DNA from: Terriglobia bacterium
Lineage (GTDB): Bacteria; Acidobacteriota; Terriglobia; Terriglobales; Acidobacteriaceae
Length of the DNA stretch: 42,852 nt
Reading direction: 5' to 3'
Assembly (NCBI GenBank): GCA_020073015.1
Contig: JAIQFZ010000026.1
Coordinates: 1-42,852, forward strand
Shown in pieces: positions 1 to 42,852 of this stretch (its first letter is position 1; each line of letters begins with the position of its first letter). The notes beneath the pieces were generated by a model. The model had not been told where the DNA came from and ran no database searches. It saw nothing but the letters and a program-made list of their open reading frames with translations. The translations under genes were made by a program, and so were the position numbers.

Positions 1-2
1 TC

Positions 3-125
3 GGCACCTACATCGACCGCCACAACGAAAGCCCGAAACCGTTTATCTGGACCGCCAGCGCTGCCGACATCCTGGAAAAAGTGAAACGCGCTCGCCGCAC
101 CCTCAATAAACGTCAATCTGCATGA
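3..125 (+). CDS. IS630-type transposase, C-terminal fragment
   Basis: Forty codons open at the window edge and end at TGA 123-125. The peptide (starts GTYIDRHNESPKPFIW, ends with a basic KRARRTLNKRQSA tail) looks like the C-terminus of IS630/Tc1-type DDE transposases. The N-terminal catalytic part lies outside the window. The stop is only four bases from the last codon of the converging TrlF-type gene, so the element's end must fall at about 126-140. IS630 elements insert at TA dinucleotides and TA steps are present there, but I could not define the terminal inverted repeat. Confidence 0.7.
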   Translation, partial: GTYIDRHNESPKPFIWTASAADILEKVKRARRTLNKRQSA

Positions 126-129
126 CGCA

Positions 130-1809
130 CTACACTAGCTTCTTGAGCTCGTCGCTGTTCTCCGTTGGCAAACTTGGAGGGGTTTTCAGAAGGAGTACTA
201 ATTGGCCTTGTCTTCGCTTCAATTCAAGCTCTTTTTGAGGTTTAAGTACCAGCCGAGCGCTCGCGTCTGCAATGCTTTGATTGAGCGCCTTGATCGTCCT
301 CACTAGTCGTTCCCGTTTTGCCTCGGTTGCTTGGCCAGCAGCCCTCCGGAGCTCTTGAAAATTCGACGCCTGTAGCCTGCCCGTGCTCTTGTTTCGCTCG
401 TAAATCACTTTCTCAATCTCTGTCTCCAACTCCTGGGTGTTTTCTGGAGCGCATAGCCACTCCACAAATTTTTGCGGCAGGTATTTGACCTTTTCCTCAG
501 CCCCTGCGCTACGCAAGTTAGTAGGGAGCAACACGGCATCCGGCTCACCGTTTCTCCAGGTTAGAGTCACGGTGGCACCGACTACAGGATTGGGGTTGGC
601 GGCCGATTTCCTAGCCGCCTTGTACAGGAACGTGTCCTCCAAACCTGCAGTGGCACGGAAAAGGCCGGCGCCCCCAGCGAATGCGATCACTTCCGCGAGC
701 GCACTCTTTCCTGACCCCCGCGGCCCGATGATTGAAACCAAGTCCTCATTCAACGGCACAGTAACGTTGCCGAACCAGTCGGGTGCTCCACTGACGATGA
801 CGCTTTCAATTACCTGATAGTCATTCTTCAAGACCGCAGGTTTTTCGCCTATGTAGACGCGATCTTCCGGCTCGTAAAGAATCTGCCTTAGCCCCTCGAA
901 CGTAAGCTCCGACTTTATCCAGCAAAACTTGTTTTCAGCAGGCTTGCCGATGCCGACGATTGTGTGCGCGTCTGAACCATGAACGCACGGTTTGAGACTC
1001 TTGAATTCGGCAATGAATTCATCTTTGCTGGCCGATTTCAGACCTGCCGCCCATCGGATCGTGTTGGCATTTCCGGAAAATATCGCGCCGCAGCCTTGGA
1101 GAAGCAACTTCCGTGTCAGGTGGTCCTGGCCATCCCAGTCGAGCAGGCTCAAGTGTTCTTCCGGAAGAACAATCAAGTACTTCCCTTTAAAAATAAGTTC
1201 CTTGGCGGTTAGTACGTCCTTGATGCGGCTCGGTGAGACCGTTGCACAGGTACACCCGATTTCGAAATCGGAGCGGCCATCATTGAAACTCGCATGCTCT
1301 TTCTTGAGCCTTGCACCAAGGAGCGAGAGATTTTCTTGTCTGATGCTCAGGCTTAACTCGGTCCGTTGCGGATCACCTTTCCAGGCAAACTTGAGGTCTT
1401 GGAGAAAATGCTCTTCGATCTGTTCTGGCGTTACGGCGTTTGAAAAGATGACGTGATAGTTAAGCCGTCGTTTTCCTTTCGATGTATCGATAGCTCGATC
1501 TAGCCTAAATTCAATATTGGGTAAGATCAGATCGATCTTTTCGAGACGGCCCTTCTTTTTAAACTCGATAACTTTCTTGTAGCCATCGATGCTGAAGTAG
1601 TCAGTTATTGCAACAGCTGACACATCTTGGAGCGCCTCCAACCCCGCGATATACGCCTCCCAATCGGGCTCGCCGCCAGGAAGCTTCGGAAACTGGTTGC
1701 TCAGGGCGGACGCCGGGCTATGGATGTGGAGGTCCCACCTGTGCCACTCGGATCCCCTCGATAGCGACGACGGCATATTCGGCTGCGGAGTTGCGGACGT
1801 TGTAGACAT
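130..1809 (-). CDS. TrlF-type PHP domain + AAA-like ATPase, 3'-truncated
   Basis: The N-terminus is a PHP-type metal-binding domain: DLHIHSPAS near residues 26-34 and a second metal motif HGSDAH near 277-282. A Walker A motif GPRGSGKS follows at 362-369, within an SMC/OLD-like ATPase. The predicted coiled coil begins after residue 460, and the protein stops at 559. Family members are usually several hundred residues longer and should carry the Walker B half. The stop codon lies at the junction with the IS630-type transposase, so the gene is almost certainly truncated by that insertion. PHP-ATPase proteins of this kind are often found in mobile or defence islands. The truncated product probably cannot hydrolyse ATP. 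Start chosen at the first ATG; its Shine-Dalgarno is weak. Confidence 0.72.
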   Translation of the reverse strand: MSTTSATPQPNMPSSLSRGSEWHRWDLHIHSPASALSNQFPKLPGGEPDWEAYIAGLEALQDVSAVAITDYFSIDGYKKVIEFKKKGRLEKIDLILPNIEFRLDRAIDTSKGKRRLNYHVIFSNAVTPEQIEEHFLQDLKFAWKGDPQRTELSLSIRQENLSLLGARLKKEHASFNDGRSDFEIGCTCATVSPSRIKDVLTAKELIFKGKYLIVLPEEHLSLLDWDGQDHLTRKLLLQGCGAIFSGNANTIRWAAGLKSASKDEFIAEFKSLKPCVHGSDAHTIVGIGKPAENKFCWIKSELTFEGLRQILYEPEDRVYIGEKPAVLKNDYQVIESVIVSGAPDWFGNVTVPLNEDLVSIIGPRGSGKSALAEVIAFAGGAGLFRATAGLEDTFLYKAARKSAANPNPVVGATVTLTWRNGEPDAVLLPTNLRSAGAEEKVKYLPQKFVEWLCAPENTQELETEIEKVIYERNKSTGRLQASNFQELRRAAGQATEAKRERLVRTIKALNQSIADASARLVLKPQKELELKRRQGQLVLLLKTPPSLPTENSDELKKLV

Positions 1810-2070
1810 ATTCTTAATTTGGGCACAACCGGGCCCAATGGAAAAAGGGCCACGGGTATCCCCGTGACCCCCTCGGTCGGAACCATTACTACTCTCTTGA
1901 ACTAGGTCTTCCTAGACCACTTTGGTGCTAGTTGGGTCGGGCGGGTGAAAGACGTTGCGGAAAAAATCGTGGAGGGCACAAAGAGCACACCTCGGGCGCT
2001 AGCAAAATAAGTCGTCGCGTCGAAAGGCAAGTTCAGGGTGACCGGCCAAGCACGAGGTCAGTATCACGGT

Positions 2071-2076
2071 TATAAT
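2071..2076 (+). promoter_or_regulatory. Candidate -10 box of the exported thioredoxin gene
   Basis: A perfect TATAAT lies 20 bases before the ATG at 2096. No convincing -35 box is seen at the usual distance. The implied leader is short, with only a weak G-rich stretch before the start codon. Confidence 0.4.
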
Positions 2077-2095
2077 CCCGGCGGGGTCCACTCGA

Positions 2096-2947
2096 ATGAT
2101 CAACCGCGCTCTGGTAGGGTTCGTGCTTCTGCTTGCAATCCCCTCGGTGACGCAGGCCCAACCGGCTGCGTTTGATGGGGTCAATCAGTGGAAGGGGTCA
2201 CTGGCGTCGTCCGATATAACTTCGCTCAAGAGCGTGTACTCGACGGACCCGCCGGCGAGGTTCATTGCCAAAGGGCAAAAGCCGGTGCCCGACATCTCTC
2301 CTGAGACCGATTTCTGGCACAACCTGGTTTCTTCCGGCATGACCAACTTTGAGGTCAACACCGTCGAAGAACAAGACCAGCAGGGGCTCCATCTCGTGAC
2401 CCTGGCAGTTTCCATGAAGATGAAAACGGCCAACGGTCCGCGCACCCGCTACGTGACCGAGCAGCAAGCGTGGCAACGGCAGGATGAGGTGTGGCGCATC
2501 GTGATCGCAGCGCATTCCGATGTGGTCAAAATGCGCCCCGCTCTGAAGCCGAATCCGAATCTCTACAACAAAGACGCGGACGCGAGAGCCGACATCAAGG
2601 AAGCCGTGGCCAGGGCCGGGAAGGATCATCAGCGGGTGATCCTGGTCTTCGGCGGAAATTGGTGCTACGACTGCCACGTGCTGGACCAGGCGTTTCATCA
2701 GGACGATGTCGCTCCCATCGTGGAAAAGAATTTCCAGGTGGTGCATGTGGACATCGGCGAGGACGGCAAGAAGAACAACGATGTGGCTGCGGAATATAAG
2801 ACTCCGCTCAACAAAGGTGTGCCGGCGCTGGCCATTCTCGGGCCGGACGGCAAGCTGCTCTACTCGCAGCAGAATGGCGAGTGGGAGTCCGCGCGCTCGC
2901 TTGATCCCGACGACGTGATTGCATTTCTGAACAAGTGGAAGCCCTAG
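2096..2947 (+). CDS. Exported thioredoxin-like protein
   Basis: This 283-residue protein starts with a signal peptide (hydrophobic residues 5-20, AQA-like cleavage site near 22). Residues 30-145 form an alpha+beta domain of the SnoaL/DUF4440 type, although that assignment is loose. Residues 160-283 are a thioredoxin fold with the redox motif WCYDC at 189-193, the GNWC context of periplasmic thioredoxin_7-like proteins, and the conserved cis-Pro in GVPAL. It probably reduces or isomerises disulfides in the periplasm. It appears monocistronic, with the divergent TrlF-type gene upstream and repeats downstream. The thioredoxin call is firm; the N-terminal domain call is tentative. Confidence 0.85.
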   Translation: MINRALVGFVLLLAIPSVTQAQPAAFDGVNQWKGSLASSDITSLKSVYSTDPPARFIAKGQKPVPDISPETDFWHNLVSSGMTNFEVNTVEEQDQQGLHLVTLAVSMKMKTANGPRTRYVTEQQAWQRQDEVWRIVIAAHSDVVKMRPALKPNPNLYNKDADARADIKEAVARAGKDHQRVILVFGGNWCYDCHVLDQAFHQDDVAPIVEKNFQVVHVDIGEDGKKNNDVAAEYKTPLNKGVPALAILGPDGKLLYSQQNGEWESARSLDPDDVIAFLNKWKP

Positions 2948-3311
2948 GGCTGATGTTGGGAGCGGGGAGAATTCCGCTCACGCGTCCTTGCTAACGGAGA
3001 AGAACGCAGGGTCCCTCGACTCCGCAGGAACTTCACTTCGTGAAGTTCTGCTGCGCTCGGGATGACAAAGGGGTGGATTGATCCAAAAAATAGATGGAGG
3101 CGCGCGCGGGCACGTGGGTGCCGGGCTCTTCCAAAAGACCGGGGGGAGAGGGCCCCCCCGACAATGCTAACTGGTTAATACATCCGGAGTAAATGGGCAG
3201 GAATCGACGCAATCGCTGCGGCGCTTCGCTCCCCTGGACGGGCGAGGGCGCCCGTCCCTCCATCATCGGGATAAAAGCGGCGCGGACAGGAATGTCCGCG
3301 CCACACAGACT
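2948..3311. repeat. Repeat-filled gap between thioredoxin and GH13 genes
   Basis: No gene is seen. The gap holds an inverted repeat around 3026-3046 (acttcacttcgtgaagt), a family B element at 3214-3262 (gctgcggcgcttcgct, then ggacgggcgagggcgcccgtcc) and a family A palindrome at 3281-3306 (cgcggacaggaatgtccgcg plus ccacac). The same elements recur elsewhere in the window. Confidence 0.75.
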
Positions 3312-6300
3312 TTATGGTCCGCAGGGGGCGACGTTGCGCCAGTTGGGGACCGTGTCGTTTGCGGTTTGATTGCCGGTGGTTCCGTACGTCAAGGTTAGTT
3401 GGCGGTTGGCGATCTCGTCGCAGACCGCGCCTTTCTCGACGTAATCCCAGGAACCGAGTGTGTATTTGTACTGGAGCTGGACACCTTCGTTGCCGGTCAG
3501 GGTGATGGTCCAGTGCGTGCCGTCTACTTTCGCCAGGGCGGTGGCGCCCGGATCCCACTGCGGGAGGCCGCCGTCCAGCAGGTCGAGCGTGCCGGCGATG
3601 TGGACGGAGAATCCGGTGCTGTCGGTGGTCGCGGGCACGGTTACGTTGAAGGTCAGGTTCACCTTGCGCAACTTGGCCACTCCACTGACTTCATTGGAAA
3701 GGCCGGAGCGGTTGTAGGACTGATCAATCGCTCGCACCACATAGAAGTAGGTGGCGTTGGCGATGACGGCCGCATCGGTGTAGGCGTTGTTGGTGGTGGT
3801 GGCGATGATCGTGTAGGGGCCGCCGCTGGTGCCGCCGCGCAGGACTTCGTATCCGTACAGCGTGGGATCGCCGGTGACCGCGTCCCAGGCGATCGCGATG
3901 TTGGCTACGCTGCTCGACACGACACGCAGGTTCGCGGGCGCTGCCGGCGGTGTTGTATCACTGCTGGCGACTACCGTCATCTTGCCGGGATTTGCTAGGG
4001 CGGATCCAGTGGCGGGGCCCGATAGGTCGGCGTAGAGCCAGTTGCGTCCGTTGGTGGTGGTGTAGCGATAGGCGTAGTCGAAGGCGCCGGTGGCGGAGGG
4101 CAACAGGCTGCCTACGAACTCGTCGTTGTTGCCTGCATCGGCGTTGAAGGCGGTATCCAGCCATAGCCAGGCGGGGCTGTCGGCGTTGGTGCCGCTGGGA
4201 CCGAATCCTACCTGGGCACGAAGGCCGGGCGCGGGGCCGGGCTGGTTGGTGACGCCGTCGATCCAAACCTGGCCGTAAATGTTGGGCGTGCGATTTACTA
4301 CGCTGATGGTTTGCGTAATCGTGGGAGGCCATTGCAAGTTGGCCCAGCCGATGGTGAGGTGGGGAATGCCGCTGACTTCGTTCGACGCGTTGCTTTCGTT
4401 GCCGTCCTTGTCGACCGCTTTCACAACGAAGTAGTAGGGGGTGGCATTCGTCAGGCCCGTGGGGGAGAAGCTGGTGCCCTTAATCAGAGACGAATTGGCT
4501 TTCAGGTAGCCACCCCCGCTTACCACGCTGGTGTACACGTTGTAGGCAGCGGCGCGCATAGTGCGATTCCAGGACAACGCAACCTGCCCGGCTGATTCCT
4601 TGGTCACTTTCAAGCCGGTCGGCGGGGCGGGAGGAATTAGATCCACCGGGCCGGTTGTCATTAGGATTGCGCTCTCTGGATTGAGCGTTGCCTGGAGAGT
4701 GCCGCCGGTCGTTGAGAAGGTTGTTCCGGCGGTATTTTGAACCGCAATGAGGCCGGTGAATTGCAGGCCGTCGTGCAGATAGCCATCCACGGGGACATTG
4801 ACGGTTTGCGCTTGCTGGCTGCGATTGAGAAGAAGGATCGCTCCCTGTCTCGCGGCCTTGCGGCCGAAGGCTACCGTTTCGTTGGTGTCGTTGACTTGTA
4901 ACATGCGGAAGTCACCAGCAGTCAGGGCGACGTTGTTCTTGCGGGCAGCGATCAGCGAGCGGTAGTGATCGCGCAGGTTGTGGTCGGCGGAGTTCCAGGG
5001 GTAGGTGCGGCGATCGTCGGGATCGTCGGCGCCGGTTAGTCCTACTTCGTCGCCGTAGTAAATGGTGGGAGCACCGGGCAGGGCGAATTGGATTATTGAT
5101 GCCAGCTGAACCCTTAGCTTGCCCTCGGCCAGGTTGGCGGAGTTAAATTCCTTGTCGGCGCGCGTGTCGGTGCCTGGGGTCAGGACCCAGAGCAGGCGAG
5201 CGGTGTCGTGGCTGTCGAGCAGGTTCATCATCGAGAAGTAGGCCGGGTCGGGATAATCCTCGCGGATGGACTGCAGGCGCGCGGCAAATTCAGAAGGCAG
5301 GAGCTTGCGGCCGCTGTCGGCGAAACCCTTGGCGTCGAAATTCTGCGGCGCGAGCAATCCGAGCACGGCGTCGCGCAAGCGGTAGTTCATGGTTGCATCG
5401 GCCCGATCGCCGCGCAGGAAACGCAACAGCGTGGTGTCTTTCTGCCAGAGTTCACTGATGATCAGGGCATCCTTCCGGGTCTGTTTCGTAACCTGGCGGA
5501 AGGTTTCCCAGTAGCCGTTGGGGAACGAGGGGTCGCCCATGACGTCGAGGCGCCAACCCGATGCGCCCTGACGCAGCCAGTAGCGCGTGATGCTGTTCCA
5601 ATCCGTAAGGAAGTAGCGTTGAACGGCAGGCAGGGTTTTGGTGATCACCGGCAAGCTGTCGAAGCCCGCCCATCCGTTGTAGTAGGTATCGGTGCCACCC
5701 GACACGGAGGGAGCACAAACCGACGGCTCGAAGGGAGAGGGTGGCCGGAACGTGAACCAGGGGCGGAACGGCGACGATGCCGATTCGCACGCGCCGGGCG
5801 TATGGAAATGGTGATAACGGTCGAAGAACGGGCTGTCGGAGGAGAGATGGTTGAACACGCCGTCGAGAATGATCCGGATGTTCTCGTACTCGGCGTGTTT
5901 GGACAGATTCTCCCAATCTTTTTGCGTTCCAAAATAGGGACTGATTTTCGAGTAATCGCGAGTGTCGTACCCGTGGTTTGAGGCGGCATCGAAAATAGGG
6001 TTGAAGTAGAGCGTGTTGACGCCCAGCCAGCTCAGGTAATCCATTTCCTGGTCAACGCCCTTCAGATCACCACCGAAATAGTCGCGACTGCGCGCTTGCT
6101 CGACGTTGCCGCTGCCCGGTGAGCTGAAGCGCCACGGACAATTGGTTGCCGCGTCGGCGTAATTGCGACAATAACCTTCCGGCAGAGTTCCCCAAGGCAG
6201 CGCGATGACCGGGTCGTTGTAGCGGAAGTCGCCGGTGTGCGGGTCATTGTTATGGCGGCCATTCCGGAAGCGATCCGGGAACACCTGATAGATGACCGCG

Positions 6301-7454
6301 TTTTTTGCCCAACTCGCGCTCTTGAATGCCGGGTCGTAGAACATGAGCGCATAACTGTTATCCGCAACGCTGGCGCTCGCGGAGCCAAGTCCGCCATCGA
6401 GGGCCGGAGTGTTGTCGGCGTAGTAGGCGGTATCACTTCCGTCGCTCACGATGAAGCGGTACCAGAAGTTATTCGGGACATCGGACTTGACGGTGGTTTC
6501 CCAATAGTCGCAGGTGTGGCTGCCGAGGCCGTCCTGGTAGCAGGGGACGTCGCTGGCCGCAATCTGCATCGGAATCAGTTGTTCGGCGGCCGCATTCACG
6601 TCATAGTTGCGCAGCATGACGCCGGTCACGTCGTCGTGATAAGTGCGGAAGCGGATCTTGACCGCAGTGCCGGCCGGAACAGCGCCACCCGAAGCGCGAT
6701 ACAGGGTGTCACGAGAGTCATGGCGCAAGCCGTCCCATTCCACGTGGTTGTCGTGCGCGGGAGTGCCGCCAGTAATCGTGAGAATGTGGCTCGACGGGTC
6801 GTAGGTGAACGTGATCTGCGCGGAGGCGCCTTGCACCTTGAAAGGAATGTTCGGCCCGTTCTGTACACCGTTGGCGCCGTAATTCACGTCCCAAGACTCA
6901 TTGATCGCCACCTTAGCTTCGTAACTGCCTTGAGGGATCGTGGCCGTAAAGCTGTAGGTGCCGCTGCCACTCGGGTCTTGCAGCCAGGAGCGGAGGCAGC
7001 CCGGGTCCCAATCGCCGGAGCAGCCGATTTCCGACTGAAAACTCCCCGGCACGGTGGCGATTACGCTGTTCACGTTGTCGGTAATCCAGTGGCTTTTGTT
7101 GTCGAAGTAGAACTTCACCGCAGCGGGTGCCGCCAGGGCGAGCGGGATGTTCGCACCCCCGGGAGTCGCGTGCAGACCATAGTTCACGTTCCAATTGCCG
7201 TCCAGCGCGGCTTTGTATTCGTAGTTACCGGCAGGCACAGTGAACGTTTGTTGCCAGACGTCATCGTTGGCGTCATAACTCAGGAAGGTGGCCGCGCATG
7301 AAGGATCCCAGTCGCCAGCGCATCCCAGTTCCGATTGCAGACTACCGGCAATGGTGACTGAGGTTTGTGCCTGAAGACCTTGGGTGAGTGACAGGACCAC
7401 GAGAACCACGAGAATTACGAGCAGGGCCGATGGGATGAAACGAAGAGATTTCAT
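3312..7454 (-). CDS. Secreted multidomain GH13 alpha-glucan hydrolase (amylopullulanase-like)
   Basis: I start it at the ATG complementary to 7452-7454, not at the upstream ATG: it is preceded by a good GGAGG and begins directly with a signal peptide (MKSLRFIPSALL...GLQAQ). The 1380 residues contain two X25-like starch-binding modules (about 31-125 and 132-228, each with GDWDP and WxVNYG), a CBM34-like domain (about 236-370), and a GH13 barrel. Barrel motifs are DGVFNH 531-536, GWRLD with nucleophile D637, SELW with acid/base E668, and SHD with D750. Two fibronectin III domains flank a carbohydrate-associated module, and a CBM20-like domain ends the protein. All catalytic residues are present. 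It likely degrades starch, pullulan or glycogen outside the cell. Confidence 0.88.
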   Translation of the reverse strand: MKSLRFIPSALLVILVVLVVLSLTQGLQAQTSVTIAGSLQSELGCAGDWDPSCAATFLSYDANDDVWQQTFTVPAGNYEYKAALDGNWNVNYGLHATPGGANIPLALAAPAAVKFYFDNKSHWITDNVNSVIATVPGSFQSEIGCSGDWDPGCLRSWLQDPSGSGTYSFTATIPQGSYEAKVAINESWDVNYGANGVQNGPNIPFKVQGASAQITFTYDPSSHILTITGGTPAHDNHVEWDGLRHDSRDTLYRASGGAVPAGTAVKIRFRTYHDDVTGVMLRNYDVNAAAEQLIPMQIAASDVPCYQDGLGSHTCDYWETTVKSDVPNNFWYRFIVSDGSDTAYYADNTPALDGGLGSASASVADNSYALMFYDPAFKSASWAKNAVIYQVFPDRFRNGRHNNDPHTGDFRYNDPVIALPWGTLPEGYCRNYADAATNCPWRFSSPGSGNVEQARSRDYFGGDLKGVDQEMDYLSWLGVNTLYFNPIFDAASNHGYDTRDYSKISPYFGTQKDWENLSKHAEYENIRIILDGVFNHLSSDSPFFDRYHHFHTPGACESASSPFRPWFTFRPPSPFEPSVCAPSVSGGTDTYYNGWAGFDSLPVITKTLPAVQRYFLTDWNSITRYWLRQGASGWRLDVMGDPSFPNGYWETFRQVTKQTRKDALIISELWQKDTTLLRFLRGDRADATMNYRLRDAVLGLLAPQNFDAKGFADSGRKLLPSEFAARLQSIREDYPDPAYFSMMNLLDSHDTARLLWVLTPGTDTRADKEFNSANLAEGKLRVQLASIIQFALPGAPTIYYGDEVGLTGADDPDDRRTYPWNSADHNLRDHYRSLIAARKNNVALTAGDFRMLQVNDTNETVAFGRKAARQGAILLLNRSQQAQTVNVPVDGYLHDGLQFTGLIAVQNTAGTTFSTTGGTLQATLNPESAILMTTGPVDLIPPAPPTGLKVTKESAGQVALSWNRTMRAAAYNVYTSVVSGGGYLKANSSLIKGTSFSPTGLTNATPYYFVVKAVDKDGNESNASNEVSGIPHLTIGWANLQWPPTITQTISVVNRTPNIYGQVWIDGVTNQPGPAPGLRAQVGFGPSGTNADSPAWLWLDTAFNADAGNNDEFVGSLLPSATGAFDYAYRYTTTNGRNWLYADLSGPATGSALANPGKMTVVASSDTTPPAAPANLRVVSSSVANIAIAWDAVTGDPTLYGYEVLRGGTSGGPYTIIATTTNNAYTDAAVIANATYFYVVRAIDQSYNRSGLSNEVSGVAKLRKVNLTFNVTVPATTDSTGFSVHIAGTLDLLDGGLPQWDPGATALAKVDGTHWTITLTGNEGVQLQYKYTLGSWDYVEKGAVCDEIANRQLTLTYGTTGNQTANDTVPNWRNVAPCGP

Positions 7455-8147
7455 GAAACTCCTCCAACGCCGCGTAAGCGAGTCTACGCCAACGGGAGTG
7501 TCTGTCAACAGAGCGGGCGGGTGGGCGGGGGCTAGTTTAGGATTCAGCGCCTTGTGATCGATCCGGTGTCCAGGCCGACTCCCCGGCTAGTGGGTTGCTC
7601 CTAATGTCCCGCTCCTTGCGGTTTCTGCCAGGGCTGGAAGAGTGTGCGTGAGAACTTCAGTCGTCCCTCGGAGGCACGACTGAATCGTACACGCCATCAC
7701 GGAGTGTCGTAGCTGCTCTTTCGCCCCTCCGGGGCTCGCTCATTTTCAATTTGGAACCCACAGCTGACGCTGTGGGCTGTATTCTTACGCCGCTTCGCGG
7801 CTAAGATCAGCGGCTCCGCTCTACTCTTTCGCATCGCGACGAGCTATGACACAGACTCCTCCGGGACTTACTGATTGCTCCACGTTTCCCCGGCGCTGAA
7901 GCGCCGGGCTATTGGCAGACGCCCCTCCGGGGCTGTCTTCTGGCGTACTTTGTTCCACTTGGTTGCGCGAAGACGAGTTCTCACGCACACACTGGAAGGC
8001 CTGCTCCACCCAAGAGCCCTGACCTCAGGATTGCTCAGGCCACAAGCGCTGCGGAGCTTCGCTCCGCTGGACAGCCGACCACCCGGCGGGGCGGCTGTCC
8101 CTACGCGAGCTGTGGGATATGCTAGGTTGGCAGAATGGAGGAGGCTC
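7455..8147. repeat. Gene-free stretch with long repeat E and family B element
   Basis: No gene is supported. The interval 7857-7990 is one copy of a roughly 130-base repeat (hairpin gcgctgaagcgc, then gcccctccggggc, then ttggttgcgc); its partner is at 21781-21908. A family B element lies at 8047-8105 (gctgcggagcttcgctccgc, then ggacagccgac...gcggctgtcc). The long upstream extension of the next reading frame runs through these repeats and is not coding. Confidence 0.7.
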
Positions 8148-8636
8148 GTGTCGCAAGTTGCCAGACGTTGGTTGGTGCTGATTGTGGTTCTCGTCCTGTC
8201 GGCGGTGATCTTGCCGGCGGCTTCGGGGCAGGCTTTGCCTGGATCTCACGCTCCCGATAGGTTGACTCGGGCTGCGGATAAAACCTTTCGAGAAGGCCTG
8301 CATGGGAAGTTACCGCCTCATCTTTCCACGCTGCTGGGTATTTCCCAGGAAGAAGAGTGTCTCGTCATGCAAAGTGTGGTGCGGACCGGAAAGGTCGTGC
8401 AGGGGTTTGACGTCTCGATGACTAACCGGGATGACATTGTTCTTTTTGTTGTGGATGAGACTACGAACGACCAAACCCTCTATCTCACTTCGACGGAAGG
8501 CAGGCTGCGGAGAGTGGTATCGGTTAAGGCGGGCGTGGGCGGGGTTTCGCGGATTACGGAAACAAACAAGAAGGCGTTCGAGAAGGAAAAACGGTTTTGG
8601 GTGGATCGCCTGGCCCCGGTCGGCGCGTCACAGTAA
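8148..8636 (+). CDS. Exported protein of unknown function
   Basis: I start it at GTG 8148-8150, six bases after a strong GGAGGAG, which gives 162 residues with a clean signal peptide (VARRWLVLIVVLVLSAVILPAASGQ). The reading frame is open a further 91 codons upstream, but that part lies in intergenic repeats. The mature part has one Cys (EEECLVMQSVV) and a pattern of short beta strands (QGFDVSMTNRDDIVLFVVDE...LYLTSTEGRLRRVVSV), suggesting a small periplasmic beta domain. I recognise no family. Confidence 0.7.
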   Translation: MSQVARRWLVLIVVLVLSAVILPAASGQALPGSHAPDRLTRAADKTFREGLHGKLPPHLSTLLGISQEEECLVMQSVVRTGKVVQGFDVSMTNRDDIVLFVVDETTNDQTLYLTSTEGRLRRVVSVKAGVGGVSRITETNKKAFEKEKRFWVDRLAPVGASQ

Positions 8637-8642
8637 GACAAT

Positions 8643-8731
8643 CGCTGCGGAGCTTCGCTCGGCTGGACGGCCGACCATCCAGCAAGAAGCGTGCTGGCTG
8701 AGGACGCCGGCGGGGGCGGCCGTCCCCCCGC
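8643..8731. repeat. Family B dispersed repeat
   Basis: The copy has the hallmark gctgcggagcttcgctcggctggac, followed by an interrupted inverted repeat gacggccgac ... ggcggccgtcc. It lies between converging genes, directly before the family A copy at 8764. Confidence 0.6.
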
Positions 8732-8763
8732 GAAACTGGGCGTCCGAGCATCAAGTCGTCATC

Positions 8764-8789
8764 CGCGGACAGGAGTGTCCGCGCCACAC
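8764..8789. repeat. Family A palindromic repeat (REP-like)
   Basis: The element cgcggacaggagtgtccgcg plus ccacac forms an 8-bp stem (cgcggaca/tgtccgcg) around a four-base loop. It sits between two converging genes. Confidence 0.7.
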
Positions 8790-8792
8790 GGA

Positions 8793-9929
8793 CTACTTGG
8801 CATTGGCGGAGACGCGGGCAATTTCATCGAGTTGCTTTTGGGCCTCGGCCACTTCGGTGGGCTGGGTGGTGAGGCGCAGAAAGGCCCGCAAGTGCTGTGC
8901 CGCGTCGTGGTAGTCGGGCTTTTTTAGTAGAACCATTCCGAGCAGGTATTCCAGTTTGGGCACGCGATGCTCGGGATCGGCCTGCAGTCCGCGGCGGGCA
9001 CTGTTTTCTGCGGCAGCTAAATTTTTCCCATAGTAGTTGGCAAGGCTGTTCCAGAACCAGACGTCGGGGAAACTGACTGGATTCAGAGCCAGCAGTTTAT
9101 CGCTGACCTCGACGAGTTCCTGCCAATTCCGCTCGCGCTGGGCAAGTTGGGTGAGGCCGAGATAGGGGTTGACGTATTTCGAGTCGGCGGCGATCGATTG
9201 CTGGAAGGAGTGGCGGGCAGCCGCTGGATCGTTTTTCTGCAGTTGTACACGGCCCAGCTCCGACCAGGCGGCCGCGAATTTCGGGTAGATCGCGACGGCT
9301 TTCTCGAGTGATTTCTGGGCGTCGTCCCATTTGCCCTGCTTTTGCTGTTGCTGGCCTTTTTCCCAAGCTTTTCGGGCGGAGGGGGGAGCCTGCGCGGTGG
9401 TGGCACTGATGGTGAACCCTTCCACGTTGCTGAGACGGTGCAGGACGATGCGTCCAATGTCTGCGTACTCGTACCCGGTAAATCGTGCGGCGAGTTCGAC
9501 CAGCTCGGAGGTGAAACCGGGGAGCGCGGCTTGCAATTGACAGTCCTGCAGGTTGCGACGGTCGGGGCGCCCGGCGAGAGTGTTACCGCCCGAAGCGGTT
9601 TCGGCGTCAAACCCGGTGTCGCTGGATGGGGCAGGAGTGCCGCCAAACTGGAAGCTAAAGCTTCCATGCATATCGGTATGGGTTTCGGTGTGCTTCTGGC
9701 CTCTGCAGACGGTCTGGATGGAGGCCGAATCGGTGAGCAGGCTGCCATCATCGAGCACGACCTTACCGGAGAGGGAAATCATTGCGTTGGCAGACAGGTC
9801 GGGCGGGGAAAACCGTGGACGGACCGACCCGTTTACGTTCCGACCGCCCCCTCCACGAGGACTCGTTTGTGCTGAAGCCGGCAAAGAAAAGATGAGAACA
9901 ACGCACGCAAGAGCGAGAAGAGTTTTCAT
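8793..9929 (-). CDS. Exported TPR-repeat protein
   Basis: I start it at MKTLLALACVV, ten codons inside the open frame, because that is where the signal peptide begins (ends SLPASAQ); 378 residues follow. Residues 40-110 (SANAMISLSGKVVLDDGSLL...SFSFQF) resemble a carboxypeptidase-regulatory-like beta-sandwich. From about 190 the protein is helical with tetratricopeptide repeats (WDDAQKSLEKAVAIYPKFAAAWSELG and the next two repeats follow the TPR pattern). It is probably a periplasmic scaffold. A converging gene and repeats follow; the ROK kinase gene lies upstream on the same strand, about 100 bases away. Confidence 0.8.
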   Translation of the reverse strand: MKTLLALACVVLIFSLPASAQTSPRGGGGRNVNGSVRPRFSPPDLSANAMISLSGKVVLDDGSLLTDSASIQTVCRGQKHTETHTDMHGSFSFQFGGTPAPSSDTGFDAETASGGNTLAGRPDRRNLQDCQLQAALPGFTSELVELAARFTGYEYADIGRIVLHRLSNVEGFTISATTAQAPPSARKAWEKGQQQQKQGKWDDAQKSLEKAVAIYPKFAAAWSELGRVQLQKNDPAAARHSFQQSIAADSKYVNPYLGLTQLAQRERNWQELVEVSDKLLALNPVSFPDVWFWNSLANYYGKNLAAAENSARRGLQADPEHRVPKLEYLLGMVLLKKPDYHDAAQHLRAFLRLTTQPTEVAEAQKQLDEIARVSANAK

Positions 9930-10030
9930 CGAGCGCCCCGCAGGAAACAACGTTGCCAAGATTGTACGCCCGAGGGGAGGGTTCGATTGTCAAAATATTG
10001 TCCCCGGGCGCGAGCCGAGGAGGGCAATCG

Positions 10031-11047
10031 CTAGGCGAGGCCGCTTTGCCGGGCCAGTTTTAGCGCTTCCAGAGCCGCGCCTCGGGCCCCGGCGGTGTCG
10101 CCATTCGGCATGACGTAGATGGGAAGGCCAACCTGCTCCTCGCGCTGGGTGGGCATGCCGGCACGGATCTCTGCCAGGAACCAGTGCTGGAACTCGGGAC
10201 TGGTCTCGAGAACGCCGCCGCCCACGATTAAGGCGTCAGGGTCGAAGGTGTTCACCATTTCGTCGAAGAACAGTCCCAAGGCGTGGGCCTGAACCCGGAA
10301 AATTTCCTTGCACATGGGATCGCCTTTGTCGGCGAGACCGCGGACCGCCTTGGCCGCCTGGTGGCGGTCCTGTTTTGCCAGGTCGTGGCCGGCATAGCGC
10401 GGCAGGAAATACGGGAGAAGCGTTTTTTCGATGGCGGTGAGAGAGCAGAGCGATTCCAGGTCGCCGATTCGTCCGCAATTGCATTGGGGCTTGATGCCGC
10501 TGATGCCGGCGATGCTCTGGTAGGGAATGAGCACGTGGCCGAGTTCTCCACCGAATCCGTTCTTGCCCTTCACGACGTTGCCATCGAGGATGATGCCTCC
10601 GCCGTTGCCGGTGCCGACGACGTCGGACACCGAGGTTTCGCGGCTGTTGGCGCCGAAGATCGTGTAGTGTCCCCAGAGCGCGGCCGCGTTGGCATCGTTC
10701 AAGTAGGAGACGGGCTTGCCGAGCTTGTGGGCCATACCCTCGCGAATGTCGAAGCCTGCCCACTTAGCGTGCACGAAGTTCGTGGATCCTCGGGCACTGA
10801 GCTGGCCGGCAGCACTGGCGGGGCCGGGAGTGTCGAGGCCAACGGCGACTACGTCGTCCAGAGCAACGCCGGCTTTGTCGGTGGCGATCTTGAGGCCGTC
10901 GGCGATCTGCTGGAGGCAGACGTCTGGCCCTTGCTTGGAAAGGGCGGGATGCTCGCACAAGCCCTCGATGAGAAACTGCTCGTGCTGGTTCACTAACGTG
11001 TAGTTGATGGCCGTTCCGCCCAGATCCACTCCGGCTACGACTTGCAT
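10031..11047 (-). CDS. ROK-family sugar kinase (glucokinase-like)
   Basis: The 338 residues show the ASKHA phosphate motif DLGGTAINYTL at 8-18, the second phosphate region VGTGNGGGIILDG, the substrate motif ELGHVLIP and the adenosine motif GGGVLE. It should phosphorylate glucose or a related hexose with ATP in the cytosol. The ROK zinc signature normally reads GHx(n)CxCGxxGCxE; here it is CNCGRIGDLE, so the third zinc Cys is Asp, though another Cys follows five residues later. A good Shine-Dalgarno (CAGGAGAG) precedes the ATG. The sugar cannot be told from sequence; the GH13 enzyme nearby makes glucose or maltose plausible but is not in the same transcript. Confidence 0.85.
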   Translation of the reverse strand: MQVVAGVDLGGTAINYTLVNQHEQFLIEGLCEHPALSKQGPDVCLQQIADGLKIATDKAGVALDDVVAVGLDTPGPASAAGQLSARGSTNFVHAKWAGFDIREGMAHKLGKPVSYLNDANAAALWGHYTIFGANSRETSVSDVVGTGNGGGIILDGNVVKGKNGFGGELGHVLIPYQSIAGISGIKPQCNCGRIGDLESLCSLTAIEKTLLPYFLPRYAGHDLAKQDRHQAAKAVRGLADKGDPMCKEIFRVQAHALGLFFDEMVNTFDPDALIVGGGVLETSPEFQHWFLAEIRAGMPTQREEQVGLPIYVMPNGDTAGARGAALEALKLARQSGLA

Positions 11048-11268
11048 GGTTCTCTCCTGCAGCGTTCGATGTTGAGCCCGCCCAGCTTAGCAGAAATGGG
11101 ATGATGCGCTCACGCAGGCAGATGATGAGAGGGGTGTCTAAGCGCGACTCTGCCCAAAAACATCCGTGTGAGGGTAGGGGCCCCTTCGGCTTCGCTCAGG
11201 GCAGGCTCTTCGACTCCGCTCAGGGTGACAGGTGTTGGAGAAGCTGGAATGCGGAGAACGCCATCGGA
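11048..11268. other. Intergenic, low-complexity Acidobacteria-type repeat
   Basis: No gene is seen. Positions 11185-11235 hold cttcggcttcgctcagggcaggctcttcgactccgctcagggtgaca, two tandem variants of a cttcg-ctcaggg unit that resembles the degenerate one at 3013-3066. Confidence 0.5.
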
Positions 11269-11697
11269 TCACGGACTCTGGTGGCGTCCTTCCGCCCAGC
11301 GTTGTCGAATGGTCGCCAGCAACCGCTCCTTGTCGTTTTGCATTTCCCGCACCAGGGCCTGATTGCCCGTTTCTTCGTGCCGCGCTGCCCACAGAACCAT
11401 CTCGGTGAGAACGGGTGCGAGATCGATTCCCTTTGGTGTGAGGCGGTAAATCAGCTTGCGGCCGTCGGACGGATCCCGCTCCGTCGCGAGGATTCCATAA
11501 TTCTCCAGACGGCGCAGGCGATCGGCCAATATGTTCGTGGCAATCCGCTCATGGGAATTCAGGAATTCCTTGTAGGTTCGCGACCCCCTCAGCATCATGT
11601 CGCGGATGATCAGCAGCGACCAGCGATCACCCAACATTTCGACCGACGCATTGAGCGGACACCCCGACCGGCGCCTGGTCCGTGTCCCTTTTGGCAT
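11269..11697 (-). CDS. HxlR-family winged-helix regulator
   Basis: I start at MPKGTRTRR, giving 142 residues; the frame is open ten codons further upstream, but those run into the operator. The family hallmark is present: an N-terminal Cys in CPLNASVEMLGDRWSLLIIRDMM, a recognition helix region TNILADRLRRLENYGIL, and the wing DPSDGRKLIYRLTPKG. HxlR proteins sense electrophiles or redox state through that Cys and usually control the divergent gene, here the 153-residue protein at 11996. A near-palindrome directly upstream is probably its own operator. Confidence 0.85.
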   Translation of the reverse strand: MPKGTRTRRRSGCPLNASVEMLGDRWSLLIIRDMMLRGSRTYKEFLNSHERIATNILADRLRRLENYGILATERDPSDGRKLIYRLTPKGIDLAPVLTEMVLWAARHEETGNQALVREMQNDKERLLATIRQRWAEGRHQSP

Positions 11698-11716
11698 GTT
11701 TATAGAGTAGAACAAA

Positions 11717-11739
11717 TTTACTTGCATTTTACAAGTGAA
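11717..11739. promoter_or_regulatory. Likely HxlR operator
   Basis: The inverted repeat ACTTG (11720-11724), seven bases, CAAGT (11732-11736), extended by TTT and AAA on the flanks, matches the TACTT-N-AAGTA style of HxlR boxes. It lies about 20 bases before the regulator's start codon. Confidence 0.6.
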
Positions 11740-11995
11740 ATGTGTATGGTTCTACGACGATAGGGTTGAGTGGCCGGGGAAAGAGACTCAACCACAAGGG
11801 TCACAGAGGATCACGGGGCACCTAATCAGAGTTCCTAAACTATTTTTTGTGGGGTGGTCGATTTCGCGTCGGCCTGATCGTCTATAGAACAGGAGCACGT
11901 CCGACTTCCCTGGCAGCGGCACTCGCTAACGGGGGCGGTTGAATTGTGCTCAGGTAGTCAATTGCAACTCAGCAAACAAACAAAGGAGATAGAAG

Positions 11996-12457
11996 ATGGA
12001 CACAAAACCAACGCATGAACAAGCTCAACTCCATCTGCAAGTCTATGAAATGCGCCGCGAGGCTCGACTGCGCCAGGCACGGGACTGGTTCTTCAAGAAC
12101 TACCAGGTGAGCACTCTCGAGGACGCGATGCGAATCGCAGCGCCCGGAACGGAAGGCGGCCAGTTTGTGGGGATGGTGCTCGGCTATTGGGAGCAAGCCT
12201 GCGCGTTGCTCAACTATGGCCTGCTGCACGAAGATCTTTTCTTCGAGACGAGCGGTGAGTTCTTTGGAGTCTGGGAACTTGCCAAGGTGGTCGTCCCAGA
12301 CGGCCGGAAGAAGTTTGCATACAACGGGTACCTTGCCCACATGGAAAAAGCTGCACAGCGTTACGAGACGTGGATCGAAAGCCGGTCACCGGGTCATATC
12401 GCTGCCATGCGTGAGTTCATGAAACAGATGCGGGCTCAGCTTTCGAAAGCGGCCTGA
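11996..12457 (+). CDS. Conserved protein, possibly DUF4760-like
   Basis: The 153 residues have no signal peptide and are mostly helical, with aromatic and charged residues ([37 protein letters not shown]). This loosely resembles DUF4760 proteins; I am not certain. A perfect AAGGAGAT precedes the ATG. The gene is divergent from the HxlR regulator across an operator-bearing gap of about 300 bases, so it is the prime candidate target. The gap also holds a repeat at 11790-11835 (cacagagg...cacctaatcagagtt) with a partner at 15140-15185. Confidence 0.7.
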
Positions 12458-12640
12458 GGGATTCAAACGGACTATCCCACCCTTCGAAACGCGCGAAGGG
12501 TGGGGCAGCCGCAATACGTTTCCATGAACATGCATTTCAAGGATCCGGCATGGAGCACGGCGCGGCGGAGAGCTACGGCAAGTTGGTGAAGTGGTTGGCC
12601 TCGCCAGAGGTGGCTCCATCGAAAGGGGAGGAGGAGAGGC

Positions 12641-13075
12641 ATGAGCGAAATACACGTTCAGCGACGGATTGGTCAAAGCATTGGCGCTGTGCTTGCGGGC
12701 ATCCTCGTGGGCATCACGGTGACGATCGGCACCGACATTCTGCTGCACGCAACCGGCGTCTTCCCGCCGTGGGGTCAGCCGGTGACGGAGGGGCCGTTAG
12801 CGCTGGCGACGGCTTATCGCATCATTTACGGCATTGCGGCCGGTTACCTCACGGGGCGGCTCGCGCCCGCTCAGCCGGTGCAGCACGCATTAGCAGGCGG
12901 CTTGGTGGGCCTGGTCGTGAGCACGGTGGGCGCGGTGGTGACCTGGAATCGCGGACCCGCCTTCGGGCCCCACTGGTATCCGCTCGCTCTCATTGTCACC
13001 GCACTGCCCTGCGCTTGGGCGGGAGGCACGCTCCGCGTCGTTCAATTGCGCGCACACCCAGCATCGTTGGATTAG
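12641..13075 (+). CDS. Small four-helix inner-membrane protein
   Basis: The 144 residues contain four hydrophobic segments (about 10-35, 62-82, 88-107 and 115-135) and the motif [19 protein letters not shown], seen in acidobacterial membrane proteins of unknown role. AGGGGAGGAGGAG precedes the ATG. It lies 47 bases ahead of the BNR-repeat gene and may be co-transcribed with it. No enzyme motif is present. Confidence 0.75.
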
Positions 13076-13122
13076 GTTTCCCAAGGGAAGGGCATACAAA
13101 GCAAGATCAAAAGGAGCAACGC

Positions 13123-14307
13123 ATGAGCAAGGTACGGGTGCTGGTTGGTACACGCAAAGGTGCGTTTGTGCTGACGTCAGACGGCAAGCGCGAGAAGTGG
13201 GACATCAACGGGCCGCATTTTGCGGGCTGGGAGATGTATCACTTGAAGGGATCGCCAGCGGATCCGAACCGGTTGTACGCGTCGCAGACCAGCGGATGGT
13301 TCGGGCAGATCATTCAACGCTCGGACGACGGCGGCAAAACCTGGCACCAGCCCGGAACGCCTCCTGGCGAACAGGTCGCGCCCGGCGGCATGCCCAAAGG
13401 CGAGAGCAACAAGTTTGTTTACGACACGTCCGCGGAGACCGGCAAACCGCTCACCACGCATCAGTTTTATGACGGGAAGCAGCATCCGTGGGAGTTCAAG
13501 CGAGTCTGGCATCTGGAGCCGTCGCTGACCGATCCCGACACGGTTTACGCGGGCGTGGAGGACGCCGCTATTTTCCGCTCGACCGATGGCGGCAAGAACT
13601 GGAAGGAGCTCCCCGGCCTGCGCGGCCATGGCACTGGCCCCAAATGGCAGCCGGGGGCGGGCGGCATGTGCCTGCACACCATTATTCTGGATCCCAGCAA
13701 TCCCCAGCGAATCTTCATCGCCATCTCGGCGGCGGGCGCGTTTCGGACCGATGACGGCGGCAAGACGTGGAAGCCGATCAACCGTGGGCTGCGTTCGCAA
13801 TATATCCCCGACCCGACGGCCGAGGTCGGACACTGCGTTCACCACATCGCTATGAACCCGTCGCGCCCGGGCGTGCTCTTCATGCAGAAGCACTGGGACG
13901 TGATGCGCTCGGACGACGCCGGCGATTCGTGGCGGGAGGTCAGCGGCAACCTGCCCACCGACTTCGGCTTCGTGATTGACGTGCACGCGCACGAGCCGGA
14001 GACCATTTACGTTGTCCCCATCAAGAGCGACTCGGAACACTATGTGCACGAGGGGAAGCTGGGCGTGTATCGCAGCCGCACGGGCGGCAACGAGTGGGAG
14101 GCGCTGACGAAAGGTCTGCCGCAGAGCGACTGCTATGTGAACGTGCTGCGCGACGCGATGGCGGTGGACTCGCTCGATAAGTGCGGCATCTATTTTGGGA
14201 CGACGGGCGGGCAGGTGTACGCTTCCGCGGATGCGGGAGATTCGTGGTCGCCGATTGTGCGGGACCTTCCGGCGGTGCTTTCGGTTGAGGTGCAAACGCT
14301 GGCGTGA
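13123..14307 (+). CDS. BNR/Asp-box beta-propeller protein (sialidase-like fold)
   Basis: I start at ATG 13123, preceded by AAGGAG; the same frame is open for 191 codons upstream, but that part overlaps the membrane protein gene. The 394 residues carry at least five Asp-box repeats ([45 protein letters not shown]), so a six- or seven-bladed propeller is expected. No signal peptide is seen, unlike most secreted sialidases, and the sialidase Arg triad is not evident; it is probably not a glycosidase. The next two genes follow within 12 bases or overlap, forming a tight unit with a MoaD-like protein. Confidence 0.8.
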
Positions 14308-14319
14308 GCAGCGGGTGAA

Positions 14320-14766
14320 ATGACGGACGGAGTTTCACACTCGCTGAATGTTCGCGACAAGGCGGATTTTCTTCACCGGCTGATGGTCGAACTTGCCGGC
14401 AACGCTTACATGTCGCTTGAAGGCGATCTTTCGTCCTGTCGGCTCACTGATGATCTGGTCGCGACGCGTGACGAAACAACAATCCTCAAGCGCAACACGC
14501 TCGCACCGAAACAGGACTTTGTCGTGTTGCGCTTGACGCCCGAAACCGTCGCTCCAATCTTCAAGCAGGTGATGGCGGCAGGCCTCAAGCGCGCGATCAT
14601 CCACGTGCAGATTGAGCGAAGCGGCGTGCTGGAGTTGGGCGCGTACGACCACTTCCATCACGAATGTGTCGTGACTGGACCCGGCATCAGCCTGGCACTG
14701 CTCGACGAACTAGAGAATACGAACGTGCTGCGCGGCTTCAAGGTCGCAGCATCTGGGAATGACTAA
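14320..14766 (+). CDS. Conserved cytosolic protein of unknown function
   Basis: The 148 residues ([21 protein letters not shown]..., ...[29 protein letters not shown]...) suggest a single alpha+beta domain with two His residues in YDHFHHE. It lies 12 bases after the BNR gene and overlaps the MoaD-like gene by 8 bases, so it is translationally coupled. I recognise no family. Confidence 0.7.
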
Positions 14767-15064
14767 AGTGATTCGAGTGGTACTGCCGCATCATCTTCGC
14801 ACCCTAGCGAATGTTCGGGGTGAGGTGGAGCTTACGGTAGAGGGTCCGGTTACGCAGCGTTCGGTGCTCGATGCGCTCGAGGCTGGCTATCCGATGCTGC
14901 GCGGGACGATTCGCGATCACGTCACGCAACAGCGCCGGCCGTTTTTGCGGTTCTTTGCGTGTCAGGAGGATCTCTCCCACGAGCCGCCGGATGCCCCGCT
15001 GCCTGATGCGGTCGCGTCGGGGAAGGAGCCGTTTATCGTGATCGGGGCGATTGCCGGCGGGTAG
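14759..15064 (+). CDS. MoaD/ThiS-like ubiquitin-fold protein
   Basis: The 101 residues form a beta-grasp-like domain ending in Gly-Gly (GAIAGG), the C-terminal signature of MoaD and ThiS sulfur carriers. Those are adenylated and thiocarboxylated by MoeB/ThiF-type E1 enzymes. No such E1 gene, nor any molybdopterin or thiamin gene, is in the window. The gene overlaps its upstream neighbour by 8 bases. Its link to a BNR propeller protein suggests an uncharacterised sulfur-transfer or protein-tagging role. The fold is a confident call; the role is inference. Confidence 0.78.
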
Positions 15065-15133
15065 GCGCGCAGCACCCACCTTTCTTGCAGAGTGGACACG
15101 AGGATGGGCATGCGGCATTGTGCCTCCGAGGAA

Positions 15134-15185
15134 AACCTTAAACCAAAGAGGGCACAGAGGAACACTGGGGACTTAATCAGAGTTT
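15134..15185. repeat. Dispersed repeat F (second copy)
   Basis: The sequence ttaaaccaaagagggcacagagg...acttaatcagagtt matches the stretch at 11790-11835 (accacaagggtcacagagg...cacctaatcagagtt). Both lie in leaders ahead of regulated genes. Confidence 0.5.
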
Positions 15186-15253
15186 TCTCAGCGTATGGTT
15201 CTGCTGCTTCAGTGAGATGTTCCTGGCCAAGCAGTTTTTTGCATCCACAATCA

Positions 15254-15265
15254 ATGTATATACAT
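15254..15265. promoter_or_regulatory. Likely MarR operator
   Basis: A perfect 12-base palindrome atgtatatacat ends ten bases before the start codon of the MarR gene. MarR proteins bind such short palindromes; the position implies autorepression. Confidence 0.5.
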
Positions 15266-15275
15266 CTATTGCGAT

Positions 15276-15710
15276 ATGAACGCATCGCTCCGACCCGCTT
15301 TGCCGTGCATGTGTGGCAGCTTCCGCCGAACGTCTCGCGCTCTTACCCAGCTTTATGAGCAAGCGCTCCGTCCGCTGGGGCTGCGGGCGACCCAGTTCAC
15401 CATCCTGCAAGTGCTTGCGCTGGCGGGAGAAGTGTCGCAGGGCCAACTTGGCGGAATGCTGGCGATGGACAGCACGACCCTGACTCGAACGCTCGAAATC
15501 ATGGGCCGGCACGGCTGGATCACAGAACGCCGCGGCCGAGATCGAAGAGAACGACGGCTGCGTCTGGCGAAAGCCGGAGAGGTGCAACTCAACCGCGCGC
15601 TGCCGGCTTGGGAGAAAGTTCAATCGCGCCTGCGCCGCCAGGTCGGGGAGCAGGCTTGGAACAGCCTTCTGCACCTCACGAATCAGGTAACAGACCTAAT
15701 CACAAATTAA
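15276..15710 (+). CDS. MarR-family regulator
   Basis: The 144 residues fit the MarR winged helix: a dimerisation helix at the N-terminus, the helix-turn-helix SQGQLGGMLAMDSTTLTRTLEIMGRHGWI, and the wing RGRDRRERRLRLAKAGE. It probably represses its own operon through the palindrome at 15254. The next gene, a membrane protein, begins 11 bases downstream and is presumably its target. Confidence 0.85.
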   Translation: MNASLRPALPCMCGSFRRTSRALTQLYEQALRPLGLRATQFTILQVLALAGEVSQGQLGGMLAMDSTTLTRTLEIMGRHGWITERRGRDRRERRLRLAKAGEVQLNRALPAWEKVQSRLRRQVGEQAWNSLLHLTNQVTDLITN

Positions 15711-15721
15711 GGAGACTCGAT

Positions 15722-16390
15722 ATGAAACACTATGGAAAGCTCGCCGTGGGTTTTATCGCCGGCTGGTTCGTCTTTGTTCTGTCCGCTTCGGCCCTGCACC
15801 TGTTCAAGAATGATTCGAATCGCATCGGGCTTGCGGTGGCACTGGCTGCACTCACACCGATTGTGGTGTTCTGGTTGTGGTTTGCCAGGTCGGAACAATT
15901 TCGGCAGTTCGCATTGTCCTTGAACCCGCGCATTCTGACGTTGGTGCAATCGTGGAGAATTCTCGGGTTCACTTTCGTCCTGCTGGAGGCTTACGGACGG
16001 CTCCCGGCAATCTTTGCGTTGCCCGCAGGATATGGCGACATGGCCATCGGAGCGACCGCTTCGCTGGTGGCCCTGACGCTTGCCAATCCCGCTCATCGCA
16101 AGAGCTTCATTCTCTGGCAAGGGCTTGGGATCGCAGATCTGGTTATGGCGGTGAGCCTGGGCACAACCGCACCCTTGCTGAGCCCGCACGGAACTCCGAT
16201 GGTGCTTATGACGGTGCTGCCGTTGAGCCTGGTCCCGACTTTCATTGTGCCGCTGCTCCTGATCCTTCACATTGTTTGCATAGCCCAGGCCAGGGCTTGG
16301 AAGAGCGCTGTCGACTACGCGCGTCCCGTGGCAAGACCGGTGCAGGCCTCAGCGACAGGCGGGGTTCAATCGCAGCGAAGGGCGGGATGA
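15722..16390 (+). CDS. Polytopic membrane protein in MarR operon
   Basis: I start at ATG 15722, preceded by TAAGGAG; the frame is open 38 codons upstream, but that part overlaps the MarR gene. The 222 residues have about six hydrophobic segments (7-25, 36-55, 76-95, 105-125, 136-157 and 168-190) and a polar C-terminal tail. No transporter signature is recognised. Co-transcription with MarR suggests a stress- or ligand-inducible function. Confidence 0.75.
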   Translation: MKHYGKLAVGFIAGWFVFVLSASALHLFKNDSNRIGLAVALAALTPIVVFWLWFARSEQFRQFALSLNPRILTLVQSWRILGFTFVLLEAYGRLPAIFALPAGYGDMAIGATASLVALTLANPAHRKSFILWQGLGIADLVMAVSLGTTAPLLSPHGTPMVLMTVLPLSLVPTFIVPLLLILHIVCIAQARAWKSAVDYARPVARPVQASATGGVQSQRRAG

Positions 16391-16905
16391 AACAAACAAT
16401 GACGCAGAATGTTCGCGTCCCGGGCAGCGTCTTGCGGGCGGCTCCCGCCGCCCGCAGCCTGAGAATCGCGGACGGTGGAATGCTGCGATAAGTAGGTAGT
16501 GTAGTTCTGGCGGAATCCAGAGAGTAAGAAGTGGGTCGCGGCCTGCCTTCGCCGGGTAAAGCACCGCACGCGCTGGGACGAGGGGACCGGGTCTTGATGG
16601 CAAAGTGGAAATTCGTCCCCTGGGGTTGCATGATGTGGTGCGCGCTTGGGCACAGGAATCTGAGTAGTTACAGGTGGGAGTTCAGGAGGAACCGGAACCG
16701 CGGAACGCATGGAGATTGCTATTGCGATGCTTCCGGGCGGGACGTCATCCGCCCACCAAGCGCCAACGGGACTTTCACCTTCGCGCACCCCGACTTGCTT
16801 GGACGCGTAGGACGACCTACTCTGCTCTCATGAGAGGTTCGGCTTGAGTACAAACTCGTCGCGCGTGAATCTTGGGGAGCACACAGGCCGAAGAAAGGCG
16901 TAGCA
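16391..16905. other. 515-base stretch without a supported gene
   Basis: Short frames exist on both strands but none has a ribosome site, hydrophobic pattern or family resemblance that I trust. A GC hairpin (cttgcgggcggctcccgccgcccgcag) lies at 16430-16458 and could end the MarR operon, although no T-run follows. Confidence 0.4.
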
Positions 16906-17418
16906 GTGCAATACACCACCACGGTTGCTGGCAATCCCTTCGCTGTGCTGACCGCTATTGTGGCTCCCGCCATCCTCACCAATGCCTCATCGGTTCTGGC
17001 GCTGGGCACGAGTAACCGCCTGGCACGGGTCGTGGATCGGACTCGGGTGGTGGCAGGGGAGTTGGCTGCCTTCGAGCCCAACAGTCCGGATTATCAATTG
17101 TGGCTTGCACAGCTTGAGCCTCTGCAGGTACGCGCTCAACTGCTGGTGAAGGCTCTGCGACTCTTCTACGCTGGACTCGGATTGTTCGCTGCCTCCGCTC
17201 TGGTCTCGGTGGGAGGTTCCATTGCGGCCTACTACGGCCAGAGACTTTTTTTTGAAGGAGCTGCCGCGCTTGCGGTGCTGACTGGCGCATCGGCAGTCCT
17301 GGGATTGGCCTCCGGATGCGTGCTGATGGTTCGCGAAACCCAACTCGCGGTCCGCAACCTGGCAGAGGAGGCGAAAATCCGAGCCCGACATCACCGCGTT
17401 GTCCAGCCGCCCCGATAG
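16906..17418 (+). CDS. DUF2721 membrane protein
   Basis: The 170 residues begin with GTG (AAAGG eight bases before) and show the DUF2721 hallmark NPFAVLTAIVAPAILTNASSVLALGTSNRLARVVDR, followed by a polar linker and two membrane helices (about 85-108 and 117-140). The function is unknown. An open, repeat-like gap follows up to the converging HU gene. Confidence 0.82.
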   Translation: MQYTTTVAGNPFAVLTAIVAPAILTNASSVLALGTSNRLARVVDRTRVVAGELAAFEPNSPDYQLWLAQLEPLQVRAQLLVKALRLFYAGLGLFAASALVSVGGSIAAYYGQRLFFEGAAALAVLTGASAVLGLASGCVLMVRETQLAVRNLAEEAKIRARHHRVVQPPR

Positions 17419-17605
17419 TACAGTCGACGCTTCCATTTTTCCGCAAACTCTAGCGAGATCGCGGCATTGCGGGAAAGAGCTTGGGAGGCCGGAGGGCGAG
17501 GGTTCGAGCGTAGCTTGGGGTTGGCGTTCTTACTGCGGTGGTGGACCCACTCATCGCAACTTACGCGATGAGTGGGGCACCCAAGTTTGCGTTGCTGCTA
17601 GCTTT

Positions 17606-17631
17606 CGCGGACAGGAGTGTCCGCGCCACAC
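17606..17631. repeat. Family A palindromic repeat at the HU stop codon
   Basis: The copy cgcggacaggagtgtccgcg plus ccacac ends exactly at the last base of the HU stop codon, so it forms the start of that mRNA's 3' untranslated region and may act as a stabilising or terminating hairpin. Confidence 0.65.
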
Positions 17632-17924
17632 TACTTCTTGGGAGCGATCGAGTCCTTGGCAGCTTTCGCTACGCGGAACTTCACTACGGTCTTGGCCTTG
17701 ATCTGAATGGGTTCTCCGGTTTGCGGGTTGCGTCCCATGCGGGCCTTGCGGTGTGCCTTCACGAGGCGGCCCAGGCCGGGGACGACGAACACGCCGTTCT
17801 TCTTGGTTTCTTTAATCGCGGTGTCGGCGAGATGCTCGAGGAAAGTTGCGGCGGTCTTGTTGTTGGTGCCGATCTTTTCGGCGAGATGGCGGGTGAGCTG
17901 AGTTTTGGTCATACCAGAAGCCAT
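17631..17924 (-). CDS. HU-family DNA-binding protein
   Basis: The 97 residues match HU/IHF: MTKTQLTRHLAEKIG at the N-terminus, the signature GLGRLVKAHRKARMGRNPQTGEPIQIKAKTVVKF with the DNA-inserting Pro in RNPQTG, and a Lys-rich end. It is a nucleoid-bending dimer in the cytosol. GGAGGAA precedes the ATG. A family A hairpin starts at the stop codon. Confidence 0.93.
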   Translation of the reverse strand: MASGMTKTQLTRHLAEKIGTNNKTAATFLEHLADTAIKETKKNGVFVVPGLGRLVKAHRKARMGRNPQTGEPIQIKAKTVVKFRVAKAAKDSIAPKK

Positions 17925-18235
17925 GAAATTCCTCCTTCAGGAACAGAACAAATTTGCTGTGTTCGAGCGCATAGTAACGCAGTCGGCTGTGGAAAAGTAG
18001 CATTTTATGCAGATTTTATGCGGTTTTCAGTAAGGTACCCCCTGGAAAACGGGCTTGAACCGCAGGGTTGGACGATTCCGGTGTACTAAAACGGCCTCGG
18101 ACGCGGGAGGGCGGAGGGCGGGTCTCGGGTCTCAGGTCTCAGGTCTCAGGTCTCAGGAAAAGCTCAGACTTTGAGACCTGGTTTCCAGTTATTGCTTTCC
18201 GACTTTGGCCTCGCACGGTGATTCGTTCGCTGGAT
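17925..18235. repeat. Gap with tandem GGTCTCA repeat
   Basis: Positions 18121-18157 carry five head-to-tail copies of the 7-mer GGTCTCA (one with G). The complementary tgagacc at 18172-18178 can fold back on the array as a hairpin. No gene is seen in this gap. Confidence 0.6.
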
Positions 18236-18622
18236 CTACCGCGGGCGCAGGCCGCAAGCGTGCGACACGCAGTACCGATTGCGCGCAAACCACCGATACC
18301 CTACATGGATCAGGCGATTGAACCCCGGCAAACTGAAAACCGCGTAGAACGGAGAGGCCCACCAGATGCGGCGGGTGACGTAGAGATAAACATCGGCTCC
18401 GGAGATGAGTTGGCTGGCTGGGGTCAGCAGGCGGATGTCGGTCACCAATTCCTCATAGGGCATTTTCAGCGTCTCACCGACCCAGGCCTCCTCCAGCGTT
18501 GCGATCTTGAATCCGTGCCGCTCGAGCGTGGGTCTCCAAAAGTTCACCCAGCGCGAACAGAATCCGCAGTGCCCGTCGTAGAGCACCCACCCTCGAACCG
18601 GGTGTCCGGAGTCAATGTTCAT
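18236..18622 (-). CDS. DCC-family thiol-disulfide oxidoreductase-like protein (DUF393)
   Basis: The 128 residues open with VLYDGHCGFCSRWVNFW, the DCC motif DGxCxxC with Cys19 and Cys22, and keep the conserved YAVFSLPGFNRLIHVGYRWFARNRY end. It is a small thioredoxin-fold-like protein of unknown substrate, likely cytosolic or membrane-associated. It lies seven bases downstream of the DUF2071 gene on the same strand, a frequent acidobacterial and planctomycete pairing as far as I recall. Confidence 0.85.
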   Translation of the reverse strand: MNIDSGHPVRGWVLYDGHCGFCSRWVNFWRPTLERHGFKIATLEEAWVGETLKMPYEELVTDIRLLTPASQLISGADVYLYVTRRIWWASPFYAVFSLPGFNRLIHVGYRWFARNRYCVSHACGLRPR

Positions 18623-18629
18623 GGCTGCG

Positions 18630-19352
18630 TCACAGTCTCCGCCCGCGCATCACGGCCACGGGCGATCCCTCGGCGAGAAATGCTGACGCCGGAGTGCCGC
18701 GTAATACCGATACCAGTTCGCGCCCATAGAGTTCTTCAACCTCGCCCGCAAATTCTGCTCGCCGAGCCGTCCAGACCCGCCACGACGGATGGGTCACCTG
18801 ATATTCCACCGTTCCTCCGTCCCGCTGCGCTACATATCCCCAATAATGCTCGGTGATGAACTCCTGTTCCGAGCCGGTCGTCAGCGGCTGCGAGTTCCCC
18901 TCCGCCTCCAGAATCATCGTGTTCCACCCGCGCTCCGTTCGCCAGCGATATGACACAGCGGGAGCGTGTGGGCCATTGGCATCAATCTGGTGGGTCATGG
19001 GCAGCGCCACGTAGTTTTCGTTATAAAGAGTCCGCGCGATGAGAGCGATGGCCCGGCGCGGCACAATCTCGCGAACAAAAACGACACCTCTGCGCACCTC
19101 TTGCCCCTCCCGCCGCCGCACGTAGAAGCGCAGGTTCACTTCGTCGAAATTCGCGTGAAACGGAATGGGGAGACCCAGAAGCCGCGTTTTCAGGAATCGA
19201 AATCCTACCAGACTGACAAACACTTTCCCGTTCCAGCAATCCAGCTCGGTTCCCCTCGGCACGAACTTCAGGAGCAGCCCCTGATCGACCTCATAGTTCA
19301 GCAGGGCCAGATGACGCCATTCCGCGGTCAGAAAAACACGCTCGGAATCCAT
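18630..19352 (-). CDS. YqjF-like DUF2071 protein
   Basis: The 240 residues fit DUF2071: AEWRHLALLNYEVDQGLLLKFVPRGTELD at the start, NLRFYVRRREGQEVRRGVVFVREIVPR in the middle and the ITEHYWGYV motif near 170. It is an acetoacetate-decarboxylase-like beta fold of unknown activity. It is the first gene of a two-gene unit with the DCC protein. Confidence 0.82.
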   Translation of the reverse strand: MDSERVFLTAEWRHLALLNYEVDQGLLLKFVPRGTELDCWNGKVFVSLVGFRFLKTRLLGLPIPFHANFDEVNLRFYVRRREGQEVRRGVVFVREIVPRRAIALIARTLYNENYVALPMTHQIDANGPHAPAVSYRWRTERGWNTMILEAEGNSQPLTTGSEQEFITEHYWGYVAQRDGGTVEYQVTHPSWRVWTARRAEFAGEVEELYGRELVSVLRGTPASAFLAEGSPVAVMRGRRL

Positions 19353-19533
19353 ACGTTAAGGATGGCACCCGCCTCCGCTTCGATTCAAATGCCGGCATTC
19401 ATCAGAATTTAACTCTGCTGTCACCGCGCGTTCACGAACAGGCACTAGCGTTTCTAACGGGCGAGCCAACGGCCATTGTGGGGATGGATGGCGGCCCGAC
19501 GCTTTGAATCTCTCAAAAAGGAAGGCGACTGAC

Positions 19534-20790
19534 ATGAAGAACAAGGCCGTAGTCTTGGCCATTCTAACTGCCGCGTTGACGTGCGCAGCATTTGCGCAAC
19601 AGGGTCCGGTTCCGAAGGGCGTTCCGCACCTGGACCACGTTTTTGTAATCATGATGGAGAACCACGGCTACACGCAGATTTTCAACAACCCGAACGCGCC
19701 GTTCATCAACTCGTACGCGATGGCGGCGAACCTGGCGACGAATTACTACGGCGTCGCGCATCCGAGTCTGACGAACTACCTGGAGGTGGTGGGCGGGTCG
19801 AACTTCGGCGTGCTGAGCGACAACAACTCGGACTGGCACAACGGATCGTGCAGCACGAACCTCTCCACCGGAATTCCGGACACCGATAACCCGTCCAGTT
19901 CCGCCATCTGTCCGATCGGGGGAGTGGGAACGGACGCGGCGACGCTGGCCATGGACTTCACGAACGAGACCCAGGGACCTCCGGGAGAAGTGAACATTGA
20001 CGGCGCACTGTCGTTTGCGGCCAACCCGAAGACGGTTGGGGAGACGATTGCCGATCAGCTGGTGGATGCGGGACGGACGTGGAAGAGCTATCAGGAGAAC
20101 CTGCCGGCGGGCGGCCCCGATCGCGTGAACTACAGCGACGGATTCTTCACCAACCTGACGGACTTCAGCAAGATCAATCCGCAGCTGACGCCGCCGCTGT
20201 CACAGGCCAACGTCGTGAGCCTGTACGCTGCCAAGCACAATCCGTTCGTTTACTTTGCCAACGTGCAGGCAGGGACGAACCCGCTGAACAGCTACGCGAA
20301 CGTGGTGGACTTCAACGCGCTGTATGGCGACCTGCGCTCGGGGAGAGTGCCGGACTACTCGTTCATCGCGCCCAACCAGTGTAACGATCAGCATGGACGC
20401 GGGAACGCCGGGGCGTTCTGCTATTACGATCCGAACGACGACGGCACGCAGGCGAGTTTGAATCCGGCGCTGATTTACCAGGGGGATGTCACGGTGCAGC
20501 GGCTGGTGACGGCGATCCACAACTCGCCGGCGTGGCGGCGGGGACACAATGCGATTGTCGTGCTGTGGGACGAGAATGACTACAGCCTGGCTCCCAACAC
20601 GAACCGGGTGATGACGATCGTGGACACCAACTACGGGCACCACCAAGTGCAGAGCGGGCGGCAGTACACGCACTTCTCGCTGCTGAAGTCGATCGAGGCG
20701 GGGTTCGGGCTGCCGTGTTTGAATCATGCTTGCGACGAGAACGTGGATGTGATGTCCGATCTGTTTGGCGGACAGCGGGAGGGAAAGTAA
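19534..20790 (+). CDS. Exported phosphoesterase (alkaline phosphatase superfamily)
   Basis: I start at MKNKAVVLAIL (ATG 19534), where the signal peptide begins (ends AFAQ), with AAAGGAAGG upstream; 418 residues. The domain is the phosphoesterase family of phospholipase C and acid phosphatase AcpA: HLDHVFVIMMENHGYTQIF near 37-55 with the metal-binding Glu-Asn, YYGVAHPSLTNYLEVVGG, DYSFIAPNQCNDQHG, and VVLWDENDYS. All of these are intact. It probably hydrolyses phosphate mono- or diesters in the periplasm. A strong intrinsic terminator follows. Confidence 0.86.
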   Translation: MKNKAVVLAILTAALTCAAFAQQGPVPKGVPHLDHVFVIMMENHGYTQIFNNPNAPFINSYAMAANLATNYYGVAHPSLTNYLEVVGGSNFGVLSDNNSDWHNGSCSTNLSTGIPDTDNPSSSAICPIGGVGTDAATLAMDFTNETQGPPGEVNIDGALSFAANPKTVGETIADQLVDAGRTWKSYQENLPAGGPDRVNYSDGFFTNLTDFSKINPQLTPPLSQANVVSLYAAKHNPFVYFANVQAGTNPLNSYANVVDFNALYGDLRSGRVPDYSFIAPNQCNDQHGRGNAGAFCYYDPNDDGTQASLNPALIYQGDVTVQRLVTAIHNSPAWRRGHNAIVVLWDENDYSLAPNTNRVMTIVDTNYGHHQVQSGRQYTHFSLLKSIEAGFGLPCLNHACDENVDVMSDLFGGQREGK

Positions 20791-20812
20791 TCGCTGTCTG
20801 GAACGCACCAGG

Positions 20813-20850
20813 GCCTGGTCGGCATGGCTGACCAGGCTCTTTCTCTTTTT
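20813..20850 (+). terminator. Intrinsic terminator of the phosphoesterase gene
   Basis: GCCTGGTC (20813-20820), a nine-base loop, GACCAGGC (20830-20837), then a T-rich tail tctttctcttttt. Confidence 0.85.
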
Positions 20851-20878
20851 CGCGTACGGAGTGGGGCATCGGTCAATT

Positions 20879-21730
20879 TCACGTCGCGAACCGCGCCAAG
20901 ACCTCCTCGGGTTGCAGGCCGCTCCGGCGCAAGTGGCGGATGCTTAGGGCATCGTGGCGTTTGGCGAGACGGATTCCGGACGGGTCGCGTACCAGGTCGC
21001 AGTGGAAATAATCGGGCGTGGCGTAAGCGAGGGCGCGAATTAGAAGGAGCTGACGGGCGGTGGATTTGAGGAGGTCAGCGCCGCGGACTACCTCAGTGAT
21101 GTGCATGGACTGGTCGTCGACAACGACTGCGAGCTGGTAGGCGGGGACGTCGTCGCGGCGCCAGATCAGGAAGTCTCCGAAATCGCGGCCAGCGATGTAG
21201 CGCTGCGAACCCAGATTCAAGTCGGTGAATGTGATTTCGCTGGCGTCGGGAACGCGGAAGCGCCAGTTCACTCCGGCGGGCTCGGGGAATTGGGACGCGT
21301 CGGTGCGGCAGCGGCAGTGGCCGGGATAGATGGGCTCATCGTCGGAATCGTTGGGCGCGGTTGGGACTTGCGCGAGGTCCTTGCGGGAGCAGGTGCAGGG
21401 GTAGATGAATCCTTGGTCGCGCAGGTGGCGCCAGGCCGCGAGATAGTGCGTGCGGCGCTCGCTCTGTGCGTAGGGACCGTAGGGGCCGCCGCAGTCGGGG
21501 CCTTCGGTCCAGCGGAGTCCCAGCCAGCGGAGGTCTTCGATCATGGCCTCGGCGAACTCGGGGAGGGAGCGCTGGGGGTCGAGATCTTCGTTGCGGAGGA
21601 TGAGGGTGCCGTGATGGTTGCGGGCGCGTTGGGCTGCTATCGAGAAGGTACGGGCGTGGCCTGCGTGGAGCAGGCCCGTGGGGGAGGGGGCGAGGCGGCC
21701 GCGGTAGCTTGATGGTGGTGAGTCGGGCAT
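20879..21730 (-). CDS. gluQ: Glutamyl-Q tRNA(Asp) synthetase
   Basis: The 283 residues form a class I glutamyl-tRNA synthetase catalytic core without the anticodon-binding domain, the GluQ/YadB layout. Seen are RLAPSPTGLLHAGHARTF with the HIGH-type motif HAGH, the zinc ligands CTC and YPGHC, and a KMSKS-type loop RLAKRHD. It attaches glutamate to queuosine in the wobble position of tRNA-Asp. The adjacent genes are unrelated. It is interesting that a tRNA-Asp (GTC) gene lies in the array at 41990, which would be a substrate if queuosine-modified. Confidence 0.92.
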   Translation of the reverse strand: MPDSPPSSYRGRLAPSPTGLLHAGHARTFSIAAQRARNHHGTLILRNEDLDPQRSLPEFAEAMIEDLRWLGLRWTEGPDCGGPYGPYAQSERRTHYLAAWRHLRDQGFIYPCTCSRKDLAQVPTAPNDSDDEPIYPGHCRCRTDASQFPEPAGVNWRFRVPDASEITFTDLNLGSQRYIAGRDFGDFLIWRRDDVPAYQLAVVVDDQSMHITEVVRGADLLKSTARQLLLIRALAYATPDYFHCDLVRDPSGIRLAKRHDALSIRHLRRSGLQPEEVLARFAT

Positions 21731-22205
21731 AAGAATGAAAAAGGACGCAACGCTAAGAGTGCGAGAGAACTGGGTCGTCCCTCCGGGACTTCATTCATTT
21801 TCCCATCCTACCCCGCGCTGAAGCGCGGGGCTAAGTTGGCTCGCCCCTCCGGGGCTGGATTCACCACTTTGTTGCGCCGGGTTGCCCACCAACGATTTCT
21901 CGCACACGCTCCTGAAAACTTGCCCTTCTCCGCTTGCCGTCCCGACGTTGCTCGCGCGGCCGGCGGGAGACGCGGCAAGCCGCGTCTCTACGGCGCCGAC
22001 TGCTCTTCGCTGAGCGTCTCGGCCATGCACAGATGATAAGGGAAATGCCCGCGTCGGAGATGTGTCTGGGACGACACGGCGTGGTTGGCGGAGCACGGTG
22101 GACTGCGGCCACGGACGGGCTAAGCGCCGCTGAATCAACAGCGCGCGGAATGGTCCGACTCCTGCCTTTATCTCCTGCGACTGCTTCAGGCAGCGGGAGG
22201 TGAAT
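21731..22205. repeat. Gap with long repeat E and a palindrome
   Basis: Positions 21781-21908 are the second copy of repeat E (gcgctgaagcgc, gcccctccggggctg, tttgttgcgc). Positions 21965-21993 hold gagacgcggcaagccgcgtctc, which recurs in altered form at 23626-23657. No gene is seen. Confidence 0.65.
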
Positions 22206-23099
22206 ATGTCAGCGATTTGGAAATCCACAAGTAAGGGAACGAGTAACAACACATATACCGGGACGATGCTTTCGTCCTGGTCGCGCCAGCAGAAGCTGGC
22301 AATGATCGCGGGCTTCGTGATTCTGGGAATATTGCTTGGGGTGAGCGCGTGCTCGAAGCAATCGTCGAAACCGGCGCTGGTCGGCGCTTCTGGGCCGACG
22401 CAGAGTGCGGGTGCCCCAGCTGCAACCACCACAACGACACCGACCACAACCATTGCTTCGACCACTCCGGTGGCGCCGCCTAAGAAAGCGCATAAGAAGC
22501 GGCCGACGGTGGTGACTTACAGCGATGCTAACTCTGGCGTGTCCTTTGTTTATCCACGCAAGTACGAGTTGGCATCGGGTGACAAGGTTCAGGCGCAATC
22601 TGCCGACATGGGCGCGGCTGCGATGAATTTCGTCCAGCCAGGAGGAGTTGTGGTGGCTGCGGTGGCGCTGCCGGCTGCCTCGTATCCGGGGACGGACTTC
22701 GCTTCGGCGTTCTTCAATGTGAACGTGAATCGCAGCCTGTCGGAACAGGAGTGCTCGCACTTCGCCCTCGTCGATAAGCGCAAAGCGGACGGCCAGGCGG
22801 CGGCTGCAGAGAAGGTCACGATTGGGTCGAAAGACATGGAGATGACTTCGGACTTTTCTGCGAACGCGGTGAGGCAGGCGGAAGCGAAGTACTACCACAG
22901 CTACGAAAACGGAGCTTGCTACGAGTTCGTGCTGGGGCTGGGGACGGCGGGATACGGCACAGCGGACGGCGTTGAGCCAGTGGACCGCGCGGAAGTATTC
23001 AAGAAGCTGGAGAAGATACTGGCTTCGGTGAAAATCCAGCCGGTGGAGCAGGAGCATGTGGCGGCGAAGACGGTGGAGAACGGGGAGCCGGCGAAGTAG
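22206..23099 (+). CDS. Membrane-anchored or lipoprotein of unknown function
   Basis: I start at ATG 22206, five bases after GGGAGG; an in-frame GTG two codons upstream would be too close to that site. A hydrophobic stretch at about 31-50 ends in VSAC, a lipobox-like motif, but it is preceded by an unusually long 30-residue polar N-terminus, so a signal anchor is equally possible. A Thr-rich linker (ATTTTTPTTT) leads to an alpha+beta domain (VTYSDANSGVSFVYPRKYEL...), which resembles the PsbP-like 'photosystem II reaction centre' fold common in periplasmic lipoproteins. The family is not certain. A terminator hairpin follows. Confidence 0.72.
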   Translation: MSAIWKSTSKGTSNNTYTGTMLSSWSRQQKLAMIAGFVILGILLGVSACSKQSSKPALVGASGPTQSAGAPAATTTTTPTTTIASTTPVAPPKKAHKKRPTVVTYSDANSGVSFVYPRKYELASGDKVQAQSADMGAAAMNFVQPGGVVVAAVALPAASYPGTDFASAFFNVNVNRSLSEQECSHFALVDKRKADGQAAAAEKVTIGSKDMEMTSDFSANAVRQAEAKYYHSYENGACYEFVLGLGTAGYGTADGVEPVDRAEVFKKLEKILASVKIQPVEQEHVAAKTVENGEPAK

Positions 23100-23131
23100 G
23101 TTGGTAACCCGAGGCGCGCCACAGGAGCGGG

Positions 23132-23163
23132 AAGGCCACGCGGGAAAACTGCGTGGCCTTTGC
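23132..23163 (+). terminator. Intrinsic terminator
   Basis: GGCCACGC (23134-23141), a nine-base loop, GCGTGGCC (23151-23158), then TTTG. The T-run is short, but the stem is perfect. Confidence 0.65.
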
Positions 23164-23189
23164 GCGTTGAAGGAAGGAAGGTCGGTTAG

Positions 23190-23300
23190 CAGGCTGCGGA
23201 AAAAGTATGTTCTGTGCAGCAGTCTGACCGCAGCGGCTAAAGCCGGGGACTGAAAACAGGCCAGTGATCGCAGCGCTGAAGCACTGCGCCACCCAGACTC
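23190..23300. repeat. Long dispersed repeat D, copy 1
   Basis: The stretch gcggaaaaagtat ... gcggctaaagccgg ... actgaaaacaggccagt ... gctgaagcactgcgccaccca closely matches 26262-26370. Internal hairpins are short. A fragment of family B follows at 23332-23358 (ggacgggcgaggacgcccgtc). Confidence 0.75.
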
Positions 23301-23414
23301 CAGCGCGAGACCGAGTCGTTCCGCGGCCGGCAGGACGGGCGAGGACGCCCGTCGCTCCACTGGATGGCCGTGGGAGCGTACAATTTTCGGGGAATCCTTA
23401 TTAAGGAGCCGGTG

Positions 23415-23615
23415 ATGACGCAGAAGATCATTGAAGTGGTTGGAACTTCTAAGGACAGTTTTGCGAAGGCGGCGGAGAACGCGGTGGCCGAAGCGGCGAA
23501 GACGGTGCGCGGGATTAAGTGGGCGCATGTGGACTCGCTCGACATGCAGCTGGATGGAGCGAAGGTTTTGCTGTATCGGGCGACGACGAAGATTTATTTT
23601 GATGTGGAGCACTGA
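23415..23615 (+). CDS. Dodecin
   Basis: I start at MTQKIIEVVGTSKDSFAKAAENAV (ATG 23415); an upstream in-frame ATG adds 17 unlikely residues. The 66-residue size and the beta-alpha-beta-beta pattern fit dodecin, including the conserved W in GIKWAHV that stacks on flavin. Dodecins form hollow dodecamers that store FMN, FAD or riboflavin in the cytosol. The gene appears monocistronic. Confidence 0.88.
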   Translation: MTQKIIEVVGTSKDSFAKAAENAVAEAAKTVRGIKWAHVDSLDMQLDGAKVLLYRATTKIYFDVEH

Positions 23616-23723
23616 GGGAGAGCGTGGGAGACGCGGCGAGACGCGTCTCTGCCGGGGCGGTGCTGATCTAATTCCGCGTTCTGTGGGTGCCCGAACGATG
23701 TGGACGATGCGGGATTTGCTGAC

Positions 23724-23903
23724 ATGTTCATAGAAATTCTAAAACGTGTTGGAGTTGTGCTTGAAGTTATTGGAATTGCGCTGGGCGCCATCACGGTGAT
23801 GATTCTCTGGTTGATCTTCTGGATCGCCCCTGATCCCGTTGCAACCACAGTGAGGATGTGGCGTTCTTTCATAGAAACGATGATTCCAAGAATGCGGAAT
23901 TAG
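23724..23903 (+). CDS. Possible small membrane protein
   Basis: The 59 residues contain one long hydrophobic helix (VGVVLEVIGIALGAITVMILWLIFWIA) and a basic tail. There is no Shine-Dalgarno before ATG 23724 and I recognise no family. The frame could be chance, but the hydrophobic pattern in a small frame just upstream of ribosomal genes is worth keeping. Confidence 0.35.
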   Translation: MFIEILKRVGVVLEVIGIALGAITVMILWLIFWIAPDPVATTVRMWRSFIETMIPRMRN

Positions 23904-24072
23904 ATCAGTACTGCCGGCGCGTTTTGTTTGACCGATTTCCACAGGGCACGATAGACTGGATGGGTTTGCCTGTACTTGCGGACCCGTTCTGGGGCCGCGC
24001 CGCGATCTCGGTCAGAAGCCGCAGCGGAAAAACAGCAAGCACAAGATTTGGACCAGCTGAGCTGGGTCGGCT

Positions 24073-24099
24073 GGGCGGACAAGAGTGTCCGCCCTACAC
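24073..24099. repeat. Family A repeat, variant, in the L21 leader
   Basis: The variant gggcggacaagagtgtccgccctacac has compensating stem changes relative to the other copies (gggcggac/gtccgccc). It ends 17 bases before the rplU start codon. Confidence 0.65.
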
Positions 24100-24116
24100 G
24101 AGCAATTGGAGGACTT

Positions 24117-24578
24117 ATGTACGCGGTGATCCGCGCTGGTGGTAAGCAATATAAGGTGGCTCCGGGAGATGTGATCCGGGTGGAAAAGATGACTGGCACC
24201 GACGGGCACGTGCAGTTTGGCGACGTGCTGGCGGTTTCTTCGGAAGCGGGCAGCGTGGTGCGTCCGGGGTCGGGAGCGAGCGTGACCGGTGAAGTGGTGG
24301 ATCAGGGACGGGCTGCCAAGATCCTGGTCTTCCATTACAAACGGAAGAAGCAGTACAAGAAGCTGCGCGGGCATCGTCAGGACTTTACGGCGGTGCGGAT
24401 TACCGAGATTGCCTTCGACGGGCAGTCGTTCAAGGCGCCGGATCTTCCGAAGAAAGAGAAGAAGGTGAAGACGGCGGCGGAGGGCGGCGAAGCTCCGGCC
24501 GGGGCGGCTAAGACTGCTAAGAAGAAGGCGGCGGGCAGGAAGACTGCTTCGAAGAAGGCTACGCCTAAGAAAAAATAA
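24117..24578 (+). CDS. rplU: 50S ribosomal protein L21 with Lys-rich tail
   Basis: I start at MYAVIRAGGKQYKV (ATG 24117), with GGAGG five bases upstream; the frame is open 47 codons further up, but that is leader. Residues 1-103 match L21, including KILVFHYKRKKQYKKLRGHRQDFT. Typical L21 ends near residue 103; here about 50 more residues follow, mostly Lys and Ala (KKEKKVKTAAEGGE..., AAKTAKKKAAGRKTASKK), like histone H1 tails. Such tails occur on acidobacterial and some other L21 proteins and may touch rRNA. The order L21-L27-Obg is conserved. Confidence 0.95.
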   Translation: MYAVIRAGGKQYKVAPGDVIRVEKMTGTDGHVQFGDVLAVSSEAGSVVRPGSGASVTGEVVDQGRAAKILVFHYKRKKQYKKLRGHRQDFTAVRITEIAFDGQSFKAPDLPKKEKKVKTAAEGGEAPAGAAKTAKKKAAGRKTASKKATPKKK

Positions 24579-24582
24579 AACC

Positions 24583-24601
24583 CCAGGCCCTTTGGGCCTG
24601 A
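24583..24601 (+). terminator. Hairpin after rplU
   Basis: CCAGGCCC tttg GGGCCTG-type stem at 24584-24600 just after the stop codon, without a T-run. It is probably an mRNA-end or processing hairpin rather than a full terminator. Confidence 0.4.
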
Positions 24602-24667
24602 CGCGGACAGGAGTGTCCGCGCCACACATGCAAATTTAGAGTTGCCGGCGAGACGCCGGCGCTACGA
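24602..24667. repeat. Family A and family C palindromes between rplU and rpmA
   Basis: Family A is at 24602-24627 (cgcggacaggagtgtccgcgccacac); family C is at 24644-24667 (gccggcgagacgccggcgctacga). The second ends six bases before the rpmA start, so the ribosome site of rpmA (GAGGAAT) abuts the repeat. Confidence 0.7.
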
Positions 24668-24673
24668 GGAATT

Positions 24674-24937
24674 ATGGCGCATAAAAAAGGACAGGGAACT
24701 TCACGAAACGGGCGCGATTCGAACGCGCAGCGGCTTGGGTTTAAGGCCTTCGGCGGACAGGTGGTGCCGGGCGGAACGATTATCGTGCGGCAGCGCGGGA
24801 CTCGGGTGAAGCCGGGGCTGAACGTCGGCCGGGGCAAGGACGATACGCTGTTCGCCAAGATCAGCGGGCGGATCAAGTTTATGGATAAGGGCTCGATGGG
24901 GAAGTTTGTGATGATCGAGCCGTTGGAAGCGAAGTAA
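24674..24937 (+). CDS. rpmA: 50S ribosomal protein L27
   Basis: The 87 residues start with [22 protein letters not shown], the classic L27 beginning without a processed leader peptide, and keep [29 protein letters not shown]. The N-terminus reaches toward the peptidyl-transferase centre of the ribosome. A terminator-like hairpin and three repeats separate it from obg. Confidence 0.97.
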
Positions 24938-24983
24938 CGGCACTGGGAGTGGGCCGGGACGGACGGCGCTCCAATGAATTCGG

Positions 24984-25007
24984 GCCGGCGAGACGCCGGC
25001 GCTACGA
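24984..25007. repeat. Family C palindrome, copy 2
   Basis: The sequence gccggcgagacgccggcgctacga is identical to the copy at 24644-24667. Confidence 0.7.
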
Positions 25008-25033
25008 GCCTCGGCTTTGGGTCGAGGCTTTTT
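25008..25033 (+). terminator. Intrinsic terminator after rpmA
   Basis: GCCTCG (25008-25013), a nine-base loop, CGAGGC (25023-25028), then TTTTT. It would separate the L21-L27 transcript from obg. Confidence 0.75.
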
Positions 25034-25064
25034 CGTTGCGGGATTATTCCTTGCCACCGGCTAA

Positions 25065-26195
<1,131 letters not shown>

Positions 26196-26534
26196 ACTCC
26201 CACCTCCAGCCTCAGCGCCTGCAGGCGATCTCATACGACAGCACTCAAACGGCTTGCCTGAACAGGCCGCGGAAAAAGTACTTCCTGGTGGACAGTCTCA
26301 CCTCAGCGGCTAAAGCCGGCACTGAAAACAAGCCAGTTATCGCAGCGATAAATCGCTGCGCCACCCAAAATCAACTGCAACATCGAGTTTTCCCGCAGCC
26401 ACTGAAGGCATGCCCTGATACGAATCAGAACTTGCACTACGGCTGTCGGCCAAGGAAAATGCGGAGAGTGCCCCAACGCTACTCGGCTAATCGTTCATCA
26501 CCCAGATCGACCCCGGCATTCCGACCTTCCCCCT
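26196..26534. repeat. Gap with repeat D, copy 2
   Basis: Positions 26262-26370 (gcggaaaaagtac ... gcggctaaagccgg ... actgaaaacaagccagt ... cgctgcgccaccca) repeat the element at 23190-23300. The rest shows no gene. Confidence 0.75.
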
Positions 26535-26972
26535 TCACACTCGCCAATAGTCGGGCCGCCACTGCTGAACTGCTTTCTTAATCTCGGCACGGGACAGCTT
26601 CTCGGACAAGGCTCTGGCCGCCAGGGCTGGCAGTTCCGCATCGGAAGCAAAGCGCAGTCCAACCAATTGCGATTCCGTGAATTCTCCGATGCGGGGACGA
26701 AGCGATTCGCCCAGCAGGTTCGCCAGCCGCATTCTCTCCTCGAGCCGGATGACCCGATCCTGCACCTTGAGGGCGTAGAGGCGGATCTTGAACACGGCGA
26801 CCACCGCCGCGACCATTACGACGAGCATCCATGCAGAATGCAGTCCTGGCCTTCTGATCAGATGGACAATGCTCAGGATCAGTGTGATGGCGAATACCGG
26901 CAAGACGAAAAAGTGGAAGGGAGGATCATAACGAGTGTGATTGGAGTACGTCTGAGAGACAGGGTCGGCCAT
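26535..26972 (-). CDS. DUF6526 membrane protein
   Basis: I start at MADPVSQTYSNHTRYDP, preceded by AAAGGAGT; the frame is open nine codons upstream. The 145 residues have two membrane helices (about 20-40 and 48-67), followed by a charged helix with the RLEERMRL motif, and end in the ARALSEKLSRAEIKKAVQQWRPDYWRV tail, as in DUF6526 proteins. The function is unknown. The gene lies 76 bases downstream of the VKOR gene on the same strand and may be co-transcribed. Confidence 0.8.
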   Translation of the reverse strand: MADPVSQTYSNHTRYDPPFHFFVLPVFAITLILSIVHLIRRPGLHSAWMLVVMVAAVVAVFKIRLYALKVQDRVIRLEERMRLANLLGESLRPRIGEFTESQLVGLRFASDAELPALAARALSEKLSRAEIKKAVQQWRPDYWRV

Positions 26973-27048
26973 GGGTAAGACTCCTTTGGAAGGTCGCAAT
27001 CATCATCGCATGGATACGAACGGAATGCCGTCGGGCAATCGCGAGAAG

Positions 27049-27474
27049 CTATGGCTGAGGCGTTGTTGCGCCTTTCACCGAACTCACCAGCACTTTGGCC
27101 AGGACGAGCAGGGCGAGCAAAGAAATCACGCCGAGCGAGATCACGCAGTAGAGGCACCACACTCCCAGGACGTGCTGCTCGATCCGCGCCAGGTAGAGCG
27201 AGAAGGCTAAGGCTGCCAGCACGGGGACCAGCATTAGACGGTAGGCTTGCTTGAAGGCGAGCACCGCTAGCAACAGGTATCCGGTGATGCCGATAGCGGC
27301 GACCGGGACACCTGCCAGCGTGGCATACGGGCTGTGGTTGACGATGCCGCAATCCCAGCGCTCGTTGATACTGCAGGGCGACGTGTCGGTGCGGTAGTGT
27401 TCGCGCAACGCGAGCGCGGAAGTCGTGATGCCCATCACCGCTAGCAGGATCAGGATCCATCTCATGAGGATCAT
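27049..27474 (-). CDS. VKOR-like quinone-dependent thiol oxidoreductase
   Basis: The 141 residues (139 or so if MRWIL is the start) have four membrane segments, the outer Cys pair C34/C42 with the conserved Ser after it, and the active CxxC (WCLYC, Cys107 and Cys110). Bacterial VKOR homologues re-oxidise periplasmic disulfide-forming proteins such as DsbA using quinone. There is no fused thioredoxin domain; the WCYDC protein at 2096 is a possible partner but far away. No strong Shine-Dalgarno is seen. Confidence 0.87.
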   Translation of the reverse strand: MILMRWILILLAVMGITTSALALREHYRTDTSPCSINERWDCGIVNHSPYATLAGVPVAAIGITGYLLLAVLAFKQAYRLMLVPVLAALAFSLYLARIEQHVLGVWCLYCVISLGVISLLALLVLAKVLVSSVKGATTPQP

Positions 27475-27981
27475 TCTACTTTCCGATGCAGAAGGTGAGG
27501 CTAGCGACTATCTGACACAAAACAATCTGGTTGCTGAACAACTGTCGACATCGGAGTACATGCCGGAGTACACAGCAGCGTGCTATGGCATTTTGGATTT
27601 CCGGTGCGGTAGCATTCTAGTCTAGTCCATGGGAACCATGACAGAAGCGACCGCAAGCAACAAAGCCGGCTCCCGCGAGAGAAAACTGAAGCACAGTCGT
27701 GCAGGTTTTGCGGACCAACTCAGAAACTCGCGGACCGCCACGCCTCGCCCAGTTGTGGATTCGTCTTTTGCTTGTACTGAACATTCAAACCGGGAGCCCC
27801 CAGGAGTTATCAATATTCTCGCGGGCATGATCCCAAGCTAAGGCGTTATGGGTACGCGACCCGAAAATTACAGATCAGAACTCTTACCGAGGACGAGATA
27901 CGCGATTCGGGAATCCGCGACTTGGAAATCCGGATGCTCGGTGCAAATGGGGTTGCTAGCAGAGCGAGCCGCCTAATGAAC
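27475..27981. other. Junction of chromosome and island, no supported gene
   Basis: A 70-residue frame at 27629-27841 lacks a ribosome site and recognisable motifs, and I do not call it. The stretch is compositionally mixed and marks the switch from the repeat-rich chromosome to the island; none of the A-F repeats is seen between here and the right edge. Confidence 0.4.
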
Positions 27982-28374
27982 TTACCCCGCCAGTTTGATA
28001 CGCAGTTGGACTTGGACATATTGATTGTCCTTACGGCGGACGCGGCAGTTCACTTTCTCGCCGCCCACGGATTCATTAATGAACGGAAGCTCATATTGAT
28101 CTCCCTCTTCTAGGGCTCTGGACCCACGCACTCGCCCGCTTGTCGGATGCAGTCCGCCTTTATCGAGCACCAGTCCCATTTGCTCGCAAGCACGCCAAAG
28201 CACCTGCCCGCCCGGGATCATGTCGCCATTCATGTACTTGTAGAGGGTGCCAATCTTAACCTGAAGTATGCGAGCTGCATCTTCTGGGCCCTGCGTTCGC
28301 TCGTCCACAGCCTTTTTCAAGGCCGACGCGATTTTCCCTCTGATCTCTTCGTCTTGTCTATGGCGTGTTTTCAT
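27982..28374 (-). CDS. HTH regulator of the island operon
   Basis: The 130 residues have an XRE-like helix-turn-helix (GPEDAARILQVKIGTLYKYMNGDMIPGGQVLWRACEQMG) after a basic N-terminus (MKTRHRQDEEIRGKIASALKKAVDE). A C-terminal region of about 60 residues is rich in beta strands (KVNCRVRRKDNQYVQVQLRIKLAG). It is divergent from the four-gene operon starting at 28512, with two inverted repeats in the 137-base gap. I infer autorepression and operon control. The C-terminal part could sense a signal; I do not recognise it. Confidence 0.75.
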   Translation of the reverse strand: MKTRHRQDEEIRGKIASALKKAVDERTQGPEDAARILQVKIGTLYKYMNGDMIPGGQVLWRACEQMGLVLDKGGLHPTSGRVRGSRALEEGDQYELPFINESVGGEKVNCRVRRKDNQYVQVQLRIKLAG

Positions 28375-28433
28375 TCGGGAGCGTTCAGAACCCTGAACCC
28401 GTCGCTAAAACGAGAAATTTACACCAGATTTGA

Positions 28434-28464
28434 GTCTCTTTTAAGAAAAAATCTTAAACGAGAC
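28434..28464. promoter_or_regulatory. Operator-like inverted repeat 1 (island operon)
   Basis: gtctcttttaag (28434-28445) and cttaaacgagac (28453-28464) form a 12-base inverted repeat with one mismatch around seven A/T bases. It covers the candidate -35 region (ttaaac, 28454-28459). Confidence 0.6.
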
Positions 28465-28475
28465 CAAAATCAGAC

Positions 28476-28492
28476 TAAAATCTCTTAAGAGA
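28476..28492 (+). promoter_or_regulatory. Candidate -10 and operator-like palindrome 2
   Basis: TAAAAT at 28476-28481 is a plausible -10 box, 16 bases from TTAAAC. It is followed by the perfect palindrome tctcttaagaga (28481-28492), which shares ctcttaag with repeat 1. Binding at both sites would cover the promoter. Confidence 0.5.
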
Positions 28493-28511
28493 GAACCGAC
28501 GCGGGGATCCT

Positions 28512-30077
28512 ATGCTGCAGCAGACGTTTATCCACATTCCTGGCATCGGCAAGCTGACTGAGCAGGGCCTGTGGGAACACGGCATTCAGAGCTGGGACGA
28601 TGCAGACCGCTTTGAGAAGCGTTTTGGCGTGCTCGGTGCCAGACTGCAAAGAAAGCTCGATGAGTACATTCCCCGTTCGCGTGAAGCCATAAAACTCAAA
28701 GATGCTGGCTTTTTTGAGCGACTCTCTACGCTGGGTGAAGCGTGGAGGTTGTTCCCAGACTTCGCAAACGAGTGCATCTACCTCGACATCGAGACCACGG
28801 GCCTATCAACCGTCTTTGACACTGTGACGATGGTTGGGCTCTATGACGGTCGAAAGTACGAGATCTTCGTCGACGGAGAAAACCTGCAAGATCTTCCGAA
28901 ACGCCTGCAGAAGTATTCGGTGATCGTCACGTTCAACGGTTCCGGATTCGATTTGCGTTTTCTGCGACTGGCTTTCCCAGATCTGGTTTTGCCGCCCATT
29001 CATATCGACCTGCGGTGGGTCACCCGCAAGTTGGGAATGAAGGGTGGTCTCAAAGAGATAGAAGCGAAGTTCGGATTGCGCCGTACCGAAGACGTGGTCG
29101 ATTTGACGGGGTATGACGCGACAGTTCTCTGGGCACGATACCTCCGCGGCGACCGAGGCGCACTTCGCTCATTGATCCAGTACAACACCGAAGACGTGGT
29201 TCATCTAAAAGCAATCATGGAGATGGCCTACGACAGGCTATCCAAGCAAACAGCGGAGTTCCTGAAGAACTCGGCCAAAGCTGTATTTGCTGGGGTGGCT
29301 GAGTTGCCCAGGGTGCGGCGGCTCGGCAAGCACTCGGCTCCCGCTACAAATCCTGAAGGCTTAGTTCCCCGATTGTTGCAGAGGTGTCTCCCCGCCGGTG
29401 TAAACCCGCGGATCGTGGGAATTGATCTGACTGGCAGTGAACGACGGCCGACTGGTTGGGCGCTGATGGAAGGCGCAGAAGCGGCAACCAAAACACTGAG
29501 GACGGACGACGAGCTCTTCAACGAGACAGTTGCTGCTGATCCCGACCTTGTGTCAATCGACTCGCCCTTATCTTTGCCGGAGGGATGGACGGATCCAGAA
29601 GTTCCCTGCGGTCGGCCCATCTATCGGAAGTGCGAGCTCGCCCTGAAGCGGATGGGCATATCGGTCTTCTGGTGCTTGCTTCCGACTATGAAGGGCCTGA
29701 CCACTCGCGGAATGCGGCTCACTCAGAGGCTGCGCGCCGCGGGGTTAAGGGTGATCGAGAGCTACCCCGGCGCCGCCCAGGATCTGCTCGGCATTCCCCG
29801 CAAGGGCTCGAGTCTCGAAGAACTGAAATGGGGCCTTTCTCGGGCGGGCATTAATGGACCTTTTCTGCATGGCAAAGTCACGCATGATGAGGTGGACGCT
29901 ATCACATCCGCGCTCGTCGGGCTCTTCTACCTGGCCGACGATTACATCGCGCTGGGAAACGCCGCCGAGGATTACCTAGTCGTTCCAAGGTCCTTGCGAA
30001 TCAACTACCGCAAGCTCGGGGACATCCTTGCCGCGACAGGTTTGGACGAAATTCCGATGAGTGGGTCGATGGGGTAG
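28512..30077 (+). CDS. DEDDy RNase H-like exonuclease fused to DUF429
   Basis: The 521 residues contain an N-terminal HhH-like stretch (IPGIGKLTEQGLWEHGI, 9-25), a YprB-type RNase H-like domain (about 85-245) and a DUF429 domain (about 300-485). The exonuclease residues are all present: DIE (D92, E94), FD (D147 in NGSGFD) and YxxxD (Y224, D228). DUF429 also has an RNase H-like fold and keeps acidic motifs (VGIDLTG, SIDSPLSLPEG, HDEVDAITSAL). Both halves could therefore be nucleases. First gene of the operon; the kinase-like gene begins 12 bases downstream. The substrate (RNA, DNA or modified nucleic acid) is not known. Confidence 0.8.
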   Translation: MLQQTFIHIPGIGKLTEQGLWEHGIQSWDDADRFEKRFGVLGARLQRKLDEYIPRSREAIKLKDAGFFERLSTLGEAWRLFPDFANECIYLDIETTGLSTVFDTVTMVGLYDGRKYEIFVDGENLQDLPKRLQKYSVIVTFNGSGFDLRFLRLAFPDLVLPPIHIDLRWVTRKLGMKGGLKEIEAKFGLRRTEDVVDLTGYDATVLWARYLRGDRGALRSLIQYNTEDVVHLKAIMEMAYDRLSKQTAEFLKNSAKAVFAGVAELPRVRRLGKHSAPATNPEGLVPRLLQRCLPAGVNPRIVGIDLTGSERRPTGWALMEGAEAATKTLRTDDELFNETVAADPDLVSIDSPLSLPEGWTDPEVPCGRPIYRKCELALKRMGISVFWCLLPTMKGLTTRGMRLTQRLRAAGLRVIESYPGAAQDLLGIPRKGSSLEELKWGLSRAGINGPFLHGKVTHDEVDAITSALVGLFYLADDYIALGNAAEDYLVVPRSLRINYRKLGDILAATGLDEIPMSGSMG

Positions 30078-30089
30078 AATGCCCATTCA

Positions 30090-30659
30090 ATGCCCGACCA
30101 GAATTCACAGCAGCGGCAGGATGATCCGCGGGTTATCGGGATCACGGGTCGAATCGGGGCAGGCAAGACTTCGGTTGGAAAGTATCTCAGTTCGGCTCAC
30201 AGATTCTATTACGCGCGGTATAGTCAAGTTCTCTCTGATTGGCTGGCCAAGGACACAGAGAGCAAGGCCCACCTCCAGGCAGTCGGATGGAAAGTGATGG
30301 CAGGGGGTATGCAAGCAGAACTCAACACTCGTTTGATCTCGCAGTTGCCGGCACAGAGTGATTCCGCGGTGGATGGGTTGCGGCATTCTCTGGACTACGA
30401 GAGCCTTAACACCGCTTTCAGCCCTCACTTCTATCTGCTATTCATAAGCAGCCCGCCGGAACTGCGCTGGCCGCGCCTTCGATCCCGATACCCGAAACAG
30501 GATGACTTTGGCCGAGCAGACTCGCATCCGGTCGAACAACAAATTGATTCTCTGCGCGATAGAGCGTTCGCTGTGCTGGACAACGACAATTCGTTGCAGA
30601 GCCTCTATTCCAAGGTGGATGCTGTATTGAATAGGATCCGGGCAGGAGGTCCAAGGTGA
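30090..30659 (+). CDS. P-loop kinase, nucleotide- or dephospho-CoA-kinase-like
   Basis: The 189 residues have a Walker A motif GRIGAGKTS (near 20-28) followed by a kinase core (WPRLRSRYPKQDDFGRADSH in the lid region, VEQQIDSLRDRAFAVLDNDNSLQSLYSKVDAVL at the end). The layout fits small NMP kinases, dephospho-CoA kinase-like proteins and AAA_18-type proteins such as phage dNMP kinases. In this operon a (deoxy)nucleotide monophosphate substrate is the natural guess. It overlaps the next gene by four bases (GTGA), so they are translated together. No close family assignment is possible by eye. Confidence 0.72.
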   Translation: MPDQNSQQRQDDPRVIGITGRIGAGKTSVGKYLSSAHRFYYARYSQVLSDWLAKDTESKAHLQAVGWKVMAGGMQAELNTRLISQLPAQSDSAVDGLRHSLDYESLNTAFSPHFYLLFISSPPELRWPRLRSRYPKQDDFGRADSHPVEQQIDSLRDRAFAVLDNDNSLQSLYSKVDAVLNRIRAGGPR

Positions 30660-31759
30660 GTCTATGGGTTATAGTAGGCGGTCAATTTGGCGGGGAGGGC
30701 AAGGGCAAAATATCGGCCTTCATCACACGACAAGAAGAAATCGACATTTGCATTCGCTGTGGTGGGCCAAACTCCGGGCACACGTTCGTGGCAGAAGACG
30801 GCAGCACAGTCCTTCTGCGCCAGCTGCCAACTGGCTACATTAGGCCTGAGACTCGGCTACTGGTTCCGGCCGGAGCATTGGTTGACCTCACCGTCCTGAA
30901 GTACGAACTCGATTCATTACGGCTGGACCCGAAGCGTGTGGGCGTGGATCGCAATGCCATGATTATCGAGCAGAGTGACCGCGATCGGGAATCGCAACTT
31001 GGGCTGCGAGATCGGCTGAGTTCGACTCTTTGCGGCGTGGGTTCCGCCGTAGCCAGGCGCGCATTGCGCAGCGCAGACGTTAAACTAGCAGGTCAAGTTG
31101 CCCACGACGTGACTTGGCTGGCCGATCTTGTCACCGATGTGAGTGAAGAGGCGAATGTTGCACTCGATTGCGGAAAAAAGGTTCTCGTTGAGGGCACACA
31201 AGGATTCGGATTGTCGCTTTACCACACAGACTGCTATCCGAAGGCAACTTCGCGCGATACTACGGCGGCCGGTTTTCTGAGCGAAGTCGGCTTGAGCCCC
31301 ATGCTCGTTAGTGAAATTGTTGTTGTTTTCCGAACCTTCCCGATCCGAGTCGCTGGCGAACAGGCTGGGCCGATAAACGATGAGATCGACTGGGACATTT
31401 TGCGGCAAGAAAGCGGCTACCCTCACCCAATTCAAGAAATGACGACGGTGAGCAAGAAAGTACGCCGTGTGGGTCGCTTCGATTGGGAGCTCGCGGCACA
31501 CGCGGTTCGGTACAACAGACCAACTAGGCTCGCACTCAACGGTTTGGATTACATCAGTTATCGAGACTCAAACGCGAGCGACTGGATTACGTTATCCTCC
31601 CAGTCTAAAGAGTTTGTACGGCAGCTGAGCAGCAGATCCACGACTTCGGTCAACCTTATCGGCGTCGGTCCACGACTCGCGAATATCTTGGCGCTATCGA
31701 GCGGTATCGACGGGGGAATCTCAGCGATCTACGACACATCGCTAATTTTGAAGGGGTAG
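30656..31759 (+). CDS. PurZ-type adenylosuccinate synthetase relative
   Basis: GTG start, 367 residues, against about 430 for PurA. The GTP-loop reads GGQFGGEGKGKI: Gly13 stands where E. coli PurA has the catalytic Asp13. His42 in GPNSGHT (PurA His41) is kept. Further motifs are STLCGVGSA, EGTQGFGLSLYH, YPKATSRDTTAAGFLSEVG, FPIRVAGE, TTVSKKVRRVGRFDW and LNGLDY. From memory, TSRD, the HPIRVGG-like segment and TKKVRRV are typical of phage PurZ, which joins Asp to dGMP in the 2-aminoadenine pathway; PurZ also lacks the catalytic Asp. A PurZ-like activity is inferred. The organism should carry a normal purA elsewhere. Confidence 0.8.
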   Translation: MSLWVIVGGQFGGEGKGKISAFITRQEEIDICIRCGGPNSGHTFVAEDGSTVLLRQLPTGYIRPETRLLVPAGALVDLTVLKYELDSLRLDPKRVGVDRNAMIIEQSDRDRESQLGLRDRLSSTLCGVGSAVARRALRSADVKLAGQVAHDVTWLADLVTDVSEEANVALDCGKKVLVEGTQGFGLSLYHTDCYPKATSRDTTAAGFLSEVGLSPMLVSEIVVVFRTFPIRVAGEQAGPINDEIDWDILRQESGYPHPIQEMTTVSKKVRRVGRFDWELAAHAVRYNRPTRLALNGLDYISYRDSNASDWITLSSQSKEFVRQLSSRSTTSVNLIGVGPRLANILALSSGIDGGISAIYDTSLILKG

Positions 31760-31761
31760 AC

Positions 31762-32622
31762 ATGTCGAGAGAGGAAGATCGTCATAGTGAGGTAGAAAGA
31801 CTGCTACGGCTGAAGAATCGCCAGCCGACGAAGGACAACTTCCCCGGCACGGGAGTCGTGCTAAGCGACGGAATAAAAGCGTATTGTAAAGAGTTTGATT
31901 TAATATCTCCCCTTCGCGAGACCAATCTCAAACCTGCTAATTACAAATTGAGGGTCGGCGATGAATTCTCGATCGGCGGTGAGACCGGAACGCTTTCTTC
32001 CGAGCGAGGACATGACGAGTTAGTGGTGCCTCCATTTGAGGTTGCAATCATCAAGACGCTGGAAACCATCAACATGCCACGCTTTTTGATCGGGCGCTGG
32101 AACATTCAGGTCAAACGAGCATATCAGGGATTGATATGGGTAGGCGGGCCTCAAGTCGATGCCGGCTATGTGGGCCATCTGTTTTGCCCCATCTATAATC
32201 TCTCAGATCAGCCAGTAACACTGAGGTACGACGATCCGATTGCCATCATAGATTTTGAAAAGACCACTGAGTTTCACGAGAAACAATCGAAACCGTACCC
32301 CGACGTTCCGGAACTCGTCCTATTCGACGAGTACCCAAAACTGAAGAGCGCATTGGTCACGTTGGTGACCGAGAAACTCGAAGCATTCCAGAAGGATATT
32401 CAGAAGATCGATCAAAGCAGCAAGGAAAGTAGTGAAAAATTAGAAAATCGCTTCAACACTTTTGCAGCTGTAGCTCTCGGCGGTATGGGAATCCTTTTTG
32501 CTGTGTTAGCCCTTTTTGTCACGGTTGGTGATCCAAAAACTCTTCCATGGTGGGCATTTTTCAGTGTGACGTTCTCCTTCCTTGCGCTTCTAATTTCCGT
32601 CAGCATAAAGAAACTGCGCTGA
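31762..32622 (+). CDS. dUTPase/Dcd-fold protein with coiled coil and two C-terminal TM helices
   Basis: Residues 30-175 resemble the dCTP deaminase/dUTPase fold: NYKLRVGDEF (60-69), LVVPPFEVAIIKTLETINMP, GRWNIQVKRAYQGLIWVGGPQVDAGYVGHLFCPIYNLSDQPVTLRYDDPIAIIDF-like core (111-165). Asp133 matches the water-activating Asp of dUTPase (VIDSDY motif). The Glu that Dcd uses for deamination (VLEFYN) is replaced by Pro (FCPIYN), so deamination is unlikely. A coiled coil (196-232) leads to two membrane helices (about 234-255 and 263-282) with a basic tail. Such 2-TM ends are typical of pore-forming effectors in phage-defence systems. Last gene of the operon, two bases after its neighbour. The nucleotide-sensor/effector reading is inference. 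Confidence 0.68.
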   Translation: MSREEDRHSEVERLLRLKNRQPTKDNFPGTGVVLSDGIKAYCKEFDLISPLRETNLKPANYKLRVGDEFSIGGETGTLSSERGHDELVVPPFEVAIIKTLETINMPRFLIGRWNIQVKRAYQGLIWVGGPQVDAGYVGHLFCPIYNLSDQPVTLRYDDPIAIIDFEKTTEFHEKQSKPYPDVPELVLFDEYPKLKSALVTLVTEKLEAFQKDIQKIDQSSKESSEKLENRFNTFAAVALGGMGILFAVLALFVTVGDPKTLPWWAFFSVTFSFLALLISVSIKKLR

Positions 32623-32632
32623 TCACTGAATT

Positions 32633-32649
32633 AAAGCGCCATTCGCTTT
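32633..32649 (+). terminator. Weak hairpin after the island operon
   Basis: aaagcg (32633-32638), five bases, cgcttt (32644-32649), followed by ctctt. It is too weak for certainty. Confidence 0.3.
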
Positions 32650-32758
32650 CTCTTCAGGCGGAATCCCAACTGCTGCCGCGACTCCATCTCCCAAGTCTAC
32701 GTGCAGCGGCGGACGCCATGGGCTGAGCGGCCCGGATTTAGGGATTTAGGGGATCTGC

Positions 32759-32932
32759 TCAACTGGCGTTGCGCTTTGGTTTGAGTACGTTCCGGGCCTT
32801 CTCTTTCCGTACCCGCCCCGATGCCAACCCAGCTTCCCGGGCGATTTCCCGCCGCCGCTCGGGCGTTAGTTTCTTGAGACGAGCCTTCCCGCCGCGCCGG
32901 CCAAGAGCTGCTGCATGTGGATTCTTGCTCAT
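32759..32932 (-). CDS. Small basic protein (GGKARLKKLTPERR type)
   Basis: I start at MSKNPHAAALGRRGGKARLKK, complementary to 32930-32932; the frame is open far upstream but through operator sequence. The 57 residues have 20 or so Lys/Arg. The LGRRGGKARLKKLTPERRREIAREAG pattern is shared with small plasmid- and phage-borne proteins in many bacteria. It may be a DNA-binding or recombination accessory protein. It is divergent from the serine recombinase across a palindrome-rich gap of 168 bases. Confidence 0.65.
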   Translation of the reverse strand: MSKNPHAAALGRRGGKARLKKLTPERRREIAREAGLASGRVRKEKARNVLKPKRNAS

Positions 32933-32949
32933 ACTGACTCGTAATATAT

Positions 32950-33011
32950 CGAACTTGTCGCTTAGTTCACAAGATCTAAACATCCTTGACATGAACCAAG
33001 CGCTTAGTTCA
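32950..33011. promoter_or_regulatory. Two operator-like palindromes between basic protein and recombinase
   Basis: Imperfect palindromes with the arms TGAAC...GTTCA: gaacttgtcgcttagttc at 32951-32968 and tgaaccaagcgcttagttca at 32992-33011. Both share cgcttagttca. Their centres lie 42 bases apart, four helical turns. They may be operators or recombinase crossover/accessory sites. Confidence 0.55.
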
Positions 33012-33036
33012 TCATGGACGTGACGGACAGAAACGC

Positions 33037-33070
33037 GCGCCGTGCCGGTGCTGAAACACCGACACGGCGC
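33037..33070 (+). other. Strong hairpin in the recombinase leader
   Basis: GCGCCGTG c CGGTG (33037-33050), loop ctgaaa, CACCG a CACGGCGC (33057-33070): 13 paired bases with one mismatch. It lies 31 bases before the ATG and just ahead of the ribosome site. Confidence 0.55.
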
Positions 33071-33100
33071 TAACCACAGTCGCCTATACAGGAGGCAACA

Positions 33101-33748
33101 ATGGCTAGACAGCAACGTACCACCACGGCTTCATTCCCTCAAGAAAGCCCAGCCGCAATCGCTCGGGTTGCGCTCTACGCCCGAGTGAGCACCCTCAACA
33201 ATCAGGATCCAGAAATGCAGCTCGCCGAACTGCGGGAATATGCGGGGCGCCGCGGCTGGCAGATCGTCGAGGAATTCACAGACCAAGGAGTATCGGGCTG
33301 CAAGGAATCCCGGCCGGCGCTCAACCGGATGATGTCAGATGCTTGTCGCAGACGGTTTGACGCAGTCCTGGTCTGGAAGATCGACCGTTTTGGGAGGTCC
33401 CTGAAACACCTCGTCAACGCTCTGGCCGAACTCGCAGCCCTCGGTGTGGCTTTCATCAGCCTGAGGGACAACCTGGACCTAAGCACTCCTTCGGGCCGGT
33501 TGATGTTCCAGATCATCGGCGCGATGGCTGAATTCGAGCGGGCATTGATCCAGGAGAGGGTCAGGGCGGGCATTCGCAATGCACGGGCCAAGGGCAAACG
33601 TCTTGGTCGACCGCGGGTTATTGTGGACGCTGCACGGATTGCCTCTCTACGCGCACGGGGACGCTCCTGGGCTCAGATCATGGACGAGATGGGGGTCAGC
33701 AAGGGTACAGCGCAGCGGGCATTCGTAGCCTTGCCCAAAATTGTCTAG
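33101..33748 (+). CDS. Serine recombinase of the resolvase/invertase family
   Basis: The 215 residues have the catalytic motif LYARVSTLNNQ (Ser30), the FTDQGVSGCKESRPALNRMM segment, KIDRFGRSLKHLVN with active-site Arg, and GRLMFQIIGAMAEFERALIQERVRAGI. A C-terminal helix-turn-helix (RARGRSWAQIMDEMGVSKGTAQRAF) completes the Tn3-resolvase layout. AGGAGG precedes the ATG. It probably resolves cointegrates or inverts a segment at nearby sites such as those at 32950-33011. It marks this island as mobile or formerly mobile. Confidence 0.9.
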   Translation: MARQQRTTTASFPQESPAAIARVALYARVSTLNNQDPEMQLAELREYAGRRGWQIVEEFTDQGVSGCKESRPALNRMMSDACRRRFDAVLVWKIDRFGRSLKHLVNALAELAALGVAFISLRDNLDLSTPSGRLMFQIIGAMAEFERALIQERVRAGIRNARAKGKRLGRPRVIVDAARIASLRARGRSWAQIMDEMGVSKGTAQRAFVALPKIV

Positions 33749-33828
33749 CTGAGTTTTCGGCTCGGCCCTTCACTCTGTATGGGGCAGCGCCGAATCACCG
33801 TGGGACGAGGCCCCGGTTGTTCTGTTGT

Positions 33829-34044
33829 TCACAGCCGGGCGAAAAGCTGCGAAAGCGAGATTTCAAAACCGGCCGCCAATATCTCCAGCGAACGGAGGCA
33901 GGGTTCTTTTTTCCCGTTCTCAAGGTCCGAGATGAATGCACGGCCCAGTCCCGTGTGGACGGCAAGATACGTCTGCGTCCATCCGCGCCGCTGACGCAGG
34001 GCGCGAATGCGACGGCCGAGCCGAATACAGACGTCAGTTGCCAC
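33829..34044 (-). CDS. XRE-family helix-turn-helix regulator
   Basis: GTG start, 71 residues, essentially one Cro/C1 helix-turn-helix domain: IRALRQRRGWTQTYLAVHTGLGRAFISDLENGKKEPCLRSLEILAAGFEISLSQL. No Shine-Dalgarno is seen, so it may be leaderless. Divergent from the two-gene unit at 34159. Four GRRTACAG half-sites lie in and before its 5' end. Confidence 0.82.
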   Translation of the reverse strand: MATDVCIRLGRRIRALRQRRGWTQTYLAVHTGLGRAFISDLENGKKEPCLRSLEILAAGFEISLSQLFARL

Positions 34045-34095
34045 GGATACAGCATCGCTGTATTCTTTCGGCTACATATCGCCTATAGAGTACAG
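34023..34095. promoter_or_regulatory. Cluster of GRRTACAG half-sites (XRE operators)
   Basis: gaatacag 34023-34030, ggatacag 34045-34052, ctgtattc (reverse) 34058-34065, gagtacag 34088-34095. The third and fourth form an inverted repeat with 22 bases between, spanning the likely promoter of 34159. Confidence 0.5.
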
Positions 34096-34158
34096 ACGCT
34101 CTGGGCTCTTCCCCGCTCTCAGCTTCACCAAACCCAGGAGGCAACTGAGCCGATCTGG

Positions 34159-34311
34159 ATGATGAAAACCATGACCATTGGGAAGAGGGAAGCGCGGACC
34201 TACTCCTACAGAGACGAGGAACTGAATCTGGATGACTTCGTCCTTGGGCGACTCGTGGGGCTGGATGATACTTGCATAGAGAAGGGCAAAGGGGAAAATG
34301 CCGCTCAATAA
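34159..34311 (+). CDS. Small acidic/basic protein of unknown function
   Basis: The 50 residues (MMKTMTIGKREARTYSYRDEEL then LDDFVLGRLVGLDDTCIEKGKG) have no membrane segment. The nearest Shine-Dalgarno, AGGAGG at 34136-34141, is 17 bases upstream, too far for good initiation; the second ATG is no better. It overlaps the next gene by 14 bases, which suggests coupling. The divergent XRE gene likely controls both. A toxin-antitoxin arrangement is possible but not supported by any motif. Confidence 0.5.
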   Translation: MMKTMTIGKREARTYSYRDEELNLDDFVLGRLVGLDDTCIEKGKGENAAQ

Positions 34312-34852
34312 CCGGATTGCGCCGGAACGCCGCGACTGGAGCCACATAGTGTTCAATGGCCTGCCCCCCGGGCCAGGCGTCTATTTCGAAGAGGCTGCGC
34401 TCGACGAGCGTATAGGGGTTGAGGCTGTCGCTTTATTGATTGACCCTGAACCTTCTGAACTGCTCACGAACGTCAACCTAAATCTCAATCTCAAGTCGGG
34501 CATTGCAGCGACGGCATACGGTCCTGTGCTGTTCCTGATTTGGTGGATACCGCCCATTATCAACGGACTGCCGTCAGCGTTCTACGAACAGGTGATGAAC
34601 CCGTTGTATTTCAAGACATCCGAGGTCCTCTGCCGCTTGGCGGATCAAACCCACCTCCATGTCCTCCTCGTTGATGCGACCGGGCAGGTTCTCACGGTCT
34701 TCGAATACAAGAACACTTTTGCCTTCGACAGAATCCAGGCGGGCGTAGATGGAGCCCGTGTCGCGTGGCCAGGGTCCGACGACTTCAGCCGTGCCAAGCG
34801 AACCTACGAGCAAGAGAATTGCATTGATAAACTGCTCACCCTGAAGGACTGA
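34298..34852 (+). CDS. Protein of unknown function, island-borne
   Basis: The 184 residues start after GGGGAAA. They include an N-terminal RDWSHIVFNGLPPGPGVYFEEAALDERIGVEAVALLIDP region and a hydrophobic stretch (YGPVLFLIWWIPPIINGLPSAFYEQVMNP) that may be amphipathic or a buried core rather than a membrane helix. I recognise no family. Overlap with the 50-residue gene upstream marks a two-gene unit. Confidence 0.65.
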   Translation: MPLNNRIAPERRDWSHIVFNGLPPGPGVYFEEAALDERIGVEAVALLIDPEPSELLTNVNLNLNLKSGIAATAYGPVLFLIWWIPPIINGLPSAFYEQVMNPLYFKTSEVLCRLADQTHLHVLLVDATGQVLTVFEYKNTFAFDRIQAGVDGARVAWPGSDDFSRAKRTYEQENCIDKLLTLKD

Positions 34853-35055
34853 ACCGTTGAGGTCAGGCAGATCGTGGTTGAAACAAGGATCAGCCACGTG
34901 GGTGGTCCGAGCGGTGCCGGGGTGGGCCAACTCATCCATCGCCACTCGAGAGTTTCAAAGGACCCAAAAAAGAACCTCCTGGGAAATGATCGCGGAGAAA
35001 GCGAATAGTCTCAGTTACAGAGAGGCCTGTTGGTACTGTGTTCCAGCTGAGAACA

Positions 35056-35064
35056 TGCTATACT
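35056..35064 (+). promoter_or_regulatory. Extended -10 promoter of tRNA array 1
   Basis: TGcTATACT, an extended -10 box (TGn plus TATACT), with no clear -35. It is the only good promoter-like sequence between the 184-residue gene and tRNA-Asn. Confidence 0.5.
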
Positions 35065-35073
35065 CGCATCGAA

Positions 35074-35142
35074 ATGACGATACGGACCAAATCCATTATG
35101 AGACGGCGCGTCAATCGCGCTCGGCCCTCGGGATTGGTCTGA
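35074..35142 (+). promoter_or_regulatory. Arg-rich 22-codon minimal frame before tRNA array 1
   Basis: ATG-to-TGA frame coding MTIRTKSIMRRRVNRARPSG plus two residues. Six of the 22 residues are Arg, using AGA, CGG and CGC codons. It begins about four bases after the expected transcription start, so it would be leaderless, and ends 36 bases before the terminator. It could be a leader peptide, or chance. Confidence 0.3.
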
Positions 35143-35178
35143 TCATTCGTTAGATTTCCAAGTTCAGATTCGATTTCC

Positions 35179-35213
35179 GAAGGCCCCGACAAAATCGGGG
35201 CCTTCGTGTTTTT
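35179..35213 (+). terminator. Intrinsic terminator abutting tRNA-Asn
   Basis: gaaggccccga (35179-35189), loop caaaa, tcggggccttc (35195-35205), then gtgttttt. Its last T is the first base of tRNA-Asn. Confidence 0.88.
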
Positions 35214-35289
35214 GGCCGGTAGCCAAGCTGGAAAGGCACGTGACTGTTACTCACGCCATTCGCAGGTTCGAATCCTGCCCGGCCACCCA
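35213..35289 (+). tRNA. tRNA-Asn (GTT)
   Basis: Acceptor TGGCCGG/CCGGCCA, discriminator C, CCA encoded. Anticodon stem CGTGA/TCACG with loop CTGTTAC; T arm GCAGG-TTCGAAT-CCTGC. It starts with U rather than G. Confidence 0.85.
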
Positions 35290-35306
35290 ATTTTGAGGAA
35301 ACACAA

Positions 35307-35452
35307 GGCTCGCTAGTTCAGCAGGAAGAACGCGGCTCTCATAGTGCGCCCCAACGGCGCAGATCACCAGCGGGGGAAGGACCCGCCCAGACAGATGTTG
35401 GTTAGGTCTGGTAAGCGAGACCAGGCTGGTTCGATTCCAGCGTCACCCACCA
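35307..35452 (+). ncRNA. tRNA-like composite, not foldable as a single tRNA
   Basis: The left end looks like a tRNA 5' half (GGCTCGC, TA, D arm GTTC-AGCAGGAA-GAAC). The right end is a clear tRNA 3' end (T arm GCTGG-TTCGATT-CCAGC, GTCACCC, A, CCA). The acceptors do not pair. In between, hairpins lie at 35345-35361 (tgcgc/gcgca), 35370-35386 (gcggg/cccgc) and 35387-35411 (ccagac/gtctgg). GGCTCGC at 35307 can pair with gcgag-a-cc at 35415-35422. It may be a rearranged pair of tRNAs or another structured RNA. Confidence 0.45.
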
Positions 35453-35457
35453 GATTC

Positions 35458-35533
35458 GCGGGATTGGCAGATATGGATATGCACTCGCCTTTTAAGCGAG
35501 ACGAAGTGGGTTCGATTCCCACATCCCGCACCA
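35458..35533 (+). tRNA. tRNA-Lys (TTT)
   Basis: Acceptor GCGGGAT/ATCCCGC, discriminator A, CCA encoded. Anticodon arm CTCGC-CTTTTAA-GCGAG; T arm GTGGG-TTCGATT-CCCAC. Confidence 0.92.
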
Positions 35534-35550
35534 GAGTCAGTTAACAAAGA

Positions 35551-35627
35551 GGCGGCATAGCATAACGGAACAATGCGCCGAGCTTCTACCTCGGACGATG
35601 AGAGTTCAAATCTCTCTGCCGCTTCCA
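35551..35627 (+). tRNA. tRNA-Arg (TCT)
   Basis: Acceptor GGCGGCA/TGCCGCT (G1-U72 wobble), discriminator T, CCA encoded. Anticodon arm CCGAG-CTTCTAC-CTCGG; T arm GAGAG-TTCAAAT-CTCTC. Confidence 0.9.
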
Positions 35628-35631
35628 ATTT

Positions 35632-35707
35632 GGGGATGTGGTCCAACGGATGAGGGCGCAAGGCTACGAACCTTGAGGTCAGAGTTCAATTCTCTGCATC
35701 CCCTCCA
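35632..35707 (+). tRNA. tRNA-Arg (ACG)
   Basis: Acceptor GGGGATG/CATCCCC, discriminator T, CCA encoded. Anticodon arm CAAGG-CTACGAA-CCTTG; T arm CAGAG-TTCAATT-CTCTG. A34 implies TadA-type inosine editing. Confidence 0.92.
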
Positions 35708-35717
35708 CATTAGTGAG

Positions 35718-35793
35718 GCTCGCGTGGTCTAAGGCATGATGACGCTTCGGTCCTAACGAAGAGATCCGGGTTGGATTCCCGGCGCGAGTTCCA
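35718..35793 (+). tRNA. tRNA-Arg (CCT)
   Basis: Acceptor GCTCGCG/CGCGAGT (G-U end pair), discriminator T, CCA encoded. Anticodon arm CTTCG-GTCCTAA-CGAAG; T arm CCGGG-TTGGATT-CCCGG. Confidence 0.9.
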
Positions 35794-35796
35794 GAT

Positions 35797-35872
35797 GGGT
35801 GGGTAGTGTAACCGAACAACACGGCAGCGTCCGAAGCTGCAAATCCGGGTTTGACTCCCGGCCCGCCCACCA
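35797..35872 (+). tRNA. tRNA-Arg (CCG)
   Basis: Acceptor GGGTGGG/CCCGCCC, discriminator A, CCA encoded. Anticodon arm GCAGC-GTCCGAA-GCTGC; T arm CCGGG-TTTGACT-CCCGG. Last tRNA of array 1; four of its six clear genes are Arg acceptors. Confidence 0.9.
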
Positions 35873-36016
35873 GTTCGGCAGGTCACTTTGAATCCCTCAT
35901 CGTCTCTGGATTGTCCGGTAGCCGCTTCGCCTCTGCTGCTTTCGAAATGACCACCACTTGATCGGCCCCACGGAAACCGGGAATTCACAGCATCTCCCTC
36001 ACCACTGCTACCACTG

Positions 36017-36892
36017 CTACCACATTGGAATGAACGGCCCGCCTGTCGGGCCGCTGAAGTGGCTCTCGGCGAGCATTTCAGCGTACGCTGCGCTCATGCG
36101 CCTTAACGGTGGAACGTTTTCGTCAACTGCACCGATCCAGTAGAAAAAGCCACCTAAGGCCGAGTTGCTGAGTGTGTGGCCGGTTTCGTGGGCGGAAACG
36201 GTCGTGGTGAATGCGGGGGAGGTCGTGACGCCGGGGGAAATGAACGTGAAATTGCCAATATTGAATCCACCAACAAAGCCGGTGGATCCCAGCGCAGCTC
36301 CTCCGGCGGTCTCGATCGTCCACGTAAGCCAGTCCCAACGCACGCTTCCCGTGCCCGTAGGCGCTGCGAGCGCGAACGGCGCCGTGACAATGAAAACCAG
36401 CACGCCGAGCGGGAGCATGAGGTAGTTGAGCGGTAACACCCAGCCGAGCGCTCCGAGTACGCGTTCGTAGAACCGATTGCCCGCGATCGGCGGGATCAGT
36501 GCGAGAAGCGTGACGATGAATATGATTCCGGCAACGACCGACAGGCGCGGGATTGCCGACATGATGAGCCAATTGGTGCTGCTCGCCGCTCCGATGATGG
36601 CGCCACGCGAGAAGAACTCGCCGAGCGCGGCGCCGGTCAGGACGCTAACCGCTGCTCCCGCGTATAAAAAAATCGTGGCGACGAGCAGGCCGAGCCCGGC
36701 GCCGAACAGCATTAAGATCGGGTGGACGACGTTCGGCAAAATGGCTCCCGGACCGAGCGCCAGAAGCGCCGCAAGCACGTTATGCGCGGGACCATACACG
36801 GGCAGCCCGGCGACAGCCACCATACCGCCCGCGAGCAGAGTTCCGATTATCGTTCCAAACAGGCCGCCGAGTAACAGCATGACAGTAGGCAT
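36017..36892 (-). CDS. Polytopic membrane protein with HETGH motif
   Basis: The 291 residues have about six hydrophobic segments in the first 190, then a soluble C-terminal part with TTTVSAHETGHTLSNSALGGFFYWIGAVDENVPPL. HETGH resembles the HExGH zinc site of metallopeptidases and related membrane enzymes; a third ligand (for instance the Glu of AVDEN) is possible. A peptidase role is inference only, and the motif may be structural. It follows the 500-residue Thr-Pro stalk protein on the same strand, 23 bases apart, so they form one unit. No family is recognised. Confidence 0.65.
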   Translation of the reverse strand: MPTVMLLLGGLFGTIIGTLLAGGMVAVAGLPVYGPAHNVLAALLALGPGAILPNVVHPILMLFGAGLGLLVATIFLYAGAAVSVLTGAALGEFFSRGAIIGAASSTNWLIMSAIPRLSVVAGIIFIVTLLALIPPIAGNRFYERVLGALGWVLPLNYLMLPLGVLVFIVTAPFALAAPTGTGSVRWDWLTWTIETAGGAALGSTGFVGGFNIGNFTFISPGVTTSPAFTTTVSAHETGHTLSNSALGGFFYWIGAVDENVPPLRRMSAAYAEMLAESHFSGPTGGPFIPMW

Positions 36893-36915
36893 GGTGATCC
36901 CTCGCTATTTCAGTT

Positions 36916-38418
36916 TTACGGACATCTGAGTATGGCGACCCCAATGCTGAGTGCACCGACCATCGCTCCGAACAAAGTCGCGACCGCAGCCGCGCCGGCA
37001 CTACACGGGAACAACCCGATGAGGGCGAGAGCGGCGGACAAGGCCGCCATCAGTAAAGCCATTGCGCCAAAGAAGCGCTGCAGGAAGCGGATCAGCATGC
37101 AGTCGCGGCAGATTGCTATCCAGAGTGCGAGCACTACGAGCCCGCTGGCCGCGAGAGTGAGCGCAGTCGCCTGAAGGCCAATGCCCGCAGGTCCGAGGCA
37201 GCCCCCGACCGCGAGACCGACGGACGCTAGACCGAGCAGAATCAACGCAAGCAAGAGCAGGAAGCCGCAGAGACCGCCCGAGGACGTTGGGGTGGGTGTT
37301 GGCGTCGGGGTTGGGGTGGGTGTCGGGGTTGGGGTGGGTGTTGGGGTTGGGGTCGGTGTTGGTGTTGGGGTCGGTGTTGGTGTTGGGGTCGGCGTCGGTG
37401 TTGGGGTCGGCGTCGGGGTCGGCGTCGGTGTTGGAGTCGGCGTCGGTGTTGGCGGCGGCGTGCAACGCGGAACGGTGACAATCAAGCTGTTGGCCGCAGT
37501 CGAACTGCCATTCGGACAGCTCGTACTGACAGTGACCCGGTACGTTCCCGGCCCTGGAAACGCGAAGCTGAATGAGGAGCCTCCCGTAACCGGCGTCGGG
37601 GCCAGCGGCGGCGCCGAAGCAGGCGCGACCGTGTCTCGCACCTCCCACGTGTACGAACCCGCGAAGGCAGGCGTCGGCGTGGCGGTGTAGGTTTGGAGCG
37701 GCGTCGGTGGCCCGTCCGTGCACGGCGTCAACGCCGGCCCCGACACTACCACAGTGCACGGTGGCGTGCACTGAACGATCTGGAAAGTGACGCTGTCGGT
37801 GAGAATGGGGTCGTCGCAAGCAGCATCCTGCTGAACCCTGACGTTGACCTTGTAGTTCGCGGCGACGGGGAAGAGGTAGGAGAAGGTCGAGGCTCCCAGC
37901 GTGAACGGCTGGAGCACGGCGCCGGTGGTAAGGTTCGTCACCTTCCACTCGAAGGGCCCCTTACACCCCGCCGGCGAGAGCACCGCCGAAAACTGGACCG
38001 AGACTGAACCACCGCCCACCGGGATGCAAGGTAGGGGCTGGGTGTCGATCTCCATTGTCACTTCATCACAGCACTCGGGTGTATCCGTGCCGCATTGGAG
38101 CTTTACCTGAGAGAAAGTCTTAGTACACGTCGGATCGTTGTCGCAGGTGACAGTGATGGTTCGTGGTGAATCGCAGGGGCAGGATTCCTTGTTCAGAAAC
38201 TCGTACACCCAGATGCCCGCCGCGTTGACGCTGAGGCCGCGGACCCCATCCCCGCACGTCGTCCCTACGGATACTGTGGGCGGTCCTCCGGCTTGCGGAG
38301 GCGGGCATCCCGTAATGGTGCCCCTCACCCGGAGGAAAGGAGGGATCCCTGGCCCAGGAAACGCTGTTCCGCCCAGCGCGGTAATGCCGCGAAACTCGAC
38401 GAGTGTGATGACGCACAT
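36916..38418 (-). CDS. PKD-like surface protein with Thr-Pro stalk and C-terminal membrane helices
   Basis: The 500 residues comprise an N-terminal Cys-rich part (TGCPPPQAG, NKESCPCDSPRTITVTCDNDPTC, CGTDTPECCDEV), PKD/Ig-like segments (PFEWKVTNLTTGAVLQPF, AGSYTWEVRDTV, PGTYRVTVSTSCPNGS), a stalk of about 28 Thr-Pro units, and four hydrophobic helices at the end (FLLLLALILLGLASVGLAVGG and following). No N-terminal signal peptide is seen, which is odd for a surface protein; the C-terminal helices could anchor it. The stalk is encoded by a 6-base tandem repeat. I recognise no function; glycosylation of Thr residues is possible. Confidence 0.72.
   Translation of the reverse strand: MCVITLVEFRGITALGGTAFPGPGIPPFLRVRGTITGCPPPQAGGPPTVSVGTTCGDGVRGLSVNAAGIWVYEFLNKESCPCDSPRTITVTCDNDPTCTKTFSQVKLQCGTDTPECCDEVTMEIDTQPLPCIPVGGGSVSVQFSAVLSPAGCKGPFEWKVTNLTTGAVLQPFTLGASTFSYLFPVAANYKVNVRVQQDAACDDPILTDSVTFQIVQCTPPCTVVVSGPALTPCTDGPPTPLQTYTATPTPAFAGSYTWEVRDTVAPASAPPLAPTPVTGGSSFSFAFPGPGTYRVTVSTSCPNGSSTAANSLIVTVPRCTPPPTPTPTPTPTPTPTPTPTPTPTPTPTPTPTPTPTPTPTPTPTPTPTPTPTPTPTPTSSGGLCGFLLLLALILLGLASVGLAVGGCLGPAGIGLQATALTLAASGLVVLALWIAICRDCMLIRFLQRFFGAMALLMAALSAALALIGLFPCSAGAAAVATLFGAMVGALSIGVAILRCP
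37289..37459. repeat. Hexanucleotide tandem repeat encoding Thr-Pro
   Basis: About 28 imperfect units of GGNGTN on the + strand (ggggtg, ggtgtt, ggcgtc, ggggtt ...), coding (Thr-Pro)n on the - strand. It is prone to slippage and copy-number change. Confidence 0.9.
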
Positions 38419-38445
38419 GGTTGTTGTCCCGTAAGTTCCTTGTTG

Positions 38446-39762
38446 TTACTGTCCCAGAGTCCGTCGCGCGACTTCTTCGCCCCGGCACGGCCGATAGTGC
38501 GCAAACGCGCCCGCATAGAACTCGCCGCGTAGGGGTTTGGGCCGTCCGTGGAGCAGGCGTTCGCTCTCGTATAACAGCATCTCGCCCGGCTGAAGTGCGA
38601 CTTCGTGTTTGTGGGAGAGATGGTCCTCGATAATGAGCGGCCAAGGTTCATCCACCTGTTGCGCAATATTGAGCGTGGCGCCGAAAACATGGGTGCTGGA
38701 TCGGTCCCTGTGTACTTTCAGGGTCGCACCGCGTAGGTAGCGGCGAATGCCGTACACGTAGGTAGGCATCAGCGCTGTGCGCGACCATTGCTCCATGGTG
38801 AGGTGCAGGGCATCGTGGACATGGCGCTGCAATGCAGGCGGCAGCTGAAGGAGATGGCTCGCAACCGCCTGGTCTCCGGCGATGTAGCCTGGAACGTGCT
38901 CGTCGACAGCATTCGCGGCATTGTGCTCATAGAACGTTCGCAGGACGTCGAAGACGGCGCCTGGCACGGCACAACGGTGAAATCCGAGCCGCGTGTATGC
39001 CGGAGGTAGTGTTGACTCCTCCCCGGATGAGGCACAATCGGGGTCGGGGATGCGAAGGGATTTGGTGAGGACGGCTTTGAAGCCTGCAAGCACGGGCAGT
39101 TCCTGCTGGACCCCGTTCGGACCTGGCGAGCTGTTCGGCGCAAGCCTGTTCCAAATCAATGCCGTGCCGCGCCGCGGACGAAGAACGCAGCCGCTGCCGC
39201 CGAAACGCACTTCGCCGGCGCGTTCGGGGTCGTTCAGATAGATAGATGCAGTCCAGGTGCGGGCATCATCGGTGCAAACGGCGCCCGGCCCAGGCTCATC
39301 TCCGGCCTCGTAGTACTTGCATTGCATCGGCTCGGCGCTGGAAGGGTTGAGCCCGAAGAGCCGGCATAACCTCGCATCGACGTCGCAAACCACCGGATCG
39401 GAAGACCGGCCGAGATCGCAGGTTCTACCGGTACGCGAGTGCTGGTTCGAGGCCGAGAGATTTGTACGCGCGAGTTCGATAAGGTGAAGGCATTCGCGTT
39501 CATCGAGAAAGTCCTGGATGATGTGGAATTCGACACGCCCTGCGACAAACTTGTCGGCACCTTGAACGCCGCACGCACCGAACCGGACAGCACTGACACG
39601 ACTGGTCATCATGCCCTCGATCCGCTCCCGCAGAATCGCTTCTGGCACAATCAGCGCATCCACGGCGAGACCACCTGGAACTGCAGCCCCATGAGAATGC
39701 GCTGGGCGCCACGAAAAGTCAAAACAATAAGATATAGAGATAATAGCAACGCAACATGACAC
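38446..39762 (-). CDS. Double 2-oxoglutarate/Fe(II) oxygenase, first domain degenerate
   Basis: The 438 residues contain two jelly-roll oxygenase domains. The first (about 75-240) keeps the prolyl-4-hydroxylase layout (YYEAGDE, ASIYLNDPERAGEVRFGGSG, PRRGTALIWNR, LPVLAGFKAVLTKSLR), but the HxD and the distal His are gone (VQQELPV). The second (about 330-430) has HRD in LKVHRDRSSTHVFGATLNI, the distal His in LLHGRPKPL and GEMLLYESERLLHG, so it should be active. It may hydroxylate a protein or sugar, perhaps the Thr-Pro stalk of the next protein. The start is uncertain: MMTSRVSAVRF, about 50 residues in, is an alternative. Confidence 0.78.
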   Translation of the reverse strand: MSCCVAIISISYCFDFSWRPAHSHGAAVPGGLAVDALIVPEAILRERIEGMMTSRVSAVRFGACGVQGADKFVAGRVEFHIIQDFLDERECLHLIELARTNLSASNQHSRTGRTCDLGRSSDPVVCDVDARLCRLFGLNPSSAEPMQCKYYEAGDEPGPGAVCTDDARTWTASIYLNDPERAGEVRFGGSGCVLRPRRGTALIWNRLAPNSSPGPNGVQQELPVLAGFKAVLTKSLRIPDPDCASSGEESTLPPAYTRLGFHRCAVPGAVFDVLRTFYEHNAANAVDEHVPGYIAGDQAVASHLLQLPPALQRHVHDALHLTMEQWSRTALMPTYVYGIRRYLRGATLKVHRDRSSTHVFGATLNIAQQVDEPWPLIIEDHLSHKHEVALQPGEMLLYESERLLHGRPKPLRGEFYAGAFAHYRPCRGEEVARRTLGQ

Positions 39763-39962
39763 TGCCGGATGAATACAAACTCTCCAACATCACCCGTATG
39801 GATCTGATGGTTTTGCTGGTAACCTCTTGGCATGCACTCGCGGGCTCACTTAACAAGAGAATCGGGATGAGGCCTTTTGTCCACCCCCCGCGTCCCATTG
39901 TCGCCGGAAGACACCGTCCACGATTCCGTTGACCGTTAGCCGGAACGAATCCCGGTAGAGGT

Positions 39963-40694
39963 GTGGAGGCTACTCTGCAAAAATCTGGAATTCTCGTCTG
40001 CCACTGGAACGGTCGGTTTGGCAACAGAATGCACCAATATGCCTATGCCGTTGAATATGCCAGGACATTTGGGATTGACTGCATTCTGCCGTCGGAGTGG
40101 GAAGGCACGCGGCTGTTCAAGCCCCGGAAATATCAGGTGGTTGAGGACGATGAGCTCCGGCTGCTATTGAACCAGAGCCAACCGGATTTCGATAATCTTA
40201 GCGCCAGAACGCGCGCGATCGAGGCCTTCAATGGGAGAACGGGATCTAGGTTCGAATACGTTAATCCAGACAATTCGCCGGAGAACTGGTCCGGGAAAAC
40301 AGCCGTATTTGTTGACAGCGTGTGCGCCTACAACACCTCGACCTTCGAACGTATGTCGGCGAACTACTTGAAAAGCGAAATCTTCGTCTTCGGCGAAGAA
40401 GTTCGCAACACCGACTTCTTCAAGGCATACAGTGCCAGGCGGGGTACCTACAACGTGGCACACCTCCGGAGAGACGACGTTGCGAATCCCTCATACAATA
40501 AAAATTGTGACCAGGGTTATTCAGTGTTGTCGAAGGAATCGTACGTCAGAGCGTTTCGCAAGTTTGGGTTCGATCCCGGAAAGATTGAGTGGGTGTCGGA
40601 CGACTATTTAAGAACATGGCATGTCGATCGACCGCAGAGTAGGAGGGGGGATGGACCTATCCTGATGGTTCAGAATACATGGGGCCCGCCTTAA
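39963..40694 (+). CDS. GT11-like fucosyltransferase, 5' part (frameshifted)
   Basis: GTG start, 243 residues. GRFGNRMHQYAYAVEYARTFG matches the GGxGNQMFQYA start of alpha-1,2-fucosyltransferase-type GT11 enzymes, and VAHLRRDDVANPSY matches the HxRRxD nucleotide-sugar motif. The frame ends at 40694 in QNTWGPP, whereas family members go on to an SSFSWW motif, which appears in the -1 frame from 40679 on. So one gene is interrupted by a frameshift near a GGGG/CCC run at 40681-40687. GTG is preceded only by a weak AGAGG. Confidence 0.75.
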   Translation: MEATLQKSGILVCHWNGRFGNRMHQYAYAVEYARTFGIDCILPSEWEGTRLFKPRKYQVVEDDELRLLLNQSQPDFDNLSARTRAIEAFNGRTGSRFEYVNPDNSPENWSGKTAVFVDSVCAYNTSTFERMSANYLKSEIFVFGEEVRNTDFFKAYSARRGTYNVAHLRRDDVANPSYNKNCDQGYSVLSKESYVRAFRKFGFDPGKIEWVSDDYLRTWHVDRPQSRRGDGPILMVQNTWGPP

Positions 40695-41128
40695 TTTTTG
40701 ACTGGCTCCCCGATTTCATAAAGCTGTACTTTGCCAGGACCATCTTCAGAGCGAACTCTTCATTCAGCTGGTGGGCCGGCTTTCTAAGCCCCACCGCCAA
40801 AGTCTACAGTCCGGTAATCCACCGGCAAGCTATCTACGGCAGAGACTCATACGAGGAAGTTGACTATGAGTTTGTCGAAGGTAATCACCCACATTGGATG
40901 TTCGGATGTGGAGACATCCACTTCAAAGAAGAGCGCGCGCCTCTTCTGAAACCAAGATGGTGTACGAACTTAGGGCCGCTTGGCAGCCGCCACAGCAGAG
41001 GCTCGCTCGGTTCGTTGGCATCTACGCAGACCAGCGCTTCGGAGGTGAAGGGCCTTTCGCTGGGTGGCGCGGAAGCAGAGACCAGCTCTGAGATTGTCGG
41101 CGCCTCGAAAGTTGAGGTCACGGAGTGA
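40679..41128 (+). CDS. GT11-like fucosyltransferase, 3' part (frameshifted)
   Basis: The 149-residue frame continues the fucosyltransferase: FIKLYFARTIFRANSSFSWWAGFLSPTAKVYSPVIHR is the typical GT11 C-terminal segment (SSFSWWA). After about residue 90 the sequence becomes Ser/Gly/Ala-rich (SRHSRGSLGSLASTQTSASEVKGLS), longer than usual. Its own ATG lies in the previous frame's end and lacks a proper ribosome site, so it is not a separate gene. Either a sequencing indel, a true mutation or a programmed -1 shift could explain it. Confidence 0.7.
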   Translation: MGPALIFDWLPDFIKLYFARTIFRANSSFSWWAGFLSPTAKVYSPVIHRQAIYGRDSYEEVDYEFVEGNHPHWMFGCGDIHFKEERAPLLKPRWCTNLGPLGSRHSRGSLGSLASTQTSASEVKGLSLGGAEAETSSEIVGASKVEVTE

Positions 41129-41267
41129 GGAACCATGTCCGCTGGACCAATTGCTCGCTAGGCCAAACTGACCCGAGCACCCACTCACTTCGGGCTATTG
41201 ACGAATTCGGGGAGTCATGCCAGAGTGATAGCTGAGATCCACCAATGATGCGCAAGTCCCATACCGA

Positions 41268-41328
41268 TTGCTTTCCGACACCAGCCACGTTTATGTGGCA
41301 AGGTGCGGGAGAAGGTACGTTCATGTAA
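41268..41328 (+). promoter_or_regulatory. Possible promoter, strong ribosome site and start-stop codon before array 2
   Basis: TTGCTT (41268-41273), 17 bases, TTATGT (41291-41296) form a weak promoter. GGAGAAGG (41308-41315) is followed at seven bases by ATG TAA (41323-41328): a start codon directly followed by a stop. It lies 32 bases before the terminator. Confidence 0.3.
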
Positions 41329-41360
41329 CGGGGGCGCATCCATAACGCGTCGTTTTTCTG

Positions 41361-41395
41361 AGCCTCCGATACAAATCGGGGGCTTTTGGTTTTTA
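41361..41395 (+). terminator. Intrinsic terminator before tRNA array 2
   Basis: GCCTCCGA (41362-41369), loop tacaaa, TCGGGGGC (41376-41383) with one T-G pair, then ttttggttttt. tRNA-Glu begins 31 bases later. Confidence 0.85.
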
Positions 41396-41426
41396 TGGCC
41401 CATTTTTTGCCAATGCGCAGACAGAA

Positions 41427-41498
41427 GGCAGCGTCGTCTAACGGCCAGGATGCGTCTCTTTCAAGGCTGAGATGGGAGTTCGATTCTCCTCGCTGCTA
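41427..41498 (+). tRNA. tRNA-Glu (TTC)
   Basis: Acceptor GGCAGCG/CGCTGCT (G1-U72), discriminator A; CCA is not encoded (ATC follows). Anticodon loop CTTTCAA on a stem with one mismatch (CGTCT/GGCTG); T arm GGGAG-TTCGATT-CTCCT. Confidence 0.85.
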
Positions 41499-41506
41499 TC
41501 AAAGTT

Positions 41507-41698
41507 ATGAGTACACAAACGATTGAACTCGAAGGCTTTGAGATCGAACTAGCGTCGGAGCTCTACTGCGATCGCGGTGGGGATCATCGCGAATTGGTGG
41601 ATCGTGCCCGTACGGACCGCAGGAGACTTGGGCATAACGTCGATGAATCGGCGGTGCTGTGCGTCCGGTGCACGAAAGCCATACCGTTGAAAGCGTGA
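41507..41698 (+). CDS. Possible small Cys-containing protein inside the tRNA array
   Basis: The 63 residues (MSTQTIELEGFEIELASELY then CDRGGDHRELVDRARTD...) contain three Cys residues (LYCDRGG, LCVRC), a possible zinc-binding set. The stop falls right before tRNA-Gln. No ribosome site precedes ATG 41507. It may be a real gene of the array region or a chance frame. Confidence 0.4.
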   Translation: MSTQTIELEGFEIELASELYCDRGGDHRELVDRARTDRRRLGHNVDESAVLCVRCTKAIPLKA

Positions 41699-41772
41699 TG
41701 CCGGGTCGTCTAGTGGCAGGACCCTGGACTTTGAATCCGGATACGGGCGTTCGAATCGCTCCCCGGCAGCCA
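41699..41772 (+). tRNA. tRNA-Gln (TTG)
   Basis: Acceptor TGCCGGG/CCCGGCA with U1-A72 as usual for Gln, discriminator G, CCA encoded. Anticodon arm CTGGA-CTTTGAA-TCCGG; T arm GGGCG-TTCGAAT-CGCTC. Confidence 0.92.
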
Positions 41773-41902
41773 GTTTTGAAAAGTCAGCAAAGGAGGAAGC
41801 TCATTGACGAGCGATGGAGAGAAATTCGAGGAGTGGTGAAGGCTACGGTTACTTCTCTTGTCCAGAAAACACACCGTATCCGCAGGTTCCCTCCTCAATA
41901 GT
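41773..41902 (+). other. Spacer with a strong ribosome site but no clear gene
   Basis: AAAGGAGG (41789-41796) lies six bases before an ATT (41803) that opens 33 codons, or TTG (41804) opening 11. ATT starts are very rare. I list it only because the ribosome site is perfect. Confidence 0.25.
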
Positions 41903-41978
41903 TGCGAGGTCATTCAACTGGCCAGGATAACCGGCTCTGACCCGGTTCATGCACGTTCGAATCGTGCCCTCGCAGCCA
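41903..41978 (+). tRNA. tRNA-Gln (CTG)
   Basis: Acceptor TGCGAGG/CCTCGCA with U1-A72, discriminator G, CCA encoded. Anticodon arm ACCGG-CTCTGAC-CCGGT; T arm GCACG-TTCGAAT-CGTGC. Confidence 0.92.
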
Positions 41979-41989
41979 ATTTAGAAAGT

Positions 41990-42063
41990 GGTCGCAGAGT
42001 CTAGCGGCAGGATGCCTGACTGTCTATCAGGAGGGACGGGTTCAACTCCCGTTGCGACCGCCA
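41990..42063 (+). tRNA. tRNA-Asp (GTC)
   Basis: Acceptor GGTCGCA/TGCGACC, discriminator G, CCA encoded. Anticodon arm CCTGA-CTGTCTA-TCAGG; T arm ACGGG-TTCAACT-CCCGT. Potential queuosine/GluQ substrate. Confidence 0.92.
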
Positions 42064-42064
42064 C

Positions 42065-42141
42065 AGGGGTGATGACCCGATGGGAAGGGCGCTCGTCTCC
42101 AAAACGAGTTCAAGCAGGTTCGAATCCTGTCACCCCTGCCA
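42065..42141 (+). tRNA. tRNA-Trp (CCA)
   Basis: Acceptor AGGGGTG/CACCCCT, discriminator G, CCA encoded. Anticodon arm CTCGT-CTCCAAA-ACGAG; T arm GCAGG-TTCGAAT-CCTGT. Confidence 0.93.
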
Positions 42142-42150
42142 GTTTGAAGA

Positions 42151-42225
42151 GCGAGCATGGTATAGCAGCTGGTGCCTCGGGCCTCCAACCCGATGACGCG
42201 AGTTCAACTCTCGCTGCTCGCTCCA
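42151..42225 (+). tRNA. tRNA-Gly (TCC), with C33
   Basis: Acceptor GCGAGCA/TGCTCGC, discriminator T, CCA encoded. Anticodon arm TCGGG-CCTCCAA-CCCGA: position 33 is C instead of the near-universal U. T arm GCGAG-TTCAACT-CTCGC. Confidence 0.88.
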
Positions 42226-42238
42226 TAGATTTTATAAG

Positions 42239-42314
42239 GCGGAAGTCGTCTAGTGGCCAAGACGCGACGTTGCCAACGTCGAAACCGCGGGTTCGAGTCC
42301 CGCCTTCCGCTCCA
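42239..42314 (+). tRNA. tRNA-Gly (GCC)
   Basis: Acceptor GCGGAAG/CTTCCGC, discriminator T, CCA encoded. Anticodon arm CGACG-TTGCCAA-CGTCG; T arm GCGGG-TTCGAGT-CCCGC. Confidence 0.93.
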
Positions 42315-42335
42315 GATTCAGTAAGTAGGTTATGA

Positions 42336-42411
42336 GGCGGTGTAGCCAAGACAGCAAGGCGTCTGCCTGCAAAGGAGATCATCGGGAGTGGAATTCTCCC
42401 CACCGCCTCCA
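42336..42411 (+). tRNA. tRNA-Cys (GCA)
   Basis: Acceptor GGCGGTG/CACCGCC, discriminator T, CCA encoded. Anticodon arm TCTGC-CTGCAAA-GGAGA with one G-G mismatch; T arm GGGAG-TGGAATT-CTCCC. Confidence 0.88.
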
Positions 42412-42432
42412 GATTTCGTGAAGACGTTTTGT

Positions 42433-42504
42433 GCTGGTGTAGCTCAGTAGGAAGAGCACGGGCCTCGTAAGTCCGTGATCGGCGTTCGAATCGCCGCACC
42501 AGCT
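42433..42504 (+). tRNA. tRNA-Thr (CGT)
   Basis: Acceptor GCTGGTG/CACCAGC, discriminator T, followed by CCG rather than CCA, because the next tRNA begins at 42507. Anticodon arm CGGGC-CTCGTAA-GTCCG; T arm CGGCG-TTCGAAT-CGCCG. Confidence 0.9.
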
Positions 42505-42506
42505 CC

Positions 42507-42581
42507 GCTGGTATAGCTCAACGGGAAGAGCAGGCGCATGGTAAGCGCCCGACCGCAGTTCGAGGCTGCGTGCCAGCTCCA
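42507..42581 (+). tRNA. tRNA-Thr (GGT)
   Basis: Acceptor GCTGGTA/TGCCAGC, discriminator T, CCA encoded. Anticodon arm GGCGC-ATGGTAA-GCGCC; T arm CGCAG-TTCGAGG-CTGCG. Acceptor shared with the two flanking Thr genes suggests tandem duplication. Confidence 0.92.
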
Positions 42582-42587
42582 AAGTTT

Positions 42588-42661
42588 GCTGGTCTAGCAC
42601 AGTGGGAGTGCAGAGAGCTTGTACCTCTCCGACGAGTGTTCGATTCACTCGACCAGCTCCA
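42588..42661 (+). tRNA. tRNA-Thr (TGT)
   Basis: Acceptor GCTGGTC/GACCAGC, discriminator T, CCA encoded. Anticodon arm GAGAG-CTTGTAC-CTCTC; T arm GAGTG-TTCGATT-CACTC. Confidence 0.92.
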
Positions 42662-42669
42662 GATTCGAT

Positions 42670-42745
42670 GGCGGGATTGGCCGAATGGCTTAGGCACTGG
42701 ATTGTGGCTCCAGTCACGAGAGTTCGATTCTCCCATCTCGCCCCA
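42670..42745 (+). tRNA. tRNA-His (GTG)
   Basis: Encoded G-1 opposite discriminator C73, the His identity pair; acceptor GCGGGAT/ATCTCGC; CCA encoded. Anticodon arm CTGGA-TTGTGGC-TCCAG; T stem has one A-C mismatch. Confidence 0.92.
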
Positions 42746-42748
42746 ATT

Positions 42749-42822
42749 GGGCGGTTCGTATAACGGGATTACTCACGGCCTGCAACCGTGAAATGCGAGT
42801 TCAATTCTCGCACCGTCCACCA
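42749..42822 (+). tRNA. tRNA-Ala (TGC), with C33
   Basis: Acceptor GGGCGGT/ACCGTCC contains the G3-U70 pair that defines alanine tRNA; discriminator A, CCA encoded. Anticodon arm CACGG-CCTGCAA-CCGTG, again with C at position 33. T arm GCGAG-TTCAATT-CTCGC. Confidence 0.9.
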
Positions 42823-42828
42823 TAGTTT

Positions 42829-42852
42829 GGCTCGGGAACTCGACGGCAGAGT
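42829..42852 (+). tRNA. tRNA, 5' part cut by the window end
   Basis: GGCTCGG, GA, then a D arm ACTC-GACGGCA-GAGT follow the spacing of the array. The anticodon is outside the window. Confidence 0.6.

Follow-up and report, generated by a model that had tools for sequence, protein, structure and literature searches.

A PurZ-like synthetase in a recurrent bacterial and archaeal gene cassette that may act through a deoxynucleotide signal

The window, by which we mean the whole 42,852-nucleotide stretch of Terriglobia DNA analysed here, carries four tightly packed genes on the forward strand (28512–30077, 30090–30659, 30656–31759 and 31762–32622), the third of which encodes a PurZ-like enzyme, and cassettes of this kind recur in both bacteria and archaea. 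We propose, with a probability of roughly 0.48, that the cassette is a nucleotide-signalling and probably anti-viral system in which an activating signal would lead to membrane damage. Its combination of a synthetase, kinases and a catalytically dead nucleotide-binding membrane protein would look like a signal-and-effector pair. The original prediction had envisaged a new use for a chromosomal PurZ-like enzyme; this was the right direction, and the evidence for it comes from the neighbouring genes, which that prediction had left unused.

The four genes are joined, in order, by a 12-nt gap, a 4-nt overlap and a 2-nt gap. On one side, a divergent gene (27982–28374, reverse strand) encodes a small helix-turn-helix protein of 130 aa, probably a regulator, whose HTH_3 match (E 0.003) lies below the cut-off of that model; divergent genes with weak similarity (18–27 bits) adjoin the cassette in loci L028, L029, L032 and L034. 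On the other side stands a serine recombinase/invertase gene (33101–33748, forward strand), a possible mobility gene that adjoins the cassette and is outside the cassette proper. No direct repeats of 18 nt or more were found around the island.

The first gene (28512–30077, forward strand) encodes a nuclease protein of 521 aa, assigned by Pfam, alignment and predicted structure to the RNase_H_2 and DUF429 families. An N terminus that reads by eye as helix-hairpin-helix-like precedes a DEDDy 3'-5' exonuclease domain of the RNase_H_2 family (residues about 89–239; 112.4 bits) and a RuvC-like RNase-H-fold domain of the DUF429 family (about 300–475), whose 23.7 bits are barely above the cut-off of 23. 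The structural model (pLDDT 84) matches NrnC, diDNase, the exonuclease domain of Pol epsilon, and RuvC. Both putative active sites are retained, with exonuclease residues D92, E94, D147, Y224 and D228 and DUF429 acids D305, D350, E416, D424 and D462 invariant in 26 of 26 aligned nuclease proteins. The exonuclease part is exchanged for another N-terminal region in seven members (L064, L074, L083, L090, L091, L096 and L100); the L064 protein carries HHH_8 and PHP domains in its place while retaining the kinase described below, and the other six resemble L064 in this region. These seven PHP-type proteins and two incomplete ones (L031, L047) make up the 9 of 64 nuclease-family proteins from which the central exonuclease motif is absent.

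Profile matches identify the product of the second gene (30090–30659, forward strand; 189 aa) as a P-loop nucleoside-monophosphate-kinase-like protein, akin to the dNMP kinase of phages and to the kinase portion of defence dCTP deaminases. In 44 of the 64 nuclease proteins the kinase is fused to the nuclease. The likeness to the defence dCTP deaminases (PADLOC dCTPase, NF041025) lies in this kinase-like P-loop module (PADLOC 3e-12; NF041025 E 5e-4), whereas the window protein has no match to a deaminase domain and its partner of the dUTPase/dCTP-deaminase (DCD) type has another fold and lacks the deaminase Glu. A separate deoxynucleoside kinase is encoded at 26 loci, with PF01712 found in the two members scanned; these loci include L070, where the gene is on the opposite strand. 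A rhizobial subtype of the cassette also encodes a dNMP phosphatase.

The fourth gene (31762–32622, forward strand) encodes a 286-aa protein of the dUTPase/dCTP-deaminase fold (PF22769, 42.8 bits). Its model (pLDDT 85) combines a core like that of the T. pacificus dUTPase (TM 0.87 to 8Y1W, by target length) with a 59-residue helix (197–255) and a last helix (263–285), and the protein has two hydrophobic segments, at 235–253 and 264–282. The catalytic Glu of the deaminases, which we take to be E138 of the E. coli dCTP deaminase, is replaced by Pro143, a register confirmed by alignment to the solved dCTP deaminases 4XJC and 2QXX (VDPGFNGQITLELFN against VDPGFeGrLliPlhN). When 70 family hits are reduced by 3 under 180 aa and 2 unreadable by pattern, this position is Pro in 64 of the remaining 65 sequences and Leu in one, and VDPG is followed by F, Y or W in every one of the 65. 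An active dCTP deaminase is ruled out by the replacement of the catalytic Glu. The protein shares its fold and the VDPG[F/Y/W]xG motif with dCTP deaminase and dUTPase (8Y1W, 4XJC), but differs from them in the Glu-to-Pro exchange and in having the long helix and the hydrophobic stretches at the C terminus. Of 64 full-length family members, 61 have a hydrophobic segment, almost always towards the C terminus; the test used was loose, being passed by 1 of 64 nuclease proteins yet also by 14 of 80 PurZ proteins. The DCD protein thus comprises a nucleotide-fold domain, devoid of the deaminase Glu, to which probable membrane helices are attached.

The synthetase itself is encoded at 30656–31759 (forward strand) from a GTG start and comprises 367 aa. 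Its score against Pfam Adenylsucc_synt (PF00709; 141.6 bits against a cut-off of 27), the existence of full-length homologues alignable from the same start region, and the tight spacing to both flanking genes together establish it as a real gene. All of the motifs originally named (GGQFGGEGKGK, GGPNSGHT, TSRDTTA, FPIRVAG and TVSKKVRRV) are found in this reading frame, and the replacement of catalytic Asp13 by Gly, with the catalytic His present, was borne out. Loss of the Asp proved to be a trait of the whole family: among 80 family ORFs the position is Ser in 66 and Gly in 11, with 3 unmatched by the pattern (Ser by eye in two, N terminus missing in one), and Asp occurs in none of 79 readable members. 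The Gly is not peculiar to the window and is found at 10 other loci. The same site has been reported as Ser or Gly in four archaeal PurZ-related sequences and as Ser in all 147 phage sequences (PMC12884076). Among the NCBIfam models, the window enzyme matches best the short synthetase PRK04293 (295 bits, below the cut-off of 368), followed by phage PurZ (NF038379; 221.9 bits, below 300) and PurA (TIGR00184; 179.7 bits, below 395.55); in PHROGs it matches phrog_1211, the phage 2-amino-adenylosuccinate synthetase family, with 217 bits. None of DatZ, MazZ or DpoZ was found among the six window proteins scanned against PHROGs.

Phylogenetic analysis placed the enzyme more precisely, in a tree of 100 rows built by quick search with SH-aLRT support only, as was a second tree to which viral rows were added. 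The six PurA rows separate with support 100, and in this comparison with PurA and with archaeal and phage PurZ, which had been suggested as a check, the window enzyme does not group inside ordinary PurA. Next in order come the Asp-bearing P. horikoshii enzyme and a Rhizobium 7-deazapurine-cluster protein, and then an Asp-less clade of 92 rows (support 100) that includes the window enzyme along with phage PurZ, PurZ0, a kinase-fused lineage and two Nanoarchaeota. Within this clade the window enzyme belongs to a 79-row cellular clade (SH-aLRT 94) beside 8 phage rows; it is a cellular lineage adjoining phage PurZ, outside the phage PurZ/PurZ0 clades. The PurZ-type identity first assigned to it therefore holds in part, in that the enzyme shares the Asp-less clade with phage PurZ and PurZ0 and not with PurA, but it is not a phage-type PurZ, scoring 222 bits where 300 are needed and grouping with cellular cassettes. 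An ordinary PurA is ruled out by the tree, the residues and the redundancy described below, and a phage PurZ by the model cut-off and the tree. With PurZ/PurZ0 of the Z-DNA phages (phiVC8, S-2L, Ghobes) the enzyme shares the adenylosuccinate-synthetase fold, the loss of Asp13, the retained His and the Asp-less clade, whereas it forms a separate, cellular lineage below the PurZ cut-off that is partnered with a nuclease, a kinase and a dead DCD protein with membrane segments. The short archaeal synthetase of P. horikoshii (2D7U, PRK04293) is of similar length and represents the top NCBIfam model, but it has Asp13, and the window enzyme falls below the cut-off of that model and apart from it in the tree. 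In the published tree of PMC12884076, the nearest cellular relatives of PurZ are four archaeal sequences whose position is uncertain.

The cassettes are widespread and patchily distributed. A profile scan of 84,980 species genomes yielded 407 synthetase relatives, and the loci studied were the best 80 of these 407 plus the window (81). With iterated profiles, the nuclease protein (RNaseH2-DUF429) was found in 63 of the 81 and the DCD protein likewise in 63, and the two occur together with PurZ in 53. Loci with both partners span 18 named phyla, among them Methanobacteriota with 3 loci and Promethearchaeota with 1, and range from a Lokiarchaeote to cyanobacteria; the Binatota entry in this count rests on a metagenome-assembled genome whose PurZ is identical to one from Dehalococcoidia. 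Gene order is tightly kept, with at most 50 nt between the nuclease/kinase gene and PurZ in 54 of 58 junctions measured and between PurZ and the DCD gene in 47 of 51. Protein distances also co-vary over 42 loci (r 0.61 for PurZ and nuclease, 0.63 for PurZ and DCD, 0.42 for nuclease and DCD; permutation maximum 0.29), as would be expected for a unit inherited together. The nuclease protein is missing from some loci (DCD-only types) and the DCD protein from others (an AAA-ATPase type), indicating that no partner is strictly obligatory.

Several of these counts depend on how the loci were read. Greedy ORF picking missed some partners, such that L034 scored none although the same contig, as L024, has the DCD gene and an F4 gene, and L035 and L036 yielded shortened DCD ORFs only. 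Three contigs, judged by length and kinship, bear two locus names each (L023 = L029, L024 = L034, L025 = L053), and the tree label 'AAA-type' of L042 came from an AAA match 5 kb away, L042 itself carrying the nuclease gene.

Of 396 genomes in the host phylum, 3 encode a full-length nuclease protein (>700 bits), and it is these 3 that possess the cassette-type PurZ. The other 11 nuclease matches extend over just the exonuclease domain, and one further genome carries a weaker PurZ relative. Two of 24 genomes examined in the genus (G000, G014) contain the cassette, at different sites: that of the window has the recombinase and a tRNA cluster, and the other (L023, where the DCD gene runs off the contig) has, by eye, a tyrosine-integrase-like gene and an mnmE-like gene. 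The synthetase is also redundant with PurA. The host genome (5.5 Mb, 99% complete) encodes its own normal PurA elsewhere (588 bits), and of 26 cassette genomes searched, 25 contain a further PF00709 copy (full-length in 23, short and archaeal in 2) and that of L090 does not, showing that the cassette enzyme is not the sole synthetase in those carriers.

What might such a unit make? PurZ of S-2L and phiVC8 converts dGMP and Asp to dSMP (PMC8342488), and dGMP is a likely substrate of the cassette enzyme too, given that the exonuclease, dNMP kinase, deoxynucleoside kinase, dUTPase fold and dNMP phosphatase all belong to deoxynucleotide-handling families. The sequence of the enzyme itself does not settle dGMP over GMP, nor deoxy over ribo, as the pocket residues common to it and PurZ are mostly present in PurA as well; exclusion of the 2'-OH of the V241 type (PMC8342488) does not separate the families, the host PurA having the same 'RV'. 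In two archaeal loci (L036, L044) a gene for adenylosuccinate lyase adjoins the cassette, raising the possibility that the end product is a 2-aminoadenine nucleotide and not the succino form.

We envisage that the exonuclease/RuvC-like protein would act on, or be licensed by, foreign or damaged DNA and free 5'-dNMPs including dGMP, which the PurZ-like enzyme would convert to succino-amino-dAMP. The dNMP kinase, at many loci joined by the deoxynucleoside kinase, would then act with host NDK to produce a di- or triphosphate. This abnormal deoxynucleotide might be bound by the catalytically dead DCD/dUTPase-fold protein, whose C-terminal helices would disrupt the inner membrane, with the result that an infected cell is killed or arrested. 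That a protein of this fold could recognize a purine has a precedent in the dUTPase-like DutZ of Z phages, which is reported to hydrolyse purine dNTPs (PMC12884076), showing that dUTPase-like proteins can act on such substrates. We also entertain, at rather less than even odds, a broader proposition: that these cassettes constitute a widespread form of bacterial and archaeal immunity, in which a host PurZ homologue turns dGMP into a succino- or 2-amino-deoxyadenine second messenger sensed by a dead DCD fold with membrane helices. On this view the PurZ of phage Z genomes would be the viral equivalent of an enzyme of cellular conflict, and lone viral PurZ proteins would be counter-measures taken from it.

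The Kongming defence system offers a parallel. Its sensor KomB has the house-cleaning-NTPase fold, and KomA and KomC are of the adenosine-deaminase and SIR2 domain types, respectively. No domain of the adenosine-deaminase or SIR2 type was found among 10 window proteins (Pfam, E 0.1); the search with defence models used the PADLOC-DB of 2023, which may predate Kongming. What the two would have in common is the inferred logic, by which a purine deoxynucleotide with an altered base is produced with the help of kinases and read by a sensor; the genes are unrelated. The immune second messenger of Kongming is dITP, which is made from dAMP by KomA, and the response ends in NAD+ depletion by KomC (PMC12948488).

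A comparison meant to reveal an excess of defence genes around the cassettes did not discriminate. Among the PADLOC matches listed for the 118 nearest neighbours (one on each side, so far as the locus extended), each family had few members. The control consisted of 76 ORFs taken from 20 arbitrarily chosen stretches in related genomes, and its matches were dominated by PD-T4-6 and further families of the Ser/Thr-kinase type, which confound the comparison; the family lists comprised the first 25 of 98 and the first 25 of 54. No description of the cassette was found in the literature searched, a partial body of work in which an earlier description may exist, nor was any report found there that ties adenylosuccinate synthetase to anti-phage defence. 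DefensePredictor places a dUTPase domain among its uncharacterised predicted defence domains, and the main text of that work makes no mention of adenylosuccinate, DUF429 or dCTP. If the signalling proposal is true, immune second messengers would gain a further class, that of aspartate-bearing or diaminopurine deoxynucleotides, read by a new type of sensor, and the PurZ enzymes on which Z-DNA genomes depend would acquire a cellular setting. Should the product be something other than a signal, a unit of synthetase, nuclease, kinase and sensor that recurs across 18 named phyla still poses a directly testable question.

Viral relatives of the synthetase bear on the sign of the proposed signal. The best 80 of 230 were studied, 18 of which entered the second tree, and at none of the 80 viral loci do the fetched flanks (up to 5 kb) hold the nuclease together with the DCD-membrane protein. 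At 5 viral loci the match to the nuclease profile is an ORF that runs across the PurZ match (kinase-PurZ fusions), and 3 matches to the DCD profile are proteins of 144 aa, the size of a dUTPase. Four viral loci (L153, L154, L155 and L164), whose fetched flanks show neither the nuclease nor the DCD-membrane protein, have PurZ proteins that nest at four separate positions within the cellular cassette clade, with starred support. DNA_pol_A, present in 4 of 4 known Z phages, is absent from 4 of 9 such viral records (L153, L156, L158 and L164) and present in 5, although these contigs may be incomplete; MazG was of no use as a marker of Z phages, scoring above cut-off in none of 13 records that included the four known Z phages. 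Repeated viral capture of the synthetase alone suggests an arms race, and is equally predicted by the main rival to our reading, a guard in which PurZ and the kinase constantly make a succino- or amino-dA nucleotide that holds the DCD membrane protein closed until phage depletion of deoxynucleotides triggers killing. Phages would then carry the synthetase alone to satisfy the guard, and the lone viral enzymes nested in the cassette clade fit such an inhibitory signal at least as well as an activating one; an inhibitory nucleotide is indeed used by the Clover system (PMC12265719). We nonetheless regard a guard as unlikely, in that it leaves the nuclease module without an obvious role and the viral PurZ may have a part in Z-DNA synthesis or some other use, the L154 and L155 contigs having a DNA_pol_A gene.

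Two further explanations are each somewhat less probable than a guard. In one, an abnormal dNTP of the succino-dA or dZTP type would poison viral polymerases, and the DCD membrane protein would be an immunity or disposal factor; the synthetase and kinases would indeed yield a triphosphate, but a DCD protein that has lost the deaminase Glu and gained hydrophobic helices is unlike a hydrolytic immunity enzyme. In the other, the cassette would belong to the routine upkeep of nucleotide pools, to DNA repair or to the modification of host DNA, such as the presence of 2-aminoadenine at a low level. Exonucleases, kinases and dUTPase-like proteins are typical pool enzymes, and the lyase neighbours in two archaea would suit such a role; a housekeeping function is hard to reconcile with the patchy spread of the cassette (3 of the 396 genomes from the phylum), its location at different sites in congeners (the window compared with L023), a dead DCD domain and the lack of any polymerase among the cassette genes of the window.

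Compared with these alternatives, an ordinary or drifting PurA paralogue that makes AMP is very improbable: the fold and most active-site residues are common to both enzymes, but Asp13 is lost across the family, the enzyme lies outside the PurA clade, a second PF00709 copy is present in nearly all carriers searched, and the recurrent partners come from outside the purine pathway. A remnant or relative of a Z-DNA phage, which the phrog_1211 match and the recombinase close by might suggest, can hardly be the explanation for an enzyme that sits among the cellular cassettes in the tree, apart from the 8 phage PurZ rows, and whose nuclease and DCD-membrane partners were paired at none of the viral loci in the flanks fetched.

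A role in 7-deazapurine biosynthesis was considered as well and rejected: the PurA-like gene that lies beside folE, queE, queC and purB on a Rhizobium plasmid encodes a protein that keeps the Asp and falls outside the Asp-less clade.

The DCD protein, the dUTPase/dCTP-deaminase-fold component of the cassette with C-terminal hydrophobic segments, is not the only partner encoded after the PurZ-like gene. At six loci of PurZ relatives (L052, L053, L059, L091, L099 and L106), its place is taken by an AAA ATPase of 593–870 aa (PF00004, assigned from the L052 member, the one scanned), a putative alternative effector. A family of ~250-aa proteins also recurrently adjoins PurZ, with matches at 17 loci, including L095, L098, L106, L058 and L065, and does so even in Nanoarchaeota, where the other partners were not found; its L106 member, the one scanned, had no Pfam or PHROG match. 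Further, in rhizobial-type loci PurZ lies beside an HD protein that belongs to phrog_318, a family of phage dNMP phosphatases (L019:5302-5904, L021:7729-8277, L055:7260-7898 and L093:7299-7934).

Single-chain kinase-PurZ fusions of 536–543 aa (L021:5365-6996, L022:5410-7020 and L026:8165-9787) constitute a subtype of their own. They are adjoined by DUF7002 proteins in L021 and L022 and by IrrE-type peptidase proteins in L022 and L026, and the L022 fusion also neighbors genes that, as read by eye, resemble type I restriction genes. In two archaea, an adenylosuccinate lyase gene is located 3' of the cassette (L036:10732-12117 and L044:4422-5795; 53% identity between the two), suggesting that the cassette's succino product may be converted further.

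Cassette-type PurZ genes also occur alone on IMG/VR viral contigs of 81, 188, 105, 312 and 250 kb (L153, L154, L155, L158 and L164, respectively), where neither the nuclease nor DCD-TM was found within the flanks fetched, up to 5 kb, around PurZ. Counter-defence, or another viral use, is possible for these lone genes. The L155 flank has an odd repetitive look and may be chimeric. The PurZ proteins of L049 and L051, from MAGs assigned to Dehalococcoidia and Binatia, are identical, reflecting either recent transfer or a binning error. On a Rhizobium leguminosarum plasmid, an Asp-bearing PurA-like gene resides in a folE/purB/queE/queC/nitrile hydratase cluster (L020:5375-12904) that probably functions in 7-deazapurine biosynthesis.

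Downstream of the cassette, the window carries two dense tRNA clusters, of 6 genes (35213-35872) and 13 genes (41427-42822), as well as a 500-aa ORF on the minus strand (36916-38418) whose product, perhaps a surface protein, contains hydrophobic stretches that come after a long Pro-Thr repeat.
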